Shown: positions 1 through 64,000 of the stretch, piece after piece
How the letters are laid out: each line of letters begins with the position of its first letter
Position numbering within the stretch: the first letter of the stretch is position 1
Origin: Mesoplasma melaleucae
GTDB lineage: Bacteria > Bacillota_I > Bacilli_A > Mycoplasmatales > Mycoplasmataceae
Direction: 5' to 3'
DNA length: 64,000 nt
Assembly (NCBI RefSeq): GCF_002804105.1
Contig: NZ_CP024964.1
Location: 372,001 to 436,000, forward strand
Made by a program: the position numbers and the translations under genes
Notes under the pieces: model-generated
Database searches by the model: none
What the model saw: the letters and a program-made list of their open reading frames with translations, nothing else
Told to the model about the DNA's origin: nothing

Positions 1-438
1 ACAAATATTAAAACTTCAATTGCAAGTTGTTGTATGCCAATTCCTTATGAAGATGTAATTGGATATGTTGGTAAGTCAGGAAATGGGATTAAAGTCCATT
101 TAAAAGAATGTTATAACTTATATACAAATGAAGAAAATAAACGATTAGTTCAAGTTCAATGAAACTCAGCGGTTGCTGAAAATAGTTTATACACAACTAA
201 ACTAAAATATTTCGCAACAGACCGTCCAAATCTTTTATATGACATCTCAAGAGCATTGACAAATTTAAAAGCTACAACAATAAATGTTAAACTAGGACTT
301 GATCCTAAAACCTTATTGGTTAATGGTGAATTAACAATTAAAGTAAAAAGTTCAGCACAATTAAATCAAATCATTTTAACAATTAAATCAATTGCAAATA
401 TTATAGATTGTGAAAGAGCTGTAAAAAGTATTAAATAG
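1..438 (+). CDS. rel: RelA/SpoT-type (p)ppGpp synthetase/hydrolase, C-terminal part
   Basis: Only the last 145 codons lie in the window; the gene starts upstream. The visible part is the regulatory C-terminus of a long RSH enzyme, which makes and degrades (p)ppGpp in response to stalled ribosomes. It begins in the cysteine-containing zinc-finger/CC region (SCCMPIPYEDVIGYV, then KVHLKECYN) and ends with an ACT-like domain (FATDRPNLLYDISRAL, then a beta-rich tail ending in RAVKSIK). One Trp is encoded by TGA at 160-162. The catalytic HD and synthetase domains cannot be assessed. The stop codon lies within the left arm of a terminator hairpin, so this is probably the last gene of its transcript. 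Confidence 0.88.
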
Positions 439-462
439 GTTTTTCCTATTTTTTTTATTTTT
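433..462 (+). terminator. Rho-independent terminator after rel
   Basis: The stem AAATAGG / CCTATTT has a short T-rich loop and is followed by a T run. It overlaps the rel stop codon. Confidence 0.75.
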
Positions 463-509
463 TTGAAATTTGTTTAAAAATTTTCAAAAACTTTTTTCTT
501 AATAATATA

Positions 510-1127
510 ATGACCTTGAAAGAAATTAAAATTACAATGAAAAAACGAAAAAAAAGATAAACTAACACTTGAAGAAAATATAAAATTTTTGAATCTTATA
601 AGCCTAGAAACTATTTTGCGATTAATAAAGCTTATATAAATTTGATTATATACCTTTGGAATTGGAAGATTTCGAATTTTATGCTTGAGAAGCATATTTA
701 GATATTTTAGATAAATATTATGATAGAAGTATGAAAAAAAAGTTTTGAAAGCTGCTTATTTGATACTGTATATTGAAAGGCAATGAATGTATGTGCAAAA
801 TATGTAACAAATAAATAAAAAATTGTTAATCAATGTATGAGAACAAGCAGCTATATGAATGAAAATTATAAATCTATTTTAGAAAACAGACATATGAAAA
901 ATGAATCACCATATAATGAAATTGGATAATCACAACTATTTGAACAATATTTTGCTAAAAAAACTAACAGATTACAAAAAAAAATTTTTACACTCTATAT
1001 TTATGTTATGAATTTTGCAGAAATTGCAGATGAATTAAAAATATCAGCTGCTAAAGCCAGAAATACATTTTATAAAGTTTTACCAGAAATAAGACAAGTA
1101 GTTTCCAATCAAGCTTTTTTAGATTAA
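510..1127 (+). pseudogene. Decayed sigma-70-like factor
   Basis: No intact frame spans this stretch, but successive fragments in different frames read as one protein. They are an acidic helical N-terminal part, a middle piece around YIPLELEDFEFYAWEAYL, and a C-terminal piece with LQKKIFTLYIYVMNFAEIA followed by DELKISAAKARNTFYKVL. That last segment has the spacing of a sigma region 4 helix-turn-helix (FAEIADELKISAAKARNTFY). At least four stops or frameshifts interrupt it. The family call rests only on the C-terminal HTH. It sits between rel and a small conserved gene and has no clear ribosome binding site. It could have been an alternative sigma factor or another HTH regulator. Confidence 0.55.
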
Positions 1128-1154
1128 AATATAATTGTATAGGAGAGTGATCAG

Positions 1155-1433
1155 ATGAGTTATTATTATAAACCTAGTATGGGTTATTCTGTTCACGCTT
1201 TGCAGAGAGCTAAGGAAAGATTAAAACTTCAAGATAAACAAGATTGAGAAATAAAGGAAGTTATTAAGAACCATATTTTTAACTCAACAAAAACTTTTAA
1301 AATTGACGGTATGTTATATGTTTCAGCGTCTAACACAAACATTTTCTTTGTTATTAACGAAAATAGTAACACACTTGTGACCGTAACTCTTGTTTCTGCA
1401 GAAAAACAATTAAGATTGATGGGCGGTTGATAA
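1155..1433 (+). CDS. Small conserved protein, possible DUF4258/RelE-like fold
   Basis: An intact 92-residue protein (one internal TGA Trp, and a TGA Trp as the final residue before TAA). GGAGAG precedes the start at ribosome-binding distance. It ends one base before coaE, so the two are probably co-transcribed. Near the N-terminus is the helix HALQRAKERLKL, resembling the HxxxRxxER pattern of DUF4258 and related RelE-superfamily proteins. A beta-rich part follows (MLYVSASNTNIFFVI, then NTLVTVTLVSAEKQLRLMGGW). This similarity is by eye only; the function is unknown. No antitoxin-like partner is seen next to it. The preceding gene is the dead sigma-like factor. Confidence 0.6.
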
Positions 1434-1434
1434 T

Positions 1435-1995
1435 ATGATAATTGGAGTATATGGTACTATTGGTGCTGGTAAGACAACTATTTCTAATAAAATAAAGAAA
1501 TTAAAATTTAAGGTAATTAACGCTGATTTAATTGCCAAGGAAGTAATTAACTACAGAGATATTCAATCTCAGTTAAAAAAAACATTTCCTGAAGCTTTTG
1601 TTAATGACAATTTTGATCGAAGAAGATTAAGAAAAGCTATTTCAAATAATGAAACTAAAATGAATAAATTAAATTCAATTGTTTGACCTGAAATTAAAAA
1701 TCAAATTAGCCTTTTAATTCAAACAAACTCAGGAAATATTGTAATAGATGCAGCATTGCTTCCAGAACTTGAATTACCTGTTGATAAATATATCAGAGTT
1801 AAATCTAATCTTTTAACAACTTTATTTAGAGTTAAAAAAAGGGATAAAATACCGTTTAAAGAAACATTTTCAATTTATAAACAGCAAAAACAAAGAATTA
1901 AATACTATAATTTAGACAATGAAATAATCATTGTTAATGACTTTTGAACAAAAAAAATTTCATATAAACAATTACATAAGAAAATTTTTAAATAA
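1435..1995 (+). CDS. coaE: Dephospho-CoA kinase
   Basis: A 186-residue protein for the last step of coenzyme A synthesis, phosphorylating the 3'-hydroxyl of dephospho-CoA. The Walker A loop is at residues 6-14 (YGTIGAGKTT), followed by the family's NADLIAKEV motif near residue 30, where the Asp is the expected catalytic base. A conserved RRRLRKAI stretch is near residue 62. The length is slightly below the usual 190-200. TGA Trp codons lie at 1684 and 1945. It is tightly coupled to the small gene upstream. The terminator after it also serves the convergent broken methyltransferase gene. Confidence 0.9.
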
Positions 1996-2026
1996 GATTA
2001 TTTGATCTTATTTTTTTATTTTTTTC
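1991..2026. terminator. Bidirectional terminator between coaE and a convergent pseudogene
   Basis: A perfect 8-bp stem AATAAGAT / ATCTTATT with a 6-nt loop is followed by a long T run. The left arm overlaps the coaE stop. The hairpin also closes the minus-strand methyltransferase pseudogene. Confidence 0.8.
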
Positions 2027-2797
2027 CCAACTACTATTATTGATAAAGGCATTCTTTTATTGTCATAAATGTCACTAAGTCCGATATCATAGTCAAATTC
2101 ATCAAATTTAACAATTTCAATTCCTGAATTAATAATTCCATTTATGATTTTTGAAATAGAATGAGAAAAATTTATAAATTCTTTAGATTCATATTCTCCT
2201 GAAATATATTACATCCCATTATTTTCAATTCATGGTTCATCTGAAAAGTATCTACTTTCAAAAATAATTGTTAAATTTTCATTGTATTTTGCTTCACCAG
2301 GGAAAGGTAACATATTTGTTAAAGGATAATAATCATGCAAAATTAGTATTCCATCTCTTTTTAAACATTTTGAGACAATTTTAAATAATTCATTAATATC
2401 TTTAAATCATGTTATCGCACCAATTGTGAATATTAACACATCAAAATGATTTTCATATTTATTGTCTATCTCTAATATATTACATGCTACAAAATCACAA
2501 GGAAGGTTTAAAATATTCTTATTTTCTATTGCTTGTTAAATAAAGTTTTCTACAATATCAAACTCAACTCCATTAGCATTGTAATGCTTAGAAATTAATG
2601 ATAATTTACGGCCATTATTGCAACAAAATTGTCCAATGTTTTTGTTTGTTAAATCTAATTCATCTAAAACAGTTTTTACTGCGGGTTCCGGGTTCAATAT
2701 AATAATCAGACTTATTTTGTAAGTTTGAAGAAACATCATTACCTCAACCTTCTGTTCTTTTTTCAAAAGCTTCTTTTCAAGCTTCCTTATTTTTCAT
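2008..2797 (-). pseudogene. Broken class I SAM-dependent methyltransferase
   Basis: Read on the minus strand from an ATG preceded by AGAGG, the gene begins MKNKEAWKEAFEKRTEGW, loses frame near 2700, and continues through NIGQFCCNNGRKLSLIS (the SAM-binding region; usual form CCGNGxxL). An in-frame TAA near 2535 separates this from the segment carrying CNILEIDNKYENHFDVLIF, TIGAITWFKDI and GILILHDYYPLTNML, all typical of small-molecule or tRNA-type methyltransferases. A second TAA lies near 2213 (GM-stop-YISGEY). The two stops and one frameshift make it inactive. The substrate cannot be inferred. Confidence 0.8.
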
Positions 2798-2872
2798 AGA
2801 ATAACCTCTTTTTAAAATTATAACTTAATCATTTTTTTTATTAATTAAATTAATTAAGATAAAATTAATAAT

Positions 2873-3733
2873 ATGAATAAATCAGGAATAATAATTTTAA
2901 ATAAACCATCAGGTTTATCAACAAATCATTTAATTCAAAAAATTAAAAGAAAGTTGAATATAAAAAAAATAGGGCATGCAGGAACTTTGGATCCATTAGC
3001 AACAGGTGTAGTAATTTGTTTAGTTAATGGTGGAACAAAATTAAGTGACTACTTTTTAAATGAAAACAAAGCATATGAAGTTACAATGAAATTATTTCAG
3101 GCTACAGATACTTATGATAGTGATGGCCAAATAATTGAAGAACAAGATAAATTTGAAATATTAAAAACTAGTGTTGAAGAAGTTATTTCAAAATTTAATG
3201 GATTAACTTATGATCAAGAACCACCAATCTATTCAGCAATAAAATTAGATGGTAAAAAACTTTATGAATATGCACGTGAGAATCAAGTAGTTAAAATTAA
3301 TAAGAGAGAAATTACAATTAATTCATTAACACTGAATGATTACTCAAATGATGAGATATCAATGACAGTATATTGTTCAAAAGGAACATATATAAGAAGT
3401 TTAGTAGTTGATATTGCAAAAGAATTAAATACTATAGCTCATGTCACACGTTTAAATAGAATTGAATCAGGAAATTTTAAATTACAAGATGCATTGACAA
3501 TTGATGAATGCAATAATGAACATATTATTAATATGTTTGATGCAATGAAAATGGCCGACTTTGTAATTATTGAATTAGCAGAAACATTAAATATTGAACA
3601 TGGTAAAAAAATCAAATTAACAACAGAAAGTGATTTAGTATTTATTTCAAATACAAAAAAAGAATTGATTGCGTGTTATGAAAGAGAAAAAGAAAATACT
3701 TTTAAATGTAGACGTGGAGGTTTAAACATTTAA
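2873..3733 (+). CDS. truB: tRNA pseudouridine(55) synthase TruB
   Basis: A 286-residue enzyme that isomerises U55 in the T-loop of tRNAs. The catalytic motif GHAGTLDPLATGVV places the active Asp at residue 40; the family motifs KAYEVTM and CSKGTYIRSL are also present. Length is normal. No Shine-Dalgarno sequence precedes the ATG; instead an AT-rich stretch with a -10-like GATAAAAT lies 7-14 bases upstream, which suggests a leaderless transcript. The stop overlaps the ribF start (TAATG), implying translational coupling. This truB-ribF-rpsO order is common in Firmicutes and Mollicutes. Confidence 0.94.
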   Translation: MNKSGIIILNKPSGLSTNHLIQKIKRKLNIKKIGHAGTLDPLATGVVICLVNGGTKLSDYFLNENKAYEVTMKLFQATDTYDSDGQIIEEQDKFEILKTSVEEVISKFNGLTYDQEPPIYSAIKLDGKKLYEYARENQVVKINKREITINSLTLNDYSNDEISMTVYCSKGTYIRSLVVDIAKELNTIAHVTRLNRIESGNFKLQDALTIDECNNEHIINMFDAMKMADFVIIELAETLNIEHGKKIKLTTESDLVFISNTKKELIACYEREKENTFKCRRGGLNI

Positions 3734-4278
3734 TGGAAATTGTAAAAACAACAATACATCATATTGAAGAACTTAATAAAAATTCTTGCGTAACTGTTGG
3801 AATGTTTGATGCATTACATAAATATCACAAATTGATAATAGCCAAAACTGCTGAATTAGCTAAACAATTTGATTTGTCATCAATTGTAATAACTTTTAAT
3901 CATAAGCCTACTAAATCAGCAGAAACATTAATTCAAGAAGAAAAGAAAATAGCATATATTAAAGAAAACTTTAATATCGATAAATTGATCATTCTTTATG
4001 TAGATGAGCAATTAATAAATACTTCAAAAGAAGCATTTGTACAAATTTTAAAAGATAAACTAAAAGTTATTAAAATGGTTGAAGGAAGCGATTTTAGATT
4101 TGGATATCAAAAAGCAGGAGATATTAATTATTTAATTGAAAGTTTTGGAATTGATAATATTTTTATTTTTGAAAGAGATTTATCTGTTTCAACATCTAAA
4201 ATAAAAAAATTAATAGAAAAATATAAAATTGATGAAGTTGAAAAAGAATTAGAAGTTGATATCAATTTATTGAAATAA
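3733..4278 (+). CDS. ribF: Short RibF-like FAD synthetase (FMN adenylyltransferase domain only)
   Basis: A 181-residue protein overlapping the truB stop. It matches the N-terminal nucleotidyltransferase domain of bifunctional RibF: the HxGH-like signature appears as GMFDALHKYHK, and the later conserved stretch as EGSDFRFGYQKAGDI. The C-terminal riboflavin kinase domain (about 120 residues) is absent; only a short charged tail follows. Two positions of the usual GxFDGxHxGH motif differ (Gly to Ala, Gly to Tyr). It may make FAD from imported FMN, or be a weak or repurposed nucleotidyltransferase. The rpsO promoter lies in its last codons. Confidence 0.75.
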   Translation: MEIVKTTIHHIEELNKNSCVTVGMFDALHKYHKLIIAKTAELAKQFDLSSIVITFNHKPTKSAETLIQEEKKIAYIKENFNIDKLIILYVDEQLINTSKEAFVQILKDKLKVIKMVEGSDFRFGYQKAGDINYLIESFGIDNIFIFERDLSVSTSKIKKLIEKYKIDEVEKELEVDINLLK

Positions 4279-4298
4279 TATTTTTAAAAGTCTATAAT
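4270..4298 (+). promoter_or_regulatory. Promoter of rpsO
   Basis: TTGAAA, a 17-base spacer and TATAAT form a near-consensus sigma-A promoter. The -35 lies within the ribF 3' end. Predicted transcription start is near 4305. Confidence 0.75.
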
Positions 4299-4304
4299 AT
4301 AAAA

Positions 4305-4389
4305 AGTGATTGTTCACCGAAGATGCTATTCGCTCCCATGAATACACCTTTGATGAAACACTAAAAATCAACATGAAAGGGAGACAATT
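4305..4389 (+). promoter_or_regulatory. Structured 5' leader of rpsO, candidate S15 autoregulatory element
   Basis: The 85-base leader contains a small hairpin GTGA-TTGT-TCAC at its 5' end. CTCCC at 4333-4337 is exactly complementary to the Shine-Dalgarno GGGAG at 4379-4383, so the ribosome binding site can be sequestered. Translational feedback by S15 through leader structures is known in several bacteria. This exact fold is an inference from base pairing. Confidence 0.5.
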
Positions 4390-4656
4390 ATGATTTCAAA
4401 AGAAAGAAAAGCTGAAATTATTAAAGAATTTGGTGGAAGTGACGCAAATACAGGTTTAGCTGAAGTTCAAATTGCTTTATTAACAGAAGATATTGCTAAC
4501 ATGACAGAGCACTTAAAAGAACACAAAAAAGATGTTCCTACAAGAAGAACTTTATTAAAAAAAGTTGCTCAAAGAAGACATTTACTAGACTTCTTAATTA
4601 AAAAAGACGTTAACAGATATAAAGAAATTATTGCTAAATTAGGATTAAGAAAATAA
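4390..4656 (+). CDS. rpsO: 30S ribosomal protein S15
   Basis: An 88-residue, full-length S15, which binds the central domain of 16S rRNA early in small-subunit assembly. Family motifs [19 protein letters not shown] and [18 protein letters not shown] are intact. It follows a strong promoter, a structured leader and the good ribosome binding site GGGAG. It is a single-gene unit followed by the promoter for tRNA-Gly. Confidence 0.97.
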
Positions 4657-4679
4657 TTTCAAAATTTAATTTAAAAATA

Positions 4680-4708
4680 TTGACACATAGATTTAATTTT
4701 TATATTAT
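4680..4708 (+). promoter_or_regulatory. Promoter of the tRNA-Gly gene
   Basis: TTGACA, a 17-base spacer and TATTAT lie 18 bases upstream of the mature tRNA 5' end. Confidence 0.75.
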
Positions 4709-4726
4709 AACTATGTGTCTAAAAAT

Positions 4727-4800
4727 GCAGGTGTAGTTTAATGGTAGAACTTCAGCCTTCCAAGCTGACTGTGAGGGTTCGATTCCCTTCACCTGCTCCA
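4727..4800 (+). tRNA. tRNA-Gly (anticodon UCC)
   Basis: A 74-base cloverleaf with encoded CCA. The acceptor arms GCAGGTG and CACCTGC pair, the D-arm region is GTTTAATGGTAGAAC, the anticodon loop CTTCCAA sits on the stem TCAGC / GCTGA, and the T-arm is GAGGGTTCGATTCCCTT. The anticodon TCC reads glycine codons. It has its own promoter and terminator. Confidence 0.96.
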
Positions 4801-4810
4801 TTAAAAAGTC

Positions 4811-4842
4811 AAACAACCCAAGGGTTGTTTTTTTATTTTTTT
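4811..4842 (+). terminator. Terminator of tRNA-Gly
   Basis: AAACAACCC / GGGTTGTTT is a 9-bp stem followed by a T run. Confidence 0.85.
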
Positions 4843-4876
4843 GATATAATTAAAAATAGAAAAAAAGGTGAATTAA

Positions 4877-5617
4877 ATGACTAATACAAAAAAAATAGAT
4901 TGAAATAAAACAAGGGAATTTGATCTTGAAAGAACAAACATTTGAATAAGTTTTAGTTTTGAAATTTTATTTGTTGTTTTACCTTATGTAATAATTTGAA
5001 TTTTGATTGGTAGTACATGAAATACTGCTAAATATCATAACTTTTATAATGATCTACCTTTAAAAGAATTTCTTTTAACAATTATTTGTATTGGCTATAT
5101 CTTAATTTCCTTAGGAATTAACTTTATTACATATCTTTTGAAGTGACAAAAAGAAGATAGCTTTACTTTTACAATTGCTATTGGTTTATGTTTAACAGGA
5201 TTTATCTGTAATAGCATTTGAATTGATAAATTATCAATTGGTTGATTTGCAATATTCTTAAAAATTATATTTTTAGTCATTTTTGCACTAATTGGGATTT
5301 TCATTGGAACACTAGGAACAATGTTAATAAGAAATCTTAGATTTAAAATTGAAGAAGAAGATCAACTTTTATTAGAAGCATATAAAAATTGTAAAAAAAT
5401 TCCTTTAATAAAAAGAATTAGATTAGAAAGAGCTGAAAAATACAAATTAAAAAAGGTTCAAGAAGTAGAAGAACTGAATAAATTTAAAGAAGAATTAAAT
5501 GAAAAAATAGCTTTGGAATTAAAAAATAAAAAAGAGGATGAACTCTTAAATAAGAAATCTATTAAATTAAATCAAAAAGAAGAAAAAAAACATCAGAAAA
5601 AAAACAATAAAAAATAG
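4877..5617 (+). CDS. Membrane protein with coiled C-terminal tail, unknown function
   Basis: An intact 246-residue protein when its TGA codons are read as Trp. Four hydrophobic segments occupy roughly residues 24-44, 65-90, 95-115 and 125-150. A highly charged, Lys/Glu-rich C-terminal third follows (about residues 155-246) that should form a coiled coil and probably faces the cytoplasm. AAAGGTG precedes the ATG. It lies upstream of cdsA with about 70 bases between. It matches no family I recognise. Confidence 0.75.
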
Positions 5618-5690
5618 TCTTATTTAAATTAAAATAAACTTAATATTTGTTAAAATTAATGTAATTGTATTTTACAAAGAAAGGAAACTT

Positions 5691-6746
5691 ATGACTAATA
5701 AAATTGATTCCAAAAAGAATAGAATTTGAAATCTTAAGAATAATAACTTTTTAATAAGATTCTCATCAAGTATTATTCTAGTTATCTTACTAATTGCATT
5801 TCTTTGTACAGCAGTATTAAGTGAAGAGTTATGGGTTCATTTAAAAAATGAAAAAACAGCTCAAATTGCAAGTCAAGTATTAGGAATAATAATGCTAGTT
5901 CTTTCTGTTGCAGTACTTATGTTTTGTATTTACGAACTATCAACGTCGCTTAAAGTTAAAAGTAAGTATTTTATTGTTATATTAGAAATTCTTGCATTAG
6001 TATTATTTTTAGCACCAATAACAAGTATAGCTAACTTAGAACATTTATTTATTTATAAGAACTGAGTTTTAAAATCTAAATTAGCAGAATGATACATGCA
6101 GATACTTTACTTAACTTTATTTTTAGGAATATCATTTGGAGCAGGATATCTTTCAGGTATTGAATTTAAAAAACTTGTGATGATCTTAGGAACTACTTTA
6201 ATTATTATATTTGGAGTAAAAGGGTTTACTTATATATCATTATCAAATGATTATTATGCTCAAAGCTATTCAAGTATTAAATTTGGATACATGACATCTG
6301 CTTGAATTTGATTAATTGTTATTTTAACAGACACATTTGCTTATATTTTTGGGGTTGCTTTTGGTAAACATAAGATGGCACCAGTTATTAGTCCTAAAAA
6401 AAGTTGAGAAGGCGCAATTGGTGGATTTACAGTTGCATTTGTAGTTTCAGTTTTAATTGCTATATTATTCTTCTTTTTTATTAAATCACATGCTATGTTT
6501 AGCAATTACATGAGTAATATTGATAATAATCTTGGTAAGGGAGTAGTTATATTGTTATATATTCTACTAGCAGCATTAATTTCATTTATTGGTCAATTAG
6601 GTGATTTATTCTTTTCATTAATTAAAAGAATAAATGATATTAAAGACTTTTCAAATTTGATACCTGGTCATGGTGGAGTTTTAGATAGACTAGATTCATT
6701 TATGCTTGTGTTCTTATTTATGTATTTTTTTACATTGATTAACTAA
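5691..6746 (+). CDS. cdsA: Phosphatidate cytidylyltransferase
   Basis: A 351-residue polytopic membrane enzyme that makes CDP-diacylglycerol from phosphatidic acid and CTP, the branch point for phosphatidylglycerol and cardiolipin. The family signature is clear near the C-terminus: SPKKSWEGAIGG, then [20 protein letters not shown] and [15 protein letters not shown], containing the metal-binding Asp residues. The N-terminal half has several transmembrane segments and is longer than in most bacteria. AAAGGAA lies before the ATG. It is followed 13 bases later by the RseP-type protease, an order conserved in many Firmicutes. Confidence 0.94.
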
Positions 6747-6759
6747 TAAAGGAGATTTT

Positions 6760-8031
6760 ATGGGAAGTGTATTGGCGGTTATTTTATCTATATTTATTTC
6801 AATCATTGTTGTTTTAGTGCTAATTACACTTCATGAACTTGGTCATTTCATTGTTGCAAAATTATCAAAGACTTATGTATTTGAATTTGCTATTGGTTTT
6901 GGACCAAAATTATTTGTAATCAAAACAAAAGAAACTTGATATTCAGTTAGATTGATTCCATTGGGTGGTTATGTATCAATTGCAAGTGATTTTGCTGAAC
7001 CACCAAAAGGTAGAGAAAAAGAATTTGAAGCAATTCCTGATTCTCGTAAGATTGATTATGCAATTAAATGAAAAAAGACATTATTTATTCTATTTGGACC
7101 ATTAATTAATTTATTTGTTGCATACATTTTAATTTTTTCAGTATTATTTGGAGTTGGTTACAAACCAACTGATCCAAATTTTTATGGACAAAACTTTTCA
7201 ACATCTTCAGTTGCTTATCAAATGATTGCTAAAAATGAAGGGAAAACACCAGATCCTCAGCTCAATAAGTATATTGCTAATGATTTACAAGTCGCTATTA
7301 CTGGTTGAGATGTGACAATTGGTGAAAAGATATTTTATCTTTTTACAACTAGCAATAAATCTGATATAGCACCAACATACAAAGAAATTTCAACGATGTT
7401 CAATCAAGGTAAATCAAAAATATTAAAATATATAAAAGAAATTGAACCAAAAGATGAAGATAAAATCTTATATAAATTTAGTTATGTAAAACTTGAAAAT
7501 GATTATTCAGGAAAAATTATAGGAAAAGAAATAACTACTGTTTCTGCTGAAATAAAAAATTCAAAAGAAGTTATTAGATTATGAAAAGAAGCAAATCAAA
7601 TTACTGGTATTGCAATAGCACCACCAGATAGACACTTTAAAAATGGTGGAGCTAAATTTGGATACACATTTGTTGAAACTTGAAATCAAGCATTTTCATT
7701 AGTAGTTGGAATTGGTAAATTTTTTACAGGAGATTTTAGTGCTATTTCAGGTCCAGTTGGAATTGCCAAATCTTCAACAAGTGGAGGAGCACCAACAACT
7801 TCATTAAAAGCAAGTAGAATGTTTTATATATCATCAATCTCAGCTAACCTGTTTATGTTAAATATTCTTCCATTCCCACCATTAGATGGTTATAAATTCT
7901 GAGAAACATTAGTTGAATGAGTTACAAGAAAAGAAGTTAGTCAAAAAACTAAAACAATTATTTATGCAACAGGGGCAATTTTATTAATAGGGTTTATCAT
8001 TGTTGTAACAGTTAAAGATATTATTATTTAA
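6760..8031 (+). CDS. rseP: RseP/RasP-type site-2 intramembrane zinc metalloprotease
   Basis: A 423-residue membrane protease. The zinc-binding HELGH motif is at residues 25-29 in the first transmembrane helix, and the second active-site motif NILPFPPLDG is near residues 368-377. Further transmembrane helices lie near residues 110 and 395-420. The middle part, where a PDZ domain normally sits, is poorly conserved and rich in Lys. The family cleaves single-span substrates such as anti-sigma factors and signal-peptide remnants; no anti-sigma factor is seen nearby. AAAGGAG precedes the start. polC follows 16 bases downstream. Confidence 0.92.
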
Positions 8032-8047
8032 AAATTAAAGGAGTTAT

Positions 8048-11000
8048 ATGTTAGACAATCAAGTTTTAGAGTTATTTCAAAAATTAGATATTAGTTTAAA
8101 TGAAGGAGAACTTTCATATTTTGAACATGCAGTTATCGAAAAAACTGCACTAAGTGCCACTAAATCTAAACTTAAATTGTCTTTAAGGATTAAAAACTTC
8201 TTACCAGTAAGAGTATTAAATGAAATTCATTCTAAATGTATTAATGCAAGTGGAATTAAAATTAAATTAATCTTAAATGTTCAACAACAAAGAGTAGATA
8301 AAGAAATTCTTTGTGAGTACATTGATTTTATTAAAAACAATAAGGCACAAAATAAAACAGTTACTTGAAACTTTATTGATTCAGAAGATTTTGAATTTGA
8401 TACAGATGAAAATCTGATCAAATTTATTGTTGATTCTAACGAATTAAAAAATCAACTAACATGTGAAATGGATTATTGTTTAGCAAAATTAACACAATTT
8501 GGATTTAAAGAACTTAACTATGACATTCAAGTTGATGATAGAACAAAAGAATATGTTAAACAATCTTTAATCATTGAACAACAAACTAAAGAACAATATA
8601 AACAATTTGCACCAGAACATACTGATAAATCACAAGGTATCTTTATATCAAAACAAAATTCACAAAAATGAAATCAATCATTAGATAAACCAAGTTATGA
8701 ATCATTTGAAGATATTGAAGAAGATGCTCAAAACATTGTTTTACATGGAAAAGTTATGAGTATTGAGATTAGAGATTCAAAAGCAACTAATCGTAAAATC
8801 TATTCAATTGGTTTAACTGATAACAAATCTTCAATCAAATGTATTTACTTTGGTAAAGAAGATGAAAGAACAATAATGGATCCTTTAACTGAAGAAGAAT
8901 TAGCTTCAGATCGTTTAGCTGAAATCAAATTAAAAAGAGTTGTTAAAGGTGATTGAATAGCAGTTAAGGGAAAAACATCATATTCACAATTTGATAGAGA
9001 ACAAAACTTTATTATTGAAAAGATTGCTAAAATTTCACATTCAGAAGCAACGGTTAAAGATGATGCTGAACAAAAACGTGTGGAATTACATGTTCATACT
9101 AAAATGAGTGCTATGGATGGAGTTTCTTCAATTGTAGATTACTTACAAATGGTTGATAAATGAAATTGAAAAGCAATTGCTGTAACTGATCATATTAACG
9201 TGCAAACTTTTCCTGATGCTTATAATGAACTTAAAAAAATTAATAAAAACAAAGCAGATGATGAAAAACTAAAACTTATATATGGTCTTGAAATGAATAT
9301 GATTCAAAAAGAAGATCACTGAATTGTTAAAAACCCAAAAGGTCAAAAAATCAGAGAATCAAAAATGGTTGTATTTGATTTAGAAACAACTGGTTTATCA
9401 CCAGAATACAATGAAATTATTGAATTTGGTGCTGTTGTATTTGATCCAAATACAGATAAAACTACACGCTATGACTTTTTATTTAAATCAAAAACACAAT
9501 TAAAGCAATTTACGATTGATTTAACTAATATTACAGAAGAAATGCTTGCTGATAAAAAGAATATTGAAGAAGATTTTGACAAAATTTATGAAATCATCAA
9601 AGATAGTATTTTAGTTGCTCATAATGCTAATTTCGACTTTAACTTCTTAAATGTTTTAGCAAAAAGATTAGGTTATGGTGAATTAAAAAATACTGTTATT
9701 GATACACTCACACTTTCAAGATTAGTTAGACCAGATTTAAAATCACACAGACTTGGTGCTGTATGTAAAAAGCTTGGAATTTTATATGATGAGCATGTTG
9801 CTCACCGTGGGGATTATGATGCTGAAGTTTTAAATGACTTATTCTTTAAAATCATTGCTGAATTAAAATTAACAACACCAATTGTTTATGATCATGATTT
9901 TATTAATTTAGAACCAGCTGATGATAAAGAAAATACTAACTTATTAAGATCACGTGGATTGCATGTTAATGTTTTAGCTAAAAACCAACAAGGACTGAAA
10001 GATCTTTTTAAACTTGTTTCAATTTCACATACTGAAAACTTCTTTAACTCTCCAAAAATATTTAAAGAAAAATTAGCAGAATTTAAAGCAAAAAATAATC
10101 TTTTAATTGGAGCAGGTTGTGTTAACTCTGAAGTATTTGAAATTGCTAGAATTGGTACTGATGACAAACTTGAACAAATTATTAAATTCTATGACTATAT
10201 TGAACTTCAACCTTTAAGTGTTTATAAAAACTTAATCAATAATAATCAATTAGAAGAACATGAGTTAATTCAAGTAATTCATAAAATTATTAATTTAGCC
10301 AAAAAATATAACATTATGTTAGTTGCTACAAGTGATGCACACTATACAAGACCAGAATTGAAAAAAATTCGTGATGTTTATATTAATGCAAAAGGACTTG
10401 GTGGAAGTCGTCACTCATTATACAGTTTTAGAAATAAAAACAAAGCCGTAGATTATCCTGATCAATTTTTAAGAACTACAACAGAAATGTTAAAAGAGTT
10501 TGCTTGATTAAATGATGATCAATTAGTAAAAGAAATGGTTATAACTAACACAAATAAAATAGCTGATATGGTTGATGCTAATATTGTAGTTATTAAAGAT
10601 GGATTATTTACACCAAAAATTGATAATGTTGATACTTTATTAAAAAACAAATGTTATGAAACAGCTCATGCAATGTATGGGGATGTATTACCTGAAATCG
10701 TAGAACAACGTTTAGAAAAAGAATTAACTTCAATTATTAAACACGGTTTTGCTGTTGTTTATTGAATTTCTCATTTATTAGTAGAAAGATCTAATAATGA
10801 TGGATATCTTGTTGGTTCAAGGGGAAGTGTTGGTTCAAGTTTTGTGGCCACTGCTTCAAAAATTACTGAGGTTAACCCATTAAAAGCACACTATCGTTGT
10901 GCTGAATGTAAATATTCAAATTTTGATACACCAATTGATATTAAATGTGGATATGACTTACCTAAACAAAAATGTCCAAACTGTAATGCTACATTAATTG

Positions 11001-12529
11001 GAGATGGACATGATATTCCATTTGAAACTTTCTTAGGTTTTGATGGAGATAAAGTACCAGATATTGATTTAAACTTCTCTGGTGAATACCAACCAATTGC
11101 ACATAACTTTACTAAAGAAATGTTTGGTAAAGATAATGTATTTAGAGCGGGAACTATTTCTACAGTTGCTGAAAAAACAGCCTTTGGATATGTAAAAGCA
11201 TTTTATGAAGAAACAGGGATTACTGAAGAAGAAATGCCAAGAAAAATTGAGATTGAACGTCAAGCTAAATTAGTTGAAGGTGTAAAAAGAACAACAGGTC
11301 AACATCCTGGAGGAATTATTATTTTACCAAAAGAGTTTGAAATTGAAGATTTCTCTCCAGTTAACTTCCCAGCTGATGATGCTACTAGTTCATGAAAAAC
11401 AACACACTTTGATTTCCACTCAATTCATGATAATTTATTAAAAATGGATATTCTAGGACACGTTGATCCAACTGCTTTAAGAATGCTTGGAGATTTAACT
11501 GGAGTTAATCCAATTAATATTCCAACTAATGATCCTAAAGTATATTCATTATTTAGTGATTTATCCGCTTTAAACATTAAATCAGAGCAAATTAATGGAG
11601 AAACTACAGGAGCAATCGGATTACCTGAGTTTGGAACAGGATTTGTTAGATCAATGTTAAAAGAAACTAAACCAAAAACATTTGCTGACTTAGTACAAAT
11701 TTCAGGTCTATCACATGGAACTGATGTTTGATTAGGAAATGCTAGAGATTTAATTAAAAATAATACTGCAAACATTTCAACTGTAATTGGTTGTCGTGAT
11801 GATATTATGGTTTATTTAATGGGTCAAGGAATTGATGATACTACTTCATTTAAAATTATGGAATCTGTACGTAAAGGACAGGGAGTAAGAAAAGAATGAA
11901 AAGAAATTATGTTAGCGCATAATGTACCAGAATGATATATTGAATCATGTTTAAAAATTAAATATATGTTTCCTAAAGCTCATGCCACTGCTTATGTGTT
12001 AATGGCTTATCGAATTGCATGATACAAAATCTATTACCCTGCAGAATACTATGCAACATTCTTAACTAACCGTGCTGATGCTTTTGATTTAAAAACCTTT
12101 TTAGGTGGTTATAAAGGTGTTAAAGAAAAATTAGCAGAATTAGAGACAAGAAGAAATAAAAAAGATAAAATGACTACTAAAGAGTTAGCTTTAATGCCAG
12201 TTTTAGAAATTGGATTAGAGATGTTTAGTCGTGGAATTAAAATGGCTAATTTAAACTTTGAAAAATCACAAGCTTTTAAATATATTATTGAAAAAGATGA
12301 AACAACAGGGGAAGCCACATTGTATCCTCCATTCTTAGTTATTGATTCACTTGGTGAAGCAGTGGCTGATTCAATTATTAAAGCAAGAAGTGAAAGACCA
12401 TTAACTAATGTAAAAGATTTAACAAGTAGAACAACAATTACTCAAACACAATTAAAAATCTTTGAAGAATTGAATATTTTAGATACATTAGCTAAAGATG
12501 AACAATTAGAATTTGATTTTTTTAATTAA
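8048..12529 (+). CDS. polC: DNA polymerase III alpha subunit, PolC type
   Basis: The 1493-residue main replicative polymerase of low-GC Gram-positives, intact once TGA is read as Trp. In order: an N-terminal domain; an OB fold near residue 230; a PHP domain starting with [13 protein letters not shown] near residue 348; an inserted DEDDh proofreading exonuclease from [20 protein letters not shown] near residue 440 to [10 protein letters not shown]; a second PHP part with [10 protein letters not shown]; a four-cysteine zinc-binding segment (CAEC...CPNC) near residues 951-978; and the palm with [12 protein letters not shown] near residue 1004. Length and order are normal for the family. AAAGGAG precedes the start. 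Confidence 0.98.
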
Positions 12530-12545
12530 AGAAAGGGAAGTATAA

Positions 12546-13175
12546 ATGAAAAATATAGCTGAATTAATGACAGAAAGAAGAAGTGCACAAGATTTTGATC
12601 CGCATTATCAAATTCCTGAAGCAGATTTTAATGCGGTAATTGAAGCAATGAGAATGGCACCATCTTCATATGGTATTTTAGGACAAAGATTATTAATTGT
12701 TAATCCAGGACCAATGCGTGAAAAATTAGCACCATGTTTTTATAACCAATTAAACTACCTTAATGCATCAAAATTTGTAATTGTATTAGGAGTTAATCAT
12801 AAAGGATTAAAAACTGCTGTTACTCATACAATTGATTTAAAATTTCAAAAAGATTCAGAACTTAGAAGTACATATGAGGGGAATATTCATAAAGCTTTAT
12901 TTAGTGGTTATTTAAATGATCAACAAATGGATAGCTACTCAAGTCAACAAACTTATATTACAACTGGAATTGCTACTGTAGCAGCTGCTAGTTTAAATAT
13001 TGATACTTGTATGATTGGTGGTTTTAGTTCAAAAGCATTATCAGAAATTTTAATTCAAGAAGGATTAATGCAAGAACATGAAACACCATTTATTACAATG
13101 GCCTTTGGTAAAAGCACAAAAGTCAGCGGAGATAAATTAAGAACTGAATTAAAAGAATTTGTGAAAGAATTTTAA
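12546..13175 (+). CDS. Nitroreductase family FMN-dependent oxidoreductase
   Basis: A 209-residue flavoenzyme of the NfsB/Frp group, which uses NAD(P)H to reduce quinones, nitro compounds or flavins. MTERRSAQDFDPHYQI at the N-terminus carries the conserved Arg-Arg-Ser FMN-phosphate contact, APSSYGILGQRLLIV the isoalloxazine contact, and TGIATVAAASLNIDTCMIGGF the C-terminal FMN-binding part. The start follows AAAGGGAAG and lies 16 bases after polC, so it is probably read with it. The physiological substrate is not evident. Confidence 0.88.
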   Translation: MKNIAELMTERRSAQDFDPHYQIPEADFNAVIEAMRMAPSSYGILGQRLLIVNPGPMREKLAPCFYNQLNYLNASKFVIVLGVNHKGLKTAVTHTIDLKFQKDSELRSTYEGNIHKALFSGYLNDQQMDSYSSQQTYITTGIATVAAASLNIDTCMIGGFSSKALSEILIQEGLMQEHETPFITMAFGKSTKVSGDKLRTELKEFVKEF

Positions 13176-13202
13176 AAATCGTAAGATTCTTTTTTTATTT
13201 TA
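13164..13202 (+). terminator. Terminator after the polC-nitroreductase unit
   Basis: AAAGAAT / ATTCTTT forms the outer stem, extended inward by TTTA / TAAG with one wobble pair, followed by seven or more T. It overlaps the nitroreductase stop codon. Confidence 0.7.
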
Positions 13203-13272
13203 AGTAAGGTAAAGACATTTCTAAAGTAACTTAATAAATATAAAATATAAAAAATTTTATTTTTATTATGAA

Positions 13273-13306
13273 AATATTTACAAAAACCTGTAAATATTAT
13301 TTTTTT
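13273..13306 (+). promoter_or_regulatory. Perfect 10-bp inverted repeat upstream of mtlA
   Basis: AATATTTACA and TGTAAATATT are exact reverse complements separated by AAAACC, followed by seven T. It lies about 40 bases before the first codon of the dead mtlA gene. It may be the operator of the hexitol operon or an attenuator hairpin; sequence alone does not decide. Confidence 0.5.
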
Positions 13307-13336
13307 GTGCTATTCAATATATTTATAAGATATTAT

Positions 13337-14930
13337 ATGAATAAAAAAGTTTAGATTTGAGAGAAAACGAATTAAAAACTGAGAAAAGTTTAAAAAGTAG
13401 TTCTTTTAAAGTTAAAATTCAAAAAATTGGTAGTTTCATGGTGGTATGATTATGCCTTCAATTGGTGTACTGCTTGCATGAGGTTTATGAACAGCAATGT
13501 TTTTATACGATTTTGATAATAATGTTAAATTAGGATGATTTGATGTTCCAATGCTAGGAAGACTTATTGAACCAGAAATTAAATGGATATTGCCAATACT
13601 AATTGCTTTTAACGGGGGAAGATTAGTATATGGGATTTGTGGTGGAATGTTAGCAACATTTGTTATTTTCGGAATAATTGTTAGAACAGATTGAATTTAC
13701 GCTAACCACATTCAAATGAGCGATGTATCACATTCTGGCTCACCAAATCAATTTATTGGAGCAATGGTTGTTAGACCATTATCAGGATTGTTCCTAAAAA
13801 ATTGGAAGATTTATATCTTAAAAGAATAAACAAAAGTTATGAAATATTGGTCAAAAATTTCGGTATTGAAATTTTTGTAATATTTTTAGCACTTAGCACT
13901 TGTAACATTCTTTGGATGAGACTGAATCATGTGAGGAATAACATGAACTATGATGCAAGTAATATCTCTATTTGGAGATAATAAATGAATTGCTCCGTTA
14001 ATGGGTATATTTACTGAACCTGTTAAAGTTAGTTTTTTAAATAATGCATTAAATAATGGTGTCTTAGGCCCAATTGGTTACAATCATATTGATATGCAAA
14101 CAGCATGGTATTGCTAATCCAAGAAATATTTTCTTCTTATTTGATCAAATCAAAAACCAGGTTTAGGTTTATTATTGGCTTATGTAATTTTTACAAAAGG
14201 TAAAGTAGATATAATGCTGCTGGTTCAGCTGTTATACATACAATTGGTGGAATTCATGAAGTTTACTTTGTATTCATTCTATCTAAACCAAAAATGCTTA
14301 TTGCAACTATATGTGGTGTTGTATCTGCTCAATTTATTACATCATACATGGGCGGTGGAACAATTGCTACACTAAGTCCAGGTTCAATTATTGCATTAAT
14401 TGCATTATCACCAGGTTTAGATGCAATTTTAATTAATCTTTTAGCATATTTGTTGTTGGAACAGGAGTTTCATTTGGTATTGCGAGTGCATTATTATTAA
14501 CTAATAAAAAAAGAAATGATGAATTGGGTGAATCAAATTTTCAAATAACTGATGAAGGTATTAAATTTGGAACAAGTTCAAGTAACACAACAAATTCACA
14601 AAATGAAAAATCATCTCTTAACTGAGCAAATGTAAAAAGTACTCTAGTTGCTTGTGAAACTGGAATGGGTTAAAGTGCCATGGCATCACTAATAATTGCA
14701 AAATGAGTTAAACAAAATAATTTAAAAATTGATGTTACAAATATAACAGTTAAAGATTTAAATGATAACTATGGTGTAGTTATAACAATGACAAATTTTA
14801 AAGAATTTGCTCAAAAAAAGCTCCTAATGCATACATTTATTAAATAAAAAGATTTATGGGCCCTGGTGTATATGATGAGCTTTACAAAAATCTTTTATCT
14901 GAACAAAATTTAAAATTAGTATATCAATAA
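13337..14930 (+). pseudogene. mtlA: Mannitol PTS permease EIICB, decayed
   Basis: Fragments in several frames reconstruct most of MtlA, the membrane permease that phosphorylates mannitol during import. Visible EIIC pieces are GGMIMPSIGVLLAWGLWTAM, LPILIAFNGGRLVYGICGG, FIGAMVVRPLSGLFLKN, NNGVLGPIGYNHID, PGLGLLLAYVIFTKGK and IHTIGGIHEVYFVFILSKPK. The EIIB active-site loop survives as LVACETGMG with its cysteine, but the next codon is TAA where Ser is normal, followed by SAMASLIIAKWV. There are at least six frameshifts or stops. The reading begins near ATG 13337 and ends four bases before the next gene. It is the first gene of the dead hexitol operon. Confidence 0.88.
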
Positions 14931-14934
14931 AAAA

Positions 14935-15690
14935 ATGAAAAAAATATAGTTATAACTGGCGGTGCTAAAAGTTTAGGAAAATTTTTAGCAATTGAATTTT
15001 TAAAAGAAAGCAAGAATGTTATTGTTTTATACAATAATGAGGATGCAATTAAGAAAATGAATACTGAACATCCAGAAATTTGTACAATTTTAACAAATTT
15101 AATAAATAAAAAATCTGTAATTGATGCTTTTAATAAAATTGAAAATGATTTTAATAAAGTTGATGTCTTAATTTATAATGCTGGTTATGCAAATTCTAAA
15201 AAATAACAGACTTTAAATACGATCAATTTATGAAAACAATAGATATTAATTTAGTAGGATACTTTTTGACTTCAAAAGAATCAGTAAAAAATATGATAAA
15301 AAATAATATTCAGGGTTCAATTATACAAATTAATTCTAAATCTGGAAGAGTTGGATCAAAATATAATTCAGATTACTCAGCAACTAAATTTGGTTGTGTA
15401 GGCTTAACCCAAAGTATTGCATTAGATTTAGCTGAGCATAACATTAGAGTTAATTCACTAATGTTGGGAAATTTATTAGACTCAGAAATGTTTGAGTCAT
15501 TAATTCCATCTTATGCTACTAAGTTGAATATAAAAGAGTCTGAAGTGAAACAATATTATATAGATAAAGTTCCATTAAAAAGAGAATGTAGTTTTGTTGA
15601 TGTTTTTAATATTTTATCTTTTTATATTTCTGAAAAGCATCATATTGTACAAGCCAATCAATAAATATTACTGGCGGGCAAGTAATGTAA
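14935..15690 (+). pseudogene. SDR dehydrogenase like sorbitol-6-phosphate 2-dehydrogenase (SrlD), frameshifted
   Basis: A short-chain dehydrogenase broken by two frameshifts. The first frame holds the NAD-binding ITGGAKSLGKFLAIEFL and VDVLIYNAGYA. After a shift near 15207 come NINSKSGRVGSKYNSDYSATKFG-type catalytic Ser, Tyr and Lys residues (YSATK) and the segment VNSLMLGNLLDSEMF ... YYIDKVPLKRECSFVDVFN. After a shift near 15645 the end reads SINITGGQVM. The C-terminal half resembles SrlD more than generic SDRs by eye. It oxidises sorbitol-6-phosphate to fructose-6-phosphate in known members. Its place between mannitol EIICB and EIIA is unusual. Confidence 0.8.
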
Positions 15691-16102
15691 TGAAAAAAAA
15701 TTAATAAATTACAAATATAAAAATAAAGCAAAAGCTATTAAAGAACTTACTAAAAGTTTAAGAGAATTCGGAGTTCATGAAAGTTATCTTGAATCAATTT
15801 ACGAAAGAGAAAAAATGGCTTCATTCAATATTGGTTATTCAATAGCAATTCCTCATGGAACATATGAAGCAATTAAAAAATTAAATAATTTGGTAATTGT
15901 AATTCATCACTTAGCAAAACCTATTATGTGAGATTACGATAAAGTTCAAATTTTAATTGGTATAGCAGTTAAAAATGAAAAACAAATGCAATTGCTCCAA
16001 AATATAGCTATAAATTCAATAGATAAAGATTTTTATAATGATATTTTGAAAAACCCAACTTTAGAAAAAATTGAAAAATTGACAAAAGAATATAATGAGT
16101 AG
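15690..16102 (+). pseudogene. mtlF: PTS EIIA of the mannitol (MtlF) type, single frameshift at the start
   Basis: The EIIA domain relays phosphate from HPr to MtlA. The ATG at 15690 overlaps the upstream stop (TAATG), but the run of eight A that follows is one base out. With that repaired the protein would be about 137 residues and otherwise intact: KNKAKAIKELTKSLREFG, GYSIAIPHGTYEAIK with the phospho-accepting His, and KPIMWDYDKVQILIGIAV. The single homopolymer lesion makes it the least damaged gene of the operon; slippage could in principle rescue it, though its partner MtlA is clearly dead. Confidence 0.78.
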
Positions 16103-16170
16103 TAATTTTTATAAAATTAATTATTATAAAATAAGTATATATAAACTTTTTTAAAGATTGGAATAAAATT

Positions 16171-16991
16171 ATGACACATATACTTTTAAAACAAATTGAA
16201 GATATATCTAAAGATAAAAATGAAAATAAAGAAAATTCAAGCATCGCTAAATATCTTTTTAAGCATTTTAAAGAAATAGACAAAATATCTATTACAAAAA
16301 TAGCTAGAGAATGCAAAATAAGTCCTACAAAAGTTACAAGATTTGCAGAAAAATTAGGATAGGACTTAAAGGATTTTCTGAATTAAAACTAAGACTTTCT
16401 TATATATCAAAATCAATTATTATTGATGGTAATTTTGTTAATTTGTCAAATAGTTTAGATGAAAATACTGAATTGTTTTTTCAAAAGTATATATCCATTC
16501 ATAACCAATCATTTCATAATCAATTTAATTATTTAAAAGCAAAAAATATTGACAAATTCATGGAGTAATTTAGTAGCTCCAAAAGAGTATTTTTATTTGC
16601 GTTTAATTTATCTTTCAATATATCAAAAAACTTTGTTCAAAGAATGCGTTGACAAAATGTTAATATAATTTCGGAATCTGACATTATATCAATAGAAACA
16701 TATTTAAGTACAATCACAAAAGATGACACTGTTATTTTGATCACTATTTCAGGTACAAATAAAATTATTCTTGAATTAGCAAATAAACTTAGTGGTGTTA
16801 CTAAATTATTGGGCATTGGTGATAAAGGGTGTAAGTTTAAAGAAACATTTGATAATTATATTTCAATTACTTTCGAAGAGTCAAATTTGTGAGGTATTAA
16901 CTCTATTAAGGCTCAACTTACAATGCAATCTTTAGATTATATTTTTGTTAATTGAATAATTTATAAAAATAAGGAAAAAATAATTAAATAA
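16171..16991 (+). pseudogene. RpiR/MurR-family transcriptional regulator, frameshifted
   Basis: The N-terminal helix-turn-helix reads KISITKIARECKISPTKVTR then FAEKLG, where the frame is lost at 16361 and resumes as IGLKGFSELKLRLSY. An in-frame TAA at 16566-16568 cuts the link to the C-terminal SIS sugar-phosphate-binding domain (DTVILITISGTNKIILELAN, then LLGIGDKGCK). Members sense sugar phosphates; this one presumably controlled the surrounding hexitol genes. It lies between mtlF and mtlD on the same strand. Confidence 0.82.
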
Positions 16992-17184
16992 AACATTTTA
17001 GTCGAATAACTTTATGAAAAAAACTGTTCACATATAATTACAAAAATAATATTTATTAAATTAAAGCAATTTATAAAAACATAGAAAGATAAATATAATA
17101 TTAATATAATGCTTTTTATAAAAAAGGTAGTAACAAAAAATTATCAAAAAGCAAAATAATTAATAATATATGAGGTTTTTGCAT

Positions 17185-18319
17185 ATGAGTAATGTTATTC
17201 ACTTTGGTGCAGGTAATATTGGAAGATGATTTATAGCTCCTATATTGCTAAAAAATAAACAAATAAAAGAAGTTAAATTTTTAGATGTTAATAAAAAAAG
17301 TTGATTAAAAAAAAGTTGATTAAAAAGTTGATTCTTTAAATAAAGAAAAAAAATATGTTCTTTCTGAAATGAGAAATGAATTGGTAAAATTGAATGTAAC
17401 TAATATAAGTGCTTTAACATTAAAAGAAATAAAAACTGATGTGTCTTTTAAAAAGTTTTTAAAAGACACATTTTTAATTACCACATCAATAGGTAAAAAT
17501 AATTTAAAATTTATTATTGATGATTTAAAGTTTATTATTGATCAAATAGGTGAAAAACAAAAAATTATTATTTTATGTTGTTAAAATGGTAATAGGATAT
17601 CAAGATTTTTTAAAAATTAATTTTTAAAAAAAATATAATATACTTTTGAATATTACATTCGTTGACTGTATAGTTGATAGAATTGTTCCTATTCAATTTA
17701 ATGATAGTTTAGATATAATGGTTAAAAGTTATTAATCATGAATAATTGATCAGATACAATGACCTTCTGAAATTCAAAAAATTTAAAATATTGCTTATTC
17801 AGATAATATAGATTTTGAAATTTATAAAAAAAATGCCTATGCTTTATGGTGTTCATACTTACTTAGGTGATTTAGATATAAAATAGATAAGTTTTTAATA
17901 CCTACTTTGCAAGAAGCTTTGAAGGATGAACAAACTAAAAAATATTTAGCAGATTTAATGAGTAATTAGATTGAAATTATTTCAGTTAAATTTAATTATG
18001 ATAAAACAAAATTAATGGAATATGGGCAAAGCATTATTAGTCGATTTAATAATGAAAATATTTGTGATGAGTTATATAGAATCACAAGAAATCCTATTAC
18101 AAAATTGCAAAAAAATGAAAGAATATTGGATCCATTATTATATTCATTTGATAATAATATTGAAGCTAATGCGTTGGTGGTAGCCTTAAACGGTCTAAAC
18201 TACTTTTATTAAAGTGATAATGAAGCTTTAGAGTTGAAGAAAATGCTCAAAACTTTAATGGTATTGCAAAAAATAATAACGTTGTAAAAAACTTATCAGA
18301 AAATGAAAAAAAGTTTTAG
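17185..18319 (+). pseudogene. mtlD: Mannitol-1-phosphate 5-dehydrogenase, heavily decayed
   Basis: The Rossmann start is clear (SNVIHFGAGNIGRWFIAP). Later segments in shifted frames match MtlD: DTFLITTSIGKNNLKFIIDD, FVDCIVDRIVPIQF, KFLIPTLQEALKDEQTKKYL and ITRNPITKLQKNERILDPLL, followed by EANALVVALNGLNYFY. Many stops and shifts separate them. A short tandem repeat near 17293-17333 has duplicated the codons for KKSWL just before the first stop. The enzyme would have converted mannitol-1-phosphate to fructose-6-phosphate. It closes the dead hexitol region. Confidence 0.87.
17293..17333 (+). repeat. Three-copy short tandem repeat inside mtlD
   Basis: AGTTGATT recurs at 17299, 17314 and 17326, embedded in A-rich units of 15 and 12 bases. 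In frame it would encode KKSWLKKSWLKSWF, followed by TAA. It looks like slippage expansion in a gene no longer under selection. Confidence 0.7.
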
Positions 18320-18342
18320 AAAATATTTTTTAAATTATTTGC

Positions 18343-18418
18343 TATAATATTAATAACAATAGGTTAACAGCAAGACTTACGGGTCTTGTTTTCTTATTGA
18401 TTTGAAAGGAGATTTTAA
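18343..18418 (+). promoter_or_regulatory. Promoter and leader hairpin of the rimP-nusA-infB operon
   Basis: An extended -10 (TGCTATAAT) at 18340-18348 predicts a start near 18354. The leader holds CAAGAC-TTACGG-GTCTTG at 18371-18388 followed by TTTTCTT, an intrinsic-terminator-like hairpin upstream of the first gene. This is consistent with attenuation of the operon, possibly feedback by NusA, but that is inference. Confidence 0.55.
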
Positions 18419-18913
18419 GTGAAAAATTTTGCATCTATTAAAGATGAAATCCAAAAAATAGCTAAATCAATATTAAAGGAATACAACTTACAAATATATG
18501 AAATAAATAATTTCTTTGATTTTGAAAGCGATGTTTTGCAAATTTTAGTTGAAGACATAACTGAACCAAATAAAGCATTAGACTTTGATTCAATTATTTC
18601 AAGCAATGAAAAACTATCTGATGCTTTAGAAGATTTCCCAGGATTAGGTGAACCTTATATGTTAGAAGTCGCTAGTGCTGGAATTGAAAAACCAATTCGT
18701 AGTAAAGATGAATTAATTAAAGCAGTTAATAGTTATATTCATATTGAATTAAATCAAGAAAAAAATCCAAGTAGTGTAATAGAAGGAATTTTATTAGATT
18801 TTGATGTAAGCAATGATACATTTAGAATGGCCTACTTTTTAAAAGGTCAAAAGAAAAAAGTTGACTTTAAATATGAACAAGTAAAGTTTGCAAGATATGC
18901 AGTTAAATTTTAA
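18419..18913 (+). CDS. rimP: Ribosome maturation factor RimP
   Basis: A 164-residue protein needed for late assembly of the 30S subunit. The start is GTG, chosen because GGAGA lies just upstream; in-frame alternatives are later and lose conserved sequence. The family features are the N-terminal alpha/beta domain with ISSNEKLSDALEDFPGLGE and YMLEVASAGIEKPIRSKDEL (usual LEVSSPGxxRPL). It is the first gene of the operon, nine bases before nusA. Confidence 0.92.
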   Translation: MKNFASIKDEIQKIAKSILKEYNLQIYEINNFFDFESDVLQILVEDITEPNKALDFDSIISSNEKLSDALEDFPGLGEPYMLEVASAGIEKPIRSKDELIKAVNSYIHIELNQEKNPSSVIEGILLDFDVSNDTFRMAYFLKGQKKKVDFKYEQVKFARYAVKF

Positions 18914-18922
18914 GGAGAAAAT

Positions 18923-20335
18923 ATGGTAAACGGAGCACAAATATTAGAAGCATTAGCTTCATTAGAAAGTGAAAAAAGCATTAGCAAAGAAATTGCTATT
19001 GAAGGAATTAAAGAAGGATTCCAAAAAGCTTATGAAAGATTCTTTGATACAGAAGCTGTAGTTAAAACAGAAATTAATGAACAAACAGGATCAATTAACT
19101 TGTTCCAAGAATTAATGGTAGTAGCTACTGATGATGAAATCGAAGATGATTGGTTAGAAATCTCATTAGAAGCAGCTTTAAAAATTAATAAAGAAGCTAA
19201 AGTGGGAGATAAAGTATATAAACCAATTCATTTTGATGAAGAATTCTCAAGAGTTGCTGTTGGGCAAGTTAGACAAATATTCCAACAAAAAATTAGAGCA
19301 ACTGAAAGAGCAATGATTTATGAAAAATTTATTCCATTAGAAGGTGAAATTGTAAAAGGTAAAATCGTTGGAATGAATGATCAAGGAACATCATACATCT
19401 TAGAAATTGAAGGAGTACATACTTCTTTATGAAACCAAAAAACAATCAACAGAGAAACATTTGTAGTTAATGAATTAGTTGATGTGTTATTAGAAGAAGT
19501 TGCTAGAGAAAATAAATACTCTCAATTAGTAGTTTCAAGAGTAGCACCAAAATTCTTAGCTAAATTAGTTGAAAAAGAAGTAGCTGAAGTTGCTCAAGGA
19601 TTAGTTGAAGTAATGTCAGTTTCAAGAGAACCAGGTAAACGTGCAAAAATTGCAGTATTATCACATGATATTGATGTAGAACCAATTGGAGCAATCGTTG
19701 GGGTTAAAGGATCAAGAATCAATAACATCTCAAACGAATTAAGAGATGAAAAAATAGATGTTGTTAAATGAAGTGATGACATTCATGAATTCATTATCAA
19801 CGCAATGGCACCTGTTAAAGTTATTTCAGTAAATGAAGTTGAAGGTGAATTTGACATTGTTGTACCTAACCAACAATTATCATTAGCAATTGGTAAAGGC
19901 GGAATGGCTGCTAAATTAGTAGCAAATTTATTAAAACGTCGTATTAACATCTATAGTTTAGAAAATGCAATTGCAGATAACATGGATGTATTATGAAATG
20001 GAAACATTACAGAAGAAGAAGTTAACAATCCAGACTTTATTAACGAAGTAAATCAACGTAAAATAAAAACTCAAACAGTTAAACCAAACTACAATAATTC
20101 ATTTAGAAATGCACAAGCAGATAATAAAAAAGAATTAATGAGTTTCCAAGCTGAAGTTGAAGAAGAATACAACCAAGTTGAAGAATTAATCGAAGAAAGA
20201 AATGCAGTTGTTGAAGAAGTTAAAGATTTAGAATTAATTCAATCTGAATTAGAATCATTTAATGAAATTCTTGATGAAGAATTTGAAGATGATTATGAAG
20301 AAGATGAATACGAAGATTTATATGATCAAGACTAA
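18923..20335 (+). CDS. nusA: Transcription termination/antitermination factor NusA
   Basis: A 470-residue RNA polymerase-associated factor that affects pausing and termination. It has an N-terminal polymerase-binding domain, an S1 domain near residues 135-200 (EGEIVKGKIVGMNDQGTSYI), a KH1 region (SREPGKRAKIAVLSHD, then VGVKGSRINNISNEL) and a KH2 region (SLAIGKGGMAAKLVANLL). The C-terminal tail of about 100 residues is very acidic (repeats of Glu and Asp ending in YDQD). Trp codons at 19430, 19769 and 19994 are TGA, while 19150 is TGG. It overlaps ylxR by 14 bases. Confidence 0.96.
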
Positions 20336-20585
20336 TCTAAGACGAGATGTAGTTAGTAAAGAAATGTTAGATAAATCAGCATTGATTAGAGTTGTTTTGA
20401 ATAAAAAAAATGAAGTATTTATTGATTTAACTTATCAAGCTGATGGACGTGGAGTTTATATTAAAAAAAATTTAAACTCAATTAAAATTGCAAAACAAAA
20501 AAACCTTTTTAGCAGAGGATTAAAAACAAAAGTTGATCCAGTTATTTATGATGAATTAGAAAAGTTATTTAATGAACAAAACTAA
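20322..20585 (+). CDS. ylxR: YlxR family RNA-binding protein (RnpM)
   Basis: An 87-residue protein starting at an ATG inside the nusA tail; an earlier in-frame ATG at 20262 would add only nusA-antisense-frame residues. The family pattern is seen in NLRRDVV, SALIRVVLNKKNEVFIDLT and DGRGVYIKKNL. Homologs bind RNA, and the Bacillus protein has been linked to RNase P. The first conserved Cys of the usual CxxC-like start is absent here. It overlaps both neighbours, so translation is coupled. Confidence 0.85.
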   Translation: MIKTNLRRDVVSKEMLDKSALIRVVLNKKNEVFIDLTYQADGRGVYIKKNLNSIKIAKQKNLFSRGLKTKVDPVIYDELEKLFNEQN

Positions 20586-20871
20586 ATTATTAAATGCAAT
20601 TGGATTAGCTTATAACTCTGCTAAATTAATAAAAGGTAAAAAATTATTAGAATCAATTAAAAAAAACAAAGTAAAATATGTTATTCTTACAACAAATATG
20701 GGTGCAAGTCAAAAAAAGAAATTCAGTGACAAATGTAAATTTTACAACATTGAATTTATTGACGATGTATTAAGTTTTGAAGAACTATCACAAGCATGTG
20801 GATCTACCACAATTGTAGCGATTGGTGTTAATGATATTAATATCATTAAATTAATTAAAAACAATTTATAA
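20572..20871 (+). CDS. ylxQ: L7Ae-family RNA-binding protein YlxQ
   Basis: A 99-residue protein of the L7Ae/L30e fold, which binds kink-turn RNA. NAIGLAYNSAKLIKG and KYVILTTNMGASQKKKF are typical, as is the final VAIGVND segment. Its start overlaps ylxR by 14 bases and it lies directly before infB, the standard place for this gene. Confidence 0.88.
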   Translation: MNKTKLLNAIGLAYNSAKLIKGKKLLESIKKNKVKYVILTTNMGASQKKKFSDKCKFYNIEFIDDVLSFEELSQACGSTTIVAIGVNDINIIKLIKNNL

Positions 20872-20889
20872 CAGAAAGGGGATTTTTAC

Positions 20890-22779
20890 ATGGCTAAAAA
20901 TATAAAAACAAATAAAAAACCAGAACAAGTTAATAAAAAGGAAATGTCTAAGCAACATGCTAAACAAATTAAACAACAATTAAATGAAAGAGTGGCAACT
21001 GGAATCATTGATGGGGTTTTTGTTTATACTGAAACATTAAGTATTGCTGATTTTGCTAGTCAAATTGGAAAAAGTGTTGGAGAAATTTTAAAATACTTTT
21101 TTGCACAAGGATTAATGTTAAATCAAAATGTTGTGTTATCTGAAGAACAAATGGCTCAACTAGCTTTTGAATTTGGGTTTGACTTTAGAAAAGAAGAAAC
21201 TCTAACTAAAGAAAACTTTTTTGAAGCATTAGATGCAACAGAAGAAGACAAACCAGAAGATTTAGAACATAGAGCACCAATTGTAACAATCATGGGTCAC
21301 GTTGACCATGGTAAAACTACTTTATTAGACTCCATCAAAAACACTAATGTTGTTGATGGAGAAGCTGGAGGAATTACTCAAGCAATTGGAGCTTACCAAG
21401 TAACTAATAAAGATGGTAAAAAAATAACATTTATTGATACTCCAGGACATGAGGCCTTTTCTGAAATGCGTAGTCGTGGGGCTAATGTTACTGATATTGT
21501 TATTTTAATCGTAGCAGCTGATGATGGGGTTATGCCTCAAACTGAAGAAGCAATTGATCATGCTAAGTTAGCAAATGTACCAATTATTGTATTTATTAAT
21601 AAATGTGACAAACCAGGAGCTGATCCTGAACGTGTTAAAACTGAATTAATGAAATATGAAATTGTGGCTGAAGAATATGGTGGAGATATTCCATTTGTGC
21701 AAGGTAGTGCAAAACAAAAACTTGGTTTAGACCAATTAGAAGAAACTATTTTATTAATTGCTGAAATGCATGATTATAAAGCAAATCCTAACAAATTAGC
21801 TAAGGGAGTAGTATTAGAAGCTCACTTAGATAAAGCAAAAGGACCAGTAGCTTCTATTCTTGTTAAAGAAGGTACTTTAGATATTAGAGATATGATTATT
21901 GCAGGAACTACATATGGAAACATTAAACATATGGAAGATGAATACAATAAAAAAGTTTTAAAAGCAGGACCAAGTAAACCAGTTGTAATTTATGGATTAA
22001 ATGTAGTTCCAAGTGCTGGAGATAAATTCATTGTGATGAATGATGAAAAAATGGCTAGAACTATTGCTCAAGCACAAGCTGAAAAGAAATTAGCAGCTGA
22101 ACGTAACTCAAATCAAGTATTTAGTTTAGATTCAATTAAAAAACATATTGATGATGGAGAATTAAAAGCAATTAACTTAATTGTTAAAGCAGATACTCAA
22201 GGATCTGTTGAAGCTTTAAAAGGAAGTTTATCAAAAATTGATATAACTGGAGTTAAACTAAACATTATTAGAGCTAGTGTTGGAACTATTACTTTAAGTG
22301 ATGTTACTTTAGCATCAACTGTAACTGATGGAATTGTACTAATCTATGGATTTAATGTAAGACCAGATGCAGCTGTACGTAAAAAAGCTGAAGAAGAAGG
22401 TATTGAAATTCGTTTACATAACATTATTTATAAAGTTATTGAAGAGTTAGAAGATGCAGCAAAAGGAATGTTAGATCCAGTGTTTAAAGAAATCATAACT
22501 GGATCAGCTGAAATTAGAGCTACTTTCAAACACTCTGACATTGGAACAATTGGTGGATTCCATATTGTTGATGGAAGTATTGAACGTAAATCTAAAGTTC
22601 GTGTTGTTAGAAATGGGATTGTTATTTATACTGGAGAATTAGCAACTTTAAAACATTTAAAAGATGATATTAAAGAAGCTAAGATTAATTCAGAAGGTGG
22701 ATTAACAATTAAAAACTTTAATGACATCAAAGAAGGCGATGTTGTTGAAGGATATAAAGAAGAAGAAGTTAAGAAATAG
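20890..22779 (+). CDS. infB: Translation initiation factor IF-2
   Basis: A 629-residue GTPase that delivers fMet-tRNA to the 30S subunit. The long variable N-terminal region is very short, as in other Mollicutes. G1 is GHVDHGKTT at residues 136-144, G3 DTPGHEAF, G4 NKCDKP and G5 SAK. Domains II, III and IV follow, ending with [18 protein letters not shown]. The protein contains no Trp, so its frame is uninterrupted. It is the last gene of the operon; a decayed partial copy of this gene lies 600 bases downstream. Confidence 0.98.
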
Positions 22780-22806
22780 AAAGGCCTAATCTCTATTTTT
22801 ATTTTG
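22774..22806 (+). terminator. Terminator of the rimP-infB operon
   Basis: AAATAGA / TCTATTT forms a 7-bp stem with an 11-nt loop, followed by T-rich sequence. The left arm overlaps the infB stop. Confidence 0.65.
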
Positions 22807-22933
22807 AAATAATTAATTTCAATTGTAAAAAACTCTTACAAACCCTTGATTTAACTTATTTTTCATATTTTATCAAATTCATATTCATGTTTAGTAGTTA
22901 ATTTATTAAGCATTTAAGGCAAGTATTTATTTT

Positions 22934-23230
22934 TTGATAAAATTTATTAAAAGAAAGAAAAGGATTATCAAAAAGACAAGAAAAAAGGAAGTATTAGAAT
23001 TAAATATTGAGCTTTTAAAAAAAGAAAATTATATTTATTGAAATATTTATGATAAAACATTTTATACTGAGGATAAACTATTTAATAAATATAATTTATA
23101 TAAAGGTCCTGATATGTTGGATTTTTATTCTTGATTAAAAACAAATGGTAGTATTACAATAGATGAAAAAATTGATTTTGGAGATTTATCTGATGTTCCA
23201 TCACAATATTTAAAACAAACTAAAAATTAA
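22934..23230 (+). CDS. Short uncertain ORF, unknown function
   Basis: An open frame of about 90 codons, rich in Lys, Tyr and Asp and with TGA Trp codons, ends in GDLSDVPSQYLKQTKN. It has no ATG near its beginning; a TTG at 22934 is possible, but the AAAGG at about 22957 would fit a start further in. The codon use is like that of genes, yet it lies in a decayed stretch and may be the 3' end of a lost gene. I recognise no family. Confidence 0.3.
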
Positions 23231-23380
23231 AAAATATTTTATATATAAATAAAAAAGTGATATTAAAGTTATATAAGAAAAATAAGTATTGCATAAAATA
23301 TATTTTTAGAATGTAGTGAAAATAAGTAATAAGATAAAATATTTGTTTTCTTTTTTATATTTAGTTCAAGTTATTGTAAG

Positions 23381-23660
23381 AATGATAAAAAATTGCTAGA
23401 ACCATTGCTCAAACACAAGCTGAAAAGAAATTAGCAGCTTAACGTCAATCAAATCAAGTATTTAGTTTAAATTTAATTAAAAAACATATTATCAAGTTAT
23501 TTCTAAAAGCAATTAATTTAAATGTTAAAGCAAATACTCATGCATCTGTTTAGCTTTTAAAAGGAAGCATATTAAAAATTGATATTACTAGAGTTAAATT
23601 AAACATTATCAAAGAAGGTAATGTTGTTGAAAGAATATAAAGAAAAAGAAGTTAAAAATA
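23381..23660 (+). pseudogene. Truncated, internally deleted copy of infB
   Basis: Bases 23381-23605 run parallel to infB 22038-22270 with scattered substitutions (for example GCTAGAAC(C/T)ATTGCTCAA and AAGAAATTAGCAGCT are shared). The copy then jumps to sequence matching the last 50 bases of infB (ATCAAAGAAGG ... GAAGAAGTTAA). In-frame stops replace codons such as GAA to TAA after LAA. The function is lost. It indicates a duplication of the infB 3' part followed by deletion of about 450 bases. Confidence 0.85.
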
Positions 23661-23670
23661 AAAATATTAA

Positions 23671-23712
23671 AAGAAGTAAGTAAAATAATAAAAATTATTT
23701 TACTTACTTCTT
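23671..23712. terminator. Long perfect hairpin, bidirectional terminator
   Basis: AAGAAGTAAGTAAAATAAT pairs perfectly over 19 bases with its reverse complement across an AAAA loop. T runs lie on the right side and A runs on the left. It separates the infB remnant from a convergent broken regulator gene. Confidence 0.8.
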
Positions 23713-23773
23713 TATTTATGCTTTATAATTTGTTTCATTGCTCAGTTATCTTATTTTTTGCTTCAATTTTTTC

Positions 23774-24529
23774 TTAAGAATTTTTCATTTTTTGAATAAT
23801 TCTATTAAATATTATATTTAAAATAAAAATTTGAGAATAAAATGAACTAATCATTGGAAAAGAATATTTTTCTTTTTTATTTACTGAATAAAATAAGCAT
23901 CATTCTGCTTTTTTAATTAATTGGTTATTTTTAATATTTTCACTTGAAGTAATTATCAAGAAAGGAATGCTTTTATCAATTAAATATGATGTAGCAAATT
24001 TGATTTTTTTTGTATTGAAAGAATTTGAAATTAAAATGACAACTGTATCTTTTAAATCAAAACTTGATTGCATTAGTAATTCATGCACAGAACTATGCGA
24101 AGAAGAATTAATTCCTACTCTTTTTAACTGATTATTGAAAAAATCTGCACTAATTCTAGAATTTCCAATACAAAATAGTAAAATACTTTTTTTACAAATT
24201 ATTATATTTACAAAATCTTCTAGTTTATTATTGTCTAAAATTTTTTCTGTTTTAAATATTGAATATAAACTAAGGGCAGCTACATTAGACACTGTTGACT
24301 CAATACTTGATCAAATAAATAATTATCATTCATCAAATTAATTTTTGCTTTACCACCATAATCAATTTGCATATCCTTTAAAGATTTATAACCCATTTTT
24401 TTACTAATCTTAAAATTGTTGCATCAACTGCAAAATATATTTTTGATAATTCAGCTATAGATTTAGATTTGATTGTTTAATCAACTCTTCAATTTTTAAA
24501 AGTATTAATTTTTCTGTACTTGTTAACAT
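23774..24529 (-). pseudogene. Second RpiR/MurR-family regulator, frameshifted
   Basis: Minus-strand fragments begin MLTSTEKLILLKIEELIKQS, continue in another frame with SIAELSKIYFAVDATILRLV and KKMGYKSLKDMQIDYGG, and then run open for about 130 codons with the SIS-like IICKKSILLFCIGNSRISAD and DTVVILISNSFNTKKI. At least two frameshifts hit the HTH region, and a TAA interrupts the tail (a further stretch reads on to 23723). The sugar ligand is unknown. Its 5' end abuts the fragment of hsdM, so the original upstream sequence has been lost. Confidence 0.75.
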
Positions 24530-24854
24530 GATTATTTACCTTTCAAAAAAATTAAGAGAATTAACTGAAGAAGACATTGCAAAAATGCAAAGTTTATATG
24601 ATAAACATTTAAATGGAGAAATAATTAATATTCTAGGACTTGCAAAAACTATTACAAGTGCAGAATTAATTGAAAATGATTATTCATTTGTTCCAGGAAG
24701 ATATGTTGAATTAGAAGAAGAAAAAGTTGATAAAGAAGAAATCAAAAAAGAAATAAAACAGCTTTCACTTGAATTAACAAATTTACTTAGTGAGTTTGAT
24801 GAATTAAAACCAAAACTTGAAGAAGTAATAAAAAAAGCTCTTGAATCTGAATAG
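24528..24854 (+). pseudogene. hsdM: C-terminal remnant of type I methyltransferase subunit HsdM
   Basis: Only about 108 codons remain, with no start region or methylase domain. ELTEEDIAKMQSLYDKHLNG and SAELIENDYSFVPGRYVELE are the characteristic end of HsdM (usual form en-y-L-pgRYV), followed by a coiled-coil tail ending in KKALESE. The 5' break lies exactly where the divergent RpiR pseudogene begins, so a deletion joined the two. hsdS lies directly downstream but in the opposite direction. Confidence 0.82.
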
Positions 24855-24875
24855 ATTTAGTAGCTTTTTTATTTT
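24831..24875. terminator. Bidirectional terminator between hsdM and hsdS
   Basis: AAAAAAGCT / AGCTTTTTT forms a 9-bp stem with an inner AATCT / AGATT pair. It overlaps the 3' ends of both convergent gene remnants. Confidence 0.7.
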
Positions 24876-25918
24876 ATTAGAAGTTCAATAGCAACTTTCT
24901 TTAATTCAATAAGATTCAACTTAATACTATTAATTTTTTTAAGTTTTAATAATATTTCATTAAAACTAATTTCAGATACATTAATTGTTGATTCCAATAT
25001 TAAAGACTTATTTATGCTTTGTTGTGCAGCACCATTTTTTACTTTTTTAAAATAATTCATAGAACTCAAAATTTCAAAGTAAAGATTTTTTTCACTTATT
25101 ATTGCAATTGATTGATTTACAGCTGTGTCCTTTGTTGATATCGAAAGTTTATTCGTATCAGGATCAATTATTGACATTAACAAAGATTCTTCTTTTGCAA
25201 TTTGAGTCTTTTTTAATCCTGCTTCTGTGATATATTTATCTTCATTTAAACTGAAAAAAGTATTTGTCAATTTGCCTGAATTAATTCAAGGAAAATTTCC
25301 ATTTATTCAAAATTCATTATTACTTGTTGAAGGGTTCCTCCTATTTTAACTTCAGCAATTTCTTTGAGCAAATAAGTTTTTTTATTAGAAACCTTATATA
25401 TGGCGTTCATTAATGTAAAAGTTTTTTTGATAATATTTTCAATTAAACTAATATAATTCTCTAAAGGTTCAATAATATTAATTATTTTTTGTTCTTCTTC
25501 AATTGATGGTATTTCTATCTTTAAACCACAAGCTACATTAGGGTTCATTTTTGGCATTGTTGAGCCAGTATTTAAATTAGCTTATTAAATTACCAAAACC
25601 AGGTCCACTAAAATAATAATAAATGTATTTAGGAATTGCTATTTTTTTGTTTATAGGGTATTTTACCAAAAAACCTGCGAAAACCATTTCCTCATCTATG
25701 TCATGAAAATAGGGCTTTATTGTTCCTGCTCTAGAAATTATAAAATCTCCCCTTTTTACAATTTTATCAGTTTTTTCATCAACAAATTTATTGACACTCA
25801 AAGAGTTATCTAAATCAGATTGTGTTAAGTATTTTTTTGATCCCGAAGTCTTCGCAGCAAGACCTGCTCCATATATAGGTTTGCCTACTAAAATATCTCC
25901 AAGTTTATAAATAGCCAT
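24869..25918 (-). pseudogene. hsdS: Type I restriction specificity subunit HsdS, frameshifted (copy 1)
   Basis: The minus strand from ATG 25918 reads MAIYKLGDILVGKPIYGAGL with SGSKKYLTQSDLDNS and DFIISRAGTIKPYF, loses frame near 25577, and resumes as NPNVACGLKIEIPSIEEEQK with a coiled-coil spacer (NIIEPLENYISLIENIIKKT). A third part begins near 25315 with a second target-recognition domain and ends in KKVAIELLIK. This is the two-TRD HsdS plan, broken at two or three places. A diverging second hsdS and a recombinase lie to the right. Confidence 0.82.
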
Positions 25919-25978
25919 TATTAAACCTCCAAATGTTAATTTATTATTATTTTATACTAATATAATAGGAGAAATTAT

Positions 25979-26450
25979 ATGAATTACAAAAAATAACTAT
26001 TCAAAAAATACGATAGCAACTTATGAAAATATATTAAAAAAGAATTAAGAAAATATTTTAATGTGCCTAATACAGTTTGAACACATTACAATGTTATATG
26101 ATCATTTATAAAATGATCTGGTGATAAAAGAATAAATAAAATGAAAGAACTAAAACTTCCTAAAATACCTAAGAAATATATGAATGTCTTTTCAAAAGAA
26201 TATCTTTATTCAAAAACTAAAATTAATTTTTTTTCATGATATTATTACAAGACAAAAGAAAATAACAATAAGATTTTTATTTGAGACTGGATTAAAAGCT
26301 TGCGAGCTTTTTACTGTTAATTATATAAATGATCAATACATTAGAGTACTAGTAAAAGGAAACAAAATTAGAGATGTTTTACATAATAATGAAAAAACAT
26401 TTAGGTATCTTAACTTATCATTAGAAGAAAATTGAAAAATTTACAGTAAC
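25979..26450 (+). pseudogene. Tyrosine recombinase of the hsd locus, truncated
   Basis: Fragments YSKNTIATYENILKKELRKY, WSFIKWSGDKRINKM and ITIRFLFETGLKACELFTVN look like the SAM-like core-binding domain and the start of the catalytic domain of XerC/D-type recombinases. The usual catalytic Arg in TGxR is Lys here, and the HxxR/Tyr C-terminal half is missing. There are several frameshifts. Its position between two opposed hsdS genes is the classic arrangement of phase-variable mycoplasma hsd loci, where such an enzyme inverts hsdS segments. Confidence 0.7.
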
Positions 26451-26472
26451 TATTTATAGTTGCTGTTTTTTA

Positions 26473-27552
26473 ATGGCTATTATTGAAATTAAAACTGGTA
26501 AATAAATACTAAAGACGCAAATAAAGATTGAATTTATACTTTTTTTGACAGAAGTTCAAAAACAAAAAAAGTAATATATATATGAAGGTGAATATACAAT
26601 TGTGCCAGGTGAAGTTATTTTTAATCCTAAATACCAATCTGGAAAATTTAATTTGCATCAAAGACATATTGTTTAACTTCAACAGATGAATCACAGTTAC
26701 TAAATAAATATTTATATTATTTTGTTTTGAAAAATAAGTATTTGTTTAGTAAATACTCTGTTGGTTCAACAGTAGCTTCATTGAATAATTAATCATAATT
26801 TTATAAATATTCAAGAGCAACAAAAAATAATTGATGTTATTGAACCATTTGAACATTTATTTATAAAATACTCAAATTGCATTAAAATTGAAAATTATAA
26901 TGAATGTCAAAATGACTTAAATAAAATAATTGATATTATTGAACCTTTGGAAAAAAAGAAATAAATAATAATGCTATTTCTGATATAATAGAGCTAATAA
27001 AAAGCATTGATGGCATATTATATCAACTGATATTAATGCAGAACAATTGAGTTTAACTAGACAAAAAGAAGAAAAATATACTAGTGGTTTATACTTAAAA
27101 ACTGCCGACATTGGAAATTTTAATAACAAAATAAAGAAAAAAAGAATATTATCCAGTTTTACATTCAAGGGCAAGACTTAAAGTTGAAAAAAAACATTGT
27201 ATATTAGTAAATTATTAGGTGAAAGAAATTTTTTTAATTTTTAAACAAAACTTAATTATTTCAAATTGTATGTGAAGTTTAAAAAGTGACTCTTCATTTT
27301 ATTTTTCTAACTTATCAATTCTATTTTCTAACTATTTCTATAATAAGAAAAAGTTATATTTAACAGGAACAACAATGGTTAGTTTGAACTATGAGGGCTT
27401 GATATAAAATTATAAATTAGACATTAATAATAACTGATATTAAAATTGAAAATCTACTTGAACATTTATTTACACTTCTATCTTTAAGATCAGAAATTGA
27501 AAATAAACTTGATAAATTAATTACTAAATCAATAGAGCTTTTAGTAAAATAA
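26473..27552 (+). pseudogene. hsdS: Type I specificity subunit HsdS, heavily decayed (copy 2)
   Basis: Starts MAIIEIKTGK, matching the MAIYKLGDIL start of copy 1, and then breaks repeatedly. Recoverable parts are YIYEGEYTIVPGEVIFNPKY, YFVLKNKYLFSKYSVGSTVA, IQEQQKIIDVIEPFEHLF (the spacer motif also present in copy 1), a second spacer fragment NKIIDIIEPLEKK, and a C-terminal SIELLVK. More than ten stops or shifts are present. Orientation is opposite to copy 1. Confidence 0.78.
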
Positions 27553-27584
27553 GAGTAATATTATAAAGAATTAAGAGGTTTTTA

Positions 27585-28241
27585 ATGTTAAATATTAATT
27601 TAAATCTTATTAACAACTTAAAAATACAAGAGCAAATTAAAGATGAGTTGCTTTTTCTTTATGAGCGTTTTTCAACTAAAACAATCAGTTTAATGAATAA
27701 ATTATTATTCGAAATAGAAAATATTAAAAAAAATATAAATGAATTCGGCGATCAAGAATTTACAGACACTATTTATAATGAATTTAAATTAAAAATCTTA
27801 ATGAATCAAAATATCATTGATAACAAAATTGAAAGTATTGATAAAAATTTTAAAGAACTAGATTTAAAAAAACTTGAGCAGTTAATGAATGAAATAATTT
27901 ACAAACTAAATGAAAACTACATTATTTCAATTAAAAAGATTAAAGAATTTATATTAGCTAATTATGAAATAAATTTTGATTATATTCAAATTAAAGAAAA
28001 CGATAATAAATTAAAATTTGAAGATTTCTCAAATAACAATCTATTAAAGGCTATTGCAAACGGTGATTATTGATCTTATGAAATACTTGGTGTTAGTCTA
28101 AATGCATCAGATATAGAAATTAAACAAGCTTATAAAATACTTGCTAAAAGATATCATCCTGACAATAATAAAGACCCAGAAGCAGAAGAAATGATGAAAT
28201 TGATAAATAAGGCATATAATATATTAAAAGGAAAAGAATAA
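27585..28241 (+). CDS. J-domain protein with C-terminal DnaJ domain
   Basis: An intact 218-residue protein. Residues 1-150 are predicted helical and charged with no recognised domain. The last 60 residues form a J-domain ([39 protein letters not shown]) with the HPD motif needed to stimulate DnaK ATPase. There is no Gly/Phe or zinc-binding region, so this is a type III J-protein with the domain at the C-terminus instead of the usual N-terminus. AAGAGG lies before the ATG. The next reading frame starts directly after its stop. Confidence 0.87.
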
Positions 28242-29007
28242 TGAAGAGTAAAATTAGAAAATTAAAATTATCAATTGGATTATTATTAATAATCGAAGCA
28301 CTAATTATCTTAGTAATGGTCGTATTATCATTTAAATGGGGTTGATTAATCTATTTAACAGCTGGAGTTGGTTATATTTATTTGTCATTCATAACTTAGT
28401 ATTTGTAATTAGAAGAAATTTAATTATTAGAAGATTTCATAAAACAATTAAAGAAGATTTAATCTTTAAATCTTATATTGAAAAAAGAAATTATATTCAT
28501 AACTTTTTAATCTTTTATACTTCATTCTTTATTTTAGTATTTGTAACAGTTGCTACAATTACTTTCTTATTTGTTGAAAATACTGAAAATAGTATTGCAT
28601 TAGATCTATTAAGTTTATTATCAGCTGCACTTGTTATAGTTTTTCCATTCCTAGGAGGATTCTATAAAAGAATAACAAATATTACCCAAACTGAAGGTGA
28701 TATGAAAGCAGATGCACTAAGAAAAGATATTAAATATGTCATAACAGGAAATATTAGTTTAAATAAAGCAATGGAAGATATTAATTTAAATACTAAAACT
28801 ATTGAATTATTAAAAACAGAAAAAGATATTAATTCACAGAAGATTATTAAAAGACTAAATAACCGTATTCAGAATATTAATGAACAAATATCATTATTTG
28901 AAGCAGCATTAAAAAATTTTGATGAAAAAAGTGATAATCGTGAATATAAAGCTAAAATCTTAAATTCAAAAAATTTATCAGAAATAGTTAACATATTAAA
29001 TAAGTAA
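28242..29007 (+). pseudogene. Membrane protein, frameshifted near the N-terminus
   Basis: An ATG immediately after the J-protein opens [20 protein letters not shown] with two transmembrane helices (second: WGWLIYLTAGVGYIYLSF), then hits TAG at 28395-28397. The next frame continues HNLVFVIRRNLIIRRFHK and stays open to 29007 with two more helices (NFLIFYTSFFILVFVTVATI; LLSAALVIVFPFLGG) and a cytoplasmic helical domain. One missing base near 28390 explains this. Translation might restart at ATG 28336, giving a 223-residue product. The function is unknown; it is probably in an operon with the J-protein. Confidence 0.65.
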
Positions 29008-29022
29008 TAGGGGTAAATAATT

Positions 29023-29647
29023 ATGAGTAATCAAACTAGTTTAAACAAAAATATTAAATTATCAGAAAAAGAAATTCAATTTCGTGATTTAAAGATTCAA
29101 AGATTTGTTTTAAAAGAAATATTAGAACTTGTAACAAAAGCAGGATATGACAAAACTAATTTACACTTTGCTTTAAATGAAGGAATAGGTAGAGATAGTT
29201 ATCAATTCATGATGTTTACAAAGGAATGAATTAATTCAGTTATTAACGATGTTGAGTTAATGCCAATTAAACCAAAAGAAAAGGATAAAGCAAAAGAAAA
29301 ACTAATGCTTATTTCAGAATTGTACGTTGTTAAAGAAAAATGCTTTAAAACTTATGAAATAAATCAAGACTTCTTTGACAAAATTATTAGTAATCTCTTA
29401 GCTAAAGGTAAATTACCATCAATAAGAAAAATTATTAAAAAATTATTTATCAAAAGCTATGAGATAAACAGATTAAGGAATATTTATTAGAAGAGAAATA
29501 TCTTTTAATTGATATAATGACCCTAAAAGATATGATTTTTTAAATAACTATTACAAAAAAGACCCAAAAAATAAACTATTGAGTGACTTTAAACCAGATC
29601 CAAATAAATTTGAAATTTACAAACAATTATTACTAAAAACTTTTTAG
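29023..29647 (+). pseudogene. Unknown protein with frameshifted C-terminus
   Basis: The first 155 codons from ATG 29023 (GGGG upstream) are open, with helical, Lys-rich sequence such as KEIQFRDLKIQRFVLKEILE and LLAKGKLPSIRKIIKKLFI. After a stop at 29488-29490 other frames carry the continuation IKEYLLEEKYLL and NWYNDPKRYDFLNNYYKKDP, ending LLLKTF. Two frameshifts in the last quarter are implied. A truncated product could still be made. No family is recognised. It is the third gene of the J-protein cluster. Confidence 0.55.
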
Positions 29648-29849
29648 TTGAAATAACTAGATTTAAATTATAATTTTTATAAATAACATTTTAATGCTTT
29701 TAACTAATTCTATAGTTGGAAGCATTTTTTCATGTAAAAAAATAGGATGTTGCTTTATTTTATTTATGTGTTTAAACTAGTTCAACCACTTATACATAGT
29801 GGTAGGGAAAAGGTATTTATAAAACAAAAATAAACTATAAAAAAACACA

Positions 29850-29897
29850 ATTTATTAAGAGAGTTTGCAAAAAATTATTTTTTTACTCTTAATAAAT
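29850..29897. repeat. 12-bp perfect inverted repeat
   Basis: ATTTATTAAGAG and CTCTTAATAAAT are exact reverse complements with a 24-base spacer. It lies inside the hairpin-rich gap. Confidence 0.65.
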
Positions 29898-30138
29898 CAG
29901 AGCTAAGCGTTAACAGCTCAGTAAATTAATAACTTTTAAAAATGAACATTTTTTAAAATTATTAAAGAAAAAAACGTATATGTAACAGATAACTATAAAA
30001 ATATACTTTTAAGTGCTTTAACTAGTATTTTTTAGGTTATCACAACTTTTTAATACAAATCTCCTATATTTAAGTCAATAAATTACTTAAGGCCTTAAGG
30101 CAATTTTTAAGACTTATAAGATTTTTATATTAAAAAAG

Positions 30139-30167
30139 TTTAAAAGCAATAACAGATTGCTTTTAAA
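30139..30167. terminator. Perfect 12-bp hairpin, terminator-like
   Basis: TTTAAAAGCAAT-AACAG-ATTGCTTTTAAA forms a 12-bp stem with a 5-nt loop. A-rich flanks on the left and T-containing sequence on the right make it possible in either direction. Confidence 0.6.
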
Positions 30168-30252
30168 TAATTAAAATATTTTTAAATAACAAAGAAATAA
30201 GGAATTAAGGAATCTTATTTTTTTGAAAAAGCATTGAGAAATTATCGGTTTG

Positions 30253-30290
30253 AGGTTAATAAGAAAAAACATATGTAAATTTATTAACCT
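30253..30290 (+). terminator. 10-bp inverted repeat followed by T-rich sequence
   Basis: AGGTTAATAA / TTATTAACCT with an 18-base spacer precedes TATTTTATTTTTTAT. It lies just before the dead HU-like gene. Confidence 0.45.
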
Positions 30291-30320
30291 TATTTTATTT
30301 TTTATAAAAGGAAAAAACCC

Positions 30321-30649
30321 ATAGTAATAGCTAAAAAACCTATTAAGAAAAAGTCAATTAAAGTTACTAAAACAGAATTGATCAATGAACTTTATTCTAT
30401 AAATGAAAATAAAATAACAAAAAATTAAAATTAAACAAATTGTAGATGCTGTATTTGATATTATTGAAGTTTATTTGAAACATGAAAATGTCGAAGTTAA
30501 AATTAATGATTTTGCTAAATTCGTAATTATTACAAATAAAGAAAGTTTTAAAAACAATTTAATAACTGATGAAAAAAAGATTAATTCTTACATATAAAAA
30601 TGTTAAATTTAGATTTTCAAAAAATTTAAAAGAAAGAATCAATTCATAG
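30321..30649 (+). pseudogene. HU/IHF-family DNA-binding protein, decayed
   Basis: The start codon appears to have mutated: GGAAAAAACCC is followed by ATAGTAATAGCT where ATG is expected. The frame then reads KVTKTELINELYSINEN, shifts in an A run, and continues IKQIVDAVFDIIEVYLKHEN and VEVKINDFAKFVIIT. A further shift leads to KNVKFRFSKNLKERINS, the usual HU ending (vkFkpsKxLKexvN). HU compacts DNA; this copy cannot be functional, and another hup gene must exist elsewhere if HU is essential here. Confidence 0.72.
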
Positions 30650-30662
30650 ATTCTTTTTTTGT
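30633..30662 (+). terminator. Terminator of the HU-like pseudogene
   Basis: AAAGAATC / GATTCTTT is an 8-bp stem with an 8-nt loop, followed by five T. It overlaps the final codons of the pseudogene. Confidence 0.75.
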
Positions 30663-30697
30663 TTATAATTATTAAAGTTAGTTTAAAAGAGGTTAAG

Positions 30698-31411
30698 ATG
30701 TTTAGATATTTTGTAGAGATTAAAGAAGATAATACTTTTATTATTAATAATAGTGATGTTCATCATATTAAAAATGTTGTTAAGTTAAAAAATAATGAAA
30801 TTATTGAATGTGTTTATCAACAAGCAGTTTATCAAACTAAGATTATTGATTTAACAATTGATGATCAAGTAGTTGTCGAAATTATTAATAAACTTGAAAC
30901 TACAACAAGTAAAGTTAAAAAAGTGTTAATTGCTGGAGTATTACGTGAACAAAAATGAGATTACTTGTTACAAAAATCAACTGAACTAGGAGTTGATGAA
31001 ATTATTCCTGTAATCTTTAAACGTAATGTTGTTAAAATTGATGCTAAAAAGGTTAATCAAAAACTACAAAGATGACAAGCAATTTGTGATACTGCTACTA
31101 AACAATCAAAAAGAACAACTATTCCTGTTGTTAATAATTTAATTACTAACTTAAAAGATTTAACTAATAGTTTATGTAATTTAAATCTTGTAGCATGAGA
31201 AGAAGAAAAAGAAATTGAACTTAAAACATATTTAACACAAAACTTTAACTCAATTAGTTTTGTTATTGGTTGTGAAGGTGGAATTGATGCTAGTGAGATT
31301 AAGATTCTGCATGAAATAGGTTTTAGAAATGTAAGTTTAGGAAGTAATATACTAAGAGCTGAAACTGCTCCAACCTATATATTAAGTAGTTTAATTTATG
31401 AAAAAATGTAA
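30698..31411 (+). CDS. rsmE: 16S rRNA (uracil(1498)-N(3))-methyltransferase RsmE
   Basis: A 237-residue SPOUT methyltransferase that modifies U1498 of 16S rRNA. The ATG at 30698 follows AGAGG; an in-frame ATG 39 bases earlier lacks a ribosome binding site and lies next to the terminator. The N-terminal PUA-like part contains HHIKNVVKLKNNEIIE. The knotted SAM-binding C-terminus shows VIGCEGGIDASEIKILHEIG and VSLGSNILRAETAPTYIL, the family hallmark. TGA Trp codons are present. It stands alone between the HU remnant and a small RNA-like element. Confidence 0.93.
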
Positions 31412-31442
31412 TTGTTTTTAATTAAAATAAGTTGTAATAATA

Positions 31443-31448
31443 TATAAT
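31443..31448 (+). promoter_or_regulatory. -10 element upstream of the candidate small RNA
   Basis: TATAAT lies seven bases before the first base of a long hairpin. No convincing -35 is seen at the usual distance. Confidence 0.45.
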
Positions 31449-31454
31449 TATTAC

Positions 31455-31529
31455 GTGTCTGGCACCGCCTTTCCTTAATTATTAATTATATTTTAGCCAG
31501 ACACATCACCCTAACCGGTGATTTTTTTT
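31455..31529 (+). ncRNA. Candidate small structured RNA (about 75 nt) with terminator
   Basis: GTGTCTGGC (31455-31463) pairs perfectly with GCCAGACAC (31496-31504) across a 32-base AT-rich loop. Immediately after comes ATCACC-CTAACC-GGTGAT and seven T, an intrinsic terminator. CACCG at 31463-31467, in the loop of the first hairpin, is complementary to CGGTG at 31516-31520 in the terminator, so a pseudoknot or a terminator/antiterminator switch is possible. It starts seven bases after TATAAT. There is no ORF inside. Its GC content stands out from the surroundings. Confidence 0.5.
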
Positions 31530-31589
31530 ATGTTTTCCTGACTTTAGAAGTTTAAAATGTTAAACTGTAAATAATAAGATAATGAAAAA

Positions 31590-34582
31590 ATGAAGGATAA
31601 ATTATTACAAGATTTACTACTAAATGTAGAAAATATTAATAACTTTGAATTGAAAGAACAGGCAAAAAATAAAAACAACAAATGACTTATAAATCAATTT
31701 CAAAATATCTTGGAAAAGAAAATAAGTTCATTTAATTCATTTGAAGAAAAAATTGATTTCATTAATGTTTTATTAACAAATGAGAAAAAATTCACAAAAT
31801 TCACAAATTTAAATAAATTTGGTAATAACATAATTAATAGTTTAAGCCTTAACGAATTAGTTGTATCTTTAAATGAATTTATTGAAGTAGAATTTTTAAA
31901 TGCAAACATAGCATTAGTTATATCACCGTTTATTAGTTCTTTCATGGTAAATAAATTAAGAAATTGATTAACAAATAATAAAAATTTAAAAGTTAAAATA
32001 TTAACTACAACATTTGATGGATCATCAAGGTATCTTTCTCTAGAAACATTAGTCATTTGCAAAAAGATTTTAAAGAAAGAGTAGAAGTTAGAATTAAAAA
32101 TTCGTTTAAAAATAATGGCTCAAGAATTCATATGAAAGCATATTGTTTTTTAAGAGAAGGCGGTTTTAGTAATTTGTATATTGGTTCAAATAACTTTACA
32201 AGAACTGGAATAATGATAGGAAATGAATATTCAATTAAAATTAATGAGTTTAGAGAAAAAGAAATATTTAATAACTTTATTTTAGAGTTCAATAACCTAT
32301 GAAAGCAGGATTTAATTGAAATAACTGATTCTGAAATCATTAATAAAATGATTTTGTCTCAAATTTTTATTGATGAAATTAATAGGCAAAAAGAAAAAGA
32401 ACAATTTGAAATAATTAATAATTTATCCAAAAATAAGGATATATTTGAATTATTTGATTACCAAAAAGAAGTTATTAACAGGATTAATCAAAGAGAAAAA
32501 GATGGAATAAATAAACATTTAATAGTAATGGCAACTGATACGGGAAAAACTTTAACAATTGCTAAATATTTTGAAGAATTATTTTATAAAACAAATAAAC
32601 CTTTAAAAATTTTATTTTTAGCTCATCAAAAAGAAATTCTAGAGCAAGGTATAACAACTTTTGAAAAAATTATTACAGGTTTTAAAAGTGAAGTTTGCGA
32701 TTTTTATGATCAAAGAAATAAAATAGAAGATTTTGAATCAAATAGTTATATTTTTGCAACTTTTCAAAGTTTATCTAAAAATTTAAAATTTATACAAGAA
32801 ATTAAATTTGATTTAGTTATTTTAGATGAAGTACATCACATTCAAGCTAAAAATTATAAAAAAGTATTTGATTTAGTTTCTAAAAATTCAAAAACATTAA
32901 TTGGATTAACGGCAACACCAGAAAGAACAGATGGAATAGATATCAATAAATACTTTAATTATGAATACGCATATGAATTAAGTTTATATAATGCATTATC
33001 AAACGATTTACTTGCTCCATTTGATTATTATTTTATTCAAGATAAAACAGTTGACTTAACAGGAATAGAATTAAATAAAAGTGAAAAATTATGAAAAATA
33101 TTAAGTTCACAACAAAGAAATAAATTTATTTTGGAAAACATAGAAAAAATGATTGGATTAAATAATCGTGATACATCGACTGTGCTATTTTGTTCATCAA
33201 TTGAACACGCAAATAAATTAAAAAAATTTCTTTGTGAAAATAATTTAAGATGTGAAGTATTAACAAGTGAAAATAATAGTAAAGAAAGAGAAAATTTAAT
33301 TTAAAGATTCAAAAATAAAGAAATAAATTATTTATGTGTCAAAGATATTTTAAATGAAAGTGTTGATGTACCTAACATAGACAGAATAATATTTTTAACA
33401 CCTACTAATTCATTATTAATTTATTTACAACAATTAGGACGAGGCTTAAGAAAAACACCGGATAAAAAATTACAAATTTATGATTTTGTAAATAACGTTG
33501 ACCTATATGTTAATAAGCAATATGATCCGTTCCTATTATATAAAGCATTTAAAAAAGAAAATAATTTTAAAATCAGCGAATTAATGAGTAAAAATTTTAA
33601 AATAGGTTCATTTTTGCCAAATGGATCTGAAATACATATAGACTATTTAACTCGAAATGATTTAATTGAAAAAATTAGAAAATATGAGTCGAATAAAAAA
33701 ATTAACAATATAATTAATGAATATTCTAGTGAAATTTCATATGAAAATTATAAAAAAATGTTTTTTGAGAATCAAATGAGAGATGATTTTACACCATTTA
33801 AAATTTACGCTAAAAGTAAAACATTTATAAAAGACAATTTAAAATTTGTAATTATTTTAGCAAGAATGTCAATAAATAATAACAAAAACGTTATAAAGCG
33901 ATGAATTGAAATAGTAAAATCAAGAAAAATAAATTTAAATATGATTGAAGACAAATTATTTATAGCTAATTTTTGTAATAATAAAATAACAATTAACAAT
34001 AAAGAATTTGAAAAAAATCTTTTAAAAATATTGAGATTTTATAAAAACCAATGTAACTATCTTTGAAGAACTGCTGTATTTATTTCAGTATAAAGTTGAA
34101 GTTGAAGAGTTAATTGAAAATAATGATGTTGAAAGAAATCATTAGAAATTGAAAATTTACGAAACATGTACGTAACTTATGACCAAATTTATGTTCTTTT
34201 AAACAATGGTATAGTTGAAAATAAATTTAAAAAAAACTCATCTGTTCAAGGTATTTTTGAAGTATCTAAATTTAAATATGCAATATCTGCTTCTTCATTA
34301 ACTAAAGAAAGAGAACATAAGCATACTAACTATTTTTCTAATAAGGATGAGCTATTAAGTTGAGAATCACCTGATTGTTGAAAATATAGTGATAATGAAA
34401 AACTCGATTTAATCAAAAATAAATATTATGTTTTTTATCAATCAGATGAAACTGTTGAACTATTTGATAATACTATTAGAAAATACATAGGTAATATAAA
34501 AAAAATTGAACAAAGAGAATCAATAAAAAATAACAAAGAAAACAAAGAAAATAAGATTAAATATAAACTTAAAATTTCATAA
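31590..34582 (+). pseudogene. PLD-like / SF2 helicase / DUF3427 protein, decayed copy
   Basis: Reconstructed order matches the intact gene at 50995. A PLD-like N-terminus (SRIHMKAYCFL, LYIGSNNFTRTGIM) follows a frameshift near 32040. The helicase core has ELFDYQKEVINRI, LVILDEVHHI, LIGLTATPERTDGID and YLQQLGRGLRKTPDKK, and the C-terminal DUF3427-like part ends with YVTYDQIYVLLNN and ELLSWESPDCWKY. Walker A reads MATDTGKT instead of MATGTGKT. A TAA interrupts the second RecA domain at 33301, and a frameshift plus stops lie near 34080-34150. With these lesions a functional product is not expected. Confidence 0.87.
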
Positions 34583-34640
34583 AGTTATAGCGTTCTATTA
34601 CAAAAAAATAAAAAAATAAAAAAATAAAATCTTTCTTAGG

Positions 34641-35674
34641 TGGAAAATTTTTGAGACATTTTCTGGAATTGGAGCTCAACATAAAGCTCTTGAAATCTTA
34701 AAAAATAAGATTCTTGATTATGAAATAGTGGCTACAAGTGAGTGAGATATTTGAGCTAACATATCTTATAATGCAGTTAATCACAATAATTTTAATATTG
34801 CACTAAATTTAACTAATGAAGAAATAGATTCATTTTTGTTAAAATTTACGCATTCAAACGATTCCAAAAGTCCAATGACGAAAGAACAAGTTTTAAAATT
34901 GCCTCGCTTAGTTAAGGAAATTTGTATAGTTCTATAGGTTACTACACGCAAACTTATGTTTTAGAAGCAAATAAATATGGAACACCGCAAAATAGAAAAA
35001 GAGTTTTTGCATTTAGTGTTAGAAAAAATATATCTAAAAATTTTAAAGACACTTTTTAAACAAGCAATGGTTCAATCATAAAAGAAACGAATGCTCCAGT
35101 TGACATAAGCAATCAAATTAAGATCAAAAAAAATATATATGAAATTCTTAAAAAAGATTAAAGTATTGTAAAATATAAAGAAGAAGCAAGTAAGGCTACA
35201 CCTAATAGAACAAAAAGCAGAAAAAAATGTTTGAAAATAATAAAATGCTTTCGACAAAAGTGCAAACTAACATAAAAAAGCATAAAAATAATGCATTTAC
35301 TAAAGACGACAATATATATAGCTTGTTTCTTCAAAAATTACTACGAAGCAACATAGAGATCCAAATGCAGGAGTCATAAATTTAAAAGGAAAAATTTTGG
35401 AAGATAAATTTAATTATAAGATGAATATAAAAAAAGCGATTTTAGACTTTTAACACCAAGAGAATGTTTTTTATTAATGAGCTTTGAAGAAAATGACTTT
35501 CAAAAAGTTCTTAACGTTTCATATGAAATAAATTTATATCATATGAAAAGAAATAAATACTTAGGCGATGCTGTTTTATATAGGCAAAGCGGTAACAGTA
35601 TAGTTGTTAATGTGTTAGTTGCAATATTTAATAAAATAGCAGAAATTGAAGGGAAATTGAAAAATGAAAAGTAG
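34641..35674 (+). pseudogene. DNA (cytosine-5) methyltransferase, internally deleted
   Basis: The N-terminal SAM-binding motif I is present as IFETFSGIGAQHKALEIL, and the C-terminal motifs appear after several breaks: YGTPQNRKRVFAFSV (motif VIII region), RLLTPRECFLLMSFEENDFQ and YRQSGNSIVVNVLVAIFNK (motif X). The start codon is missing, and the part that should carry the catalytic PCQ loop (motif IV) is deleted around 34930. Five or more frame changes exist. It follows the dead helicase and presumably belonged to a type II-like modification system. The recognition site is unknown. Confidence 0.85.
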
Positions 35675-36307
35675 TGATTTTGAAAAAAACGTTAAAGAAC
35701 TATATTTTAAAATTTCTGGATTAGAATTTGAATTAACAAATTCTAAGTAATGAAAAATTAAAACTAGCATTAAGACTATGATAAAAAGTTTGTACAAAAT
35801 TAAAGGAAAATTTAATGAATTGAATTTTGAATATGATGAAAAGAGTAATAAGTATTTGATCAATGGAGATCTAAATGGCATTGTAGATAGTACATTTAGA
35901 CAATACTTTATAATAGGTTATATATTAGGTGTTTTTGAAATTGATAAAGAAGTCGCTTTTGCTGAGTCGTTTTATGATTATGCTCTTAAAAAAGAAAAAA
36001 TTTATTTTAACAAATGATTTTTGCGATAAAGCGAATTATCAAATGTTTTTATTAGATATAAACTTATTTAAAAGAATCAAAGAAGCTCTTATGTGAGTTA
36101 CTCCTGACTCATTTATTTAGGAGCCTACAGTAAAATTTATTTTTACATTATGTACTTAAGCAGTTGCGTTTAAAAGTAATTCACTTGAGTTAATGATTAA
36201 TTTTTTTAGATTCATACAAATAAAAGAAAAATACAAAAATTATTGGTGCAATTGATGAGTATAACTATCAAAAAGAAATAGCAGTTAAATTTGCTAATTT
36301 TATTTAA
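35664..36307 (+). pseudogene. Unknown protein next to the C5 methyltransferase, possible restriction enzyme
   Basis: Starts at an ATG overlapping the end of the methyltransferase frame. MKSSDFEKNVKELYFKISGL runs into TAA at 35748, continues in the same frame with KSLYKIKGKFNELNFEYDEK and RQYFIIGYILGVFEIDKEVA, and then breaks near 36017. Later fragments include ANYQMFLLDINLFKRIKEAL and IIGAIDEYNYQKEIAVKFAN. I recognise no nuclease motif. The position directly after a DNA methyltransferase suggests the cognate restriction enzyme, but this is context only. Confidence 0.5.
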
Positions 36308-36317
36308 AGGAGAAAAA

Positions 36318-38878
36318 ATGGAAATTAATTTATTTAAAAAATTTTATAATTATCTATCTTTGCAGGAATTATCATATTTAAAAATCATTGAGTCAAAAAT
36401 AAGAAGAGAAAAAGAGGATATAGCAAATAATATTTCAATTGAAATATCTAAAATATTGGAATCAAAATGAACAGGATTTTAGAGGCAAATGGAACATATT
36501 TAGCATCTTATGAAAAAACTTCAAAAGTAATTTTTGATAAAGTTTGTAATCTTTATTCAGAAGAGAAAAAACTTGAATCAGGCTTTATAAGAAATACTCA
36601 AATGTCTGAAATAATTTTTTCAACTTTTAATTATATTAGAAATTGAAGAAATGATGAAGTACATCCAAGTGAGTTAGGAATAAAAAGAAGTTTTACTGAT
36701 ACTATTCACTTAATTAAGTGTTTTGATTTAGTGTTATCTTTTTTAATTAATTTTTTGATGATACAAAATTTGTAATTGAAGAATTTGATGAGAACTTTCT
36801 TTTAACAATTTTAAATCATAGGAAACATTTTATAGACGAAATAGTGGATGAAAATAAAAAGACAGATATTGGATTTATAAAGCTTGGAAAAATAGATATA
36901 AGTTCATTTGTGCTTAATCCTGAAGTTAATTTTTTCATTACTTCTTATCAAAGAAAATATAGATAAGATTCAGAAACTTGTAAAGAATTAATAACTGGAA
37001 TATTGAATAAAACAAACAATATTAATGATGAGTATTTTGGAACCATTGCTGTAACCATTGAAGAAAATACAAGAAATAAAGATATTCGAACTGTAAGATT
37101 AATAGATGGTCAACAAAAAGTTACTACTTCGCTTATTATTTTTAGAGTGATTTTTGATTTATGAAAAGAAAAACAATTGAATTCTTATGAAGAAAATATT
37201 CTAGAAATGCCAAATGAATTACAAAAAACCTTCCTAAATGTAGGTTGTTATAATAAATATAAAAATATAACAGGGAATGAAGTTGAAAATAAGACTATTG
37301 ATTTTATTTTAAATGAGAATTTATCTTACAAAGAAAGAAACATAAGAATAATAAGTTTTAAAACAATTGGTAAATCTCAAGTAGCTAAGAATTACTCAAC
37401 AATTCATGATATGTTAGTATCGTTATCTCAAGAAGAATTAAGCTCTTTTTATGATAGATATGCATATAAATTTTTAATTTCTTGTCTCTATTTTAATAAA
37501 ACTCCAGCTGAAGAATCCAGCTGAAGAAATGGAAATATTTGAAACTTTAAATTCAAAAGGAACTGAATTAGATTCTTTTGATATGATTAAAAACTTTTTA
37601 TTTAATTTAGTTGATAAAGATATCTTTTTAGAAAAAGAAGCTAAAATAACAAAAATATTTAATGAATACATGAGTTTCGACGATTCAAAAATAGAACAAG
37701 AAAAAAAAGAAAAATTCAAGAAACGTTTTTATTTAGTTATTGTGAATATAAATTATTAAATTTTAAGCAATTAGATAATAATTTAAATAAAAACAAAAAA
37801 TCAATATTAAAACACTTTAAAAAAATATATGGAAATAAAAATAACATTGATGTTAATGAATTTAAAAAAATGTTTCTGAAATAGGTAAATACGTAGCTTT
37901 AACAAAAACATTTGAATCAAGAAATTATGAAAATAACACGTATGACTTATTGTTTCCACTAAGATATAACATTGCAAATATTGCGCATAAATATATATCA
38001 TTATTTATAATATTTTATATAATTGATATTTTTGCAAAAAGTAAATGAGATTCTTATAGTAAAACACTTGATTACAGTGATAAAACAGAATTAATGAAGA
38101 AAACACTATTTGAGTTTGAAAAATGAATTATTTCGTTACTACAAGTTTCAGAATCAGGTCAGTCATTAACAAAAATAATTTTAAGATTGTTTAGATTTTT
38201 AAATTTTTATGATACATCTAATTATGCTATACAAGAACAAATACCAAGTATGATAAGAAAATGACTGGCAATGAAAACAGAGGATTCATTTACATTTCAA
38301 AGCAAACAACAAAAAAACTATTACTTGAAAATATTGATTTAAAAATTCCAACAAGCGAAAACAAGCGAACAATTTTATAATTCTTTAATAAGCAAAAAAG
38401 TGCAGAATAAAAATATAGCGATGGTTTTATTGAAAAGGTTGAAAAGTAAATTAATTAATAATTGAGAAATTAAACGAGATAAAAATTCTTTGAAACATAT
38501 TATGCCAAAAACAATTAAAAAGACCAATTGAAATGACTTTTTAAAAAATGAAGAATGAGATTTAACTGAAAAAGATGTACTTGATAAACATGCTCAATAT
38601 ATTGATAAAATTGGAAATTATTTAATACTTGATAAAAACAAAGAAAATTACAAAGTATCAAACGGTAAATTTAATTTAAAAAGAATGGAATTTATAAAGT
38701 GAAATAATCCACTGTGTACATGATTTTTGATTTTAGTAACAATATAAATTTACTGACAACAGAAAAATTTGGTTTTGATGAAATTGATGAAAGATCAAAG
38801 GCTATTTCAAAAATAATAATTAAGAAATTTATTATAAAAACAATTAATAAACTTAGTGTATCTAAGTTTATTTGTTAA
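36318..38878 (+). pseudogene. HEPN-like + DUF262 + DUF1524 (GmrSD-type) protein, decayed
   Basis: AAAGGAG precedes the ATG. Fragments in order: a helical N-terminus (MEINLFKKFYNYLSLQELSY); a HEPN/DUF4145-like segment with FNYIRNWRNDEVHPSELG, containing an RNxxxH pattern; then the DUF262 N-terminus FITSYQRKYR-stop-DSETCKELI, with TAA replacing the usual Trp, and VRLIDGQQKVTTSLIIF, where DGQQ is the ParB-like nucleotide-binding motif; then MEIFETLNSKGTELDSFDMI; and finally the DUF1524 HNH nuclease LKHIMPKTIKKTNWNDF ... HAQYIDKIGNYLIL. At least six shifts or stops occur. Known relatives are type IV enzymes that cut modified DNA. Confidence 0.82.
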
Positions 38879-38910
38879 AATTAATAAGAAAATATTTTTA
38901 AAGGGGTCAA

Positions 38911-39534
38911 ATGAGTAAAAAAGTAACACTAATACTAATTGCTGGGGGTACTGCTTCAGGAAAAACTACAGTAGCTGATAGAATAGCAAATGAAATTCTT
39001 AAAGGTAAATCAGTTACTCATATTTCAATGGATAACTATTACAAAGATTTTGGAGAATTAACTTTAGAAGAAAGACGAAAAATTAATTTTGATCACCCAA
39101 ATAGCGTGGATACAGAATTATTATTAAATGATTTAAATGCTTTAAAAGATTATCAACCTATTAAAATGTTTGTTTATGATTTTAAAACATCTTCAAGAAC
39201 AAGCGAAACAATTACAGTTAAACCAAGTGATGTTGTCATACTTGATGGTATCTTTGCATTAGCAATAAAAGAAATAAGAAAACTTGGGGACATTAAAATC
39301 TTTATTAAAACTGCCAATGATTTAAGATTTATTAGACGTTTACAAAGAGATGTTAACGAAAGAGGCAGAACATTAGATAGTGTTGTTGATCAATACTTAA
39401 ACGAAGTTAAACCTATGCATGATGCTTTTATTGGCCCAAGCATTGAATATGCTGATTTAATTATTCCATATAAAGAAGGCAATGATGTTGCTGTTGATTT
39501 AGTTGTAACAAAAATATTAGCTTTATTATCATAA
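38911..39534 (+). CDS. udk: Uridine kinase
   Basis: A 207-residue P-loop kinase of the uridine/cytidine salvage pathway. Walker A is GGTASGKTT at residues 12-20; SMDNYYKDF and FDHPNSVD are substrate-binding motifs, and RRLQRDVNERGRTLDSV is the lid. Length is normal. AAAGGGG precedes the ATG. It is a healthy gene surrounded on both sides by wreckage. Confidence 0.95.
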   Translation: MSKKVTLILIAGGTASGKTTVADRIANEILKGKSVTHISMDNYYKDFGELTLEERRKINFDHPNSVDTELLLNDLNALKDYQPIKMFVYDFKTSSRTSETITVKPSDVVILDGIFALAIKEIRKLGDIKIFIKTANDLRFIRRLQRDVNERGRTLDSVVDQYLNEVKPMHDAFIGPSIEYADLIIPYKEGNDVAVDLVVTKILALLS

Positions 39535-39827
39535 AAGAACATTTAAAAGTGTATTAATATTATAATAAAAATTATAATTAGCAAAATAAATGTTATTGAA
39601 GGATAGATGAGACAATATTATGAAATTAAAAACGATTTGTGAGTAAATTATATTTTTTTTGGTGTCTAGCTTTAAAGTAGACAAAAACTTTTTTAGATGT
39701 AATTTCATTATAGCAAGAATTACATATTATGTGTAATTTTTTATTTTATTTTTAAAAAACAACGCTAAAAAGTTTTTAACAACATTAAAAAATTTAAAAT
39801 ATTCAGTTTCTTATGTTAATCAAAAAT
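39535..39827. other. Non-coding gap between udk and a transposase remnant
   Basis: No gene-like frame is seen. A 20-codon frame at 39607 (MRQYYEIKNDLWVNYIFFGV) is too short to support. The segment is AT-rich and probably contains the outer end of the neighbouring insertion sequence, but I could not identify its terminal repeat. Confidence 0.4.
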
Positions 39828-40800
39828 CTAATGATTAAACTTAAAATAATTATTTATTTTAAATACTCTTTGAGATAAAAAGTTAACTACATTTCTTAAA
39901 GTATATGTTGCTTTTTTAAAACCTAAAGGGGCTTTTAAAACATTACAAATATCTGTTTCAGCATACACACCAATATAGTTTTTTCCTGATTGAGGAATTA
40001 TCCCATCTCGATTGTATTTAAAGTAATCCATTATTTGTTTCGAAACATGCAAGCCAGTTTCTTTTAAAAAATGAATAAGTTTATCAGCCTTACCATTTTT
40101 AAATAGTTTTACACCAAATTTATATAAATATCAGTTACTAGATTCATACTTGTTCTTTCCTCGTACAAATAAATCTTTTAAATATTTAATTCCATGAAAT
40201 CGATCTAAATGAAATTCAGCATTCATTTCTCTAGCTATTTTTTTAACTCACTTAGCACCATCGCTACCAATTGTAATTTTTGCTTTTGAGAAATTTTCAT
40301 AGTATGTATTTGCTCAAAAATTAATTTTATTAATTGTATCTTGTCATTTTATTGGATTTTCTTTATTACCTATTATGTAAAAAACTCTTTTATTTTGTAA
40401 GACACCTCTTTTTCTAGTTTTAGATGATTTACTTTCTTTATATTCAACTCCAATATTAAAACTCACAACTCTGACTGAAAATTTAAATACTTTTCTATTT
40501 TTCCTATATTTTATATATCCATCATCCATATTAATGTACAAGTTGTGACATTTGTTAATTTTACTTTACTTTGAATTTTTAAAAGTTTACTTGAATTATC
40601 TATACTATTGAATATCCTACCTATTGTTGTTTCAGAAACATTAGCATAACCTAAAGTATCTATTACATCCTTGTAACGTTTTCCAGTTCCAATATAATCT
40701 AAAACCTTATTTTTTAAGCTAGGTAATATTCTTATATATTTTTCTAAACCTAAATGCTGATCTAAAAGATAAATAAATTTATTTTCTTTTACATAGGATT
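39828..40800 (-). mobile_element. ISLre2-type transposase remnant (UPF0236 family)
   Basis: The minus strand begins abruptly with YVKENKFIYLLDQHLGLEKY and GTGKRYKDVIDTLGYANVSE, shifts frame near 40545, and then runs open from MYINMDDGYIKYRKNRKVFK through AKITIGSDGAKWVKKIA, FHLDRFHGIKYLKDL and GVYAETDICNVLKAPLGF to a TAG at 39828. The DGAKW(V/I)K and LDRFHxxKYL motifs are hallmarks of the UPF0236/ISLre2 transposases common in Firmicutes and Mollicutes. The first 60 or so residues are missing, cut at about 40800 where another pseudogene ends. One frameshift plus the truncation make it inactive. Confidence 0.82.
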
Positions 40801-41437
40801 TTTAAGATTACCAGTTATTAATGCTTTAACCAAAGCATCAGCTCTTTTAACAATCAATTCAGACTCAATTTGAGCCATTAAAGCAGCTTTGTCGTAAAGT
40901 TCTGGGTTTGCATCTAAATAGTCTACAATAGGCTTAATATTTGCTTTTCATCATTTATTTTCAGCTGAAGGCAAACCGTCAACTAATATTCCATGTCCAA
41001 AAGTAAGCAAAGACAAAGGCCAAATATAAGGATCTTTTTTTGGTTCTTTTCATTGCTTTTCAGCAGGATAACCTTTATGGTGATAATCTCACGAATAACT
41101 TTCTCATATTGGGACTTTTGTATACTCAAATAATCAATGTTTTTCACATTTTTTATTATATTCGTTTTTCCCTGTGCCCTCTGCAATATTTCTTAAACGC
41201 TTTTAAATAAATGTCCAAATTTATATCTTCAGTTCAAAGATTTTCATTTTTAGCAAGTGCTAAATAAACAATCCAAGTTTTTGTTCTATTGTATCGTCAT
41301 AAAGTACCATAGCCATATTTTTCTTCATTTAATCAAAATTTCTTTTCGCTATCTTTAAAAGATTGATGAAATGCTTTATCTTCTTTTTTGTTTTCTAATC
41401 ATTTACCTAATCCATGATTTTCACATCCGATTTTTAC
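40789..41437 (-). pseudogene. Unknown accessory protein, probably from a mobile element
   Basis: Minus-strand frame without a usable start codon: IGCENHGLGKWLENKKEDKA, KYGYGTLWRYNRTKTWIVYL, then a frameshift near 41170 and HWLFEYTKVPIWESYSWDYH, WPLSLLTFGHGILVDGLPSA, ELIVKRADALVKALITGNLK, ending in a TAA that overlaps the truncated transposase. It is rich in Trp and Tyr. I recognise no family. It lies downstream of the conjugative-element membrane gene in the same direction, so it is likely from the same element. Confidence 0.5.
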
Positions 41438-41460
41438 ATTCTTTTATTATAAATATAATA

Positions 41461-42525
41461 TTACATAAGAGTTTTAATAGCCTTTTTAGCTTGCTTAGAT
41501 TCTTGTTTAGCAAGTTTTGTTTTTTGTTTTTTGTTTTTTGCTCTTTCAGCATTTTTTTCATGAAGTGCCATTCTTTTTTGACGATATTTATCAGTTTCAA
41601 TATTTTTTTTAAGTTTTGGTTGTTCGTTTAGTCTTTGTTCTGCAATTTGTTTTTGTTGTTTAAGTTATCTATTTTCTTTCAACCTCATATCAATATTTTT
41701 AGTTTTATCATTTAAAACATATTTAGTTTCTAAAGTGACATTCAAGTTCATTGCTACTTGTCGTTTTGTTTCAAATAATGGCTTAGCATTAATTATGTTA
41801 CCATCAGCATCAGTTTGTCTAAAACCAGATAGAGCGTTACTTGCTTTTTTGAATAGCACTAGTTTTAAGATTTTCTCAACATTTTCTAATTTTTTCTCTA
41901 GTAGCAACAGATTTATAAGATTTACTTTTGAATTTACTTGCAGCATATATAGTACCAACACCAATACCACCAGCAATTTTAGTACCAATTTTAATTCTAT
42001 TTTTTCAGTGTCTCAATGCATTTGTTAAAATGTTTTCTTCGCCAAGTGGTGCATTTTTTAACCCTCTACCACCTATACCTGGAACATTTCTACTAAGATT
42101 GCTTTTTCTTTTTTATTCTATTTGCTGTATTATACATTTCTGCAGCTTTTAAACCAATGTTTCTTGCTGCCATCATTCCAACTCCTGATGCTTTTACAAC
42201 TCCTTTTGCAGCTGACATTACATCTTTATCAATTGATCGTTTACCACCTGCAAATTGAGATGCTAAACTTGGACCAATAATTAAGAAACTTGCACCAGCT
42301 CAAATTATAACTAATAAGAATGCAGTATCTATCATTCCACCAGCTCCGCTTATAACATCACATGGATGAATTTTAATTAATGTATTTAATAAAATACCAA
42401 TTACTAAAAATATTGAAACTCCAATTGCCATAGATACAAATTTATTAATAATTTGTTCTTTTCATAGTTTTAAACGCGCTCCATCATCATTTACCATTGT
42501 AGCTGCAGCTAATGGTCATTTAATG
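41461..42525 (-). pseudogene. Membrane protein of a mollicute integrative conjugative element, truncated
   Basis: Minus-strand fragments begin inside the protein: KWPLAAATMVNDDGARLKLW, KEQIINKFVSMAIGVSIFLV, hydrophobic helices (IDTAFLLVIIWAGASFLIIG), SQFAGGKRSIDKDVMSAAKG, and a basic C-terminal tail ending in KQAKKAIKTLM. This arrangement (NDDG-containing segment, several membrane helices, Lys-rich tail) resembles the large transmembrane proteins encoded by mycoplasma and spiroplasma ICEs; the comparison is from memory. The 5' half is missing at about 42525, and at least two frameshifts lie near 42110 and 41900. Confidence 0.6.
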
Positions 42526-42638
42526 AATATTTTTTACAAGATAAAATTTCCAATTTAGATCAAAATGTGATAAAAAAACAATTACAATTAGAAGATATGA
42601 AATTTGAATATATTAAATTAACAGAAAAGGTGACCTAA
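42519..42638 (+). pseudogene. C-terminal stub of a lost gene upstream of a restriction-like cluster
   Basis: In frame with the stop at 42636 the sequence reads FNEYFLQDKISNLDQNVIKK followed by QLQLEDMKFEYIKLTEKVT, a helical end of some larger protein. Its stop overlaps the next start (TAATG), so it belonged to that operon. The rest of the gene was replaced by the conjugative-element fragment. Confidence 0.45.
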
Positions 42639-42967
42639 TGGAAATAAAAGAATTACAAAAAATTGTTATTAAGAATGACTACATACTTTTAAAAGAGAGT
42701 ACTGAAAAAAAATATTATATTTTTCGAAAATTGGATAAACAAATTAAAAATTTAAAAGATAGTAAAAATATAATAGTTAAAGAAGATGAAGAAGTAACAT
42801 ATCATTCAGCTGTTATTTTTGAAGAACAACAATATGAATCTTTAAAGGTTAACCAAAAGATAGATGAATCTTTTATGCTTAATTTATTTGATTTTATTTC
42901 TTCGAAGAAGTGAAGCATAAATGAAATGCTATGCTATATTAACTTAAAAAATGATTTTACAAAATAA
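42638..42967 (+). CDS. Small protein of a restriction-like cluster, unknown function
   Basis: An intact 109-residue protein (one TGA Trp). Start overlaps the stop of the upstream stub. The sequence is charged, with a beta-rich first part (DYILLKESTEKKYYIFRKLD) and a helical end (FMLNLFDFISSKKWSINEML). It overlaps the next gene by 17 bases, so the two are coupled. I recognise no family; context suggests an accessory subunit of the nuclease encoded downstream. Confidence 0.55.
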
Positions 42968-43358
42968 AAACATAATGGAATTAACTGAAATGAGAGGATT
43001 ATTTGCTGAGTTAGAATGCTGTATTAAATATAATTTAATACCTAGCAAAAACAATAATTCAATATTTGATTTTATTTTTGAAAGCAATGACATTGAAATA
43101 AAATCTTATTCTAAAGTAAAAAGAGATGTTATTTTATCTTATCAACAACTCACAAATAATTCAAAGGCAAAATTATTTTTAGTTGAAGTTATAGAGTCAT
43201 CAGAGGGTAAAACTATTTTTGAATTGTTTAAAAAGATCAACACTAAATATAAAAATAAATTTAAAGACATATATAAATATTCAGAATCAGCGCAGGAAAC
43301 TAAATTTTTAGCGACAAAAATAAATATAGTAGAAATGAAAAAGTTTCTAAAGGCTTAA
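42951..43358 (+). CDS. PD-(D/E)XK-like nuclease domain protein (DUF4420-like), short
   Basis: An intact 135-residue protein. GLFAELECCIKYNL followed by NSIFDFIFESNDIEIKSYSK and VILSYQQLTNN follow the layout of a PD-(D/E)XK core: a helix with Glu, then Asp on one strand and Glu-x-Lys (EIKS) on the next, followed by a QL motif. This resembles PF14390/DUF4420 proteins found in some restriction-like operons, but those are about twice as long, so this may be the N-terminal half or a compact version. It lies upstream of a Dam methylase pseudogene. If active without its methylase it would threaten the host, so activity is doubtful. Confidence 0.6.
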   Translation: MILQNKNIMELTEMRGLFAELECCIKYNLIPSKNNNSIFDFIFESNDIEIKSYSKVKRDVILSYQQLTNNSKAKLFLVEVIESSEGKTIFELFKKINTKYKNKFKDIYKYSESAQETKFLATKINIVEMKKFLKA

Positions 43359-43421
43359 AAATGCCTAAAAAACTAAAGATAAAGATGCAAAATTTTATTA
43401 TAATGTGGATGTGATTTAATT

Positions 43422-44249
43422 ATGAGTCTGAAACCAATATTAAAATGAGTAGGCGGAAAAAGAAGATTTATAAAGAAAATTGAAAAGCATATAGATAAAA
43501 CTGAAATTGAAAGATATATTGAACTATTTTTTGAATCTGGCGCTTTATTTTTTCATCTTGGTTTAAAAAAATCTATAATATCTGATTTGAATTTTAATTT
43601 AATGAATTTTTATAAAGTTTTAGCTAAAGAACCTTTAGAACTAAAAGAAGAAATTGATAAATTATTTAAAAATATTAATGTTGAAAATTACAAAATAATA
43701 AGAGAAACTTACAATGGATTGATAAAAGATAAAGATTATTCATTGAAAAAAGCTGCTTTTTTTTTAATAAAACTTCTTTTAACGGAATTTATAGAGTCAA
43801 TTCATCGGGAACGTTTAATGTACCTTTTGGAAAGAGAAAAACATATTTTATACCAGATGAAAAAGGCTTTTTAGAATATTCAAAGCTTTTAAAAAAACAC
43901 AAATTAAGTTAAAAAGTTTTGACAAAATAATAATTAAAGCTAAAAAAAATGATCTATTTATTTAGATCTTTCATATTTTCCAGATGAAGCATCAACTTTT
44001 ATTGGATATACAGATCCTCAATTTAATAAAGATAGACATAAAGAAATGGTTTTGTTATGTAAAAAAGTTGTAGAAAATGGTGCTAAAGTTTTAATATCAA
44101 ATTTCAATTCGAAACAATTTGAAAATATAATCATAAAAGTTTTTGGAGATTGTAACTATATAAAAGAAAAAATAGTAACTAATAGGAGTATAAATCCTAA
44201 TGCAAAAAACAAAAAAAGATTTTTAGAAACTTTATATATTCTAAAATAA
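43422..44249 (+). pseudogene. Dam-type DNA adenine methyltransferase, inactive
   Basis: MSLKPILKWVGGKRRFIKKI is the classic SAM-binding start of D12-class adenine methylases (LKWxGGKxxL). A frameshift in a T run near 43766 displaces FNGIYRVNSSGTFNVPFGKR, and stops follow near 43910. The catalytic (D/N)PPY motif reads DLSYFP at about 43970. The C-terminal VLLCKKVVENGAKVLISNFN is recognisable. Both the reading frame and the catalytic motif are damaged. It was presumably the modification partner of the nuclease-like gene upstream. Confidence 0.85.
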
Positions 44250-44319
44250 ATAAGTATAAAAGTGCATTTTGTTGTTTTTTTATTTATTAAAAGGAAAAAG
44301 AAAACTTATTAATTTATAA

Positions 44320-46302
<1,983 letters not shown>

Positions 46303-46317
46303 AAAGGAGGAATACAC

Positions 46318-49044
46318 ATGGCAAAAAAAATAGATAACTCAAATATTGAAGCTGAAAAAGGAATAATTAGTTATGCTTTAGAAGATTTAATGGGTGAACG
46401 TTTTGGTAGATATGCTAAATACATTATTCAAGAACGTGCATTACCAGATGCTAGAGATGGTTTAAAACCAGTACAAAGACGTATTCTATATGCAATGAAT
46501 GAGTTAAACCTAACTTTTGATAAACCATATAAAAAATCAGCGAGAATTGTTGGGGAAGTTATTGGTAAATACCACCCACACGGTGATACTTCAATTTATG
46601 ATGCAATGGTACGTATGAGTCAATGATGAAAATTGGAAATGCCACTAATTGATATGCAAGGTAATAACGGATCAATTGATGGTGATAGTGCTGCTGCGAT
46701 GCGTTATACTGAAACACGTTTAGCTAAAATCAGTGATTTAATGTTAGATGACATAAACAAAAATACTGTTAAGTTTGCACCTAACTTTGATGATAGTGAA
46801 AAAGAACCAACTGTTTTACCAAGTTATTTTCCAAATATTCTAGTTAATGGATCAACAGGGATTGCTGCTGGATATGCTACTAATATGCCTCCACACAATC
46901 TTGGTGAAATTATTGATGCAACAATTAAATTAATCAGAACTCCAAATATCAGAATTGATACAATTTTAGAAATTGTTAAAGGACCAGATTTTCCAACTGG
47001 GGGAATTGTACAAGGTCGTAATGGAATCAAAGATGCCTTTATGACTGGTAAAGGAAAAGTGATTGTTAGTTCAAAATGACATGAAGAAAATAATAACATT
47101 ATTATTGATGAAATTCCTTATGAAGTAGTTAAACAAGATTTAGTTAAAAAAATTGGAGATGTCATTGATGCTAACCCAGGATTAGGAATTTTAGAAGTAA
47201 GAGATGAAACTGATCGTAATGGATTAAGAATTGCAATTGATTTAAGTGATAAAGCTAATTTAGACACTGTAAGAAAATTCTTATTCAAATTAACTCCATT
47301 AAGTATTTCATATAACTATAACAATGTTGCAATCGTTAATTTACAACCTAAACAATTAGGAATTATTGATTTAATTCTTGCTTATATTGCTCACTATAAA
47401 GAAGTGTTTACATTTAGAACTCAATTTGATTTAAATAAGGCTGAAAAACGTTTAGAAATTATTTTAGGTTTAATTAAAGCAATGAGCATTTTAGACAAAG
47501 TAATCGCTGTCATTAGAAGTTCAACAAATAGAACTGATTCGATTGAAAACTTAATTACTAAATTTGTATTTTCTCAGCCTCAAGCAGCAGCGATTGTTGA
47601 TATGAGACTATACCGTTTAACTTCAACTGATGTGGTTAAACTGCAAAGTGAAAAAGATGAGTTAGATGTTAATATCGCTAACTTAAAAGCAATCTTAAAT
47701 AGTGAAGAAGTTTTAGATAATGAAATTATTAATCGTTTGAAAGAAGTTAAAAAACAATTCCCAACACCAAGAAGATCAGTTGTTGAAGATACAGTTGAAA
47801 ATCTAGATGTTGAACAAAAAGAAGTTTTAGTTGAAAAAGAATTTAATTTATGAATTTCAAAAGATGGATATCTAAAAGCTATTGAATCAAAAATTATTAA
47901 TAAAAATGATTCATCAGCATTTGGTAGAAAACCAAATGATATGTGAATTGGAGCTGGAGAAGTTAATAACTTACAACACTTAATCTTAATTACTAATAAA
48001 GGAACATACTATTCAATTCCTTTATACAAATTACCAATGAGTAAATGAAGAGACATTGGAGTGCATGTTAATACAATTGCTACTATGGTTCCAAGTGAAA
48101 CTATTGTTAGTGCATTTGTGGTTAAAGAATTTTCTGAAGCATTACAACAAATTTTAATTACAAGTAAAAATGGAAGTATTAAACGTATTCCTGTTAAGGA
48201 TTTAGAAACAAAAATCTTTACTCGTGCATTTAGAATTATGAAATTAGATGCAAGTGATGAAATTGTAAGTGCTAATTTAATTACTTCAAAAACTCGTACT
48301 TGTGGAATCATTACAAGAAATGGTTATGGAGTAAGATATCATATTGAAGATATTCCAATTCAAGGAACTAATTCAAAAGGAGTTAAAGCAGCTAATTTAA
48401 AAAAAGATTACATTGTAGCTGGTTTAGGATTAACAAGTGATGATTCAATTCTTTATATAACTGAAAAAGATGGTGTTAAAAAATTCAGAAATGAAGATTT
48501 ACCAATCTATATTCGCCCAAAACGTGGAGTAAGAATTTTACCAGAACGTAAACGTGGAACTGAATACATTATATTTGTTTTTAACTTTAATTCAAATAAT
48601 GAAAACATTATTAAAGCAATTGACACACAAGATATGTATCAAGAAGTTAACATCAATAAATATCGTCACATTGAATTATCAAGTGTAACTGGTGATTTTG
48701 ATGTAAAAGACTTAGCATTTGCAAGTTTAAGTGAAATTAATTTAGTTAAACCAAATGATATGCCACCAGGTGCTTTAAATGCTGATGATGATGCTGAAGG
48801 TTATGTATCTAAAGAAGAAATCAGAGCACGCCAAGAAGCTAATAAAGGTAAAGTATCAGCTAAAGTTTTGGTAAGTAAATCAGTTAAAGAAGAAAGTGAA
48901 AAACGGATTCAATCATTAACTGGTGGTTTAAGTGATTTATTAGGAGATATTTCTTCAGTATTAGGATCACCAAGTAAACCAAAACCTAAAAAAGAAATAA
49001 AAGATGAATTTCAATTAGATTTAAGTGATTTATTGGAGGAATAA
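46318..49044 (+). CDS. parC: DNA topoisomerase IV subunit A
   Basis: A 908-residue DNA-cleaving subunit. [17 protein letters not shown] and [19 protein letters not shown] mark the winged-helix region. The catalytic Tyr is Y130 in [28 protein letters not shown] is ParC-like (GyrA usually has a different loop). The C-terminal beta-pinwheel spans about residues 500-810 and is followed by a charged tail ending LDLSDLLEE. It lacks a GyrA-box as far as I can see. An intact partner of parE. Confidence 0.95.
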
Positions 49045-49045
49045 A

Positions 49046-50020
49046 ATGCAAACATCTGATTTAGAATTTATAGAATCGTATAAATATATACAGAATAAAA
49101 ACATTGAAGAGCATAATGTACGTTAAAAGATTCAATTGATTTTATTGATTCATGAGTAATTATTGATGAATTAGAATTACATAAATTAGTTAAATTTTTT
49201 GTTAGTAATTTTCAAAAAAAATTTAGGTTTGTTACCATTGCTTCTAAATAAAAATGATATAACTTTTATTATGAGCATTGCTTTCTTAAAACAAAATAAT
49301 GAAACTAAGTTTAAAAAAATATATTTTATTTTTTATTTAAACATTATTTTAAATAAAAACGATGATAGTTTTTTGATAATCAAACAAATTATAGGATTTT
49401 AAAAGAAATTATTTTTGAAAAAAAGATAAATGATAAAAATGATGTGTTATGTGAGTTATGTGAAAAAATGGAGTCACTTATAGAAAGTTTATTAAATCTT
49501 AATTATTTAAATGTTTTAAATTAAAGCAATATTTTTAATAAACTATCAATAATTGTAAAAAAGTAATTTATGACTGATTAGAAAATCAGTATAGTAATGA
49601 TTTAAATAATTTTATTATAAATCATGAAAATATTGATTGAATACTTAATTGTTTTTTAGCTAAAAATAAAAAAATGATATTGCAAATATTTTTTAAAAAT
49701 AGTAGAAATTTTTAAAAAAAAGTAGATAAAAATTTAGTTTTAGAATAAGTTTATATTTTAAAAAGAATATAAGAAAATTAAAAGAACATAAAATTAAAAA
49801 CTTGGAAAAAATAATATTAGATTTGGAAAAAAGAAGGTTTTAAATTCATAACAATTTGAATAGAATTCAATAATAAAAAGTATATAAATTTAACTAAAAA
49901 ATTGTTTGAAAATTGTATTTTAGAAGAAGAAGTAAAAAAGTTAGAAAAAGAACTTTTTAATTTAATTTTTAATACATGGAATTATGAACTTAAAAACTAT
50001 AAATATTTTTAATATCAATA
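49046..50020 (+). pseudogene. Unknown gene remnant after parC
   Basis: Starts one base after the parC stop with its own GGAGG: MQTSDLEFIESYKYIQNKNI. After a shift comes DSIDFIDSWVIIDELELHKL, then helical fragments such as FIMSIAFLKQNNETKFKKIY, NFIINHENIDWILNCFLAKN and LEEEVKKLEKELFNLIF in various frames. More than ten stops are present. The AT content and Lys/Asn-rich words suggest one large helical protein. No family is recognised. Confidence 0.45.
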
Positions 50021-50085
50021 AATTGGAAAGAAAAGAGAATAATATTTTTTCTGATTTTGGGAGTAAAACAAAGTTGGGGGTCTAC

Positions 50086-50112
50086 AAAAAGTGGGCATTC
50101 CCCACTTTTTTA
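50086..50112 (+). terminator. Strong terminator closing the parE-parC region
   Basis: AAAAAGTGGG-CATTC-CCCACTTTTT is a perfect 10-bp GC-containing stem with a T tail, far stronger than its surroundings. Confidence 0.85.
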
Positions 50113-50298
50113 TTTGTAATTGATATAGATAATTAGTGTCCTCTATTTTTGTATGCATGCAAAATACTCTTGAGAACCTGATTTAATACTTCTGTTAAAT
50201 TGGGTTTTTACTATATATCTATATCTTATATATTTATATAAATTTATTATCTATGTTAATTAAATTAATAAGTTTAAGAAAGGATATTTAAATAATTT
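50113..50298. other. AT-rich spacer without genes
   Basis: No ORF is seen. It holds a T/A-rich stretch of alternating TATA words that may contain promoters for the remnant downstream. Confidence 0.4.
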
Positions 50299-50814
50299 AT
50301 GAATATAGATTCAACAATATTTCTTACAAATATCAAAATTGAAGAAATAATATTTTTAGATTCTACATTTAATAAAAATAACAAGTGAATAAAAATTAAA
50401 TTTAGAAAAAAAGAAGTAAACACAAAAATAGATTACTTCTGAAGTTTTACAAAAGATAAAGAAACAATAGATAAGGTTTGAAAGCTGTAAAATGAAGGAA
50501 AAAAGAAATAATATATCTATTTCAATAAAATTTTGACCTAATAAAAAAAATAAATATTTACAAGAGTCTGATATATCCTATAAATTTTATTTGGTTGATA
50601 TAAAAGACGACAATAAGTAAAAAATATTTATATCCTTTAAGTACAAAAGATTATTACAGCTTAGAAACTTTAATTAGAAAATATACTTTTGAAACTATTT
50701 ATAAAATTTGTAATCAATTGAATAAGGAAATTATTAGTTCAAATATTTACTATAAAAAATATAATCTTGAAAAACCGATAAAAAACTGAACTATTCTTGA
50801 AGATGATCACTACT
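50299..50814 (+). pseudogene. Unknown gene remnant upstream of the intact helicase
   Basis: ATG 50299 follows AAAGGA and opens MNIDSTIFLTNIKIEEIIFL, then stops at 50488. Continuations in other frames read NISISIKFWPNKKNKYLQES, LYPLSTKDYYSLETLIRKYT and FETIYKICNQLNKEIISSNI, ending NWTILEDDHY. Three or four frame changes are needed. No family is recognised. Because it sits immediately before the PLD-helicase gene in the same direction, it may be a lost operon partner. Confidence 0.45.
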
Positions 50815-50994
50815 AAATTTTAAAACAAATTATTTCTGCAAATGGTAAGATAAAACTAAATTTGTTCTTTGTTATATTAAAAATAAAAATGGCAAAACTA
50901 AAGAAAGGACAAGTAATGAAAAAAGTAAAAGGTAATTTAATAATTAAAACTAAGTTATTTAAAAATATGAGAAAATAAACTAAAGGAAGCAACA

Positions 50995-53712
50995 ATGAAA
51001 GAAAAACTATTTACAAATAAAGATGAGCAAAAACTCTTAGAAGAAATAAACAACGAAATATTAACTTCTAATGAAGTTTATTTGATTTATCCCTTTATTT
51101 CCAAAAGTATTTTGAATAAAATAGCTCCTACCTTTGAATATTGTTATCAAAATAATATAAAGATTAAAATAATTTCTACAACTTTTGATGATTTAGCACA
51201 ATTTAATAATTTAAATGAACTTAGAATTCTTTCTGAGAAGTATCCTAACATTAAAATTAAAATTGAAGATAATTTAGAAAGAAATAGTGAAAGAATTCAT
51301 ATTAAAGCTTCAATCTTTAAACGCAATAATGAATTATCAACTGCCATTTTAGGTTCTTCTAATTTAACTGTTAAAGGAATGATTTCAGGAAGAGAATGAA
51401 ATATTAAAATAACTGAAAAAAATAATAAAGATTTAATTGAAAAAATGATTAATGAATTTGATAATCTATGAACTGAAGAATTTATTGATTTTTCAGATCA
51501 ATTTGAAAGAGAATTATTAATCCAAAAGATTAAAGAAAATCAACATTCTTTAACTCAAACTAAACTTGAATTATTAAGTAATAATTTAACTAAAAAATAT
51601 TTATATAAATTTCAAAAAGAGATTATTGATAAGTTAAGTTATCGTAGATATACTAACAAAAATAAAAACTTATTAATTATGGCCACAGGGACAGGAAAAA
51701 CATTAGTTTCCGCATTTGATTACAAAAGACAGATAGAACAAGCAAAAAAGAACCTTAAAATCTTATTTTTAGCACATCAGAGAGAAATAATTGACCAAGC
51801 AATCAAAACTTATCGACATGTATTAGAGAATAATCAATTTGGAGAAGTTATGTATGACGGAAGTATCACAAGTGATAAACCAACACATTTATTTGCAACA
51901 ATTCAAACATTGTCTACAAGACTTAATAATTTCAAACCAAATGATTTTGATATTATTGTATTTGATGAAGCACATCATATTGCAGCAAATACTTTTGATA
52001 AAGTTTTTAACTATTTTAAACCACAACAAATCTTAGGCTTAACAGCAACTCCAGAACGAGAAGATAACAAAGATATTAAAACCTATTTTGATGATGAATA
52101 TGCCACTGAATTAAGATTATGAGATGCAATTGATCAAAAACTATTATGCCCATTTGATTATTACTGTATTGATGATACAAATACTAATTTACAAGGCGTT
52201 AATTTAAACTCTAATAAAGACATTTTTAAAGTTGTTAATACTGATTTAAGAAATGAGTTGTTATATAAAACAATTGAAAAATATTTAGGTGTTTATGCAA
52301 GACCAACAGCATTAATCTTTTGTGTAACTGTTGAACATGCTATTAACATTGCTAATTATTTAAAAGCTAAAAACTTAAAAGCAGAAGCTTTAACGTCACA
52401 AAACACCAAAGATCGTAAAAGAATCTTACATGAATTTAGTACAGGTAGAATCAATTACTTATGTGTAGTTAATATCTTTAATGAAGGAATAGATATTCCT
52501 GAAATCAATACCATTATTTTATTAAGACCAACTAGTTCAAAAACAGTTTATCTACAACAATTAGGTAGAGGATTAAGAAAAACAGAACTAAAAAATAAAC
52601 TAGAAGTTTATGATTTAATTTCAAACATTGATAATAAGTATGATATTACTCTAGGAATTAGAAATCTATTTAGTCCAACAATTAAAAGTAGTAAAGCAAT
52701 TAGTGCAAAAGAAGGATTACCATATAATTGTACAATTAACTTAGAAAAACATACAGAAGAATTAATTATTAATAGTTTAAAAAAATGATATATTAATAAA
52801 AATTCAATGAAAAGTTATATTATTGAATATTATGAAAAATATCAAGATAATGCACTTAATCAAATTTTAAAAGATTATGAATTAACAATTTTAGATTTTT
52901 ATAATAATTTAGATGATCTGTTTATTCCAATAGCTAAACAAATTAAACAATATAAACCAAATGAAAATGATACAAACCGTAACAAAACTATCTTAAAGCA
53001 ATTTTTATTTTTAAATAACTATAAAATAGTTAAGTATTTTTATAAACGTTTATCAATGCAATTATCAAAAGATGAAATTAATCTAGATTTAGATAATTTA
53101 TTAATAACATCATGTTTATATGAATTGACAAGTATGGAAAAATTCTTAGATTTATATCCTGATTATTTAGCAATTAATGATTTAGTTGAACATTTTATTA
53201 AACATAATCAAGTAATCGCTGAAGAATTACGTATGATTTTAAAATACAAATTAGAAAATGAAACTTTAATCTTTGAAAATGAAATAGAACCATTATTATG
53301 TATTAATGCTACTTATACAGTTAAACAAGTATTATCAATAGTTAATCGTACAAATTTTTTACATTATCGTACTGATTTAAAGGTATTAACATTTCAAGCA
53401 GGTTATTTAACATTTAATAATTCTAAGCAAATTATCTTAGCTGATGAGAATAGCGAAAACTATGGTAAGAAAACTAAATATGATGAAGAAAGTAAATTAT
53501 TTTATTGATCATTACCTGAAAAAATGACAATTAAAAACAAAATTATTAAAGATTTTGAAAATGAACAAATTAAGAAATACTTATTTATTCATGATAATCA
53601 AAACTATGATAAAAAGAACTTATTCTTAAAATTATATAAGTTCACAGGTATTGGGGAATTTGAAAAAATGATAACTGAAGATTTCCTAACTGTAAAATTT
53701 AGGTTAAAATAA
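50995..53712 (+). CDS. PLD-like nuclease domain + SF2 helicase + DUF3427-like protein, intact
   Basis: A 905-residue multidomain protein, open throughout with TGA as Trp. Residues 1-140 are PLD-like: IHIKAS near 102 with ILGSSNLTVKG downstream forms one HxK-type half-site. The DEAD/DEAH-like SF2 core covers about 205-560: motif Q/I YLYKFQKEIIDKL and MATGTGKT (229-236), motif II VFDEAHH (about 322-328), motif III GLTATPERED, and motif VI YLQQLGRGLRKT. The C-terminal 300 residues fit a DUF3427-like region (NATYTVKQVLSIVNRTNFLH; YKFTGIGEFEKMITED). Such proteins occur in Firmicutes and may act on DNA in repair or defence. AAAGGAAG precedes the ATG. Its paralogue at 31590 is dead. Confidence 0.88.
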
Positions 53713-53739
53713 ATTAAATTAAGGAATTTAGGTGGAATA

Positions 53740-54757
53740 TTGAAAAACAAAGAATATAAAAATGCAAAAAAGCAGATAAGAAAGTATAAATATACATTTT
53801 GAAAAGTTATCGGAACAATTATTTTGTTTCCAATAACATTAATTGTAAGTATTATCTTGTCAAAATTTTTTACTCCTTATTTATTTAAATACCAAGAGTA
53901 GGATTAGATGAAGAAGGACTGGAACTTAATACAGTTAATCATTACTTACGTGATATTAAATTAAAGAAACTAAAAGACATTCAACTAAAACTAAGTCAGG
54001 TTAAAGAATTTGAGATAGGAACAAAGAATAAACAAATTAGTTGTGTAATCTTAAATAATAATTCGAATAAATGAGTGATTGCATTACATGGATTTAAAAG
54101 AAATAAGTACATTGGTTTAATAAATAGTATGCAATTTTACAAAGAAGGATATAATATGATTTCATTTGATGCGTATGCTTATGGAAAAACATATTGTAAA
54201 TAATCTGATCTAGGAGTTACTAACTAAAAAGTTTTAAATCAAGTAATTGATTGATTTAAATAAAATCACGAAGTTGAAGAAATTGATGTAGTTCGAGTTA
54301 GTATGGAAGCAGACACAGCTGTGTATTGAGCTGAACAATACTATGAAGTAAATAAGATTGATGATTAATTTCTGATTGCAGTTTAACAAACCCTGTTGAA
54401 CAAATAAGATTTTTCTTAAAAAAAATATTTTAAATGATTACTATGATAAATAGCATCATTTAAAATTAATTGATTTTTTAAGAAGTATTCAAAAAACAAT
54501 TAATTTTAAAGAAATGAATCTACAAAAAGATTTAACATCATTTAGTGAATTACCAGTCTTATTTATTAATGGTAAAAAAGATTTATTCATTGATTATCAT
54601 AATTCAGTTTTGATGTATTATGAAAAAGCAAAAGAGTTAAGTGAAAATACAAAGCCTAATTATCTTTGATGAATCAGATCATAGTATGTGTATTACAGAC
54701 AATCAAAAAGAATATACTAAAGCTACATTAGATTTTGTTAAAGATCATAAAAAATAA
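53740..54757 (+). pseudogene. Alpha/beta hydrolase with N-terminal membrane anchor, decayed
   Basis: TTG start after GGTGG: LKNKEYKNAKKQIRKYKYTF, then a transmembrane helix (IGTIILFPITLIVSIILSKF). A frameshift near 53900 leads to the hydrolase core KWVIALHGFKRNKYIGLINS, YNMISFDAYAYGKTY and then a stop. The nucleophile elbow region (VVRVSMEADTA) has lost the GxSxG pattern. The C-terminal part still shows FSELPVLFINGKKDLFIDYH and DESDHSMC with the catalytic His. At least seven lesions. Membrane-anchored hydrolases of this type are common in spiroplasmas. Confidence 0.78.
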
Positions 54758-54783
54758 TTTATAAACTATCAAGTGAATTTAAA

Positions 54784-55247
54784 TTAACTTTTTATTTTTT
54801 TAAAAACTAAAGTTTTATACTCTTCATCTTAGTTTGTGTCATATTTAAAAATACCAATGAAGTGATAACCAAGACCTTTGGTTTTATCATTGATTTTAGC
54901 AAAAGTTATATATTCTATATTTTTATCTTTTTAACATCTTTGATGCGCTTATTTGTGTCTTTTTGGGCGTTATATTGGTAAATATAATCTCAGTTATCAG
55001 AAATAAAATTACCATGTCCTTAATCAATAGCAGGTTGTTTTTTATCATTTAGAATAATGTTAGGAAATTATATATGTTCCTTATCATTAACCTTATATCC
55101 TACTTTTAGCACTGATTGCTTATTTTCATCTATAAATAAAACATTTAATACGTCATTTAATACGTCAATTATCTTATTAAACTTTATATGATCATCTATT
55201 ATTATTTGTTTGTTTTGTAATATTTTATTTAAAACTTCTAGATTCAT
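54784..55247 (-). pseudogene. Unknown protein, decayed
   Basis: Minus-strand ATG 55247 is preceded by AAGAGG. MNLEVLNKILQNKQIIIDDH, VLFIDENKQSVLKVGYKVND, then TAA codons and FISDNWDYIYQYNAQKDTNK, IEYITFAKINDKTKGLGYHF and IGIFKYDTN. The end LGYHFIGIFKYD resembles the last strand of some DNA-binding nuclease-associated domains, but I cannot name a family. Three or more stops and one shift. It is convergent with the hydrolase pseudogene. Confidence 0.45.
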
Positions 55248-55309
55248 GTAATACCTCTTTTAAGAATTATATTTTAATTAAGAAAAAATACAATCAACAA
55301 TTAAAGTAT

Positions 55310-55340
55310 AAAAAACACTAATTTTAAATTAGTGCATTTT
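55310..55340. terminator. Hairpin terminator downstream of padR
   Basis: CACTAATTT / AAATTAGTG is a 9-bp palindrome whose minus-strand 3' side is followed by six T. The plus-strand side also has T-rich sequence. Confidence 0.7.
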
Positions 55341-55352
55341 TAATATAAAGTT

Positions 55353-55663
55353 TTAATTGTCATATATTAATGAATTAACTTTTTCAGAAATTTCTGATCA
55401 TGCAATCTTTAACAAATGTAATTGTTTACGACCTAAATCAGTAATTTTATAACACTTACGCGTTGGTCCAGAAGAAGACTCTTCAAAATAATGTTCACAA
55501 AAACCTTTGTCGACAACCTTTTTAAATATTGCATATGTAGTAGACTCATTAGTTTCAACTACTTGATTTAATTTTTTATTTAATTCATATGCTAAAAGTT
55601 TCTTTTTAAAAGAAAATTCAATACAAGCATCTCCAAGATTCTCTTTTTTAATTCTTTATCCAT
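55353..55663 (-). pseudogene. PadR-family transcriptional regulator, frameshifted at the N-terminus
   Basis: Minus-strand ATG 55663 gives MDKELKKRILEMLVL, which does not continue; the next frame gives ENLGDACIEFSFKKKLLAYE followed by LNKKLNQVVETNESTTYAIF and KKVVDKGFCEHYFEESSSGP, then TRKCYKITDLGRKQLHLL. The latter are the winged-helix and wing residues of PadR. A single one-base change near 55645 accounts for the break. It is upstream of, and in the same direction as, no active gene; the DUF1700-like gene to the right is its usual operon partner. Confidence 0.78.
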
Positions 55664-55795
55664 AACACTAATATCTTACAATAATATTTTCAATAGAAAT
55701 GTTATTTATCTTAAAATTATAAGGAATTTAGTATTTTATTGTAGTTATTGAAAGGAATTTTACATTTCAAGCTGCTGAAATATGGAAATATAAAT

Positions 55796-56773
55796 CTAAA
55801 CTTTTAGGTCTTCAACTTGAATTATTATTTCATCATGTTTTGATTTTTTTTCAGTTATTTTAAATTCTTGACCTAAACTAGTTTTAACATTGTATGATTT
55901 TTTAATTGATATTTTTTTCAGCTAAAGTTTTATCTTGTTTTAATTTAAAAATTTTTCAAAATGTATAACCTCAATCAAAGTTTAAATAGATAAGTGAGTT
56001 TTCAGTAAATTTACCATTTGGAATTGTACTTATAACTTCACTAAATCAAATATTTATCTGAAAGCACAGAACCATAAATTGAGTTTGTTCCAACAGTTGA
56101 TGTTATTGCACCAACTCCACCTAAAGCTCCACAAATAATAATCATTATTAGCATTAATCTAGTTTTCATTTTTCTTTTAGGTTTATCAATAGTTTCAATG
56201 CGTTTTTTAACAAATCAACCACTAAAAATTACTTTAACAGTATTATATGATATGCTACTTAGAAAAAAGAAGAATATTGCAATAACAATTCCAATACCCA
56301 TGACCCCAATCGCAAGTGCTAATATCACTAAGAATTCATAATTTATAAATGCTAATACTATTGCAACTGGAATTAATATAATAGCAGCTACAAAACTTAA
56401 GAAAAATGTAAGTGATAATAAAATTGCTAATATTGAATAAGTTATTCCAAGTAATTTAGCAAAGAAATTATTTACTGAACTAAATGCTCAATTAGTTGCA
56501 TCAGTTTTACTATTTACAATTTTAATTTTAGTAACATAACCTTTAGCATTTTTGATTACACCAAATTCTTCATATAGTTCTTTAGCAATTTTCTCAACAG
56601 GTCTTAGACCTAATAAAATCTCGTTAACTGATTTTCCTTGAGAAAGTTCTTCATCTCATATATCTTTATAATTTTTCAATTACATCCTTTCGATCAGCTG
56701 ACTTTAAGCTCGAAAGTTTTTTAGATAAAAGAGTAAATCATTTATCTATGCGTTTTTTAGCTTTTTTGTTCAT
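55796..56773 (-). pseudogene. DUF1700/HAAS-type membrane protein, frameshifted
   Basis: Minus-strand start at 56773. KWFTLLSKKLSSLKSADRKD resembles the N-terminal HAAS domain (helices found before membrane parts in DUF1700 proteins). After one shift near 56680, ELSQGKSVNEILLGLRPVEK and IAKELYEEFG follow, then at least four membrane helices (FAKLLGITYSILAILLSLTF; LVILALAIGVMGIGIVIAIF; MLIMIIICGALGGVGAITST). Two further shifts damage the C-terminal extracellular part. PadR plus DUF1700 pairs are a known arrangement in Firmicutes; here both members are broken. Confidence 0.72.
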
Positions 56774-56844
56774 TTTTAAAAAATACCTTTCCTTACAAGA
56801 ATAATACAATATGAACTATTCTAGATTATCAAGTACTACAAGAA

Positions 56845-56889
56845 AAAAATAAAACTTTTTAACAAATTAATGAAAGTAAAAGGTTTTAT
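56845..56889 (-). terminator. Terminator of the HEPN Abi-like gene
   Basis: On the minus strand ATAAAACCTTTT pairs with AAAAAGTTTTAT (one wobble), followed by a run of seven T. Confidence 0.65.
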
Positions 56890-56914
56890 TAATTATATTA
56901 ATAAGTTTTATAGG

Positions 56915-57466
56915 TTAATTAAATTTAATTTTAACTTGTTCCACTAATTCAGCTTCAGACCCACACATATTGATCTCATTTTTAAAGTAAGCTTGGTAAT
57001 TTTTAGTTAAATTTTTATATAAAAGATAAATATTAGTTTGATTTTCAATAATATTATCTAAAATGATTGGTTTAAAGTGAGAAATTTGATTTCTTAATTC
57101 ACGAATTCCATCAAAGTCATCTCTAGAAATAGTTGGTCTATCAGGATATTTGGTTGCAATTTTAGTAACATTCTTAAAATAAATATTTTGTGCTTCACTC
57201 ATGTTTACATTCTCTTTTAAAAAGAAATCAACATCTCTAATGTCACAATTCATAATAACAGCTCTAATATATTCTTCAAAAAAACAAATATAGCGATAAA
57301 GAATATATTTAAGTCTTAAATCATATTGAATCACAGCTGCAATTTTAGAATATTCATCAGTATTTAAGTAATTAGCAATATATTGATGATATTCTATCCC
57401 TTTAAGTTCTTTATATTTATTATATGAATCTATTTCAGCTTGATTTTTAAATTTTATTTCAATCAT
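56915..57466 (-). CDS. Abi-like protein with HEPN RNase motif
   Basis: An intact 183-residue protein, GGAGA before the ATG. It resembles the Abi_2/AbiD-F group of abortive-infection proteins: an N-terminal QYIANYLNTDEY segment, an arginine-rich helix LRLKYILYRYICFFEEYIR, and near residue 127 the helix RELRNQISHFKPI. RNQISH is the Rx4H motif that defines catalytic HEPN RNases. The family acts in phage defence or as a toxin by cleaving RNA. No clear antitoxin or partner gene lies next to it. It has its own terminator. It is one of the few complete accessory genes in this region. Confidence 0.75.
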   Translation of the reverse strand: MIEIKFKNQAEIDSYNKYKELKGIEYHQYIANYLNTDEYSKIAAVIQYDLRLKYILYRYICFFEEYIRAVIMNCDIRDVDFFLKENVNMSEAQNIYFKNVTKIATKYPDRPTISRDDFDGIRELRNQISHFKPIILDNIIENQTNIYLLYKNLTKNYQAYFKNEINMCGSEAELVEQVKIKFN

Positions 57467-57633
57467 AGTATCTCCGTTAAAATAATTATCACATATTAAA
57501 CTAAAAGTGCACTATTTTTTTAACTTAGTAATATAATAAAAATAAAAATTGTAATAAATATAAATTTATGCAATGTAACAAAGATCTACACAAAAGCAAT
57601 AAAACATGTTGCATAGAATGCGAGATATAGTAT
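57467..57633. other. Divergent intergenic region
   Basis: Contains the probable promoters of the minus-strand Abi-like gene and of the plus-strand membrane-anchored pseudogene. GGAGATATAGTATATG near 57620 includes -10-like sequence close to the plus-strand ATG. A 20-codon frame at 57569 with four Cys (MQCNKDLHKSNKTCCIECEI) is too short to support. Confidence 0.35.
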
Positions 57634-58456
57634 ATGAAAATAGAAATAACAAATTTTTGTTTCTTAATAGTTTTAGTTATCATTTTAAGCATTATAGTTT
57701 TTACACCATATGGAATAAAGAATTATTTAACTAAAAGAAGAACATCTAAATCATTTAATCAAACTACTGAATCATTTAAAGAACTTTTAGATAATAATGC
57801 AGAATTAATAAAAAAGTAAGAAGTAAAGAGTTAAATGAAAAAATAAAAGTTTTAATTGGGTCAAGTTCACTTTCAATCTCAGTTAAAACATTATTAAATT
57901 TTAAAGTTGTATCTTTAGAAATTGGGTCAAATGCACCAGACAAAGTAAACAGTAGACAATTTTCATGAAAAGCTTTTACTGCAATAGTAACTTTTGTTAT
58001 TTTGAACGATTCAATAGGAGATACTGCAGAAGCAGCTGATGCAATCTTTCAATTGTTTAAGTATTTAAAAGATTTAGTGATAAGCACTGATAATTCTCCA
58101 ATTATTTCCTCAATGATTTTAAAAATAATTAATATTGATCTAATATCTATATTGGTTCAATCAAGAAAATTTATGAGTGTTGGCCCAAACAATAAAAATA
58201 TTATTACAAAAAAAGATTATAAAGCCGATGAAGAAAAATTTTGAAAAATAATTGAAGATTTAAGAATCAAATTGTTAAAAAGAAATGATTTAAAAATACT
58301 TTGTCTATTTTCTCAAAACTTTATATCTACTGATGAAATTTTTAATTTACTAAACATTTCTAAAGAATTAAGAAAAAGTTAATTTCAAAAAATAAGCATA
58401 TTAAAGAAGAAATAGATGATTATGAAAAGGAAATTAAAGAAAATAATATTATTTAA
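57634..58456 (+). pseudogene. Membrane-anchored unknown protein, frameshifted
   Basis: ATG 57634 starts an N-terminal transmembrane helix (TNFCFLIVLVIILSIIVFTP) and a charged segment that stops at 57819. The next frame continues RSKELNEKIKVLIGSSSLSI, SRQFSWKAFTAIVTFVILND and IEDLRIKLLKRNDLKILCLF. After another shift near 58380 it ends EEIDDYEKEIKENNII. Two lesions only, so decay is recent. The cytosolic domain is not recognised. Confidence 0.55.
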
Positions 58457-58564
58457 AAAGATCTTTTATTTTTGATAAAACCTATTCAAATCTATTCAAA
58501 TAAAGTTCTTTTTTTATTTTCATTATAGTTTTGATATAAAATATATAAATAAAAGGATGAGAAG

Positions 58565-60796
58565 ATGAACGAATTATTAACTTTTAGAGGTTATGTAGTT
58601 AAATATGGTTTTTCAAACGATGCAGGTTGAGGAACAGGAACATTTGCTAGTGAAGATAATCTAAAACAACACATGAGTATTAAAGGTTCAATTACTAGCA
58701 TGGACAAGAAAACCTTATATGAAATAACAGGATATTTTGAAGAACATTCGCGTTATGGTAAAAGTTTTAATGTTCAAACATATCGAAAAGCCCCAATTCA
58801 TTCATCAAGAGAACAAATCAAGTTTTTAGCAGGCCCTGCATTTCCAGGTGTTGGAGAAAAAACAGCTGAATTAATTATTAATCATTTAGGTGATCAAGCA
58901 ATTACACAATTAGTTAAAAATATAAACTTATTAAATGAAATTCCAGAATTAAATCAAACTTATATTCCCATTATTAAAAAGGGAATCGAAGAAAATATTA
59001 AACAAGAAGGACAAGAAAGATTAAGATACATATTTTTTGAAAATAATTTAAAGACATTAATTCTAGATTGAATGGATAATCATTTTGAACAAGACAATGA
59101 TATTATTGAAAGTATTTTTTCAAATTCATTTTTATCATTTGCAAAAGATAAAGAAATTGCTGCTTTTGAAGAATTAGATAAAGTTGCAGTGCATTTTGGT
59201 TTAGAATTACATTCACCAGAACGTATTGCCTTTTGAGCATGAAAATTAGCTGATGATTATTTATTCACAACAGGTGATACTTATACAAACAAAGATTACT
59301 TATCAAGAAGTCTAATGCGTAAACTAAAAATTCAAGATACAGATCTATTATTAGAAGGTATTTTATATGCAAAAGAAAAAAGAATTTTAAAATTAACTAA
59401 AAATCGCATCTATACAGAAGAATCATGAAGAGAAGAACAAATTATTGCAGATAACGTAATTAAGCTTAATAAACCATCTAAAAAACCAAATAAAGAAGGT
59501 ATTTCATGAGAGATTGAACAAATTGAAGCTGAAATTGCGTTAGAAAATAAAATTAAAGACTTTAAGTTTGATCAAAAGCAAAAAGAAGCATTAGAATTAT
59601 TTGCTAATAATAAGTTATCAATTATTACTGGTGGACCAGGAACAGGAAAAACTACATTAATTAAAGGAATTGTTAAATTATTTAACCATATGAGTGGAAC
59701 TGAAGATTATGCAATTGCAACTCCAACTGGAAGAGCGGCTGCTAGAATTAGAGAAACATATAAAAAATCATATGCAACAACAATTCATAAATTATTAGAA
59801 GCAAAAGAGTTAAATAAATTTCAAATTACAGAGCATAATCCATTAAGACAAAAACTGGTGATTTTAGATGAATGTTCAATGATTGATAATAAATTATTTG
59901 CTAGTTTTATTCAATCATGTGATCGTACAAGAAAAGTAGTATTGGTAGGAGATGCAAATCAATTACCAAGTGTTGGGTATGGAAATACATTTGCAGATTT
60001 ATTAGAATTAGATTTTTTAAAAGTAATTAAATTAGATACAGTGCACCGTCAAAAGAATGGCAATGGGATTGTTGATCTAGCATATAAAGTATTAAATCAA
60101 TCAATAGAGATAAGTGATTTAGAGGCACTAAATAATGTTGAAATTCAGTTTGATTATAATAAACAAAATACAATGAATAAAGTTACTGAGATTGTTGGTG
60201 AACACTGAAAAGAGTTACAAACTAAATCAAATCATTTGCAAGTAATTTGTCCAATGTATGGTGGTAGTTTAGGAATTGATGAAATCAATGCGCAGATTCA
60301 AAACGAATTTAATCAAAACGTAAAAGATAAAAAGCAAGTTTATGATCGTGGAGATTATCGATTTGTGGTTGATGATAAAATTATGTTTTTAAAAAATGAT
60401 ACTGACTTAGATTTAGCAAATGGAGACGTTGGAAAGATTATTAAAATTAATTACAATGCAATTGGTAAATTAAAAGATGTATTAACTGAATTTAATAATA
60501 AAGAAATATTATTACAACCAAAAAACTTTAGTGATGTAAAATTATCTTATGCAACAAGTGTGCATAAAACACAAGGTAGTGAATATAACAATGTCTTATT
60601 AGTTGTTGATCAACAAAAGTATAATTCAGGATTTATTAATAAAACTTTAATTTATACAGCAATCACCAGAGCTAAAGACAAAATTACAATTTTAGGTGAC
60701 AGTGATTTATTCTTTGAAGCAATCAAAATAACACCACCAAGAAGAAATACAACATTAATTGAAACAATGATAGAAAAGAGTGAAATAAATGGGTAA
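58565..60796 (+). CDS. recD2: RecD2-type ATP-dependent DNA helicase
   Basis: A 743-residue SF1B 5'-3' helicase not linked to RecBC. Residues 1-90 form an OB-like domain (NELLTFRGYVVKYGFSNDAG). Helix-hairpin-helix repeats follow (FPGVGEKTAELIINHLG near 96). The ATPase core begins with Walker A GGPGTGKTTLIKG near 356, then motif II LDECSMID, motif III GDANQLPSVGYGNTFADLL and the UvrD_C_2-like SYATSVHKTQGSEYNNVLL with YTAITRAKDKITILGD. All parts are intact. Used in DNA repair in Firmicutes. Its stop overlaps the following membrane gene by 8 bases. Confidence 0.93.
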
Positions 60797-61421
60797 AAAA
60801 CAAACATATTTAAAATACTTAGCAACAGCAGCAGGTTTATTTTTCTTAAGTGCTTTATTAATTAAATTTTTTGGTTTTCAAAAAGGGGTATTTAAAGGTA
60901 ACACGACAGGCCTTTTAATTACTGAATTAGTTTTATTTATAATCGGTTTAATATTCTTAGGATTTTACTGATTTGTTAAATTCAAAGATATTAAAAAAGA
61001 TGATTATAAAATGAGCAAGAAGGAAAACATGTATTTTATTGCTGCATTAGGTTTATATGCATTAGCTTCATTAATGACTTTTATATTTATTATTGCAGCA
61101 CATTTTATGGCAAAAATTATTGTAATATTCTATGTATTCTTAATTTTGATCCTATTATTCTTACTAACAGCATCTGTATTTGAAATGATTAGTAGACTAG
61201 GTTATCAAAGTTATTTAGCTAAAAAAGAATATGAGGAAATTCAAAAACTTAAAAAAGCTAAAATTGAAAAAATGATTTCAGAAGATAAAAACTTAGATAA
61301 ACATGAATTAGCTAAAATTGTAGATCCTAAAAAGAAAAGAACAAAAGAGGCTGAAGAAATTTTAAAAGCTGAATCAATTAAAAAATTAAAAAATAAGGAT
61401 ACTAATCCTTTTAAAGATTAA
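60789..61421 (+). CDS. Four-helix membrane protein with charged tail, unknown function
   Basis: A 210-residue protein starting inside the recD2 stop, so translation is coupled. Hydrophobic helices lie near residues 8-25, 42-62, 80-105 and 110-130. The rest is a Lys/Glu-rich cytoplasmic tail (KKEYEEIQKLKKAKIEKM) ending DTNPFKD. The last 36 bases of the gene are repeated 870 bases downstream. No family is recognised. Confidence 0.75.
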
Positions 61422-61422
61422 T
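61387..61422 (+). repeat. Direct repeat, copy 1 (3' end of the membrane gene)
   Basis: 36 bases beginning TAAAAAATAAGGATACTAAT match 32 of 36 positions with the stretch at 62261-62296. Both can encode KNKDTNPFKD. Confidence 0.75.
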
Positions 61423-61430
61423 ATAAATTA

Positions 61431-61471
61431 AAGACTATACATTGAGTAAAACTTCAGTTTATAGTTTTTTT
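61431..61471 (+). terminator. Terminator after the recD2 operon
   Basis: AAGACTATA / TATAGTTTT (including a G-T pair) with a 20-base loop, followed by a T run. Confidence 0.55.
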
Positions 61472-61635
61472 AATCTCACTAAATACTTAAACTCTTATAA
61501 TTTATCTGAAAAATTTGAATTTTGAAATTACAAGATTTAACAATATAATAAAGTTAATATTTTAAATTATTTGCAACTTTTAATATTATTCAATTTTACT
61601 TCGATGGTAAGGTGGGTAGTGAAAAGGAAAAGCGT

Positions 61636-62244
61636 ATGTTTAAACTTTTAACAGGTTTGCTAGGTGTAGTTAGTGTTTCTGCAGCAAGTGAAGCAAGTGT
61701 GCCACTTGTATTACAAACACCAAGTTCAGTTGGCAACAATTTAGATGAAGTAAAAAGAGAAATTAGTGTAAATGTAGATGGTAAACTATCTACTGAAAAA
61801 ATTGAAGCTTTGTCTATAAATACTGTTCCAGAATCAAAATCTGGAATTGAGTCAATGATTTATGACTATCATGCACCATATTCATTAGGCAAATTTTTAA
61901 TTGATTACAGTATACTAAATATTGAATTTTCATACACAACATATATAACTGGAGAAGATAATCCATTTCAAACAAATGTTATTTCACAGGATATTAACAT
62001 TTGTTGAATGTGATGACATGATGCTGTAACTGATTCTACAGTTCTTTCAAGAAAACATTTTGATCCATTATATAAAGGTGACGCATCAGTTAAAGCTATG
62101 ATTTCAGTTCATCGAATAATTGACACAAATATCTTAAGGTTTAGAACAAAATATACAGTTTCAGCAAAAAGTTCTTTACCTTTTTTAGTATTTGGCAGTA
62201 GTCTTGAATATTTTAGTGTACATAAAATAATTTTTTGTGGTTAA
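61636..62244 (+). CDS. Exported protein of a spiroplasma/mesoplasma type, unknown function
   Basis: A 202-residue protein. The ATG at 61636 follows AAAGGAAAA; an upstream in-frame GTG at 61612 would place charged residues before the leader, so it is less likely. MFKLLTGLLGVVSVSAASEA is a short leader typical of exported proteins in this group. No lipobox cysteine follows (SVSAASEASV). The rest is beta-rich with acidic patches (YDYHAPYSLGKFLIDYSILN, WMWWHDAVTDSTVL). TGA Trp codons occur in WMWWHD. It lies between two 36-base direct repeats. Confidence 0.7.
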
Positions 62245-62260
62245 ATACATACATTTAAGA

Positions 62261-62296
62261 TAAAAAATAAAGACACTAATCCCTTTAAAGATTGAT
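62261..62296 (+). repeat. Direct repeat, copy 2
   Basis: Matches the 3' end of the membrane gene at 61387-61422 at 32 of 36 positions. It also forms most of the left part of the terminator here. Confidence 0.75.
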
Positions 62297-62307
62297 GTCT
62301 TTTTTAT
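62269..62307. terminator. Bidirectional terminator between convergent surface-protein genes
   Basis: AAAGACA / TGTCTTT with an inner AATC / GATT pair and a T run on the right. It ends just before the stop of the minus-strand gene. Confidence 0.7.
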
Positions 62308-62309
62308 TA

Positions 62310-64000
62310 TTAAACTGATTTACTATTAATTGCTGTTATTGAATATTTATTTTTAAGAATATCAATCTTAATTGTTATAACTTCATTATTTATTGTATAT
62401 TCAAATGTTTTGTCATCAATTTCTTTCACATCTATTATTTGAGCTTTATCAAACTCAGCTTGCATTTTAGCTTTTAATTTTGATTGTTGCTTTTTAAACA
62501 ATTCAGTTTTTATATTCAACGCTTCAAGTAATCCATTGCTGCCTTTAGTATCAGCAACAATTTTATTTAAATAATCAATAAACGATCCAGGTTTAATATA
62601 TTCTTCTTGATTATCATCATTTGGTCTTATATATCCTAATTTTGGTAATAATTCTGTAGGATTTTCTTGTGCTACTTTAATTACACCTTGTAATTGATTA
62701 ACTAAACTTGAAACATTATTAAAGTTAACTTTCAATGGTTCATTTGCATCAGTTTTAACTAATGCAGACAGTTTAGTCATAAAAGTTCTAATTGAATTAT
62801 CTCCATTTATCGGGAAGTTTAAAATATCAATAGTTCCACCAGATTTTAATTGTTTATCTAATAATGAATTTAATAAATGATTTCAAGCTACATCTCAAGG
62901 TTTGCTTAAAACTCCTTCACTTACTAAATTGTTAATCATATCTGCGATTTCTTGGCTAATTGTTCCAATTGCAACAGCAGCCTTTAATGCTGCACTAATT
63001 AATGGTGGAATGATTATTTCTCCAGCAAGATCAACAATTTTATTATTTGCACTTAATAATCCTAAACCACCAACAAGCATACTTCCAAGTGGTTGTTCTT
63101 TATTTGAAATACCATTTAATAGTGCTTTAAACACACCACTTAAACCTACTTCACTATAATCATGATTGATAAAGTTTGAAATAAATCCATCAATGCTTGG
63201 TGGAATTACATCTATTTGTTTATATTTTTCATACCCTCTAAATAAAAATTGTAATAGATTTTGTAATTCTTTACCATTTTTATCATTAACAGCTAGATTT
63301 AAATAAACAATTAAATCTTTAATGTTTAATTCATTAGTTATTTCAGAATATTTTTTGACTCTGATTGCTGTTAATTCTTTTCAAGTTAATGTTTTTGCAT
63401 TTTCTGTGTTTTCACCAATAGCTTCAATTCGTGATGTTGCAAAATTACTTAAATAGATTGCAAAAATACGTACAAAATTGATAACGCCACATAATGATTC
63501 TCAATTATCAACAATGTCTAAATTCATATGTGATTGTTTTGAAAGATCTTGCATTGCAAGTGCAACTCCATTTAATGCTGGACCTCTTCATTTAGTTGCT
63601 TCTTCAGCTGTTGAATTCTTATATCTTTCTTTACGATTTGAAAATACATTTAAAGCATTAGCAAAATCAATAATTGATGAATTTAACGCTTGCTCAATTG
63701 AATAATTTTTATATTTTGAAGGATTCAATGCTTTAGATAACTTTTGAATATTTGCATCTGATAATAAAGCTGCAGCATAGGCTAGCAATCCTTGATCTGA
63801 AATATTATTAGGCATTATATTAATTCCTAAATCAGCTAAATATAAAACTAATTCAATAATTTTACCATTACTTAGTAATGACATGATTGTAGGATAGATA
63901 CCTGAAATACTCATAATAATATTAGGATCTTTTGGTGCAGTTCCTGCACTAATTTCAATTGCAGATTTATCTGCTAATTTACTATTAATAATTTGATCAC
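62310..64000 (-). CDS. Large surface lipoprotein, C-terminal part (MOLPALP-like)
   Basis: At least 562 codons are open on the minus strand, with TGA Trp; the start lies beyond the window. The sequence is mostly helical with few charged clusters: PNIIMSISGIYPTIMSLLSN, WRGPALNGVALAMQDLSKQS, LGSMLVGGLGLLSANNKIVD and a beta-like end TFEYTINNEVITIKIDILKN. Large proteins of this kind with a repeated PALNG-like word fit the MOLPALP family of lipoproteins in Mesoplasma and Entomoplasma. The N-terminal signal and lipobox would settle this but are not visible. The role is unknown, probably surface exposure. Confidence 0.65.

Follow-up and report, generated by a model that had tools for sequence, protein, structure and literature searches.

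A candidate stand-alone small RNA gene downstream of rsmE, near-identical across Mesoplasma

Several trans-acting small RNAs of AT-rich, low-GC Gram-positives, including IsrR and RsaE of S. aureus and RoxS and FsrA of B. subtilis, are encoded by short intergenic genes with their own promoter and a Rho-independent terminator, and carry a C-rich stretch in a single-stranded loop. For the C-rich sRNAs of staphylococci, it has been argued that G-runs in AT-rich genomes are mostly Shine-Dalgarno sequences, so that C-rich loops find mRNAs (PMC9410917). Promoters mapped in Mesoplasma florum consist of a TAWAAT box without a clear -35 box, with transcription starting 6-7 nt downstream, and M. florum L1 also has unassigned intergenic start sites that lie directly upstream of terminators and give RNA-seq signals of ~50-75 bp (PMC7745072).

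We analysed a 64,000-nucleotide stretch of the Mesoplasma melaleucae genome (the window) in which an earlier note had singled out positions 31443-31529 as a candidate small RNA or switch. We favor the first of these readings, and from the sequence evidence we place the probability that the element is a real, stand-alone and previously undescribed small RNA gene at roughly 0.93. Its candidate promoter is a TATAAT -10 box on the + strand (31443-31448), which is invariant in seven genomes although the surrounding DNA is divergent. The box had been placed seven bases before the first stem; the gap to G31455 is in fact six unpaired bases, a spacing that agrees with the 6-7 nt most often mapped in M. 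florum. Based on this promoter geometry (PMC7745072), the predicted +1 is G31455, with which the stem begins, and the U-tract together with the conserved -10 box predicts transcription on the + strand. The predicted 75-nt RNA (31455-31529, + strand), which is suggested by conservation and a stable fold, resembles the intergenic M. florum L1 signals in having a promoter directly before a terminator and a length in the 50-75-nt range.

The RNA would begin with a GC-rich stem (stem 1), whose 5' arm GTGTCTGGC (31455-31463) starts at the predicted +1 and whose 3' arm GCCAGACAC (31496-31504) is read directly from the sequence and the minimum free energy (MFE) fold. Its nine perfect pairs close a 32-nt loop (31464-31495) that is predicted to be single-stranded and is unpaired in the MFE structure, with ACCGCCTTTCC as a C/U-rich first part and an AT-rich remainder. 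Directly abutting the 3' arm is an intrinsic terminator (31505-31529, + strand), as the earlier note had described: a 6-bp hairpin at 31505-31522 with stem ATCACC/GGTGAT and loop CTAACC, followed by a T-run (U-run in the RNA) up to 31529, all invariant in the seven genomes. Within the 64 kb of the window, the perfect 9-bp stem, also recognized in the earlier note, is the sole inverted repeat of this type (perfect, at least 9 bp, at least 5 G/C, loop of at most 45), and no such repeat occurred in 30 first-order Markov sequences. Folding of the + strand RNA gave about -22 kcal/mol (-21.9 to -22.1), with z = -6.3 against dinucleotide shuffles and equal stability in 0 of 200. Terminator-like sites number four in 8 kb, including the element's own, against 0.5 expected. 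Apart from a short CACCG/CGGTG match considered below, the structured observation is well beyond chance.

Blastn against 60 genomes of the family recovered the element in 7 of 7 members of the genus, each time as a single copy with 94-98% nucleotide identity and directly downstream of rsmE; in the chromosome of M. florum L1 (G010) it lies at 348,699-348,773. This near-identity is the opposite of the lack of conservation that the earlier note had named as evidence against its proposal and, with the -10 box, the terminator and the single copy, it bears out the small RNA candidate. In a 75-column alignment of six genomes (the sequence of G012 is identical to that of G008), 72 of the 75 columns are invariant, including 30 of the 32 in the loop. 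The alignment shows a sharp block comprising TATAAT and the 75-nt unit; the DNA on both sides is scrambled, and the alignment collapses right after the terminator. Because fourfold-degenerate sites of the adjacent rsmE gene are only 51-59% identical, the 75-nt unit appears to be under very strong purifying selection. When ~396 kb of this genome was compared with two other species, nearly all other 75-mers matching at 70/75 or better in both fell in genes, rRNA, tRNA, tmRNA or RNase P RNA, and the element was one of very few non-coding exceptions. An unannotated segment elsewhere in the genome (L166, ~17816-17946; G000 337816-337946) is likewise conserved at 70/75 or better across species; read on the minus strand, its end is a T-box-like AGGATGGTACCGCG, and Rfam did not report it at gathering score. 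The genome also carries a 2'-deoxyguanosine riboswitch (RF01510) at 11504-11566 of L169.

Conservation is uniform along the element. The C-rich half of the loop is no more conserved than the AU-rich half or either stem, and all 15 base pairs (15/15) are without any variation in the genus alignment. Covariation is thus uninformative on the fold, since the paired columns never vary and no homologue outside the genus was detected: blastn, a degenerate pattern and a covariance model yielded no convincing one in 60 genomes of the family and 16 of sister genera. Weak matches outside the genus proved on inspection to be unrelated terminators, coding DNA or AT-rich chance matches. An exact-pattern scan of GTDB genomes, from which the element's own genome and near relatives were possibly left out, returned M. 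grammopterae (G011) only, and the same scan of a viral collection returned no match. In agreement with the earlier note, which could place the element in no known class, an Rfam search gave nothing at gathering score and nothing, riboswitch classes included, even at E<=5.

The left neighbour in 7 of 7 genus members is the orthologue of rsmE (30698-31411, + strand), encoding the 16S rRNA U1498 methyltransferase (Pfam PF04452, E=3.4e-47, and PF20260). This constancy, and the lack of any other terminator between the rsmE stop at 31411 and the element, would fit an element that is the 3' UTR of rsmE with its terminator, or an sRNA processed out of the rsmE transcript, in either case without a promoter of its own. 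We consider this unlikely, because a plain terminator needs neither an invariant 32-nt loop nor a second stem of 9 bp, and because the correctly spaced TATAAT has stayed invariant although the DNA separating it from rsmE has diverged. A leaderless mini-mRNA is a still weaker contender and, in our estimate, scarcely probable at all. Some leaderless transcripts have been reported in M. florum (PMC7745072), and a seven-codon frame, GUG UCU GGC ACC GCC UUU CCU UAA (31455-31478), which would encode a 7-residue peptide, begins exactly at the predicted +1. However, a frame of this length arises easily, and probably did arise, by chance, and its third codon positions are equally invariant, which points to constraint at the RNA level.

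To the right of the element, gene content is not constant. In the window, positions 31590-33304 (+ strand; Pfam PF04851, PF00270 and PF09565) hold variable cargo outside the RNA unit, namely a 164-aa frame without assigned identity and a ResIII/DEAD restriction-type helicase frame. A restriction-type helicase is also the right neighbour in M. grammopterae, whereas it is a C5 DNA methyltransferase in M. florum L1, an uncharacterised 349-aa protein followed by udk (uridine kinase) in G007, G008 and G009, and udk directly in G012. The slot directly after the RNA terminator is thus a variable cargo site. Between the RNA and udk (~38911), positions 31590-38900 of the window look like a decayed restriction or defence island, with the ResIII helicase, an NgoFVII-type PLD piece, many broken frames and a fragment that looks like the N-terminus of the C5-methyltransferase in G010. 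In G010 this slot carries an intact C5-methyltransferase and an 835-aa frame, and in G012 it is empty. Conservation of the element is therefore independent of its neighbours on the right, which vary across the seven genomes while the left side stays constant.

This changing context largely refutes a cis-acting riboswitch or attenuator, the other proposal of the earlier note. In that proposal, CACCG (31463-31467) and CGGTG (31516-31520) would form a pseudoknot or antiterminator, giving mutually exclusive folds. In its favour, both motifs are present and invariant, the complementarity is real, and a structured element ends in a terminator. On the other hand, complementarity of at least 5 nt to the terminator hairpin was reached in 7% of shuffled loops, so that the match is close to chance, and the alternative fold has -3.8 against -22.1 kcal/mol, about 18 kcal/mol worse. 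A cis-regulator would also be expected to keep its gene; here the downstream gene varies and the RNA carries a terminator of its own, which leaves such a regulator without a constant gene to control. We therefore rejected the pseudoknot and regard a switch as highly improbable. An intrinsic terminator of its own is instead what an independent intergenic sRNA gene should have, and the differing right-hand genes likewise favor a stand-alone sRNA gene over a riboswitch. The element would form a new sRNA family of an already known kind. Its locus is probably among the unassigned intergenic start sites or non-coding units of M. florum (PMC7745072, Dataset EV4); in the text of that study this RNA, its structure and its conservation go undescribed.

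As to how this sRNA would act, we consider trans-acting base pairing that regulates translation the most likely mode, with about an even chance of being correct, chiefly by analogy with the C-rich open loops of AT-rich Gram-positives, as argued for staphylococci (PMC9410917). A transcript of ~75 nt would be made from the TATAAT promoter, starting at about G31455 and ending at its own terminator, and the 9-bp stem would present the 32-nt open loop. The C/U-rich loop half CACCGCCUUUCCUU would then pair with purine-rich ribosome-binding sites in a restricted group of mRNAs, whose translation would fall; C-rich-loop sRNAs act in this way in other AT-rich low-GC Gram-positives. Consistent with this model, the single-stranded C-rich segment typical of such sRNAs is present as CACCGCCUUUCC at the loop start, made up of C31463, which is paired atop stem 1 in the MFE structure, and the first, unpaired bases of the loop; the loop is the element's only open, G-pairing, C-rich stretch. 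The element differs from IsrR, RsaE, RoxS and FsrA in having a single C/U-rich segment where they have several C-runs, and shares no detected sequence relation with them (no Rfam match).

Evidence for targets was mixed. Among 49 genes of the window, 5 of 300 dinucleotide shuffles bound start regions as well as the native loop did, but this preference was not reproduced with 231 M. florum genes, where 26 of 60 shuffled loops bound start regions equally well; the larger test does not support a generic anti-Shine-Dalgarno action. In the larger scan, a G13 to U change would improve binding to ribosome-binding sites, which argues against a loop tuned for generic anti-Shine-Dalgarno pairing. With a genome-scale preference for ribosome-binding sites that did not exceed shuffled loops, and with targets that are putative, the element differs from the four described sRNAs. 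Energy-scored target scans of stretches covering about half of three genomes gave best conserved targets that were not above shuffles (16-74 of 160). The upstream regions of a NusB-like gene and folA, which came out best, fell inside the shuffle null, and the folA site probably overlaps the thyA coding sequence. Across the seven genomes, matches to a degenerate 14-mer complementary to the C-rich half of the loop were no more frequent than control counts. A perfect complement of the RNA loop, TAAGGAAAGGCGGTG, occurs in another genus (G056:C1:588092-588112; L066 1501-1521), in the start region of the ftsA-like gene that follows mraZ-rsmH, probably by chance. We rejected this antisense lead, as that genus lacks the RNA and Mesoplasma has no comparable site.

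The main rival of the pairing mechanism, although a doubtful one, is a structural sRNA that a protein or the ribosome would recognise by its whole 75-nt shape. An RNA bound by a protein would be expected to show such uniform invariance of stem, loop and terminator, which exceeds the needs of a base-pairing seed, and the failure of the target scans points the same way. In addition, CACCGCCUUUCC is identical at 10 of 12 positions to the 3' tail of 16S rRNA, CACCUCCUUUCU, a resemblance equalled in 29 of 1500 shuffles and found nowhere else on the + strand of the window. One example would be an RNA that imitates the 16S 3' end and thereby captures a factor that reads this tail. Against this reading, the likeness was a post hoc observation, nothing points to a protein partner, and C-rich loops are common in pairing sRNAs. 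The likeness to the anti-Shine-Dalgarno tail itself suggests pairing with ribosome-binding sites, but the element has G for the central U, which weakens pairing to GGAGG, and its copy is embedded in a hairpin loop. We regard it as very unlikely that the loop, copying the 16S tail with one altered core base, makes the RNA a ribosome mimic that would compete with the ribosomal 3' end for a binding or assembly factor or for special start sites.

Few regulators are known in M. florum, a near-minimal cell that serves as a model in synthetic genomics. If the ribosome mimic were true, a global translation regulator would have evolved inside one near-minimal bacterial lineage. Whatever its action, the near-constancy of a 75-nt non-coding gene across the genus, next to synonymous sites that have for the most part diverged, strongly hints at an important RNA. 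The element is absent from Rfam, and M. florum transcriptome data exist to test it. Genome-reduction designs centred on genes could delete such an RNA unnoticed.
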